Source: a virus. Taken from it: a stretch of DNA of 31,433 nt. Below are positions 1-31,433 of the stretch, piece after piece; the first letter of the stretch is position 1, and each line of letters opens with the position of its first letter. A program made the translations under genes and the position numbers. The DNA is taken from the IMG/VR virus record IMGVR_UViG_3300035034_000542, positions 1 through 31,433 of that record; one strand, given 5' to 3'. The notes beneath the pieces were generated by a model. It saw only the letters and a program-made list of their open reading frames with translations, was not told the DNA's origin and did no database searches.

Positions 1-127
1 CTTTCGAAAACATTTCAATGATAAAAGATATTAAACCAATACTCCGCCCACTTTCAGACCTTACAAAACCTATTACCATTAAAGGAATAACTTTTATTCC
101 AATAAAACATAACGCATTTAAACACGA
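1..127. repeat. Terminal direct repeat, copy 1 (assembly overlap)
   Basis: The first 127 bases are identical to bases 31307-31433. A perfect repeat of exactly 127 nt is the overlap expected when an assembler using k=127 opens a circular graph. The repeat lies inside a gene, and joining the ends restores that gene in frame. I read it as proof of a closed or circularly permuted molecule, not as a biological terminal repeat, although a short physical direct repeat cannot be excluded from sequence alone. Confidence 0.93.
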
Positions 128-275
128 TATTGAAAGCATTATAGAATTTCAAAACGGATTTTTGCACTATAAAGGTGTAAAATATGGAATAATTGAAAGA
201 TTAATTGAGTGGCACTTTGATATTTACGGACTTATTAATAAAGGATTAGCAATTGATATTAACACATTGAAATAA
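1..275 (+). CDS. Unknown phage protein, C-terminal part (gene starts at 31180)
   Basis: This is the 3' part of a gene cut by the window edge. The reading frame (codons starting at base 3) continues the frame opened by the ATG at 31180 through the shared 127 bases, giving a 133-aa protein. An internal Met at base 18 could be mistaken for the start. The C-terminal half carries the stretch KGVKYGIIERLIEWHFDIYG and ends IDINTLK. I recognise this as a widespread hypothetical protein of Bacteroidetes phages and prophages, but its function is not known to me. No membrane segment or catalytic motif is visible. Its stop shares one base with the start of the next gene (TAATG), so the two are probably translated together. 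Confidence 0.85.
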   Translation, partial: FENISMIKDIKPILRPLSDLTKPITIKGITFIPIKHNAFKHDIESIIEFQNGFLHYKGVKYGIIERLIEWHFDIYGLINKGLAIDINTLK

Positions 276-613
276 TGCGAACGATAAAATTTAGAGGATT
301 AAAAACCAACCGTAAAGAGTGGGTTTATGGTTCATTTATTCAAAACAATATAGATTGTCCTTGTATAATTGATATTTACGCAGAACAGTATGAAGTCATC
401 CCACAAACAGTAGGACAATTTACAGGCTTGTTTGATATTGAAGGAACAGAAATTTACGAGGGGGATCATATCCTTCCTTTTAGCCTACAAACCAAAAGCA
501 ATAAGAGTGTAATTGTTTACGAATTTAATAGTTTTAGAATTAAAGGAGAAAGTTTGTACTGGAATTTTGACTTAGAACAAATTAAAATTATCGGAAACAT
601 ACACGAAAATTAA
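275..613 (+). CDS. YopX family protein
   Basis: A 112-aa protein that opens with RTIKFRGLKTNRKEWVYGSF and continues with VIPQTVGQFTGLFDIEGTEIYEGD. This is the pattern of the YopX family: a KFRG motif, W-x-YG, the TVGQFTG-DxxGxxIYEGD core, and a C-terminal strand ending in GNIHEN. YopX proteins are small and beta-rich, common in phages and prophages, and have no established biochemical role. The start overlaps the previous stop by one base. It is the last gene before a promoter and structured RNA, so it probably ends the transcription unit coming from 30753. Confidence 0.9.
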   Translation: MRTIKFRGLKTNRKEWVYGSFIQNNIDCPCIIDIYAEQYEVIPQTVGQFTGLFDIEGTEIYEGDHILPFSLQTKSNKSVIVYEFNSFRIKGESLYWNFDLEQIKIIGNIHEN

Positions 614-624
614 TAATTATTTTG

Positions 625-632
625 TATATTTG
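625..632 (+). promoter_or_regulatory. Bacteroidetes-type promoter -7 element
   Basis: TATATTTG matches the Bacteroidetes -7 consensus TAnnTTTG, in a TTTGTATATTTGTAC context. Transcription would start about 4-5 nt downstream and run into the structured RNA at 637-727 and then the helicase gene. Confidence 0.7.
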
Positions 633-636
633 TACT

Positions 637-727
637 TCAATAATTGGTGGAGCATTTATTGACTTAAAAAAATTATTTAAAAGCCTTACAGTGCGGAACT
701 CCACTTCCAATCTGTAAGGCATTTTTT
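637..727 (+). ncRNA. Structured leader/small RNA 1 (kissing-loop type)
   Basis: Seen in the sequence: hairpin I, CAATAA (638-643) with TTATTG (656-661), has a 12-nt loop containing GTGGAG (647-652). An A/T-rich linker follows. Stem B is GCCTTACAG (683-691) with CTGTAAGGC (712-720), a perfect 9 bp followed by ATTTTTT. Inside the loop of stem B is a small hairpin II, GGAA (695-698) with TTCC (705-708). Its 6-nt loop CTCCAC is the exact complement of GTGGAG in loop I. The unit is therefore promoter, hairpin I, then hairpin II inside a terminator-like stem, with a possible loop-loop kiss. The U-run ends 13 nt before the helicase ATG, so it may be an attenuating leader or an independent small RNA. 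The function is inferred. Confidence 0.65.
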
Positions 728-740
728 ATACAATAAAATT

Positions 741-2303
741 ATGGAATTAAGACCATACCAGCAAGATTTATTAAACAAAATAAATTTTAATCCTAACAGA
801 AAAATATTAGTTCAACTCGCTACAGGCGGAGGTAAAACCATCATTTTCACGACCCTAGCAAAGCAATACAAAGGGCGTGTTTTAATTTTAGTCGACAGCC
901 GTGAACTAGTAGGGCAAACAGCTAAACACTTCGAACACGGGGCTACATTTGAAGCTAAAGACAAAGTTTTTCCAAAAACAAAAATTGTCGTTTCCATGGT
1001 GCAAACTTTGAAAAGTAGGCTAAAAAAACAACCTGATTTAATTGCTGATTTTGACCTAGTCATAATTGACGAATGTCATATTTTGCAATACGAAATTCTT
1101 TTGCCGTTAATTAAATGCAAATTATTAGGCTTCACAGCTACACCGGTAAGCAACCGAAAAGATAATTACTATTATGATGCAGAAGTAAAAGAAATGTTTA
1201 GAACGCCATTTACTGATGCAATAGAATTTACAAAAGACTTCGCGCTTTCTGAAATTTTCGAAGATATTATAGTAGGCATTCCAATTCAGCAACTTATTAG
1301 CGAGGGGTTTTTAGTGCCAGACGAAAATTATGTTATTCCGATTGACGAGGAAAATTTTAAATTTGATAAATTTGGCGAAGTATCAAATTCAGATGAGGTA
1401 TTTGATGAAGCCTACCAGATGGATGTTTTAGCAAATTATAAAGAATATTGCAGCGGCAAAAAAACAATGATTTTTGCGCAAAATACAACTTTAAATTTAT
1501 TCCTTTACAATCAATTTGTAGATGCAGGAATTGAAAATTGCTTTATGTATGATAGCGTAAATGATACCGATTTCAACAGAAGCGAAGTTGTGGAAAAATT
1601 CCGAAATACAAAAGGTGCTATTTTATTTAACGTCGGAGTTTTTACCAAAGGTTTTGATGTGACCGATGTGGAATGTATCATTGTAAGCAGACGTGTATCT
1701 TCTCTTTCTTTGTGGATTCAAATCGTGGGCAGAGGAAGCCGCACAACCGACAAACTATTTAAAGATAGGTTCATTGTAATTGACGGCGGAAACAACATTA
1801 ACCGGTTAGGAAAATGGAGCGACGACTTCGACTGGGATAAATTATTTTGGGGCAAAGACGACTATAAACCCAAAAAAGAAGCGCCAGAAGAAATGTTAAA
1901 AGAGTGCGATAATTGTGGAGAACTAATGCCAGAGCGTCAATGTTTATGTAAATCGTGCGATCACAACAACTGCAAAATAAAAGAAATTGTAATTGAGTCA
2001 GGAATTGCAATTCAAATTAATAAAGTAGATATTGACATAGATAAAATAATTCGATATTCAGAAAAAAAAGACAAGTTTTTTGCACTAAAAGTTTTAAACG
2101 AACAAATTTTTAGACTTTTTAAAAATGTAGATAAAGATCAATTTGAAAGAAACAAAACGGGCGGAGTTGAACGTATATTTACAACCCACTTAAAAACAGG
2201 TTATTTAGCAATTATACGCTCCGATTTAAAAAGCAAAGCAAACCGAACATACGCGCAACAGAAGAAAATATTATTAAAAAAACTTGAAAACAAATATTTA
2301 TGA
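741..2303 (+). CDS. SF2 DNA/RNA helicase (ResIII/RadD-like)
   Basis: A 520-aa superfamily 2 helicase that probably unwinds DNA during phage replication or recombination. The visible motifs are in canonical order: Q-like RPYQ (4-7), Walker A ATGGGKT (27-33), Walker B box DECH (110-113), motif III-like GFTATP (130-135), and motif VI QIVGRGSR (327-334). After the helicase core comes a CxxC...CxCxxC zinc-ribbon-like segment starting at Cys389, then a charged C-terminal tail of unknown role. Length and zinc segment resemble the ResIII/RadD-type helicases common in Bacteroidetes phages. The stop overlaps the primase start (ATGA at 2300-2303), so the two are coupled. The start ATG lies 13 nt behind the U-run of structured RNA 1. 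Confidence 0.93.
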   Translation: MELRPYQQDLLNKINFNPNRKILVQLATGGGKTIIFTTLAKQYKGRVLILVDSRELVGQTAKHFEHGATFEAKDKVFPKTKIVVSMVQTLKSRLKKQPDLIADFDLVIIDECHILQYEILLPLIKCKLLGFTATPVSNRKDNYYYDAEVKEMFRTPFTDAIEFTKDFALSEIFEDIIVGIPIQQLISEGFLVPDENYVIPIDEENFKFDKFGEVSNSDEVFDEAYQMDVLANYKEYCSGKKTMIFAQNTTLNLFLYNQFVDAGIENCFMYDSVNDTDFNRSEVVEKFRNTKGAILFNVGVFTKGFDVTDVECIIVSRRVSSLSLWIQIVGRGSRTTDKLFKDRFIVIDGGNNINRLGKWSDDFDWDKLFWGKDDYKPKKEAPEEMLKECDNCGELMPERQCLCKSCDHNNCKIKEIVIESGIAIQINKVDIDIDKIIRYSEKKDKFFALKVLNEQIFRLFKNVDKDQFERNKTGGVERIFTTHLKTGYLAIIRSDLKSKANRTYAQQKKILLKKLENKYL

Positions 2304-4492
2304 AATTCTCAAAATACAAAACCCACAACGAAAAAGATAACATAACTATTGACTTTGATAAATATGTTGAACTGGTAAAAAATGGAGACCATCAAAGTCT
2401 AATATTTGAAGCAAGAGCAAACAAATCAGATAAAAAAAAGTACACCGAAATTAAAAGTAAGTTGCCAGCAATTACAGGAAGTTGCACCGTGAAACAAGGC
2501 GGGCGTTCAGTTGCTAACATTGACGAAATGAACGGCTTAATACTTCTAGATATTGATTGTGATGTAAGCACCGACCTACGCAAAAGAATTGATGCAGACA
2601 AATATACCTTTAGCTCCAACCGTTCAGTTAGTGGAACGGGACTAGTCGTATTTGTAAAGATTAATCCAGATGTATTTTTGGAAAGCTTTTACGGACTTGC
2701 GCAATATTACAGCGATAATTTTGATGTAGACATTGATCAGGCTTGTAAGGATAGATCACGTTTGAGATACATTTCGTACGACTTCGATATATTCCACAAT
2801 CCAAACGCTGCAACTTTTAAAGCTAAAAAAGCACCCGCCAAACAAAAGAAAAAAGAAACTTTCTATTTTGCCAAAGACGACTTTAGTTTTATTATGGATC
2901 AAATCCAAAGTAAAAATATTGACCTTTGCCAAGACGACTACCAAAAATTTTGTGAAATTGGTTTTGCAATTGGTTCGCATTTTGGAGATTCAGGATTAGA
3001 TTATTTTAAAACAATTTGCCAAAACGGCTCAAAGTACGACCCGACCCGAATAGAAAGACAATACTTAAAGTTTTGTAAAGGTGGAAGCGTTACTATTTCG
3101 ACTTTCTACTTCCACGCAAAAGCAGCAGGATTAGAGTTGTATTCTCCAGTTAGTAAAGAAATTATTAAACGTGTAGCCGTTGGAAAAGCAAATAGCCAAA
3201 TAATGACGCCAGCGGGCGTTATTGAAACGCTAAAGATACTAGGAACACATACCACGGATGAAGCTTTTATAAAGCAGTTAATCGACTCCAAAGAAAACTT
3301 TGCAAAGAATATAGACAATGAAGAAAATGATACGGTAAAATTAGATTTATTCGTTAAAGAAAACTACCCGATAGCAAAAAATGGATTTAACCAACAGTAC
3401 GAATTTGAGGGGCAACCCGTGAACGATGAAATAATTAATTCCATCACAATTCACGCAAAGAAATATTTTGATTTTAAAGTTTCCGCAACCGATATTTCAC
3501 AACTTATTTTTAACTCACAAGCCAAAACATACCAGCCAATAGAAGACTATTTTAAGAATAACAATACAACAGCTGCAGGCGATGAGATTGACAAGTATGC
3601 TGATTTAATACTACCTTTTAACGAGTTCAACAGGTGGGTGTTAAAAAAGTGGCTTGTGGGCGCTATACACAACTGGACTAGTTCAAACGAACACGAGGAA
3701 GTTAGTCCACTTGTTTTGGTTTTATGTGGTCAACAAGCCAGCGGTAAGACTTCTTTTTTTAGAAATATGCTTCCAAAAGATTTAAGAAGGTATTTTATTG
3801 ATGAGGCAATGGAAGAAGGCGGAAAAGACGTTTTAAAACGTATGGCAACCTCAATGATAATGCTAAATGATGAATTTGGCGGCATGGCACACAAAGATGT
3901 TAAGAATTTCAAAAAAATAACCGAGAAAAACAAAATAACGGTTAGACTTCCATACGGGCGTTTAGACGTAGATTTGAAGCGTAGAACAATGTTATGCGGT
4001 ACAACTAACGAAAAGAGCGTATTAAAGGACGAAACAGGTAACAGGCGTATATTACCAATATCTTTTGAAAGCGTCAAATATTCCGAAGCTGTAGAATTTG
4101 ATAAAGATGCATTATTAAAATGCGCACACAATCTTTATTTAGATGGTTTTGAATTTCGTGTTTTTTCAAAAGAAGATATTGACTACCTGAACCAAAATAC
4201 ATTGCAAAATTTAGAGATTGAGGTTTCAGAAGATTTGTTTTTTAGCCGTTATTCGTTCGAGAAAACAGACGACCATAACGAGGAAGTTATTTTAAACCAA
4301 GGCGAAATTTGCAACGAAATGAACGTACATTTTTCTTACAAGGTTACAAAATACGACATAAAAAGAATATGCGTTAAGCATAAAATGGAATTAAAAATGC
4401 ATCGTATTGGCTCAAAAACAAAAAAAGGGTACAGATTATTTAAGAAAAACGACTTCCAAAAGGTTCAGGAGACACAAGAAGTCCCGTTTTAA
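2300..4492 (+). CDS. VirE/BT4734-type primase-helicase (replication initiator)
   Basis: A 730-aa multidomain replication protein. Residues about 20-175 resemble the BT4734/VirE N-terminal domain: the stretch GLILLDIDCDV, then SVSGTGLVVFVKI, has the pattern of archaeo-eukaryotic primase-like folds in mobile elements. Residues about 205-280 resemble a PriCT-type primase C-terminal domain (YQKFCEIGFAIGSHFG, then the ISTFYFHAKAAGL region). Residues about 475-605 form a VirE/VapE-type SF3 helicase with Walker A GQQASGKTS, acidic MLNDEFGG, and the sensor-like CGTTNE followed by DETGNRRILPI. The gene sits between the helicase and an iteron cluster, which suggests it may recognise the origin. It is read from an ATGA overlap with the helicase. 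Its primase activity is inferred from family resemblance. Confidence 0.9.
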   Translation: MKFSKYKTHNEKDNITIDFDKYVELVKNGDHQSLIFEARANKSDKKKYTEIKSKLPAITGSCTVKQGGRSVANIDEMNGLILLDIDCDVSTDLRKRIDADKYTFSSNRSVSGTGLVVFVKINPDVFLESFYGLAQYYSDNFDVDIDQACKDRSRLRYISYDFDIFHNPNAATFKAKKAPAKQKKKETFYFAKDDFSFIMDQIQSKNIDLCQDDYQKFCEIGFAIGSHFGDSGLDYFKTICQNGSKYDPTRIERQYLKFCKGGSVTISTFYFHAKAAGLELYSPVSKEIIKRVAVGKANSQIMTPAGVIETLKILGTHTTDEAFIKQLIDSKENFAKNIDNEENDTVKLDLFVKENYPIAKNGFNQQYEFEGQPVNDEIINSITIHAKKYFDFKVSATDISQLIFNSQAKTYQPIEDYFKNNNTTAAGDEIDKYADLILPFNEFNRWVLKKWLVGAIHNWTSSNEHEEVSPLVLVLCGQQASGKTSFFRNMLPKDLRRYFIDEAMEEGGKDVLKRMATSMIMLNDEFGGMAHKDVKNFKKITEKNKITVRLPYGRLDVDLKRRTMLCGTTNEKSVLKDETGNRRILPISFESVKYSEAVEFDKDALLKCAHNLYLDGFEFRVFSKEDIDYLNQNTLQNLEIEVSEDLFFSRYSFEKTDDHNEEVILNQGEICNEMNVHFSYKVTKYDIKRICVKHKMELKMHRIGSKTKKGYRLFKKNDFQKVQETQEVPF

Positions 4493-4760
4493 ATGTTTAC
4501 TTTGTTTACTTTTGTTTACTTTTGTTTACTTTTAAAAGTAAACACAATTTTCATTAAACACGGGGCTTAAGAGGTTAATGTTTACTTGTAGCCTATAAAT
4601 ATTAACTTTAACCTTATAGAAATGCATAAATACACACACATCACACATAATGACATATTATATACATTATAGAAATAAGTTTGAAAAACAAAAGTAAACA
4701 AGGCTACAAGTAAACATCAATTGAAAATCAATGACTTACAAAACACTAAAAGTAAACATT
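4493..4760. other. Candidate replication origin with GTTTAC iterons
   Basis: A non-coding stretch just behind the primase-helicase gene. GTTTAC occurs forward at 4495, 4504, 4514, 4524 and 4580, and inverted (GTAAAC) at 4538, 4694, 4710 and 4752: nine copies in about 265 bp. The first four are nearly regular, about 10 bp (one helical turn) apart. GTTTACTTTTAAAAGTAAAC (4524-4543) is a perfect 20-bp palindrome. Between the clusters (about 4595-4690) lies very AT-rich DNA with a CA-rich run, suitable for unwinding. Iterons, a dyad and an AT-rich core next to a replication initiator are the classic layout of an origin. That this is the origin is an inference. Confidence 0.65.
4578..4717. repeat. 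17-bp inverted repeat pair inside the origin candidate
   Basis: ATGTTTACTTGTAGCCT at 4578-4594 is the exact reverse complement of AGGCTACAAGTAAACAT at 4701-4717, separated by 106 bp of AT-rich sequence. Each arm contains one GTTTAC iteron plus a unique extension (TTGTAGCC), so the pair is longer than chance iteron matches. It could hold two protein-binding sites facing each other across the melting region. Confidence 0.85.
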
Positions 4761-4765
4761 TTAAC

Positions 4766-5131
4766 ATGAAACTAGAAAATATAAAGAAAAAAACCACTGC
4801 ACAGCTGCAAGACTTGGGAAAAAAGTCGGAGGAAACTATACAAAAAGAAATAGTAAACTATTGCAAATTGAATGATCTATTAATTTTCTGCGTGCCAAAT
4901 GAAGCTACAAGAAATAATAGTAAATTTATTGGCATGGGCGTTTTATCTGGAGTTTCTGATTTGGTATTGATTTTAGAAAATAAAGTTATATTTGTGGAAT
5001 TGAAAAACCACAAAGGAATACAAAGCGAAAGACAAAAAGAATTTGAAAGTAGAGTTTCAAAATTGGGCCATCATTATATTATAATTAGATCACTAGAAGA
5101 TTTTAAAAAAATAATTTGTAATTGTAAATAA
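4766..5131 (+). CDS. VRR-NUC domain nuclease
   Basis: A 121-aa single-domain PD-(D/E)xK nuclease of the VRR-NUC family. Visible pattern: SEETIQKEIVNYCK (helix with the conserved early Glu), then SGVSDLVLILENKVIFVELK, where Asp and E-x-K supply the metal-binding site, then the basic helix HKGIQSERQKEF. Stand-alone VRR-NUC proteins are frequent in phage replication blocks and are thought to cut branched or ssDNA-containing structures. I chose ATG 4766. A longer frame opens at TTG 4721, but that would place the start inside the iteron region. The last iteron (4752) ends 8 bases before this ATG, so protein bound at the origin could also affect expression here. Confidence 0.88.
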   Translation: MKLENIKKKTTAQLQDLGKKSEETIQKEIVNYCKLNDLLIFCVPNEATRNNSKFIGMGVLSGVSDLVLILENKVIFVELKNHKGIQSERQKEFESRVSKLGHHYIIIRSLEDFKKIICNCK

Positions 5132-5138
5132 TAAATTG

Positions 5139-5146
5139 TATATTTG
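5139..5146 (+). promoter_or_regulatory. Bacteroidetes-type promoter -7 element
   Basis: TATATTTG in ATTGTATATTTGTAAAA matches TAnnTTTG. It begins 8 bases after the nuclease stop and faces structured RNA 2. Confidence 0.65.
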
Positions 5147-5150
5147 TAAA

Positions 5151-5251
5151 ATAATTAACCGTTCAAAGTTTTGGCGGACCTAAACGATTAATTTTGCTTA
5201 ACAAATAAATTAAAAGAGCTTTTGTGATTCGTTCGCATTTGCTCTTTTTTT
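5151..5251 (+). ncRNA. Structured small RNA 2 with terminator
   Basis: A promoter-RNA-terminator unit. Hairpin I is AATTAACCGTT (from about 5153) with AACGATTAATT (ending about 5193), about 10 bp with one mismatch; its apical part contains TTGGCGGACC (5171-5180). Stem B is AAAAGAGC (5212-5219) with GCTCTTTT (5241-5248), followed by more T. The loop of stem B contains GTTCGC (5231-5236), which can pair with GCGGAC (5174-5179) with one G-U. The topology is like RNA 1, 3 and 4, but hairpin II is weak here (about 3-4 bp) and alternative pairings exist. A separate promoter follows at 5286, so this RNA is probably an independent transcript. Confidence 0.5.
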
Positions 5252-5285
5252 ATTACAAAAGTATTGTTTATTTAAATAAAAGTTG

Positions 5286-5293
5286 TATATTTG
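5286..5293 (+). promoter_or_regulatory. Bacteroidetes-type promoter -7 element
   Basis: TATATTTG in AGTTGTATATTTGTAGAAA lies 16 nt before the ATG at 5310. It explains why the start at 5310 is preferred: an in-frame upstream start at 5283 would fall inside the promoter. Confidence 0.75.
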
Positions 5294-5309
5294 TAGAAAT
5301 AAATTAATT

Positions 5310-5477
5310 ATGAAAATATCAGAACTACCAGAAGGAATTAAAAAAATAGCTTTAGAATATCAGAAAAGAACAAATCAATATTTTGATAAATATACAGATA
5401 GTTTATTTCTTGCGTTCAGCTGGCGCAACACAATAGAGGGATACGCTTTTTGGCACAAGCTACATAATCAATGCTAA
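5310..5477 (+). CDS. Small unknown protein (55 aa)
   Basis: A 55-aa soluble protein beginning MKISELPEGIKKIALEYQKR, with a C-terminal aromatic stretch around SLFLAFSWRNTIEGYAFWHK. Small proteins with an LPE-IKKIAL helix and a W-x-x-T-x-E-G-x-x-FW ending are common in Bacteroidetes phages, but I know of no function. The start is chosen because it follows promoter 5286-5293 at a normal distance and has an AATTATG context. Its end overlaps the next small gene by 7 bases, suggesting a compact operon of tiny accessory genes between the replication and packaging modules. Confidence 0.8.
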   Translation: MKISELPEGIKKIALEYQKRTNQYFDKYTDSLFLAFSWRNTIEGYAFWHKLHNQC

Positions 5478-5629
5478 ACGAAATAGAAGTGTTTAGATTT
5501 CACTTAACCCAGCCTACTAGGAAAATGAGAATGACTATTGAGGACTTTAAAAATATGAAAAAACAACCAGGTTATGAATATAAAGCGTATCAAATAGATT
5601 ATAATAAAACAATTGTTGTATATTTGTAG
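5471..5629 (+). CDS. Small unknown protein (52 aa)
   Basis: A 52-aa frame starting at ATG 5471, overlapping the previous stop by 7 bases and ending just before the next gene. The product is basic in the middle (TRKMRMTIEDFKNMKKQPG) and ends in hydrophobic VVYL. No family is recognised. Support comes from the tight tiling with both neighbours. Its last codons double as the promoter element 5619-5626 of the next gene, which is unusual and leaves some doubt whether it is a real gene. Confidence 0.55.
   Translation: MLNEIEVFRFHLTQPTRKMRMTIEDFKNMKKQPGYEYKAYQIDYNKTIVVYL
5619..5626 (+). promoter_or_regulatory. Promoter -7 element 4 nt before a start codon
   Basis: TATATTTG ends 4 nt before ATG 5631. 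With Bacteroidetes spacing, transcription would begin at or within a few bases of the start codon, giving a nearly leaderless mRNA. The same spacing recurs at 15549-15561. Confidence 0.5.
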
Positions 5630-5630
5630 A

Positions 5631-5831
5631 ATGGAAACAGAAAACTACATTAGGGTTTATATTTATATTTGCAAAAAAACAGGTGGAGTATTCCCTTATG
5701 GAAGCCTAAGATTAATCGCTAGTGATTTTGATATAAACATAAATTATTTTTATAATTTGTTCAGTAGAAAAAAATTAAAAGAATTTGAAAATGAAGATTT
5801 TAAAATCATTAAAACTAAATTGAAAAGATAA
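5631..5831 (+). CDS. Small unknown protein (66 aa)
   Basis: A 66-aa protein beginning METENYIRVYIYICKKTGGV. A middle helix-turn region (RLIASDFDININYFYNLFSR) followed by a lysine-rich tail (KKLKEFENEDFKIIKTKLKR) is compatible with a small DNA-binding fold: the stretch resembles a recognition helix with a basic follow-up. No family is recognised. ATG 5631 is preferred over an in-frame upstream start at 5613, because the latter lies inside the promoter. The stop overlaps the next ATG (TAATG). Confidence 0.7.
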   Translation: METENYIRVYIYICKKTGGVFPYGSLRLIASDFDININYFYNLFSRKKLKEFENEDFKIIKTKLKR

Positions 5832-5968
5832 TGCTAGTTAGAATAAAGAGCACAATGAAAGTCAATAACCTTGATCAAATTGTAAATTTACACGAAAAAT
5901 TACGTGGTTTTATATTGATTAGATTTATTGACGATGTAGTGACTTTCTCCCATTTAATAAGTATTTAA
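5831..5968 (+). CDS. Small unknown protein (45 aa)
   Basis: A 45-aa frame starting at ATG 5831 by TAATG overlap with the previous stop. The product begins MLVRIKSTMKVNNLDQIVNL and ends FSHLISI; it is mixed charged and hydrophobic with no recognisable motif. Support is only its tiling and start overlap. It fills the space up to a short tandem repeat of AACAGTGAA just before the terminase small subunit candidate. Confidence 0.5.
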   Translation: MLVRIKSTMKVNNLDQIVNLHEKLRGFILIRFIDDVVTFSHLISI

Positions 5969-5992
5969 CAACAGTGAATTAACAGTGAAGCA

Positions 5993-6334
5993 ATGGCAAA
6001 CAATCAAAACTTAAAACCATTTCCAAAAGGAGTGAGTGGCAACCCAAAAGGAGCACCAAAAACAAAGATGCTTAAAGAGGTTTTAACAGCTGAATTACAG
6101 ACCGAAAGTAATGGAGTGGATAAATTGACTGCAATTATAAACAAGTTAACTACAATGGCTGTAAAGGGCGATATGAACGCTATTAAAGAAGTATTAGACA
6201 GGTACGCTGGTAAGTCTACACAACACAATGAAACCAAACATAGCGGCGAAATGCTTATAAAACAGGAACTTTCACACTTCACAAACGAGGAACTTCTGGA
6301 GCGTGCAAATGCAGTTAAAAAAATAAATGAATAG
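5993..6334 (+). CDS. Putative terminase small subunit (DUF5681-like N-terminus)
   Basis: A 113-aa basic protein. The N-terminus (KPFPKGVSGNPKGAPKTK, residues about 8-25) is the DUF5681-type GNPKG motif that precedes terminases in many phages. It is followed by helices (LTAIINKLTTMAVKGDMNAIKEVLDRYAGKSTQ) typical of small subunits that bind the packaging site. It overlaps the large terminase start by 8 bases, the standard TerS-TerL arrangement. It would select phage DNA and hand it to TerL for cutting. The assignment rests on this motif and on position. Confidence 0.75.
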   Translation: MANNQNLKPFPKGVSGNPKGAPKTKMLKEVLTAELQTESNGVDKLTAIINKLTTMAVKGDMNAIKEVLDRYAGKSTQHNETKHSGEMLIKQELSHFTNEELLERANAVKKINE

Positions 6335-7733
6335 GCATGAACTTGAAATATATCTAGAACTTTATAAGCGTAAAGAGTATGCTAATATACCTTTAGGCAA
6401 GTATTCAGATGGAGAATATTATTATCCTACTTTAAAACAATTAAAAGCCTTAGAATACCTAAATGATAATGTAACTACTTCAATTGGTTATGGAGGTTCA
6501 GCACGTAGCGGAAAATCATTACTAGAGTGTTTTGTTATAATATTTGATTGTTTGGCTTACGATGGTATTGCTTGGGGGTTAGCACGAAAAGAACTCACAA
6601 CGCTAAAAAGAACAGTATTACTAACCTTGTTTAAGACATTGGATTTTTACGGATTGAAAGTTGACGCCGATTTTACGTACAACCAACAATTAAACAAGGT
6701 TATTTTTAAAAACCTATCGGATGTATTTCTAATTGATACAGCCTACAAACCAACTGATCCATTAAATACACGCTTTGGGGGTTTTGAATTAACTAGAAGC
6801 TCTATTGACGAGTCAAACGAAACTAGCGAAAAGGTAATTACTAAACTATTTGAACGTACCGGATGGAGGTTAAACGATAAGTATAATCTAAAACGTAAGC
6901 AATTAGAAACTTTTAATCCCGATAAAAATCACGTGTATCCAAGATTTTATAAACCTTGGAAAGATAGAAACGAAACGCTAACAAAGAAGTTTGTAAACGC
7001 TTTGCCAACAGATAACCCGCATCCATCCGTTAAAGAATGGGTTGACGATATGTTATTAACAGCTGATGAACAAACGATACAAAGGCAAATTTATGGTAAC
7101 TTTGAGTACGATGACAACCCTTTAAGCCTGTTGCCAAACTATGACGATATTTGTGATATTTTCACAAACGATTTTATAAAAGGAAACGGACAAAGATATT
7201 TAAGCGCAGATATTGCGTACATGGGAGCGGATGTCTTTGTGATTACAATATGGAACGGCTTTGTAGTTGAAAAAGTTATTGCTATAGATAAAATTGATGA
7301 AACTGCAATAGGTAATAAATTAATTCTATTATCGCAAGAGTATAACGTGCCACACTCTAACATCGTTTATGATGCGGACGGATTGCGAAAGTTCACGGCA
7401 AACAGTTTAAAGAAATTAACAGCCGCCAAACCATTTACTAATAATGCTGCAGCAATAAAAGACAAGCAGTATTCTAATTTAAAAACGGAATGCGCATTTA
7501 AGTTGAAAGAGATTATTGAAAAGAAAATGTTATACATATCTTGCAAAGATTATTTCAAGCAAATTATGACAGATTTAGAAAGCGTTCGACGTGACCCTTT
7601 GAATGACGAAATGAAAATAAAATTAGAAAAGAAAAGTAAGCATCAAGACAGGACAGGAAAATCTCCAGATTTCTTTGACTCGCTTTTAATGCGTATGATT
7701 TTTGAAATTAAGAATACGGGGGGATGGGTTTAA
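6327..7733 (+). CDS. terL: Terminase large subunit
   Basis: A 468-aa packaging motor and nuclease. Walker A GGSARSGKS is at residues 56-64, with the arginine-containing variant common in phage terminases. The C-terminal RNase H-like nuclease has its three acidic positions visible: Asp295 in YLSADIAYMGAD, Asp349/Asp351 in VYDADGLR, and Asp448/Asp451 in DFFDSLLMRM. Length is normal for the family. It drives DNA into the prohead at the portal (18835-19875) and cuts the concatemer. It lies 8 bases inside TerS. Whether packaging is headful or cos cannot be told from the protein alone; the circular assembly fits headful packaging with circular permutation. Confidence 0.96.
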   Translation: MNRHELEIYLELYKRKEYANIPLGKYSDGEYYYPTLKQLKALEYLNDNVTTSIGYGGSARSGKSLLECFVIIFDCLAYDGIAWGLARKELTTLKRTVLLTLFKTLDFYGLKVDADFTYNQQLNKVIFKNLSDVFLIDTAYKPTDPLNTRFGGFELTRSSIDESNETSEKVITKLFERTGWRLNDKYNLKRKQLETFNPDKNHVYPRFYKPWKDRNETLTKKFVNALPTDNPHPSVKEWVDDMLLTADEQTIQRQIYGNFEYDDNPLSLLPNYDDICDIFTNDFIKGNGQRYLSADIAYMGADVFVITIWNGFVVEKVIAIDKIDETAIGNKLILLSQEYNVPHSNIVYDADGLRKFTANSLKKLTAAKPFTNNAAAIKDKQYSNLKTECAFKLKEIIEKKMLYISCKDYFKQIMTDLESVRRDPLNDEMKIKLEKKSKHQDRTGKSPDFFDSLLMRMIFEIKNTGGWV

Positions 7734-7749
7734 TTTAAAATAAAATATT

Positions 7750-7887
7750 ATGAAAACATTACTTACTATTTTGGCATCTATTGCTATAGGATTTTCCGCT
7801 ATCGTTTTTGTTAGCTGGCTTTTTTTAGTTGGTTTTAACCTAGTAAAAATTTACTACGATGCGTGGAAAGCTAACAAAAAACGATAG
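7750..7887 (+). CDS. Small membrane protein (45 aa)
   Basis: A 45-aa protein: MKTLLTILASIAIGFSAIVF followed by VSWLFLVGFNLVKIYYDAWK and a basic ANKKR end. One long or two closely spaced hydrophobic helices (residues about 3-34) with positive residues at the C-terminus indicate an inner-membrane peptide. The AAATATTATG context and position 16 bases after the terL stop support it. It overlaps the next gene by 29 bases. The role is unknown; it might be a small holin-like or superinfection-related peptide, but nothing here proves that. Confidence 0.65.
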   Translation: MKTLLTILASIAIGFSAIVFVSWLFLVGFNLVKIYYDAWKANKKR

Positions 7888-8338
7888 TTTTATTTCAAAG
7901 GGTTTAGTCATTGGCGTTAGTGTTGACGACATTATGGCTGAATTTAACGCCTTTGACTGGATGCAAATAAAAGAGGCAAACGAAACGGAATTACTGAATG
8001 ATTTCAAACGCCGAACGGGTTTTGAATCAAAAAATAACAAATTACGAAATTTAGCGTTTCGGTATAAATTTGAACAAGCGTTAAAAAACCTTTCTGCTTT
8101 GGTGGAGGAGGTTCACGCTTCTTATAATATTCCTGCAGCTAAAGGAATTAATAATGCTGAAATAAATAAATACTATTATTTGAAACTTTGGGCGGATAAA
8201 AAAGGTATAGCAATAAACTATAATGAAACGCAATACAATAAAAGAAAACTATTCAACTTTTATACAATTTTATTTGATATATTTGCAGACAAGCTAACGC
8301 ACTTTAACGCCTTTAACGCTCAAAAAGCAAAGAAATGA
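7859..8338 (+). CDS. Unknown protein of the packaging/tail region (159 aa)
   Basis: A 159-aa soluble, mostly helical protein. The stretch DWMQIKEANETELLNDFKRR and the C-terminal NETQYNKRKLFNFYTILFDI are amphipathic. No catalytic motif, signal peptide or membrane segment is seen and I do not recognise a family. It overlaps the preceding membrane peptide by 29 bases and the next gene by 4, so it belongs to the late operon between terL and the neck/tail genes. A structural or assembly role is likely from position only. Confidence 0.75.
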   Translation: MRGKLTKNDSFISKGLVIGVSVDDIMAEFNAFDWMQIKEANETELLNDFKRRTGFESKNNKLRNLAFRYKFEQALKNLSALVEEVHASYNIPAAKGINNAEINKYYYLKLWADKKGIAINYNETQYNKRKLFNFYTILFDIFADKLTHFNAFNAQKAKK

Positions 8339-8814
8339 TATTACAACCGATAAATAACGATTGGGTTTGTCCTGCTTCAAATGCGGATATAAACGACGTA
8401 CTAAAAAATATCTTCGAGTTTAACAATATCAATTTCATACAGACCGACATAGCAGGGGCTTCAATTGATACAGACCCTTATTCTTTTTTTGCAGTTAATA
8501 GGGTTTTACTTTTTAGACCTGTTGTATTGAATCAGGTTAACAGATACAGCAACGCAAGTTACGAATGTTTACTAACCATAGCTAGGGCAGTTAGTCCATC
8601 TTTAGAAGTGGAAACAGGAAGCGTAGACGGTCAATTTGATACGATTACAAAGGAATTTTTAAACATAGCTTTTTTAAATACTTTGCGCTCCTATTTCAAA
8701 TGTTGTGGTTATGAGGTTGCAATATCGCAAGTTAGACCTATTTGGAATAGTACGAGTGCGGTTAAAAGTGTAAACCATAGCGGCGTAGAAATTAATTTAA
8801 CAGTTGAAATATGA
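8335..8814 (+). CDS. Putative neck or tail-terminator protein
   Basis: A 159-aa protein with an alpha/beta pattern. The C-terminal strand SGVEINLTVEI and the middle segment (NRYSNASYECLLTIARAVSP) resemble small tail-completion/neck proteins that form a ring on the tail top. Such genes usually sit beside a gp10-like gene, as here. This is a weak structural guess: no signature motif is present. It starts inside the previous gene (ATGATA at 8335) and overlaps the next by 4 bases. Confidence 0.45.
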   Translation: MILQPINNDWVCPASNADINDVLKNIFEFNNINFIQTDIAGASIDTDPYSFFAVNRVLLFRPVVLNQVNRYSNASYECLLTIARAVSPSLEVETGSVDGQFDTITKEFLNIAFLNTLRSYFKCCGYEVAISQVRPIWNSTSAVKSVNHSGVEINLTVEI

Positions 8815-9254
8815 CAACCGATGAAGCTATTCAAACCGTTATAATTGAGAAGCTAAAAGGCTTAATCATAGAGAATGATATGGTAGCCACTAGAGCACTT
8901 TTAAATTCAGTTAGGTACGAAAAAAACGAAAGTTTTAATCAATTGAGTTATGATATAATTGCACTAGATTACATTGTAGGCTTGAATGATGGAATAGGAC
9001 CAGGAGAAACTCCCTATCCAACAATTGAAAATATACAGAAATGGATTAACGCAAAAGGATTGGACTTAAATGCGTATGCAGTTAGAAACTCAATTATAAC
9101 CAACGGTACAAGTTGGTATAAAATAGGCGGTTCGGACATTGTAACTGAAAGTATAAATGCTGAAAAATTTAATGAAGTAATCCGGCTGTCGATGCCAGAT
9201 ATAAAAAATAAAATAACGAATACATGGCAATTACTTTTCAAAAACAACCGTTAA
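8811..9254 (+). CDS. Putative HK97 gp10-like head-tail joining protein
   Basis: A 147-aa protein. The segment PYPTIENIQKWINAKGLDLN followed by AYAVRNSIITNGTSWYK matches the pattern (I-x-x-W-x-x-x-KG, then AxAVRxxIxxxGT) that I associate with gp10-like/virion-morphogenesis proteins acting between head and tail. The N-terminal helices (residues 1-50) are consistent. It overlaps the following structural gene by 31 bases. Confidence in the family is moderate; a position in the neck/tail module agrees with it. Confidence 0.5.
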   Translation: MTTDEAIQTVIIEKLKGLIIENDMVATRALLNSVRYEKNESFNQLSYDIIALDYIVGLNDGIGPGETPYPTIENIQKWINAKGLDLNAYAVRNSIITNGTSWYKIGGSDIVTESINAEKFNEVIRLSMPDIKNKITNTWQLLFKNNR

Positions 9255-10354
9255 ACTTTTTTAACGTTAACGAGCCTGCAATATTTGAATTTACAAGTGA
9301 TGCAGATTTAGGCGTAAACCCTAACGATCGGGTTGCAGATTTGGAGCTCAAAAGTTTATGGACTCAAAGGCGTTATGTAATTAAAAACATTTTGCCAAAC
9401 TTCTATACTGGAGTTTTTCGAGTGGATGTACAAGGTTACATTAAGAGTTTGATGTTAGATAATTTCGAATATCGTTTTGAAAATCCAAACCAAGCTTTTA
9501 GTATTGAATCATTTAGTATTGGCGTGGATGTAAGACCAGAAAGCGCAACCGATGTTTTCGATGCGGCTTTTGTTTTTGATAGTGGATACATTTTCGACGA
9601 AAGTTTTATTTTTGCAAATAGCGTTCCAAACGACCCGAATATAAACACGTCTTATTTTCCACAAATTGGAATTACTCAAGTATCGGAAAAGGTACAAATA
9701 CAAAAAGACCCTACCAAAATGACTATTTTAGCACCTACTTATTTAGAATTTGCTGAAGGCTTTAATCAAACTGTTAGTGTGTTTTCTGCAGGGCTTGGTT
9801 TATCGGATAAGTTTCTAACAGTAAACGGGAGTAACAGTCCTATTGCAATAGGGGAGGGCGTGCGTTTGGCAACGATTACAGATGCACAAATAGAGCAAAT
9901 GTACTTACCTACGCTAATGACAACATCGTTTAACAATCCACAAATACCAATTTACGGAATTAAATATAAAGCTTCTGAATGCGAGGATACTCTACAATTC
10001 AGATTTTATACTTCATTTGCAGGTTACTGCTATTTTTACACACCTAAAGAAGCGTTAACGGCTGGGCGTAATAAGTCCGATGCGATTAATAACGCATTTT
10101 ATAACCAACAAGACGGACGTAGTTCAGAGGTTCAAAGGACAGTAGATTATACGGAATCTTTAGCACTTTCAGGAAGTAAGCCGTTAGAGCTGCAGGAACT
10201 TTTTAAAGAGTTATTGCGTTCTCCAAAAGTAGAAATATTACTCCCTAGAGGTTTTACGGAATTTAAAGTAACCGGACAGTTAAATGTTAGAAAGTTTGAC
10301 TTTGAATACACGTTAAATGTGAATATTGCTAATGTTAATCAAATGAGTTTATAA
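9224..10354 (+). CDS. Putative tail/baseplate structural protein (376 aa)
   Basis: A 376-aa beta-rich protein without signal peptide or membrane segment. The N-terminus (ITFQKQPLNFFNVNEPAIFE) and C-terminus (FDFEYTLNVNIANVNQMSL) both look like beta-sandwich edges. It has a Cys pair near SECEDTLQFRFYTSFAGYCY. I do not recognise a named family. Its place before a 771-aa structural protein and the tape measure suggests a tail-tip, baseplate or adhesin component. The start ATG 9224 lies 31 bases inside the previous gene, and its stop overlaps the next start (TAATG). Confidence 0.6.
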   Translation: MAITFQKQPLNFFNVNEPAIFEFTSDADLGVNPNDRVADLELKSLWTQRRYVIKNILPNFYTGVFRVDVQGYIKSLMLDNFEYRFENPNQAFSIESFSIGVDVRPESATDVFDAAFVFDSGYIFDESFIFANSVPNDPNINTSYFPQIGITQVSEKVQIQKDPTKMTILAPTYLEFAEGFNQTVSVFSAGLGLSDKFLTVNGSNSPIAIGEGVRLATITDAQIEQMYLPTLMTTSFNNPQIPIYGIKYKASECEDTLQFRFYTSFAGYCYFYTPKEALTAGRNKSDAINNAFYNQQDGRSSEVQRTVDYTESLALSGSKPLELQELFKELLRSPKVEILLPRGFTEFKVTGQLNVRKFDFEYTLNVNIANVNQMSL

Positions 10355-12669
10355 TGATAGAGCTATTTAGACAGGGTTTTAGGTTAGATGTGGATAGCAC
10401 GCAATTGGTTACTTTTAAAAAGGCTATTAATTTAAACGGAATACAAGGTAGCTACAGCTACTCGAACACGTTCCCTATTGACTTGACTGCAAATAACAGA
10501 AAGTTGTTAGATTTGCCAGATTTGCCAAGTGCGAAGATTAACACGCTTCGAAATGGTTATGAATTTGACATAGTATTAAACGGTTCTATTCACTTAAAAA
10601 ATCAAATTGTAAAAATCACAAAAGAAAGCAAAGGTAAAGCAGATATTTACGTTTTATATTCCGATAGTTCAATAGTGGTAAGGTTAAAAAACCTGCTAAT
10701 TAACACCGTTTTAAAAGACCGTGAATACAGAAAAACATATCAGGAATTTGTGGATAGGTCGTTAGAAATATCTACAGAAACAAACCCTAACTTTGCGGTG
10801 GCTTACGTAGAGACACAATCTAAAACAGGACAGTATGTAATTGAAGAGATGCCAGAGCTTGTGCGCTTACAATTTCTAATCACTAAAATGTTATCGGATA
10901 TTGGTTACACTTTGGGCGGCGATTTTATAGATGCAGGAACACCAATTGAAAATTATTATATTTCTCCAAACGCTGGAATATATCAAATTAACGTAGGTGG
11001 TGCATCCGTTCGGGGTTTTGCTCCAAACTTTGAAAAGAGTCTAAACGCTTTTGATTTACTGAATCAAACTTTAGCATATTTTAACTGTTATGCCACAATT
11101 AACGATACTGAAAAAACTATCTTAATAAACAGATGGACTAATTTAGGCAACTACAAAACTAATTTTAAGGATTACTCAAAGTATTTTGTAGACTATCAGG
11201 ATTTCACTTTTCAAAGTAGATTAGCCAAAGTTAATGATTTGACTTATTCAGAAAGTGAAAATACATTTAATTCTTTTTTTACGAACCCATTAAGCAGCGA
11301 AACAAAAGCCACTTATTTAGCGAGTAAATTTGGATCTGGTGGCACGCAATTATTTGACGACAGCGATTTATTAGACGATGGTACTATTCCGTTAAGATTA
11401 GCGAACGAAGAGGGAGAAACTTCAGCAATAAGAATTTATAAATTAGGAACTTTTGGATTAGTGAATAATACCATATTTGAAAAAGGTATAGGTCAATCGC
11501 CTGCTTTAGCGTACAAAGCGCAAAGCGTACCGATGCGAGTAGTTTACGACGAATTTCATAAAGACTATACCGATTTTATTTTGACGCCTTTAATACAGAA
11601 TTTGGAATTTAAATATGATGCTATTTTAGCCACTGATTTTGATTTGTCAAAAGTATTTTACATAGAGCAACAGGCGGCTTATTGGATACCTTTAGAGATT
11701 AGCTTTTCTACAAAAAAGGATAAAATAAATATACGTGCGATGCTTATTAAAGCAAGAAAGGTTGTTAGTCCTACACTTAATAATTTTAATTCCGTATTAT
11801 TAGACTTCAAGCAAAAAGTAATTTTTACAAAGGATTTCTTATTATCGATGTATCCGTTCCCTAGTCCTAATCAGTACCCTTGGGAGGTTGTAATTTTCAA
11901 AAGCTACGATCAAAATAAAAACAGATTATTTATAAATGATGTTTTAGTACCTGCAAACTCTTTGCCGCAAGCATTTAGTATTGCTGCATTGCTGGATAAT
12001 TCAATAGTATTAGAGTCTAATGATGACAATGAAAGCAACCCTAACACTTTGACTGATGCCCTATTAATACAGGCTAGTGATACAAACGGGGGAGTTTCAA
12101 ATGAGGCTTATATTACTTTAAAACATACAGGGGTCGCAAAATTAGAAAGTAACTTTTTGCAAATTACAGATTTTGAATTTATTAAAACGGGTGGCTCTCC
12201 TAGCACACTTCAAGCAATGCCATTTAATTATGTGGTTGGTTTAAGACCTAATATAAATAATACGGTAACGAGTGCCGTTCCTGTATTACATGGAGAAATT
12301 TCAAACCCACCGTCTACATTTAATTTAATAGATGCAACTCAAAATTACACTAATTTAAAATTAGAAATTGAAGCGTTTAATATTACAATAGAGCAAACTT
12401 CTATTTTAACACTTCCTAGAACAGATTATAAAGTTTTGATGTTAGTAAATAACACGCTCACTACTTTAGCGAGCGGAACAGTAGAACAAATAGGCGTTGC
12501 AGTAGTTCAAATACCTTATATTTTAAGGCAACTTGGAAGCGTACAATCAGGTACAAAAATTAAAGTATATTTTAGATTTGATTATACAGCCGCACCGTTT
12601 AGTAACAGAACATCAATAGTAACATTTAAAGAAGTAGCAGTAAAATTCACAACCACCGTAACAGTATAA
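10354..12669 (+). CDS. Large tail/baseplate structural protein (771 aa)
   Basis: A 771-aa protein with a beta-rich composition throughout. The N-terminus (IELFRQGFRLDVDSTQLVTF, then the GSYSYSNTFPIDLTANNRKLL segment) resembles the start of large tail-tip proteins in Bacteroidetes phages that begin with a beta-sandwich fused to further domains. The region about 220-300 has a helix-strand pattern (NAFDLLNQTLAYFNCYATIN) suggestive of a hub domain. No enzymatic motif is recognised. It directly follows the previous gene (TAATG) and precedes the tape measure by 2 bases, so it is probably virion-located at the tail end. Confidence 0.65.
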   Translation: MIELFRQGFRLDVDSTQLVTFKKAINLNGIQGSYSYSNTFPIDLTANNRKLLDLPDLPSAKINTLRNGYEFDIVLNGSIHLKNQIVKITKESKGKADIYVLYSDSSIVVRLKNLLINTVLKDREYRKTYQEFVDRSLEISTETNPNFAVAYVETQSKTGQYVIEEMPELVRLQFLITKMLSDIGYTLGGDFIDAGTPIENYYISPNAGIYQINVGGASVRGFAPNFEKSLNAFDLLNQTLAYFNCYATINDTEKTILINRWTNLGNYKTNFKDYSKYFVDYQDFTFQSRLAKVNDLTYSESENTFNSFFTNPLSSETKATYLASKFGSGGTQLFDDSDLLDDGTIPLRLANEEGETSAIRIYKLGTFGLVNNTIFEKGIGQSPALAYKAQSVPMRVVYDEFHKDYTDFILTPLIQNLEFKYDAILATDFDLSKVFYIEQQAAYWIPLEISFSTKKDKINIRAMLIKARKVVSPTLNNFNSVLLDFKQKVIFTKDFLLSMYPFPSPNQYPWEVVIFKSYDQNKNRLFINDVLVPANSLPQAFSIAALLDNSIVLESNDDNESNPNTLTDALLIQASDTNGGVSNEAYITLKHTGVAKLESNFLQITDFEFIKTGGSPSTLQAMPFNYVVGLRPNINNTVTSAVPVLHGEISNPPSTFNLIDATQNYTNLKLEIEAFNITIEQTSILTLPRTDYKVLMLVNNTLTTLASGTVEQIGVAVVQIPYILRQLGSVQSGTKIKVYFRFDYTAAPFSNRTSIVTFKEVAVKFTTTVTV

Positions 12670-12671
12670 AA

Positions 12672-15506
12672 ATGGCAGAAGAAATAATAATAGGGAAATT
12701 AATCCTAGACAATTCAGATTTAGATAGAGCTTTAATCGACTCGAAAAAAGCAGTTATAGAATTAGAAAACGAGCAAAAGAATTTAAAAAAAACAACGGAT
12801 AATCTATCCAATGCAACAGAAGAGCAATTAAAAACTTTCATAGCAAATGAAGCTAAAATAAAAAGCGCACGTAGTGAATATTCCGCAAACCAAAAGACAG
12901 TTTTAGAACTCACGAAAGCGCAAACTGGACTAGATGCGTCTTTAGTTCAGAACATTAAAACGCAAGAACAAGCCGCTGCAAATACCAGGGACTTAATAGC
13001 TGCACGAAAGCAAATTGATACTACAACAGTCGATGGAGCAAAAGCAATTACAGATATTAACGCAAAAATAGAATCTAATAACAAGCTGATAAAAGACAGT
13101 AGTTCCGCTCTAGAGCAGCAAAAGAGTAATGTAGGTAACTATCCGCAAGTTATGGGCGCGGTTAGCTCCTCGTTTAGTGGTGCAACTACTCAAATAATTG
13201 GATTTGGACAACAAGGAAAAGCGGTTATAGGAGAATTAACTGGTACAATCGGTAATTTCAGAGCAGCGCAAGAAGCAAGTAAAACCGCATCGCAAACTTT
13301 AGCAACCGCACAAGCGGCGCAAAACATAGCAACGCAAGCCGCAACAGTTGCAGAAACACAAAGGACGTTAATCGGTTTTCAATATGCAGCAGGAAAAGCA
13401 ACGCAAACAGAAGTTGAAGCCGCTAACACAACAGCAACAGCAGCCAACGCAACAGCAACAGCGGCGCAAGCAACAGTACAAACAGCCGCAACCGCTGCAA
13501 CAGTAACCGGTACAATTGCTACTAGAGCTTTAAGTATGGCGATGTTAGCAATTCCTTTAGTGGCTATTTTGGCTTTAATAGTCCCTTTGATTTCATTTCT
13601 TACCTCCACGCAGGAGGGAATGGATAAAATAACAGCCGTAACACGTCCGCTTACTGCAATATTCCAATCCTTTATTGGAGTACTGCAAAACGCTGGAAAA
13701 GCCTTGTTTGATACGTTTGCCAATCCAAAGCAGGCGTTAGAAGATTTTGCGGATTTCGTTAAGCAAAATTTAATAAATAGGTTCAAAGCTTTTGGCGTAA
13801 TACTACAGGGTATTATAGATTTAGATTTCAAAAAGGTAGCAAATGGAGTGGCGCAAGCAGGGACAGGAATTGAAAATTTAAGCGATAAAGTAGCAGGAGC
13901 TGCAAAACAAACAGCGAAATTTTTAGCGGATGCAGCGGCTCGAGGTGCGGCTTTAGATGCGCTAGAGAAAAAACTAGAAAAAACTAGAATTACTAATATT
14001 TTATTGTTAGGAAAAGCAACCGAAGAAATTAAGGCGCAAAATAGAATCGCAGAAGATTTAACGAAAAGCAATAAGGAGCGTGAAGCCGCAACTTTAAAAT
14101 CTATAGTGGCCGCAAAAGAAATTAATAGGCTAAAAAATCTAGAACTAGATATTGAAATAGAAATACTAAAAAATAAGCAGTCTAGAAATGATACGTCAAG
14201 AGCAGAAGAGGCGGAACTTAACCAATTATTGGCAAAGAAAAACGAAAATAATGCAGGGCTTTTAGAATTGGAAACAACGCAAACTAATAAGCTGAATAGT
14301 ATTAGAAAAGACACGCAAACCAAAGCAGCAACAGCCGCAAAGGAAGCGACCGATTTAGCAAATAAAGAAGCGAGAAATAGAATTGATATTTTAAAAACAG
14401 AAGCCGCAAATAGTAATTTAACAGCCGATCAAAAAGTCGCAAATGCTAAAAAAGTTTTTGAATTAGAAAATGCTTTAGCAAGTAAAACCACAACAGGAAG
14501 CGACCGAACCAAAGCGCAATTACAAATTAGACAAGAATTGTCTAGTCAAATTTTGTCAATTGCAGAGGAGCAAATTGAAAAGGAATTACAAGCGCAAAAG
14601 AAAGCATTTGCAGAAAATAAAAAAATTAACAAAGAGCAACTTGACGGGCTTGTTCAAAGTGCAAACGATTTGGCAAATGCGCAAGTACTTTTATTAGATA
14701 AACAATTATTAAGTGAACGCGCATATTCCGATGAAGTTTTAAAAATAAATGCAGGGAAAAATGAAAGCATCGCAATTGCAAATGCAGTATTTGATGAGGG
14801 GGAAAAAGTAAGGCTGCAAGTAAAAGCTACAAATGATAAAGCACTTGAAGACATTGCGTTTCAAATTAGACTGCAAGATATTACAGATAGGGACGCAACC
14901 GAGCAGGAAATTAAAACCGAACTTTTAGCCGCAAATTATGCACGTGATTTAGAAATGTTAGAAGCTTCTTTGGCTTCGCAAGAAATTAGTGAAGATGTTT
15001 ATAGAAATAAAAAAGCTTTAGCGGAAAAGAAATTTAACAGCGAAACGGTAAAGAATGATAAAATTTTAGTAGCTCAAAAAAACCAGTCAAATGTTAAAAT
15101 GGTGCAAGATGGAATTTCTGCACTACAAAGTCTATTTGGAGAAAGTAAAGCGTTATCTATTGCATCCGCTTTGGTCAATACTTATTTAGGAATCACGGCG
15201 GCTCTTAAAGCTCCAACATTAGCGGAGAGAATTGTGGGAATTACACTCGCAACAGCAACAGGATTTGCAGCCGTTAAGAACATTTTGAAAACAAATAAAA
15301 GCAGTAGCTCAATTGAGGGCGGCGGTTCTGCTCCAGTTACCACAACGGGTGCGGGGTCGTTTGTAAATAATTCACAAACCTCAACAATAGCAACAGTAAG
15401 CCAAGCACCCGTAGAAAATAGAACAATAGTTACGCCACCCGTTTTGGTTTTAGAAAGTTTTTTAGAAGTTCAGAACCAAGTAGCTATAAAAGTTTCGAGT
15501 GAATAG
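12672..15506 (+). CDS. Tail tape measure protein
   Basis: A 944-aa protein and the longest in the window. The N-terminal 115 residues are coiled coil (LDRALIDSKKAVIELENEQK and following). Residues about 170-280 are Ala/Thr/Gln-rich low complexity. A hydrophobic block at about 285-311 (AMLAIPLVAILALIVPLISF) is followed by more amphipathic helix, then long charged coiled coil to about residue 800. A Gly/Ser/Thr linker lies near 875. This is the usual build of tape measures, which set tail length and reach the host membrane. Its size implies a long, flexible tail, in line with a siphovirus. The antisense frame at 13379-14323 is only a shadow of the Ala-rich codons. Confidence 0.9.
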   Translation: MAEEIIIGKLILDNSDLDRALIDSKKAVIELENEQKNLKKTTDNLSNATEEQLKTFIANEAKIKSARSEYSANQKTVLELTKAQTGLDASLVQNIKTQEQAAANTRDLIAARKQIDTTTVDGAKAITDINAKIESNNKLIKDSSSALEQQKSNVGNYPQVMGAVSSSFSGATTQIIGFGQQGKAVIGELTGTIGNFRAAQEASKTASQTLATAQAAQNIATQAATVAETQRTLIGFQYAAGKATQTEVEAANTTATAANATATAAQATVQTAATAATVTGTIATRALSMAMLAIPLVAILALIVPLISFLTSTQEGMDKITAVTRPLTAIFQSFIGVLQNAGKALFDTFANPKQALEDFADFVKQNLINRFKAFGVILQGIIDLDFKKVANGVAQAGTGIENLSDKVAGAAKQTAKFLADAAARGAALDALEKKLEKTRITNILLLGKATEEIKAQNRIAEDLTKSNKEREAATLKSIVAAKEINRLKNLELDIEIEILKNKQSRNDTSRAEEAELNQLLAKKNENNAGLLELETTQTNKLNSIRKDTQTKAATAAKEATDLANKEARNRIDILKTEAANSNLTADQKVANAKKVFELENALASKTTTGSDRTKAQLQIRQELSSQILSIAEEQIEKELQAQKKAFAENKKINKEQLDGLVQSANDLANAQVLLLDKQLLSERAYSDEVLKINAGKNESIAIANAVFDEGEKVRLQVKATNDKALEDIAFQIRLQDITDRDATEQEIKTELLAANYARDLEMLEASLASQEISEDVYRNKKALAEKKFNSETVKNDKILVAQKNQSNVKMVQDGISALQSLFGESKALSIASALVNTYLGITAALKAPTLAERIVGITLATATGFAAVKNILKTNKSSSSIEGGGSAPVTTTGAGSFVNNSQTSTIATVSQAPVENRTIVTPPVLVLESFLEVQNQVAIKVSSE

Positions 15507-15548
15507 TAAAAAAACTATATATAAAACTTATAATTAGAAAAAATTATA

Positions 15549-15556
15549 TATATTTG
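15549..15556 (+). promoter_or_regulatory. Promoter -7 element 4 nt before a start codon
   Basis: TATATTTG lies in a very AT-rich gap (15507-15560) after the tape measure gene and ends exactly 4 nt before ATG 15561. It suggests a separate late promoter for the head module and a nearly leaderless transcript. Confidence 0.6.
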
Positions 15557-15560
15557 CTTT

Positions 15561-15794
15561 ATGATAGATTTTATCAATGCTTTAGCAAGTAGCATAACTG
15601 GCAAACATACAACTGAATCATTAAGACGTTCAAATATTTGCGCGCAATGTCCAGAGAAAAGTAAGAAATTTTACGCTGCCATTGTTAATGCTGAAATAAA
15701 AGATGTACAAGGTTATGCGTGCGATAGGTGCGCCTGTCCAATTGCTACAAAAGTATTTGCGAAAGATAAAAATGATATTTGCACAAAATGGTAG
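15561..15794 (+). CDS. Small Cys-rich putative zinc-binding protein
   Basis: A 77-aa protein with Cys in pairs: NICAQCPEK (CxxC), then ACDRCACPIATKVF (CxxCxC), and a last Cys in ICTKW. The pattern C-x2-C...C-x2-C-x-C...C-x2-W is one I associate with short proteins of Bacteroidetes phages located between tape measure and protease, of unknown function; zinc binding is inferred. It starts 4 nt behind a promoter element and overlaps the protease start by 7 bases. Confidence 0.75.
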   Translation: MIDFINALASSITGKHTTESLRRSNICAQCPEKSKKFYAAIVNAEIKDVQGYACDRCACPIATKVFAKDKNDICTKW

Positions 15795-16285
15795 AAATAT
15801 TTATAGTAGGGGCTTTTGAAGCCGCAATGGAGAACAAGTTTAATAAAGATATTTTAGTATTGAAAAGTGGCGATGTTGCTCTTTTTAATATCACTTCACA
15901 CGGTGGCGAACTTGAATGTTTAAAACGCATGACTGCAAAAGTTTATGCACTTAAAGAAATGGGCGTACACGTTGTTACTTACGTACCTACTTATGCAGAA
16001 AGTGCGGGTTTTTTCTTTTTTCTATTAGGAGACCACCGAGAAATGGAAGAGACGGCAACCGTTCATTATCATACGCCAAGAGTCTTTTTGGAAAATGGAT
16101 TTATTGCAACCAAGCATAGCCTTACGGGTTTACTAACTGATATTTCAGCATACCAAGATTTCACGAGTAGCCTCTTTAAAGCTAGTTGTGATATTAGCGA
16201 AGACATTTTTGCACTACTTGAAAATAGTGAGTTACCAATGAATCGCGCAAATTTACAAACTTTAGGAATTATTAACCAAACATAA
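15788..16285 (+). CDS. ClpP-like prohead protease
   Basis: A 165-aa serine protease of the ClpP/crotonase-like fold, expected to mature the capsid. SHGG at residues 37-40 matches the oxyanion loop (NSxGG-like), Ser72 in AESAGF fits the catalytic serine, and His93/His95 in VHYHTP fits the catalytic histidine; the acid is less clear. The N-terminus is short. ATG 15788 is preferred over a TTG nine bases upstream. It overlaps the previous stop by 7 bases. It precedes the scaffold candidate and the major capsid, the usual order for prohead proteases. Confidence 0.88.
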   Translation: MVEIFIVGAFEAAMENKFNKDILVLKSGDVALFNITSHGGELECLKRMTAKVYALKEMGVHVVTYVPTYAESAGFFFFLLGDHREMEETATVHYHTPRVFLENGFIATKHSLTGLLTDISAYQDFTSSLFKASCDISEDIFALLENSELPMNRANLQTLGIINQT

Positions 16286-16292
16286 TTTAAAA

Positions 16293-16751
16293 ATGAAAAT
16301 CAAAAATCCAATTTTAGCGACTATGTTAGCGAAGTTAGGCGTAGAAGTGAAAGCAGAATTAATGGTAGATGATACCAATGGTTTATCAATTACTTTTCCC
16401 GACATTTCGGATGTAGTAGAGATTGCAGAAGGTGTTTCTGTAAATGCTCCAGATGGTACTTATACAGTAGCAGACGGAGAAAACACAATTACTATGACTG
16501 TTTTAGGTGGTATAGTAACAGCTTATGAACTTACTACGCCAGACGCTCCAGAAGCTCCAGTTGAAGCAAATGCAGAAGTGCTTGCAGTATTAGAGGCGGT
16601 TGTAGAAGCAAACGTAAAGGCAAACGGTTTAATCGTTGCTTTACAAGCTGAAATGAAAGCTCTTAAAGTTTCTTTGAAACACGAAACATTACAAGTTGGT
16701 GCGGCTGCTGCACAAAAAAACACAAAACCACAATTTAAAATCATAGGATAA
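16293..16751 (+). CDS. Putative scaffold or capsid decoration protein
   Basis: A 152-aa acidic protein. Residues about 45-80 form a beta hairpin (DGTYTVADGENTITMTVLGG), and residues about 85-130 are an Ala/Glu/Val-rich helix predicted as coiled coil (EANAEVLAVLEAVVEANVKA). The C-terminus is basic (NTKPQFKIIG). A DGTYT-DG-x-I strand pair plus an acidic helix, placed between protease and major capsid, is the profile of a scaffolding protein cleaved during maturation. A decoration protein is the alternative. Both are inferred from position and composition. Confidence 0.6.
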   Translation: MKIKNPILATMLAKLGVEVKAELMVDDTNGLSITFPDISDVVEIAEGVSVNAPDGTYTVADGENTITMTVLGGIVTAYELTTPDAPEAPVEANAEVLAVLEAVVEANVKANGLIVALQAEMKALKVSLKHETLQVGAAAAQKNTKPQFKIIG

Positions 16752-16752
16752 T

Positions 16753-17787
16753 ATGGCAACATTAAACCAAGTATGTATACCTGCAGGTAGAATTGTAGAA
16801 GGAGTTTTTGAATTAAGCTCAATTGAAGAGGCTTTATCAATCTCATCTTTAAAGTATAACACTACTTTACAAGTAGATGAAGATAGCATCTTTTTAGCTC
16901 CCGAAGCGATTACGGATGCAGTAGCAATGGCAGGATGTGAGATTACGGAATCTTGCGACTTACCAGCGGTATTAGAATCTAACCAGTATAATTTCATGGC
17001 GGGTTGTGATTTATGTTTGAATGAATTGACTTCCAACGAAAAGAAAGTTTTCGGAATTAACGTATCAAAACCAGAACCAACAGCGGCTTTGTCTTCTCGT
17101 TACGAAACTGGATTTATTACTAAAATTTTAAATTCAACACGTAAAATTAACTGGTTAGGGTCAAAGGCTTATGTAGCGGCTAATTTAGCGAATGCTGCAT
17201 TGTTACCTAATTACATTAAAGCGGATGGAATTTGGACTAAAATAGTTGCACTTTCTCCTGCAGCTCCACGTTATACAATTGACAAAAATGCAGAGTTAAC
17301 AAAAACTTTGCAAACTACATGGACAGGGGATGAGGTTTTAGACGTTATTGAAGAGATGCGTTTATTACAATCAGACACAATGAGCGCGGTTGTAGACACT
17401 TTAAAATTCGTACAAATTACAGCTGAAATGTATGACGCTCTTATTCGCTCTATGCGTTTAAAAGACTTCGACTTATGTTGTGTGGGCTCTTTAGCTTCGC
17501 AAGTTGCGGGGGGTGTTGAAGTTCCAGTAATTTTATACGGAGATTTAACAATCGTTAAGTACACTGAATTAAGTGCTGCTATTCGTGATTTAGCTTTAGT
17601 AGGAGATGCTTGGAATTTGCCAAACAGAGTAGTTATGTCTTTAGGTTTACCTATCGTAAATTACACACAAGCGGGTTCATTTGAAGAAGAGTTTACAGCC
17701 GTGAACGGTAAGTATTTGGCTTCTTACAGTTTAACAACTGCAATTGTAGACCCTTTTCCAGCGGACTTCTACGTATTAGGCTACTAA
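16753..17787 (+). CDS. Major capsid protein
   Basis: A 344-aa protein, typical length for an HK97-fold capsid protein. It directly follows the protease and scaffold candidates and precedes portal-region genes. The N-terminal third is Cys-rich (AGCEITESCDLP, then FMAGCDLC), a feature I associate with some Bacteroidetes phage capsids. The middle contains a long helix (TWTGDEVLDVIEEMRLLQSD) like the HK97 spine helix, and the C-terminus is beta (FPADFYVLGY). Spacing from the previous stop is 1 base. No other gene in the window fits the capsid role better. Confidence 0.8.
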   Translation: MATLNQVCIPAGRIVEGVFELSSIEEALSISSLKYNTTLQVDEDSIFLAPEAITDAVAMAGCEITESCDLPAVLESNQYNFMAGCDLCLNELTSNEKKVFGINVSKPEPTAALSSRYETGFITKILNSTRKINWLGSKAYVAANLANAALLPNYIKADGIWTKIVALSPAAPRYTIDKNAELTKTLQTTWTGDEVLDVIEEMRLLQSDTMSAVVDTLKFVQITAEMYDALIRSMRLKDFDLCCVGSLASQVAGGVEVPVILYGDLTIVKYTELSAAIRDLALVGDAWNLPNRVVMSLGLPIVNYTQAGSFEEEFTAVNGKYLASYSLTTAIVDPFPADFYVLGY

Positions 17788-17807
17788 TTTTTAAAAAAAA
17801 AATAAAT

Positions 17808-18422
17808 ATGGCTTTATGTTATAAACCAGCGGACGTATTAAAAGCGTGCGACTCATCAGATTTAAATGCCCTCTCAGGGGGGCTTTTAATAAATTTAAAA
17901 GCGTTCAAAGCTGTAAAGGCAACGGGTAAGAAATTTACTTATGACGATATTACAGTAATTGACCCGACGACTAACGCTTATCCTGTTGTAGGTAGTGATT
18001 ACTATCCTATACTAATAGAATGGGAGAAAAACGCGGTAAAACCTAATTACGAGGTTGTTTCTAGTGATGTAAAAAAAGACACTTACGTACAAGTTGCGAG
18101 CGGTTTAATTATTGCAAACAGCGAAAGCGATGCCGGAAAAGAAGCGGTTATGTCTTTAGCGACTGAAAAGTACGTATTTGTTTATGCACTTTCTGGAGTA
18201 TCTGACGAACTAGATACTTATCAAGTTTTAGGCTCTAAAAATGGCTTACAATTTGTAGTTGAACCAACTAGTGACGAAGTAGGTGGACGTGTTACAGGAA
18301 CATTACGAAGCTTAAACGGTGGAGCAGAAGGGAATCCAAACGGATATAACTTCTTATTAGATACTGGACTACCAGCAACAGAAACGTTATTTAACAACCG
18401 TTTTAGTACGGTAGTAATTTAA
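17808..18422 (+). CDS. Putative major tail tube protein
   Basis: A 204-aa beta-rich protein. The C-terminal half contains TYQVLGSKNGLQFVVEPTSD followed by a GGRVTGTLRSLNGG turn, which resembles tail tube proteins with a G-x-NGL-x-F strand and long C-terminal loop. It follows the capsid gene, separated by 20 bases containing an A-run. A head-completion protein is the alternative. The stop overlaps the next start (TAATG). Confidence 0.5.
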   Translation: MALCYKPADVLKACDSSDLNALSGGLLINLKAFKAVKATGKKFTYDDITVIDPTTNAYPVVGSDYYPILIEWEKNAVKPNYEVVSSDVKKDTYVQVASGLIIANSESDAGKEAVMSLATEKYVFVYALSGVSDELDTYQVLGSKNGLQFVVEPTSDEVGGRVTGTLRSLNGGAEGNPNGYNFLLDTGLPATETLFNNRFSTVVI

Positions 18423-18829
18423 TGACTAGGGAAGAATTTAACGCCTTGCCTGTAGAGGTAAGGCGTTTTATATCTAACCACGCGGGGTGTTTAGGTTGTG
18501 GCGGAAATGCGGAACAGAAACTAACTAAAGCCTACGAGCTTTATAAAACACAAAGAAAAATGAAAGCATATCAATTACACGGAGGCGGTATTAACTACCT
18601 TAAAGATGGTCAAAAAGGCGTATTATACCCTATTGACGCCAATGATACAGCGGATAGCACACACCAAAAAATAGAAATTGCAAAAGCAATATACAAGGCC
18701 AGTCCTCACGTATTTACAATATTTGACAAAGATGCAATAGCTGAATTATTAGAAAGTTTAAAGCCTGCTGAAATTGTTAATCTTGACAATGTTCAGAAAA
18801 GACAAAAAAACGGAAAATTTAAAAAATAA
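18422..18829 (+). CDS. Unknown protein with CxxCG motif (135 aa)
   Basis: A 135-aa basic protein. An early CLGCGG motif (residues about 23-28) may bind metal; a central segment reads HGGGINYLKDGQKGVLYPID, and the C-terminus is lysine-rich (QKRQKNGKFKK). I do not recognise a family. It sits between the tube candidate and the portal in an overlapping late operon, so an assembly role is likely, but this is positional only. Confidence 0.75.
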   Translation: MTREEFNALPVEVRRFISNHAGCLGCGGNAEQKLTKAYELYKTQRKMKAYQLHGGGINYLKDGQKGVLYPIDANDTADSTHQKIEIAKAIYKASPHVFTIFDKDAIAELLESLKPAEIVNLDNVQKRQKNGKFKK

Positions 18830-18834
18830 AAATT

Positions 18835-19875
18835 ATGTTCACAGACTTTTTTAAAGTCAAAGGCAAAAAAAAGAGAAAAGCCGTCGATACTAAGGGATAT
18901 GTCCAATTAGACGGCGGCTTATTTTTTTCCAACCTTGACGAAGCGTATTTAAATAGTCCAACGGCAACAATGGCACTTTTAAAATTCCACGAGTATGCCG
19001 TGCCTGCTAATCTAATGCAGAAGTATCAGGAGCTTTGGAAAAAAATAGAAAGCGATTACATACGTTACGGATACTATATGATTTTAGTATCTTATAATGT
19101 GGATGCTGAAGCTATACATTGGGATTACTTAAACCCTAAAAAATTCCTAGTAAAAGATTTTGATGACAACGATAACGCATCTACTTTTATTAACATCGTT
19201 TCTGACAAAGAATATCCAACTTTTAACAGTTCAAAAACAGTAGTAAGGTCGCAATTTGAAAAGCAAGGCTTTAGTAAGTTTGCAGGTCAAATATACATGT
19301 ATAACGACAGCTCTTTACCTTATAGAGTAACGCCAATGTATAGCGTTTTGAAATGGATGCGTACAGAAGCTGATGCATCTACTTACATAGATAAAGCGTG
19401 TGATAATGCGATGTTTGGGAATAATATTTTTATAGTTAAAAAATCAAGTTCCGCAACAGAAACAGAAATAGCAGTTTTAGAAAGTGTAAAAGAAGCGATT
19501 AGCTCCACAAAAGGAGTTGATGAAGCAGGTCAAAATTTACTAATTGAATACAGCGGAGATATTGACGATGTATCTAAATTACTTTCTAAAGTTTCAATTT
19601 CAAATGATTTTGAAGTAGACTTGTTGAATAATGCGGATGCAAAAGCAAGTGAAAAGATAGCAATGGCTTGTTATGGTTTCCCTTTAATTTTGGTAAAACA
19701 AAGCGAAGGAGTATTTGGAAATAGTGGAGAAGCTATTTCGGTGGCTACTGATGAATGGGCAAAAACGTGCCAAAAAGAAGCCGTTAATATTTTAGACGGA
19801 TTTAAAAAAATAGGCTTTCAAATAACAAAAGAAGAAAATGATACCATTAACGACCCCAACAATACAGGAGCTTAA
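18835..19875 (+). CDS. Phage portal protein
   Basis: A 346-aa protein, slightly short for an HK97-type portal. A basic N-terminus (KVKGKKKRKAV) is followed by a helix-rich body. The C-terminal third carries YGFPLILVKQSEGVFGNSGE, the signature-like segment of portals in which a helix follows the GFP-x-x-x-V stretch. Portals form the dodecameric channel that TerL docks on. The position after the capsid gene, and not before it, is unusual. Its end overlaps the connector gene by 38 bases. Confidence 0.85.
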   Translation: MFTDFFKVKGKKKRKAVDTKGYVQLDGGLFFSNLDEAYLNSPTATMALLKFHEYAVPANLMQKYQELWKKIESDYIRYGYYMILVSYNVDAEAIHWDYLNPKKFLVKDFDDNDNASTFINIVSDKEYPTFNSSKTVVRSQFEKQGFSKFAGQIYMYNDSSLPYRVTPMYSVLKWMRTEADASTYIDKACDNAMFGNNIFIVKKSSSATETEIAVLESVKEAISSTKGVDEAGQNLLIEYSGDIDDVSKLLSKVSISNDFEVDLLNNADAKASEKIAMACYGFPLILVKQSEGVFGNSGEAISVATDEWAKTCQKEAVNILDGFKKIGFQITKEENDTINDPNNTGA

Positions 19876-20293
19876 AGAGTTTTATCCCGTTTCTAACTCC
19901 ATAACGGACGATAAAAGGCAGCAATTATTTGACTACGTGAAAAACCACGTTTTAATTAAAATGTTTGGATTTCAAGCGGCTACGCAAATAATAGAGGGTG
20001 CTATTGTAGGCGGTGCAAGTTCTACATTTATAGGATTTCAGAAGTTTACAGCGTTATTGTGCGCTTACCAAGAGATAAAAGACCCTTTGGTAAGTACCAA
20101 CTTTGGCGCTAAAATAATCGACAGAACGGGCGCAATAAACCCGACTAACGGGCAGAAAAGTATAACTCTTATAGATATTGAAAATACAATTTCAATACAT
20201 TATAAAACAGCCTTAGTATTAATTAACGAAAATAATTGTCAAGACGTGCCTAATTGGGGCGGCTACTTTTCTTATAAAATTTCTAGATTATGA
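19838..20293 (+). CDS. Putative head-tail connector protein
   Basis: A 151-aa mostly helical protein. It starts TTPTIQELKEFYPVSNSITD and ends with GGYFSYKISRL. A short helical protein just after the portal fits the gp6-like connector ring that closes the head. No signature motif is evident. ATG 19838 lies inside the portal frame (38 bases of overlap), and its stop overlaps the fibre gene by 4 bases. Confidence 0.6.
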   Translation: MIPLTTPTIQELKEFYPVSNSITDDKRQQLFDYVKNHVLIKMFGFQAATQIIEGAIVGGASSTFIGFQKFTALLCAYQEIKDPLVSTNFGAKIIDRTGAINPTNGQKSITLIDIENTISIHYKTALVLINENNCQDVPNWGGYFSYKISRL

Positions 20294-22923
20294 TTGATCC
20301 ATACGAATTTAACGACGCAAATGCGCAAGGAGATAAAGAGGCCGTTATACTTCCAAACTTACCTAGTTTGGTAAATAAATTAAGTGCTGATGAAACCAAT
20401 GGTATAAAAGACAAGATTAACGAGATTGCGCAAGTAGTTAATGTAATTGATCCGGATAACGCCAATTTACAAAGTGTTACTAATAGCGGAAATGTTACGG
20501 ATAAAGAAATGATAGCTGTATCTGACGGATTAGTTCCTGACGATGTATTTAATCAGGCTGTATTTTCTAATAAAAGTTTTAAAGCAATAAATACCGATAC
20601 AAACAATAGCATTACTGTTTTATCTGATAAAATTCAAAGTGTAAAAACAGACGGGGGTTTTGAAAGCACAATTAACGTAAGTAATGCAGTGCCAACAGAA
20701 ACGGCAACGTACGAACACGTTAAGCCTAATAAGTCGGGTACGTATGCAATGACTGACGATGTAGGCGTAGCAACACTACAACAAGCCACAGCAGGATCAA
20801 ATAAGAATTTAGTTGACGGAATATTTCAAGCGGGAGAAGGAGCAGGAAACGGACAATCGGGCGTAAATGTTAATCAGTTTGGAAATGAAGCAGGAAAAGG
20901 AAACACGGCAAACCATCAAAATGCTTTAGGTATAGGGGCTGGAGAGAATAACTCTGGAAATGATGTTAATCAATTTGGGAATGGTGCAGGAAGAGACAAC
21001 ACAGGAAATGATCAAAATGCTTTAGGACCAAGTTCTGGAGAGAATAACTCTGGAAATAATGTTAATCAATTTGGGAATGGTGCAGGAGCGGGCAATACCT
21101 TTAACGATGTAAACCTTTTCGGTCAATCCACACAAGCAGATGAACACGGTCAAACCGTTTTTAGAAGTGCAAGCGGTTTTATGACTAGATTATCTACCTT
21201 ACTTTTAACCGCAAGTAGAAAGTATATTTTGCCAGATAAATCTGGAACGTTTGCGATGTTAAGCGACATAGGTGTATCAAGCTCTAAAAATTTAGGACCA
21301 ACAGGTTTGAACCAAGGGGGGATTTTGACAATAAACACGGATACTGCAAAGTTTGACCTTTCAGATGGTTTTGGTTACGTTGTTAACGGACATTCTGATC
21401 CCGACAATCCAACGTATACAAAAGTTACTTGGGTAGCTAAGATAGCTAATGCAATACCGAACCTCGCAACTCAAAAAAAAACATATGTAGCTGTAGATAT
21501 TAATGGAGATTTGTTTTTGACTAACGTACCACTAACAGCAACACAAAGACGTAATTTTATAAGGATTGGGGTCTTAATTCATTTAAACAATTCAGCAGTA
21601 AATTACATCGATAACCAACCGACTATTAATATTGAAATTGGTGGTCAGGTGCAGGATATTTTAGAAGCTTTAGGGTTCAAGTCTTTGAGTGGTAACCGTA
21701 TTTTTCCAGTTTCAAATAATTTAAAAATAAAAAAGGAACTGGGACGAGTTTTTAAATCTGGAGCAAATTTTGACAACCTAACAACGCAGCCCCATTCGTT
21801 TACTTTGGCAGCTCAAGAGCCTATAACTTTTAGATATAGAACTCAGACGGGCGACGAAGGGTCAGACATAACAGATATAACGCCAGCAATTTATGACTTA
21901 AACGGAACAATTACAGCCGTAGCAGCTACGGCAACGCTAGCGACTATCCAAAGAGTTTATATTTTCCAAGATGGGGTAATTCGCATACAACCAGGGCAAA
22001 GAGTATTCACAACTCTTAACGCTGCAATTACAGCGTTAAATTCAGATGTTTTTGTAACTGATTTGGATATTGCTGAAAACAGTTTATATCTTGGTGCAAT
22101 TGTTTTGACAAGAAATACAGTGGATTTAAGTAACATCTCACAAGCTATTTTTGCCCCTTCTATTGGCACAACTGCTAACGGGTCAGTTACATCTCCTGCT
22201 TTAGGCTATACGGCGGAAGACGTAGCAAACAAACAAAATAACTTAGCGGTTGATGGAACGGGTGCAAAATATCCAACAGTCGATGCAGTTAATGCGGTTT
22301 TAGATTTAAAAGTAGATAAGGCAAGTGGTGAGCGATTAATAAATGCTACTGAAATCACTAAGCTTGATGGATTACAAAATTTAGTTGCAGGCACAAATAT
22401 TACAATTGTAGGCGATGTAATTAGTGCTAGTGGTGGTGGTGGCGGTGGCTCATTTGTGAAGTTAATAGTTGGGGATAGCGTTGAAAGTGCAGCAGTAACG
22501 GGAACGATAGCAGAAGTAATTGCAAAAAGTTATACAATTCCAGCGGGTGCGTTTTCAGCAACATTAAACCCTAGATTTACTTTTTATGCGCAAAAAGGAG
22601 TAAGCACAGCAGGTACATTTACGGCTTCAATTTACCTTTCAAATACCAATAATTTCGCAACTGCAATACTTACAGGATTTTACACTACAGCAAGTGGAAT
22701 AATTAGAGGTGTTTCAGTTGAAAGAATTACACAACGATTTATAGGTGCTAATTTATTTTCGAAAGTAAGTGTTACAAATTTGGTAAGTGATAACGGTTTA
22801 ACTGCAAATAACGGAACTACTTTTGCAATTGACCAATCACAAATAATTTACGTGTGGATTACTTTGCAAAACAACAACGTAGCAGATAGCACATCAATTG
22901 GTATCGTAAAAATAACAGATTAA
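20290..22923 (+). CDS. Tail fibre / receptor-binding protein with 16-aa repeats
   Basis: An 877-aa protein. The N-terminal ~180 residues probably attach to the tail. Residues 194-289 hold six 16-aa repeats of the form (V/Q)-N-x-(F/L)-G-x-x-x-G-x-x-N-x-x-N-x, likely folding as a beta-roll or trimeric shaft. Then come two KSGT-type segments (KPNKSGTYAM earlier and LPDKSGTFAM), and a long beta-rich region with the YTAEDVANKQNNL segment. A Gly6 linker near residue 718 separates a C-terminal beta domain (about 720-877) that probably binds the host surface. It is the longest protein after the tape measure, just ahead of the lysis genes, and the most likely host-range determinant. Confidence 0.85.
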   Translation: MIDPYEFNDANAQGDKEAVILPNLPSLVNKLSADETNGIKDKINEIAQVVNVIDPDNANLQSVTNSGNVTDKEMIAVSDGLVPDDVFNQAVFSNKSFKAINTDTNNSITVLSDKIQSVKTDGGFESTINVSNAVPTETATYEHVKPNKSGTYAMTDDVGVATLQQATAGSNKNLVDGIFQAGEGAGNGQSGVNVNQFGNEAGKGNTANHQNALGIGAGENNSGNDVNQFGNGAGRDNTGNDQNALGPSSGENNSGNNVNQFGNGAGAGNTFNDVNLFGQSTQADEHGQTVFRSASGFMTRLSTLLLTASRKYILPDKSGTFAMLSDIGVSSSKNLGPTGLNQGGILTINTDTAKFDLSDGFGYVVNGHSDPDNPTYTKVTWVAKIANAIPNLATQKKTYVAVDINGDLFLTNVPLTATQRRNFIRIGVLIHLNNSAVNYIDNQPTINIEIGGQVQDILEALGFKSLSGNRIFPVSNNLKIKKELGRVFKSGANFDNLTTQPHSFTLAAQEPITFRYRTQTGDEGSDITDITPAIYDLNGTITAVAATATLATIQRVYIFQDGVIRIQPGQRVFTTLNAAITALNSDVFVTDLDIAENSLYLGAIVLTRNTVDLSNISQAIFAPSIGTTANGSVTSPALGYTAEDVANKQNNLAVDGTGAKYPTVDAVNAVLDLKVDKASGERLINATEITKLDGLQNLVAGTNITIVGDVISASGGGGGGSFVKLIVGDSVESAAVTGTIAEVIAKSYTIPAGAFSATLNPRFTFYAQKGVSTAGTFTASIYLSNTNNFATAILTGFYTTASGIIRGVSVERITQRFIGANLFSKVSVTNLVSDNGLTANNGTTFAIDQSQIIYVWITLQNNNVADSTSIGIVKITD
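20869..21156 (+). repeat. Six tandem 48-bp (16-aa) repeats in the tail fibre gene
   Basis: The 16-aa units start at residues 194, 210, 226, 242, 258 and 274; they alternate two subtypes, so the unit of duplication is 96 bp. The segments at 20941-20991 and 21037-21087 differ at few positions over 51 bp, implying recent tandem duplication. The copies toward the end are more diverged. Confidence 0.8.
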
Positions 22924-22925
22924 TT

Positions 22926-23291
22926 ATGGAAATATTTTATAAAGAAAAACAAGATGGTACATTTTACGGGGAGTTTCACGAAACAAAACCAAGTGGATTT
23001 ATTACGAAAGAAGAGTTACCAATAATTGAAGCGGTGGAATTAGCTCCTGCAGAAGTTACTGCAATTCAATTATTAACGCAATTGGAATTAATCGGAATTA
23101 CGCAAGATGCTATTTTACAAGTAATTGAAACTTTAGAAGCTCCAAATAATATAATGGCAAGAGTTAGTTTTTTACGTGCGACATCGTTTGATAGAGATAG
23201 TCCACTTATTTCGTTGGTCGGTGCGGCTTTTGAAAAAACAGAATTAGAATTGGATCAAATATTTATAAATGCAAATAATTTAAATTTTTAA
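22926..23291 (+). CDS. Putative tail fibre-associated protein (121 aa)
   Basis: A 121-aa acidic protein. It begins MEIFYKEKQDGTFYGEFHET and has a central helix (AVELAPAEVTAIQLLTQLEL) and a conserved-looking IARVSFLRATSFDRDSPLI-like stretch (here MARVSFLRATSFDRDSPL). Its position right after the fibre gene is that of a fibre assembly chaperone or a small tail accessory protein. The FLRATSFDRDSPL segment looks like a family signature but I cannot name it. Confidence 0.65.
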   Translation: MEIFYKEKQDGTFYGEFHETKPSGFITKEELPIIEAVELAPAEVTAIQLLTQLELIGITQDAILQVIETLEAPNNIMARVSFLRATSFDRDSPLISLVGAAFEKTELELDQIFINANNLNF

Positions 23292-23560
23292 TGATAAATT
23301 TATTAAGAGAAAACTGGGAGGTTATAGCGGCATTAGGTGGTAGCGTTATTGCTTATTTTGGTGGGAAAAAAGCGAAAGAAATAAGCAACAAAAAAGACGA
23401 TGCGGATGCTGTCCGTTCAATTCAAGAATTATATGGCAAATTTGCAGAACAAACAAATGACAAGTTTGAAGAGATGCGCAAAGAAATGACCGAGCTAAAA
23501 AGCATACTAAAAGAGTACATTGATCAATGCAGTAAATGCGAAAATAATAAGATAAAATGA
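23291..23560 (+). CDS. Putative holin (one TM segment plus coiled coil)
   Basis: An 89-aa protein. One hydrophobic segment at residues about 8-25 (WEVIAALGGSVIAYFGG) is followed by a basic KKAKEISNKK and a long charged coiled coil (KFEEMRKEMTELKSILKEYI) with two late Cys. Immediately upstream of the M15 peptidase, this suits a single-TM holin-like membrane protein, or alternatively an inner-membrane spanin partner. It starts at TAATG with the previous stop and overlaps the next by ATGA. Confidence 0.6.
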   Translation: MINLLRENWEVIAALGGSVIAYFGGKKAKEISNKKDDADAVRSIQELYGKFAEQTNDKFEEMRKEMTELKSILKEYIDQCSKCENNKIK

Positions 23561-23931
23561 GACTAACAAAAAATTTTAATAGACAGGAATTTGACTGTAA
23601 AGATGGCACTATTGTGCCTAAAGAATTTATTAATAATTTAATCGAATTAGCGGTAAACTTACAAGTATTACGAGATTACATTAAAGAAGTAGTAAGTGTT
23701 ACAGGTAGCGGTTATAGGACAGAAAGCCGCAATACAAAAGTTAAAGGAGCAAAAAACAGCCAGCATTTAACTGCAAAAGCAGCTGATATAAATGCAGTAA
23801 ATTACACGCCTAAAAAACTTGCAGAAGTAATTGAAAAACTTATTGCAGAAGGCAAAATGAAACAAGGCGGCATAGGAATTTACAGGGGATTTGTTCATTA
23901 CGATATTAGAGGCACTAGAGCTAGATGGTAA
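23557..23931 (+). CDS. M15 family peptidoglycan peptidase (endolysin)
   Basis: A 124-aa zinc peptidase that cleaves cell-wall peptides (D-Ala-type carboxy- or endopeptidase). The SGYRT-x-x-R-N segment near residue 51 is the family opening. His70 and Asp77 in SQHLTAKAADI form the H-x6-D zinc pair, and His114 in FVHYDIR is the third ligand. The size fits a one-domain phage endolysin without a cell-wall-binding domain. No signal peptide is seen, so it needs a holin, for which the previous gene is a candidate. A strong terminator follows 6 bases later. Confidence 0.92.
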   Translation: MRLTKNFNRQEFDCKDGTIVPKEFINNLIELAVNLQVLRDYIKEVVSVTGSGYRTESRNTKVKGAKNSQHLTAKAADINAVNYTPKKLAEVIEKLIAEGKMKQGGIGIYRGFVHYDIRGTRARW

Positions 23932-23937
23932 ACAAAT

Positions 23938-23968
23938 AAAACCCGTTACAAATCGCAACGGGTTTTTT
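23938..23968 (+). terminator. Rho-independent terminator of the late operon
   Basis: AAACCCGTT (23939-23947 region) pairs with AACGGGTTT (23957-23965) around a short loop, followed by six T. It lies immediately after the endolysin stop and closes the long late transcript that runs into convergent genes. Confidence 0.9.
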
Positions 23969-24003
23969 AATTAGTAGCGTGTAGTTATTAGTTAGTGGCC
24001 AGC

Positions 24004-24195
24004 TTAATCACCAAAGTTAATCTTCCATATTTTTTCAAAGCGTTCATCTATGCCTTGTATGTATTTGCTAGGGGTTGCTGCTCTTGTAAACTTTATTGCA
24101 ATCTCTTTTACTTCTTCTAACGTGTAGTTGTCTTTCCTAAAAGAACTCCCGCTAACAGCGTTTTTGCAAGATTGTGGATTATTTGGTTCATTCAT
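24004..24195 (-). CDS. Small unknown protein (63 aa), minus strand
   Basis: A 63-aa protein, MNEPNNPQSCKNAVSGSSFR through DERFEKIWKINFGD. A central helix (TLEEVKEIAIKFTRAATPSK) is the only clear element, and no family is recognised. I chose ATG 24195 because the in-frame extension to 24225 runs into the hairpin and gives no start context. The gene lies behind (downstream of) the strong minus-strand terminator at 24211-24239 and I see no TAnnTTTG promoter for it, so it is read through at low level or its start signal is not recognisable. Confidence 0.6.
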   Translation of the reverse strand: MNEPNNPQSCKNAVSGSSFRKDNYTLEEVKEIAIKFTRAATPSKYIQGIDERFEKIWKINFGD

Positions 24196-24210
24196 AATTA
24201 TTTTAAATTT

Positions 24211-24239
24211 AAAAAAGCACCTCATTTCTGAGGTGCTTT
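24211..24239 (-). terminator. Strong hairpin terminator of the minus-strand operon
   Basis: AAAGCACCTCA (24214-24224) and TGAGGTGCTTT (24229-24239) form a perfect 11-bp stem with a 4-nt loop. Read on the minus strand it ends in six T, so it mainly terminates the operon coming from 25737. It might also act weakly on the plus strand. Confidence 0.85.
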
Positions 24240-24280
24240 AGATTTTTTTATTGTAATATGCTGCTTCACATATTCAGAAA

Positions 24281-24724
24281 TTATGAATAGCGAATGTACA
24301 AAAAGATCGCTAATAAAACAATAATAAGGTAGAAAAAATAAGGTTCTTTAGTTTCCTTTGTTTTAATCGTTTTAAGAGCTTCAATTTGTTTTGTTAATAC
24401 TTTTGCGTTGTTAATGTATCTTTGCTCCAGCGTCTTTAAATCCTGCTTATAATTAGTGTTTTCCTGCTTGTTTATAATTCTAACGTTTTGATACTTTTTA
24501 CCATTTACGAAATAAGGTTTTGAATTATCAAACGGCTCAAATCCGTAACTATTTACAAAACGTGAAACTTCAATCTTATTTGTGGTTTTAATTTTAGAAG
24601 TATCTTTAAACACTTCTTTAACAGTTTCAGTTTCTTTTGTTTTCTCAATTTCTTTTATATTTTTAGAAGCCCCACAACTGCATGAGATAGCGGCTAATAA
24701 TAGAATTGCTATTTTTTTTTTCAT
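24281..24724 (-). CDS. Candidate unimolecular spanin (lipoprotein with C-terminal TM)
   Basis: A 147-aa protein. N-terminus MKKKIAILLLAAISCSCGAS is a lipoprotein signal peptide with the probable lipidated Cys at 15 (or 17). A Lys/Glu-rich periplasmic region follows, with coiled coil at about 95-130 (DLKTLEQRYINNAKVLTKQI). The C-terminus (residues about 128-145, PYFFYLIIVLLAIFLYIRYS) is one transmembrane helix. Outer-membrane lipid anchor plus inner-membrane anchor in one chain is the defining build of unimolecular spanins such as T1 gp11, which fuse the two membranes at lysis. It is unusual that the gene lies on the opposite strand from the lysis cassette. The alternative is an ordinary lipoprotein. 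Confidence 0.7.
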   Translation of the reverse strand: MKKKIAILLLAAISCSCGASKNIKEIEKTKETETVKEVFKDTSKIKTTNKIEVSRFVNSYGFEPFDNSKPYFVNGKKYQNVRIINKQENTNYKQDLKTLEQRYINNAKVLTKQIEALKTIKTKETKEPYFFYLIIVLLAIFLYIRYS

Positions 24725-25185
24725 AATTGATAAAAAGTTTTTATTAATCCCTCGTGTTTTTTCATAAATTCTTTAGCTATTTCTAGGGTGTTAAATGCTA
24801 GGAATTGAAAAGTACCTCTGTAATTAAAAACATCTATTTGTGTACCCGAATAAACGACGCACTGTTTCGTATTTTCATTTTCCCAGTCAATCTCACAATC
24901 TCCACAATCTGCCATTAATTGCGTTAATTGAGCGTATGCTAATACGGATGCGGCTTGTTTTTTAGTTTTGAAAACGTTTTTGTTGTCTACAACTGGTTTC
25001 AAACAAGACCCAGCAAATGAAATACACGAATTAGCTATAATATAGTAACCACTTATTTCATTTAATTGCTCCCAACTATCCGCAACCTTTAAGGGTTTTA
25101 ATTCAGGATAATCTAAATAAATTTCATTAGCCATTTCAGGCATTTTTTTAAGCATTATTTCAGCTTGTTCTTTTGTTATTTTCAT
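24721..25185 (-). CDS. Unknown phage protein (154 aa), Bacteroidetes-type
   Basis: A 154-aa soluble protein. Typical stretches are SWEQLNEISGYYIIANSCIS, KTKKQAASVLAYAQLTQLMA and FLAFNTLEIAKEFMKKHEGL. I recognise this layout (W-E-x-L...GYYI, K-x-x-A-x-x-x-LA-x-x-QLxxLM, LxFxTxExxxxFxxxHExLI) as a common hypothetical protein in phages and prophages of Bacteroidetes. The function is unknown. It has several Cys (SCISFAGSCLK, DCGDCE). It overlaps the spanin gene by 4 bases and is separated by 1 base from the HTH gene, so it is part of the minus-strand operon. Confidence 0.85.
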   Translation of the reverse strand: MKITKEQAEIMLKKMPEMANEIYLDYPELKPLKVADSWEQLNEISGYYIIANSCISFAGSCLKPVVDNKNVFKTKKQAASVLAYAQLTQLMADCGDCEIDWENENTKQCVVYSGTQIDVFNYRGTFQFLAFNTLEIAKEFMKKHEGLIKTFYQL

Positions 25186-25186
25186 A

Positions 25187-25399
25187 TTATATTAATTTAA
25201 TTGTGATTTTATAACCATTTTTAAAAGTTGTAAAACTCTTAATGTTTAATTCCTTCGCGATCGATATACTATTTTCAATTGATCCAATAGTTTCTTTATT
25301 CATTTGTGCGGATAAAGTAGATTGTTTGATTTTCATAATCTCACATACTTCTTTTTGATTTTTACCCGATAACTCAATTACTTGTTTAACTGTATTCAT
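25187..25399 (-). CDS. XRE-type HTH transcriptional regulator
   Basis: A 70-aa protein. TVKQVIELSGKNQKEVCEIM followed by KIKQSTLSAQMN is a helix-turn-helix of the XRE/Cro-CI class (scaffold helix, QKEVCEIM turn, recognition helix with STLSAQ). The tail (KSFTTFKNGYKITIKLI) could form a dimer strand. It lies in an operon read from the divergent promoter at 25755 and could bind the nearby dyad (25785-25799) to switch the two directions. It is very short, more like Cro than a full CI repressor. No lysogeny genes accompany it. Confidence 0.75.
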   Translation of the reverse strand: MNTVKQVIELSGKNQKEVCEIMKIKQSTLSAQMNKETIGSIENSISIAKELNIKSFTTFKNGYKITIKLI

Positions 25400-25737
25400 A
25401 ATTCTTTTTTTGTTAGTGCAAAATATAAATTTTGCAGTTCGTGGACATATTTTATTTTCAAAAGCACTCTACTTGCACCTATTTGTAGTCTAAAATCTTC
25501 AAGATAAAAAGTTGAAAAATATTTAAAAACATAAAGGCTGTTTCTTTTTTCAAAACCAAACTTCAAAAGCCACTCTTTAGTTATTTCTATTGGTTCTACT
25601 TCTATACGTTCGGTATAATCAAATGTTATTTCGTCAACTGATATATACTCCTCATTTATTGATAAGACCACATTAAATGGCTTTTCTCCGTGAGTAAGCT
25701 TTACAAAATTGCCCAATCTTAATTCTTTTGCTTCCAT
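25396..25737 (-). CDS. Unknown phage protein (113 aa), LRLGN...VHELQNLYFALT type
   Basis: A 113-aa protein. It begins EAKELRLGNFVKLTHGEKPF, has IEVEPIEITKEWLLKFGFEK in the middle, and ends KYVHELQNLYFALTKKEL. I recognise this pattern as a common family in Bacteroidetes phages and prophages, with no assigned function. It is the first gene of the minus-strand operon, 17 bases from promoter element 25755-25762. It overlaps the XRE gene by 4 bases, so both are translated together. Confidence 0.85.
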   Translation of the reverse strand: MEAKELRLGNFVKLTHGEKPFNVVLSINEEYISVDEITFDYTERIEVEPIEITKEWLLKFGFEKRNSLYVFKYFSTFYLEDFRLQIGASRVLLKIKYVHELQNLYFALTKKEL

Positions 25738-25754
25738 AATTATTTTTATTTCTA

Positions 25755-25762
25755 CAAATGTA
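25755..25762 (-). promoter_or_regulatory. Bacteroidetes-type promoter -7 element, minus strand
   Basis: On the minus strand TACATTTG matches TAnnTTTG and is followed by an A/T-rich leader to the ATG at 25737. It drives the XRE-spanin operon. Confidence 0.7.
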
Positions 25763-25784
25763 AAACAAAAATATTAATAAAAAA

Positions 25785-25799
25785 AACATTTAAAATGTT
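25785..25799. promoter_or_regulatory. Candidate operator dyad between divergent promoters
   Basis: AACATTT-A-AAATGTT is a perfect 7-bp inverted repeat with one central base. It lies 22 bp from the leftward -7 element and 20 bp from the rightward one. The AT-rich background makes chance dyads more likely, so it is only a candidate site for the XRE protein. Confidence 0.45.
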
Positions 25800-25819
25800 A
25801 TTTATTCAATTTTAAATTA

Positions 25820-25827
25820 TATATTTG
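25820..25827 (+). promoter_or_regulatory. Bacteroidetes-type promoter -7 element for early genes
   Basis: TATATTTG in TTATATATTTGTAAAAG matches TAnnTTTG. It starts the early plus-strand block at 25853, divergent from the minus-strand promoter. Confidence 0.75.
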
Positions 25828-25852
25828 TAAAAGAATTTAAAACTAATAAATT

Positions 25853-26005
25853 ATGGAAAAATACATTTTACATTACGATTTATATAGAAACGACGACTGG
25901 CAAGATTTGGAAGCTGAAATAGAAGCGGAAACCGAAACAGAAGCAAAACAAGAACTTTTAAGAATTACAAATAATTTAGCAAAAAACATTAAGATATGGA
26001 AATAA
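25853..26005 (+). CDS. Small unknown protein (50 aa)
   Basis: A 50-aa acidic protein, MEKYILHYDLYRNDDWQDLE followed by Glu/Thr-rich helix and KNIKIWK. Its start follows the promoter and an AAATTATG context. No family is recognised. It overlaps the next small gene by 10 bases (ATGGAAATAA), suggesting coupled translation. As the first gene under the early promoter, it may act immediately after infection. Confidence 0.7.
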   Translation: MEKYILHYDLYRNDDWQDLEAEIEAETETEAKQELLRITNNLAKNIKIWK

Positions 26006-26112
26006 AAATGACAAACGGAAAATGGCTTGTAAACGGAAAACAATTTCACGAATTAACGCCTAACGAAATACAGATTTTAGATAACTTTTTTGAAAACTAT
26101 AAAAACAAATAA
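25996..26112 (+). CDS. Small unknown protein (38 aa)
   Basis: A 38-aa frame, MEIKMTNGKWLVNGKQFHEL followed by TPNEIQILDNFFENYKNK. The KWLVNGKxFxEL segment looks like a real small-protein core, and the tiling (10 bases of overlap upstream, 2-base gap downstream) supports it. The function is unknown. An internal Met at codon 5 is an alternative start. Confidence 0.6.
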   Translation: MEIKMTNGKWLVNGKQFHELTPNEIQILDNFFENYKNK

Positions 26113-26114
26113 CC

Positions 26115-26369
26115 ATGAAAACACAAAGCAAAACCAATGAAATTTTAACGGAACATTTCAGAAGCCCTATTATGTTAGGACATACAGCACTTCCTATTAA
26201 TAACTCTAATTTTTTAGGTTATACAGATGGTCAAAATTCAGAATTTAAAAAAAATAAAAGATTAGAAATTTCTAAAATTTTATACAGAAATTCAACAGAT
26301 AACGAAAACTGTCTAATGATTAAATTTAAAAATATGGAAACAGTAATTGACTTACTAGAAAAAATTTAG
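26115..26369 (+). CDS. Unknown early protein (84 aa)
   Basis: An 84-aa basic protein starting MKTQSKTNEILTEHFRSPIM and ending METVIDLLEKI. No domain is recognised. It lies 2 bases after the previous stop and 2 bases before the next start, in the early operon. The IMLGHTALPINNSNFLGYTD stretch is polar and probably a loop. Confidence 0.75.
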   Translation: MKTQSKTNEILTEHFRSPIMLGHTALPINNSNFLGYTDGQNSEFKKNKRLEISKILYRNSTDNENCLMIKFKNMETVIDLLEKI

Positions 26370-26371
26370 TT

Positions 26372-26734
26372 ATGGACAAAGAAATTAAAACAATGATTTT
26401 AGACACTCTTTTTGCAAAAAGTATTATGGCAAACCAGCACGCATTACATCAAAATGAAATGCTTGCAAAAATTCCCAAAATGCACAAAGGAAAATTAAAG
26501 GAAAAATTAAGACCCGTAATATTAGAATTAATAAATGCGGAACGAAAAGAATTTGAAAAAGTAGACGGCATTAAAAGTGAAATAGTTACCGATGTGTACA
26601 GATCAATGGATAGATTTTTTCACACGCTGGCAAAGTCTGCATTTGTAGATTATGATGAATTAGATTTTGTTTTAAAAGCACTGGCAAAAGATAGGGCTTC
26701 TATAATCGGAATTGCTAACAAGATACTACGATGA
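26372..26734 (+). CDS. Unknown helical early protein (120 aa)
   Basis: A 120-aa protein, predicted almost entirely helical and basic: TLFAKSIMANQHALHQNEML, KLKEKLRPVILELINAERKE, then a C-terminal helix DFVLKALAKDRASIIGIANK. It might bind nucleic acid but has no known motif. The stop overlaps the next start (ATGATG at 26731). Confidence 0.75.
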   Translation: MDKEIKTMILDTLFAKSIMANQHALHQNEMLAKIPKMHKGKLKEKLRPVILELINAERKEFEKVDGIKSEIVTDVYRSMDRFFHTLAKSAFVDYDELDFVLKALAKDRASIIGIANKILR

Positions 26735-26931
26735 TGTTCCCTAGCATTGCAAACTCCAAGAAAAGAATGCAAATAATTGAGTATTTTATAAGTAATAAAG
26801 AAAATTCATCACGTGCAATTTCGGAGGCTTTAGGAATAGATATTTACTTTGTTTCTGGTACAATTAGCAAGTACGGAAAAGATAAAATAGTTATAATTCA
26901 AAGTAAAATGAATTTTGATAATTCAAATTAA
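26731..26931 (+). CDS. Putative small HTH DNA-binding protein (66 aa)
   Basis: A 66-aa protein with the helix-turn-helix-like segment KKRMQIIEYFISNKENSSRA followed by ISEALGIDIYFVSGTISKYG, then a basic wing-like KDKIVIIQSK. This resembles a short winged helix, as in MarR- or replication-type domains. Two adjacent ATG codons open the frame (26731 and 26734); the first overlaps the previous stop. A new promoter follows at 26937. Confidence 0.6.
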   Translation: MMFPSIANSKKRMQIIEYFISNKENSSRAISEALGIDIYFVSGTISKYGKDKIVIIQSKMNFDNSN

Positions 26932-26936
26932 AAACT

Positions 26937-26944
26937 TATATTTG
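26937..26944 (+). promoter_or_regulatory. Bacteroidetes-type promoter -7 element
   Basis: TATATTTG in CTTATATTTGCATAAC matches TAnnTTTG and stands 22 nt before the start of the recombination genes (26967). Confidence 0.75.
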
Positions 26945-26966
26945 CATAACTAAATAAATAGAAATT

Positions 26967-28043
26967 ATGAAAACAACACAAACAGATTGGGATTTACACG
27001 ACGCAGTAGACCATAAACCATTAGAATTTACAGAAGAATCAAATATTGAGTTATTTGGAATTGAATTGTCAAAAGCACAAAGTATGGTTTCAGGACTAAG
27101 CGTAACTTTTGCGGAGCGTGAAGTATTAAAAGACGCCTATTTAGATGTAATTAATTTAGAAATAAACGCTGAAAATTTACCAACTTTTAAAGAATTGCGT
27201 TTAAAATTTGTAAAAAACAGAACTTCAATTGAAAAGTGGCATAAAGAAAATAAAGCATTTTATTTGGCAGGGGGTCGTTTTGTTGATGCAATTAAAAACA
27301 AAGAAATTTTGTTTGGTCAAGAAATGGAAGCAAAATTAATGGATGCAGAAAAATTCTTTGAACGTCAACAGGCTGAAATAACAGAAAAATTAAATGCTGA
27401 AAGAATCTCATTAGTAGAGCCTTATTTAGAAAGTGTTATAGGGCTTGACTTAACCACTATGGATGCTTATATTTTCGATAGTTTTTTAGAAGGCGCAAAG
27501 GCTAAATTTAACGCTAAAATTGAATCGGAACGCATTGCAGAAGAGCAAAGAATTGCAGAAGCAAAAGCAGAAGCGGAAAGACTAGAAGCGCAACGCCTTG
27601 AAAATGCAATTTTAAAAGCAGAAGCGGAAGCCGCTGCAAAGAAAAACAAAGCCGAAAGATTAGAGCGTGAAAAATTAGCAAAAATAGAAAGTGATAAAAT
27701 AGAAGCCAGACGAGTTGAACAAGCCAAAGCACAAGCGTTAAAAGATGCGGTAACGGCTTTAAAATTAAAAGAAGCATCTGACGCTAGAGCAAAAGCAGAA
27801 GCGGAATTAAAAGCAGTTAAAGATGCTGAAATTAAAGCAGAAAATAAAAGAGCTGAAAAAATAGCATCCGACAAATTAGAGGCTGAAAAGCTAGCAAAAG
27901 CACCGATTAAAATACAACTTACAAATTGGGTTGAAAATTGTAACATTGGACTTCCACCAGTAACGAATGAAAAGAGTATTGAAATATCAAATAAATTCCA
28001 GGCTTTTAAAAAGTGGGCAAAATTAGAAATTGAAAAACTTTAA
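26967..28043 (+). CDS. Coiled-coil protein upstream of RecT
   Basis: A 358-aa protein. The N-terminal part (residues 1-175) is folded and helical, with WHKENKAFYLAGGRFVDAIK as a notable segment. Residues about 185-315 are a long Ala/Glu/Lys/Arg coiled coil (SERIAEEQRIAEAKAEAERL and on). The last ~45 residues form a small domain with NWVENCNIGLPPVTNEKSIE. It lies 12 bases before recT, where other phages carry DUF1351-type partner proteins of the recombinase. A role as recombination accessory is plausible, but the family is not certain. The antisense frames here are shadows of the repetitive codons. Confidence 0.8.
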   Translation: MKTTQTDWDLHDAVDHKPLEFTEESNIELFGIELSKAQSMVSGLSVTFAEREVLKDAYLDVINLEINAENLPTFKELRLKFVKNRTSIEKWHKENKAFYLAGGRFVDAIKNKEILFGQEMEAKLMDAEKFFERQQAEITEKLNAERISLVEPYLESVIGLDLTTMDAYIFDSFLEGAKAKFNAKIESERIAEEQRIAEAKAEAERLEAQRLENAILKAEAEAAAKKNKAERLEREKLAKIESDKIEARRVEQAKAQALKDAVTALKLKEASDARAKAEAELKAVKDAEIKAENKRAEKIASDKLEAEKLAKAPIKIQLTNWVENCNIGLPPVTNEKSIEISNKFQAFKKWAKLEIEKL

Positions 28044-28055
28044 TAAATAAATATC

Positions 28056-28703
28056 ATGAAAAACGAAATTACAATAATGCCAGTAAACGATATTATGTCT
28101 ATGGCAAAGGTATTTGCAGAAAGCGGAATGTTTACAGATGCAAAAGCAATGGGACAGGCATTTGTTAAAATACAAGCAGGTCAAGAGATTGGAGTGCCTC
28201 CATTTGCCGCAATGTCAGGAATACACATTATACAAGGCAAGCCAACTTTAGGGGCTGGATTAATAGCATCTACTGTTAAAGGGTCAGGAAAATATGATTA
28301 TAAGGTTGTTAAATTAGACGAAAAAATTTGTTCACTTGACTTTTATCAAGGGGCTGAAAAAATAGGTAACTCTAGTTTTACAATTGAAGATGCTAAAAAA
28401 GCACTTACAAAAAATATTGATAAGTTTCCAAAAAATATGCTTTTTGCTCGTGCAATTTCTAACGGCGTAAAGTGGTATTGTCCAGATGTGTTTTCGGGCC
28501 CCGTTTACGTGCCGGAAGAGATGCCAGAAGTAACGCAAGATATTGAACATGTAGAAGTTATTGATTATGCAGAAATCTTACAAGATTGCAAAACACTAGA
28601 GGCTTTAGAATTTCATTACAAAAGTATGCCTAAAGAAAAGCAAATTGAATTTAAAAAATTAGCAATTGAAATTAAAGAATTTTTAACACAAAAAGAATTA
28701 TAA
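28056..28703 (+). CDS. recT: RecT-like single-strand annealing protein
   Basis: A 215-aa protein. Residues about 12-70 (AKVFAESGMFTDAKAMGQAF, then VKIQAGQEIGVPPFAAMSGI and IIQGKPTLGAGLIASTVKGS) and the segment KNMLFARAISNGVKWYCPDV are typical of RecT/Bet-type annealases, which coat ssDNA and pair homologous strands. It is a little shorter than standard RecT, and its C-terminus is charged. An exonuclease partner such as YqaJ is not seen next to it; the nearest nuclease is the VRR-NUC gene. An SSB-like gene is two genes away. Confidence 0.88.
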   Translation: MKNEITIMPVNDIMSMAKVFAESGMFTDAKAMGQAFVKIQAGQEIGVPPFAAMSGIHIIQGKPTLGAGLIASTVKGSGKYDYKVVKLDEKICSLDFYQGAEKIGNSSFTIEDAKKALTKNIDKFPKNMLFARAISNGVKWYCPDVFSGPVYVPEEMPEVTQDIEHVEVIDYAEILQDCKTLEALEFHYKSMPKEKQIEFKKLAIEIKEFLTQKEL

Positions 28704-28721
28704 AATGGAATTAATTTTTTG

Positions 28722-28729
28722 TATCTTTA
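28722..28729 (+). promoter_or_regulatory. Promoter-like -7 element before structured RNA 3
   Basis: TATCTTTA in TTTTTTGTATCTTTACATT is one base off TAnnTTTG (final A). It precedes the structured RNA and the HNH gene. Confidence 0.5.
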
Positions 28730-28731
28730 CA

Positions 28732-28810
28732 TTAAATCCGCCAAGATTAAGAATTTAAAACTATTCCCTTTCTTGTTTCACTTGGCGGTAAACTTGAAAG
28801 GGAATTTTTT
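28732..28810 (+). ncRNA. Structured leader/small RNA 3 (kissing-loop type)
   Basis: Hairpin I pairs TTAAAT (28732-28737, one bulged A) with ATTAA (28746-28750); its loop is CCGCCAAG (28738-28745). Stem B is ATTCCCTTTC (28763-28772) with GAAAGGGAAT (28796-28805), a perfect 10 bp running into T5. In the loop of B, hairpin II pairs GTTTCA (28775-28780, bulged C) with TAAAC (28789-28793); its loop is CTTGGCGG (28781-28788), the exact 8-nt complement of loop I. The design matches RNAs 1 and 4 with unrelated sequence. The U-run ends 3 bases before the ATG of the HNH gene and no second promoter lies between, so it may control that gene by attenuation. Confidence 0.7.
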
Positions 28811-28813
28811 ATT

Positions 28814-29344
28814 ATGGAAGTATTTAAAAAAATTGTTGGTTACCAAAACTATGAAGTTAGTAATTTAGGAGTTGTTAGGAGTTTAGACCATTATTGTATT
28901 GGAAGATATGGAAGCGGAAAACAAACAGGAAGAGTTTTAAAGCAAAGTAAATGTAAAAAAGGTTATTTAAATGTTTCTTTAAGTAAAGATAAAATTAGAT
29001 TTAAAACTGGCGCTCATAGATTAGTTGCTATTGCGTTTATTCCTAATTTGGAAAACAAACCCCAAGTAAACCATATAAATGGAATTAAAGAGGATAACCG
29101 AATTGAAAATTTAGAATGGTGTACTAATTCAGAAAATCAAATACACGCAATTAAAAATAACTTAATAAAACACAATACTGGAGAAAAGCATCATAATTCA
29201 AAATTAACCAATAATCAAGTTTTAACTGCAAGATCGTTACATAAAATTGGTTTTACAATTTTAATGCTTGCAAAAGATTATGGAGTTTCAGCTCAAGCAA
29301 TGAGTAAAATTTTAAAAAAAGAAACATATATTAACATTAAATAA
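28814..29344 (+). CDS. HNH endonuclease with NUMOD4-like N-terminus
   Basis: A 176-aa free-standing homing-type nuclease. Residues about 4-20 (FKKIVGYQNYEVSNLGVVRS) match the NUMOD4 motif. The HNH core is HRLVAIAFIPN, then VNHINGIKEDNRIENLEWCT, with the His/Asn metal-site pattern of the HNH_3 class. The C-terminal helices (NQVLTARSLHKIGFTILMLA, then KDYGVSAQAMSKILKKE) form a DNA-binding HTH. Such genes move between phage genomes. It interrupts the recT-SSB gene pair and carries its own promoter and structured RNA, as expected for a recent insertion. Confidence 0.92.
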   Translation: MEVFKKIVGYQNYEVSNLGVVRSLDHYCIGRYGSGKQTGRVLKQSKCKKGYLNVSLSKDKIRFKTGAHRLVAIAFIPNLENKPQVNHINGIKEDNRIENLEWCTNSENQIHAIKNNLIKHNTGEKHHNSKLTNNQVLTARSLHKIGFTILMLAKDYGVSAQAMSKILKKETYINIK

Positions 29345-29353
29345 ATAAAAATT

Positions 29354-29677
29354 ATGAGTGAAGTAATAGGGAAAATTATCGTTTTAGGCGATATTCAAAT
29401 TGTAGGAAGTGCAGGAACTTTTAAGAAAAGAACTTTAGTGGTCGAAACCGATGAGCAATATTCACAAAAAATACCTATTGATTTTGTACAAGACAAATGC
29501 GAAATTCTAGACAAGTATAAAGTTGGAAATAATGTTAAGGTAGGTATAAACATTAGAGGAAATGAGTATAATGGCAAATATTACGTTTCTTTAAATGGCT
29601 GGAAAATTGAAACGCTAGAAGTTGCTCCTACTATTGAACCAGTTGTAGATAATGCAGCAGAAGATTTACCTTTCTAA
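29354..29677 (+). CDS. DUF3127 single-stranded DNA-binding-like protein
   Basis: A 107-aa OB-fold protein. IGKIIVLGDIQIVGSAGTFK, then VETDEQYSQKIPIDFVQDKC and VGINIRGNEYNGKYYVSLNG, match DUF3127, which replaces SSB in many Bacteroidetes phages. The acidic C-terminus ends AAEDLPF, like the DDIPF tip of bacterial SSB that recruits partner proteins. It probably protects ssDNA during replication and supplies the substrate for RecT. A small hairpin follows its stop. Confidence 0.88.
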   Translation: MSEVIGKIIVLGDIQIVGSAGTFKKRTLVVETDEQYSQKIPIDFVQDKCEILDKYKVGNNVKVGINIRGNEYNGKYYVSLNGWKIETLEVAPTIEPVVDNAAEDLPF

Positions 29678-29686
29678 AACTAATAA

Positions 29687-29710
29687 AACCCGTTATTAAT
29701 TTAGCGGGTT
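29687..29710 (+). terminator. Hairpin, possible weak terminator
   Basis: AACCCGTTA (29687-29695) pairs with TAGCGGGTT (29702-29710), 9 bp with one G-U and a 6-nt loop. The following AATTTAAAA is not a good U-run, so it may only slow transcription or protect the mRNA 3' end. Confidence 0.5.
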
Positions 29711-29730
29711 AATTTAAAAACTTAAAAAAA

Positions 29731-29928
29731 ATGGAAACACCCGCACACTACGACAATACTAACGGCTCACTTTACAAATTTTGTGAGGAGCAAAAGCTAA
29801 ATAGTTACGAGTTTGATTTAATTAAACGCATAATGAGATGCAGGAAAAAAGGACAGTTTGAAGCGGATTTAAAAAGCACGAAAGTATTAATTGATTTATA
29901 CATTCAAGAGCAATATGAAATTAATTAG
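29731..29928 (+). CDS. DUF3310-like small protein
   Basis: A 65-aa protein: ETPAHYDNTNGSLYKFCEEQ, then a YEFDLIKRIMRCRKKGQFEADLKST helix-turn-helix. The P-x-HY...KxxxFxxDLxKTxxLIDLYI layout is the DUF3310 pattern of phage proteins, of unknown function (often linked to nucleotide metabolism by context). Its end overlaps the next gene by 14 bases. Confidence 0.85.
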   Translation: METPAHYDNTNGSLYKFCEEQKLNSYEFDLIKRIMRCRKKGQFEADLKSTKVLIDLYIQEQYEIN

Positions 29929-30223
29929 CAGCAAAGAAGTAAAAGCGCGAAAAGAGGATCATTGCGATTATTGCGATCAGATTATAACAGTAGGTACAAT
30001 TTACAAAAAATCAACTTTCAAAGATAAAAAATGTATAGACTGGAAAAGCCATTTAGAGTGTGAAAAACTAGCGACAAAACTAAAATTATTTAAGGATGGT
30101 TTTTGCGAACAAGGTAGTTTTTACGCGGGAGTTTTAGCTGCTTACAATAAAATTGGAAAAGAGAACATAAATTTTAGAGAAAAATTACAAATTGTTTTAA
30201 AAAAGTATTTACCTTTGCAGTAG
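29915..30223 (+). CDS. Small zinc-ribbon-like protein (102 aa)
   Basis: A 102-aa protein. ARKEDHCDYCDQIITVGTIY followed by HLEC gives a C-x2-C...H-x2-C zinc site, in a common phage layout where a CxxC knuckle follows the RKxxxC segment. The C-terminal half is helical and basic. I chose ATG 29915, because the in-frame start at 29891 lies deep inside the previous gene. The last 14 bases carry the promoter element 30210-30217 for structured RNA 4. Confidence 0.8.
   Translation: MKLISSKEVKARKEDHCDYCDQIITVGTIYKKSTFKDKKCIDWKSHLECEKLATKLKLFKDGFCEQGSFYAGVLAAYNKIGKENINFREKLQIVLKKYLPLQ
30210..30217 (+). promoter_or_regulatory. Bacteroidetes-type promoter -7 element before RNA 4
   Basis: TACCTTTG matches TAnnTTTG, with a TTG (30192-30194) at about the -33 spacing. 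It lies in the 3' end of the zinc-ribbon gene and points into structured RNA 4. Confidence 0.65.
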
Positions 30224-30304
30224 TTGAAAGTCGGAAGTCAACAAATTAAAGAAATTATCAAGACTCTTTAGATGTGCCGACTCACATTTATTGGGTCTTT
30301 TTTT
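30221..30304 (+). ncRNA. Structured leader/small RNA 4 (kissing-loop type)
   Basis: Hairpin I is GTTGA (30223-30227) with TCAAC (30238-30242); the loop contains AGTCGG (30229-30234). Stem B is AAGACTC (30260-30266) with GGGTCTT (30293-30299), 7 bp with one G-U, running into T7. Hairpin II, in the loop of B, is ATGTG (30272-30276) with CACAT (30283-30287); its 6-nt loop CCGACT is the exact complement of AGTCGG. The architecture equals RNAs 1 and 3. Fourteen bases after the U-run comes ATG 30319. Confidence 0.7.
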
Positions 30305-30318
30305 ATAAAATAAATGTT

Positions 30319-30558
30319 ATGAAATACAAAATCTTCTTAACAGCATTTCTACAGGTTGGACTTGTTGCAATAAATACCGTTTTAATTGCTAAAGGTTACG
30401 TTATAGGCATCTTTTTAGCGTCGTTCACGATTAGTATGTTATGGAGCTACAACGTGGTTAAAATATCATTATCTAACTTCTCAAACAAATTACTATATTC
30501 CTTTGGGGCTGCATTTGGTTCAATTACTGGATATTATTTAATTACTTCAATATTATGA
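30319..30558 (+). CDS. Small two-TM membrane protein (79 aa)
   Basis: A 79-aa membrane protein. Two or three hydrophobic helices are visible: KIFLTAFLQVGLVAINTVLI, then GYVIGIFLASFTISMLWSYN, and SFGAAFGSITGYYLITSIL. ATG 30319 has the ATGTTATG context; an upstream frame start at 30274 lies inside the structured RNA. It may change the host membrane, but no function is known. It is the gene downstream of RNA 4. Confidence 0.75.
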   Translation: MKYKIFLTAFLQVGLVAINTVLIAKGYVIGIFLASFTISMLWSYNVVKISLSNFSNKLLYSFGAAFGSITGYYLITSIL

Positions 30559-30569
30559 AATTTATTTTG

Positions 30570-30577
30570 TATATTTG
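30570..30577 (+). promoter_or_regulatory. Bacteroidetes-type promoter -7 element before RNA 5
   Basis: TATATTTG in TTTGTATATTTGCATTAC, 12 bases after the membrane gene stop, matches TAnnTTTG. Confidence 0.75.
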
Positions 30578-30580
30578 CAT

Positions 30581-30663
30581 TACAAATGCATTATGCCTAC
30601 GTACGGGGTGCTTTCTTATCGAAAGATGCATTTCAAAACCACTCTTTACGGGTGGTTTTTTTT
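30581..30663 (+). ncRNA. Structured small RNA 5 with terminator
   Basis: AAATGCAT (30584-30591) pairs with ATGCATTT (30626-30633). Between them, CTTTC (30611-30615) pairs with GAAAG (30621-30625), so the two helices stack. A strong terminator follows: AACCACTC (30637-30644) with GGGTGGTT (30650-30657) and a T-run to 30663. GTACGGGGTG (30601-30610) can also pair with CACTCTTTAC (30640-30649), with one mismatch and G-U pairs, which would break the terminator. That competing fold could act as an antiterminator. It differs from RNAs 1-4. Confidence 0.6.
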
Positions 30664-30695
30664 GTTTAAAAACTTTAACACTTTAAAAGTTGAAG

Positions 30696-30711
30696 GGAAC
30701 AAAAATGTTCC
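30696..30711. promoter_or_regulatory. Candidate operator dyad overlapping a promoter
   Basis: GGAACA-AAAA-TGTTCC is a perfect 6-bp inverted repeat with a 4-bp spacer. It fills the space just before the -7 element at 30713-30720, so a bound protein would block transcription. GC-containing arms make it less likely to be chance than other AT-rich dyads here. One of the small HTH proteins could be its ligand. Confidence 0.55.
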
Positions 30712-30712
30712 T

Positions 30713-30720
30713 TATCTTTG
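30713..30720 (+). promoter_or_regulatory. Bacteroidetes-type promoter -7 element
   Basis: TATCTTTG matches TAnnTTTG and lies 32 nt before ATG 30753. It is preceded by the dyad at 30696-30711. Confidence 0.7.
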
Positions 30721-30752
30721 CTAAAGAAATAACAACTAAAAACTTAGAAATT

Positions 30753-30965
30753 ATGACAACTCAAGAAATCTACACACAAGCAAACGAAACGACAGAAGCG
30801 CAATTTAACAACTTGTTAAACGGACTTAACGAAAGCGAAATAAACACTCAAAAATCATTAGTTAGATTAGGAGATACGAAAGAAGTTGCATTATGGACTG
30901 TTATTGCAAAAAGATACGCCGTTAAAAACTACGGAAAAATGGAGCGAGTTGCTCACTATTCTTAA
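30753..30965 (+). CDS. Small unknown protein (70 aa)
   Basis: A 70-aa protein, MTTQEIYTQANETTEAQFNN, then LLNGLNESEINTQKSLVRLG and DTKEVALWTVIAKRYAVKNY. It is helical with no known motif. ATG 30753 is chosen, in an AAATTATG context; a longer frame to 30690 would run through the promoter and dyad. It is probably controlled by the operator candidate. Confidence 0.75.
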   Translation: MTTQEIYTQANETTEAQFNNLLNGLNESEINTQKSLVRLGDTKEVALWTVIAKRYAVKNYGKMERVAHYS

Positions 30966-31006
30966 AAAAATCGGGGTGTAAAAACCCTCTTAAAAACAAA
31001 AATTAT

Positions 31007-31192
31007 ATGACCCCTAACGATAAAATACAATCCCTGACCGATACATTAGGAATGTCAGGTAAAAGAGCCGCGGAAGTGATTGGAATGGATTATGCAGCAT
31101 TTAGAAAACGAAAATGCAAAACAAGAAATGAAGTTTTTAGCGAAGAAAATTATTTAACATTATTAAAATTTACAAAATCATGGAAAAATTAG
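31007..31192 (+). CDS. Small HTH DNA-binding protein (61 aa)
   Basis: A 61-aa protein. TPNDKIQSLTDTLGMSGKRA, then AEVIGMDYAAFRKRKCKTRN, has the pattern of a short HTH: GMSGKRAAEVIGM turn and a basic recognition helix YAAFRKRK. It is like the XRE-type small regulators of Bacteroidetes phages. It overlaps the next gene (31180) by 13 bases. It is a candidate for binding either the 30696 dyad or the 25785 dyad; which one is unknown. Confidence 0.65.
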   Translation: MTPNDKIQSLTDTLGMSGKRAAEVIGMDYAAFRKRKCKTRNEVFSEENYLTLLKFTKSWKN

Positions 31193-31433
31193 AATTAAAA
31201 CATTTAGCGGGATATTTGCCTTATGGAATAAAAATACAAAACGGAAAAGAATTTGATGTAATTACAGGTATTTCAATAGAAAATATAGAATCAAGTTTTA
31301 GAGGTACTTTCGAAAACATTTCAATGATAAAAGATATTAAACCAATACTCCGCCCACTTTCAGACCTTACAAAACCTATTACCATTAAAGGAATAACTTT
31401 TATTCCAATAAAACATAACGCATTTAAACACGA
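31180..31433 (+). CDS. Unknown phage protein, N-terminal part (continues at base 1)
   Basis: The 5' part of the gene that continues at 1-275. ATG 31180 lies in the previous gene's end (CATGG). The first residues are MEKLELKHLAGYLPYGIKIQ, a start common in Bacteroidetes phage proteins (LAGYLPYGLKx). Joining 31306 to base 1 gives 133 aa in one frame, which supports a circular molecule and the assembly overlap. Confidence 0.85.
   Translation, partial: MEKLELKHLAGYLPYGIKIQNGKEFDVITGISIENIESSFRGTFENISMIKDIKPILRPLSDLTKPITIKGITFIPIKHNAFKH
31307..31433. repeat. Terminal direct repeat, copy 2 (assembly overlap)
   Basis: These 127 bases are identical to bases 1-127. Removing one copy gives a unit length of 31306 bp. 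Confidence 0.93.

Follow-up and report, generated by a model that had tools for sequence, protein, structure and literature searches.

SaPI Rep helicases use their C-terminal domain to recognize iteron origins situated immediately downstream of the gene that encodes them, and a related protein, Cch2, has been shown in vitro to bind and unwind the iterons downstream of its gene (PMC7581432). We analyzed a stretch of viral DNA of 31,433 nucleotides (IMG/VR record IMGVR_UViG_3300035034_000542, hereafter the window), whose ends carry a 127-bp exact repeat indicating a circle of 31,306 bp. Like the Rep/ori of SaPI5 PriRep1 and like SCCmec Cch2, the window combines an initiator helicase of the VapE/D5 type with short iterons directly downstream of the initiator gene. 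In the SaPI and Cch2 systems the C-terminal domain has been proposed or shown to bind DNA, whereas in the window a C-terminal winged helix is predicted and there are no binding data. The window further differs from both in the N-terminal domain of its initiator, which is BT4734-like/PriCT_2, and in iterons that turn over between close relatives. We also considered whether the window is itself a SaPI element, a satellite needing helper-phage particles, and rejected this, as it encodes a terminase large subunit (at 6327, PHROG 2). Unlike a SaPI, it represents an independent type of Bacteroidota phage with its own terminase on a 31.3-kb circle.

The locus also resembles the origins of iteron plasmids, in which direct iterons about one helical turn apart lie beside an AT-rich stretch. 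Unlike in those plasmids, the initiator here is a helicase that carries primase-type domains, no member of a plasmid Rep family was seen, and the arrays flank the core on either side, facing opposite ways. The locus does not qualify as an iteron plasmid origin with DnaA boxes, there being no DnaA-box-like TTATNCACA anywhere in the window. This absence counts against an origin, though one of the SaPI-type class would not need such a box.

Table 1. Positions of the features discussed; coordinates are those of the window or, for the T5orf172 nucleases, of the relative named.
Feature	Position	Strand	Basis or detail
SF2 helicase gene, just upstream of the initiator	741-2303	+	Pfam ResIII/DEAD
Initiator (primase-helicase), 730 aa	2300-4492	+	Pfam, PHROGs, Foldseek, profile
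C-terminal winged-helix domain, residues 660-716, proposed iteron binder	4277-4447	+	AF2 model of residues 591-730
Codons for residues 700 (Met) to 707 (Thr), positions covarying with the iteron	4397-4420	+	Mutual information; independent-pairs test
Left array, four direct GTTTAC	4495-4529	+	Starts 4495, 4504, 4514, 4524; slots common to relatives
Single inverted iteron, left side	4538-4543	-	Inverted slot kept in relatives
Inner left slot pair	4580-4594	+	GTTTAC (4580-4585) and diverged TGTAGCCT (4587-4594); alignment with relatives
AT-rich core, proposed melting region	4596-4684	none	79% AT; alignment with relatives
Inner right slot triple, about 8 bp apart	4694-4715	-	GTTTAC (4694-4699), diverged AGGCTACA (4701-4708, read on +), GTTTAC (4710-4715)
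Last iteron	4752-4757	-	Slot kept in relatives
VRR-NUC nuclease gene (121 aa), bounding the proposed origin on the right	4766-5131	+	Pfam VRR_NUC, PHROGs
T5orf172 nuclease, L029	4692-5264		
T5orf172 nuclease, L030	6470-7054		
T5orf172 nuclease, L200	4747-5310		
T5orf172 nuclease, L214	4736-5314		
T5orf172 nuclease, L220	4736-5311		
T5orf172 nuclease, L224	4737-5312		
T5orf172 nuclease, L249	4763-5347		
T5orf172 nuclease, L252	3521-4057		

The repeat-rich stretch is bounded by the stop codon of the primase-helicase gene and the start of the VRR-NUC gene (Table 1). A first-pass annotation had described here nine GTTTAC hexamers in about 265 bp, four of them about one helical turn apart, together with a perfect 20-bp palindrome, a separated 17-bp inverted pair and an AT-rich core, and these descriptions held. 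The nine copies, counted on both strands, lie between 4495 and 4757 (263 bp), beginning 2 bp past the initiator stop codon, and the iteron starts of the left array are 9, 10 and 10 bp apart. The same annotation had proposed counting the hexamer elsewhere, equal frequency being held to refute an origin. The whole window contains 32 GTTTAC against 23 expected, and the 23 copies outside the stretch are at chance level, so this objection fails. Randomizing the window 500 times with a first-order Markov model never placed more than five copies in any 270-bp stretch; the observed cluster of nine is therefore well beyond chance.

The palindrome proved slightly longer than described (22 bp, 4523-4544) and consists of the fourth direct iteron and the inverted iteron placed head to head. 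It is not conserved, being absent in two relatives (L004 and L005). A role for the palindrome as a terminator was rejected, given this lack of conservation and the absence of any terminator-like site. The inverted pair is exact over 17 bp (4578-4594 and 4701-4717) and extends to 19 matches out of 20 (4575-4594 and 4701-4720); each arm comprises one GTTTAC iteron and a second slot, which reads AGGCTACA in the window and AGGTTACA in relatives. We also observed that in GTTTAC-type loci the innermost slots (4587-4594 and 4701-4708 in the window) read AGGCTACA on both sides and not the current iteron; they could be relics or a distinct site. Between the inner arms the AT content reaches 79%, compared with 65% in the upstream gene, though less stable DNA exists elsewhere in the window. 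Cumulative GC skew of the circle, a check the first-pass annotation had suggested, climbs nearly monotonically and reverses only at the minus-strand genes around 24-26 kb. Since the skew follows gene direction, it cannot place an origin and is uninformative here.

Initiator searches of viral contigs yielded about 60 usable loci with 100 to 44% initiator identity, including cultured Flavobacterium phages of the genus Muminvirus. As a source of relatives, bacterial genomes gave none in a first scan and one contig of a Flavobacterium MAG in a second. Nearly every intact relative has a comparable stretch, and the earlier suggestion that such an origin is uncommon in phages of this group therefore failed. 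In the near-universal layout, three or four direct iterons begin at the initiator stop codon or close beside it and are followed by one inverted iteron and an inner left pair; past a core of some 100 bp come an inner right pair or triple, turned the other way round, and a final iteron ahead of VRR-NUC. The alignments show that slot positions stay constant across relatives while the letters in all slots switch together, among iterons such as GTTTAC, GTTAC, GGTAAC, GGTTAC, ATTAC, GGTAG and others. In right-side reading the slot word is AAGTAAAC in the window, and AAGTTACA, AGGTAAAA, AGGTAACA, AGGTTACA, AAATTACA, ATATTACA, ACCTTACC, AGGTAG and others in relatives. Between the window and its GTTAC-type relatives, the core is 78-82% identical compared with 61-62% for the iteron slots. 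The arrangement is not universal, since in phi46:1 the next gene starts 3 bp past the primase gene. In P12024L a 290-bp gap remains that contains few ATTACA-like words, which is not conclusive evidence.

The initiator contains the Pfam domains BT4734-like_N and PriCT_2 and a VapE-like helicase of the SF3/D5 type (VapE-like E 3e-30), and its PHROGs match is DNA primase/helicase. Its predicted structure has moderate overall confidence (mean pLDDT 72). The best Foldseek match of this model is SaPI PriRep1 with dsDNA (7pds, E 1.4e-9), and a profile of the initiator family matches the same 7pds chain by sequence (E 1e-12). Modeled separately, residues 591-730 gave block mean pLDDT values of 89-94 over 641-710 and 82 over 711-720. 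The winged helix predicted there, with higher confidence than the structure overall, has helices at 667-677 and 684-693 and wing strands at 699-703 and 706-715, which places residues 700 and 707 on opposite wing strands. A Foldseek search with the C-terminal domain alone returned only weak winged-helix matches. In two relatives (L014 and L016, with 82 and 77% identity overall) a diverged version takes the place of the initiator's N-terminal part as it stands in the window, while the helicase and C-terminus remain near-identical to those of relatives, so the initiator gene is mosaic.

As for the neighboring genes, a helicase gene is likewise annotated upstream of the initiator in the Muminvirus isolates (L170, L264 and L265). 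The VRR-NUC assignment rests on a Pfam match under the curated cut-off (E 0.001) and on endonuclease/resolvase-like PHROGs families. Elsewhere in the window, a NUMOD4-HNH endonuclease gene (28814-29344) lies near a RecT-like gene (28056-28703) and a DUF3127 gene (29354-29677).

We then compared iteron letters with initiator residues. Iteron classes were set from DNA alone, in the orientation of the inner right slot, as T (NTTAC) or A (GTAA or GTAG). Because automatic per-locus calling of 8-mers was unstable near low-complexity stretches, the class was taken from words common to the inner left and inner right slots; for later loci and loci with insertions it was read by eye. GTNAC-type sites are near-palindromic, so the class depends on the orientation convention; both classes have the same slot orientations. 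Among the 577 columns that vary across 51 initiators, residue 707 is the most informative on iteron class (0.83 bit, z 14.6) and residue 700 ranks second (z 8.4), both within the predicted wing. On a tree of the helicase core, which omits these two columns, supported branches carry a minimum of 12 class switches. When 12 independent pairs were compared for residue 707 (V, F or A versus others), 11 agreed with the class and none opposed it (p about 0.001). Iteron and wing can both differ between very close relatives, namely L040 and L041, with helicase cores 99% identical, and L250 and L252, separated by a path length of 0.018.

The rule for residue 707 was first formed by inspection and tested later, a prediction covering V, A, F, L, T and Q having been recorded ahead of fetching new loci. 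It was right for 10 of 11 distinct held-out wings (L106, L117, L119, L164, L248, L249, L252, L257, L261 and L263). The miss, L254, has Leu707 with Leu700, as does L064, the other locus that breaks the one-residue rule. With Leu700 added, all 12 independent pairs conform; this refinement was made after the exceptions had been seen and is no independent test. Ile707 (class A in three loci) and Asn707 (GTAG in one) lie outside the held-out score, these letters being absent from the prediction, as does a 714-aa subfamily of uncertain slot orientation (L156-L160, L225 and L255). Three further loci (L143, L256 and L258) were not recounted, their wings being equal to ones already used. The covariation of iteron class with residues 707 and 700 is directly observed in these data, as are the iteron cluster, its conserved slot layout and the joint replacement of letters in all slots; contact of the wing with the variable bases is inferred. 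At the wing turn, residues 704-705 are Gly-Ser in both GTAAA-type groups (the window and the L009 group), Val-Ser in L005, and mostly X-Gly in the GTAAC and GTTAC types. They might form a second code element, a suggestion that rests on only two lineages.

Alternatively, the covariation could reflect linked inheritance only, with cassettes of the initiator 3' end and the origin recombining and residue 707 carried as a passenger. The contiguity of gene end and origin and the repeated class changes on the helicase-core tree, which suggest exchange, speak for this reading. We consider it unlikely: residue 707 leads its neighbors (z 14.6 against 8.4 for the next), and cassette exchange alone leaves the lead of a single wing residue unexplained. 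Moreover, the pairing of letter and class repeats itself in groups only 45% identical, and the iterons change on both sides of a better conserved core.

The conserved layout, the concerted iteron changes that track the winged helix and the structural match to PriRep1 make an origin the best reading of this stretch. The proposal that it is an origin recognized by the adjacent primase-helicase is thereby supported, without binding, footprint or replication data. We infer from sequence alone that 4493-4765 is likely the phage replication origin, of the kind served by a self-loading SaPI-type initiator. In the mechanism we propose, the C-terminal winged helix of the primase-helicase would bind the GTTTAC iterons on both sides of the core, the initiator would assemble, putatively as two rings, on the arrays flanking it, melt the AT-rich DNA and load itself as the replicative helicase, and a host or phage polymerase would then follow. 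Binding, melting and initiation at this stretch are inferred from the SaPI and Cch2 precedents.

Two other functions were weighed against this reading. The repeats could be an operator array through which a phage regulator, perhaps the initiator, represses VRR-NUC and the genes behind it. The last iteron ends 8 bp ahead of the VRR-NUC start codon, and some origin-binding proteins also regulate transcription. Against it stand the symmetric arrays on both sides of a conserved core, an array that begins at the initiator stop codon, the covariation with the primase-helicase itself, and the SaPI precedent (PMC7581432), which favors initiation. As the sole function an operator array seems unlikely; it may exist alongside initiation. 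A cis site of some other kind, for example for partition or packaging, is very unlikely. Clustered short repeats near the terminase genes could fit packaging. Against such a site, we identified no gene for partition, the repeats covary with the primase-helicase, and the layout fits initiator origins.

If the stretch is an origin, a possible driver of its change is suggested by nucleases found at the origins of relatives. Odn, a nuclease of phage ICP1, joins a T5orf172 nuclease to a RepA_N initiator-like domain; it cuts the origins of satellites and has been proposed as a driver of their restructuring (PMC8263062; further cases in PMC10448857). In eight distinct relatives, a T5orf172 gene (GIY-YIG superfamily) at the origin encodes a C-terminus homologous to the initiator winged helix (Table 1). 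The gene immediately follows the initiator and lies in or beside the left array, L030 being the exception with its gene behind the origin; the surroundings in L224 were not read in detail. Pfam T5orf172 was found in all four nucleases scanned. Alignment of the nucleases with the initiator C-terminus by hhalign gave a probability of 98% (E 2.7e-13), and BLASTP of the L029 nuclease against the L010 initiator gave E 2e-5. When 3,516 ORFs were searched with a winged-helix profile, the nucleases were the top non-initiator matches, the weakest of the eight reaching only E near 1. The window itself has no such gene. Nuclease winged helices are generally not closest to that of their own initiator, so repeated local capture of the domain is unsupported.

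These nucleases resemble Odn in the fusion to an initiator-type DNA-binding domain that points at iterons; they may be origin-homing or origin-directed nucleases, and cleavage of iteron origins by them would be by analogy with Odn. Unlike in Odn, whose domain is an N-terminal RepA_N, theirs is a C-terminal winged helix of the VapE-initiator type, and the gene sits at the phage's own origin. Because of these two differences, homing is a likelier role than Odn-like attack. Among cultured phages, the nuclease gene of mumin6-1 (L170) splits the origin between the second iteron and the remainder; snusmum6-1 (L264) has no nuclease and an otherwise almost identical origin, and mymlan6-1 (L265) also has the nuclease. 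All three were isolated on Flavobacterium sp. LMO6. The main text of the Baltic phage paper (PMC7077304) mentions neither iterons nor nucleases, and subscription journals were largely outside our literature search. We hypothesize that nuclease pressure could explain the rapid iteron change. A bolder possibility is an arms race at the phages' own origin, in which selfish T5orf172 nucleases with a copy of the initiator winged helix home into or attack the arrays, and phages may escape by rewriting all the iterons together with residues 700 and 707; this would yield a family of mutually orthogonal origin-initiator pairs governed by a code of one to two residues.

Iteron origins and self-loading initiators are already known. 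How origin and initiator shift specificity jointly is usually hard to see, since many copies of the binding site have to be altered together. In these phages such switches can be read on one tree, several of them between near-identical helicases, and the signal falls on one or two residues. This opens the evolution of initiator specificity to direct testing, makes the recognition rule readable from genomes, and offers a large set of origin-initiator pairs for Bacteroidota that are potentially orthogonal. An initiator-like domain carried by the origin nucleases suggests a driving force, and the cultured related phages with and without the nuclease on one host, LMO6, offer a ready pair for the homing question.
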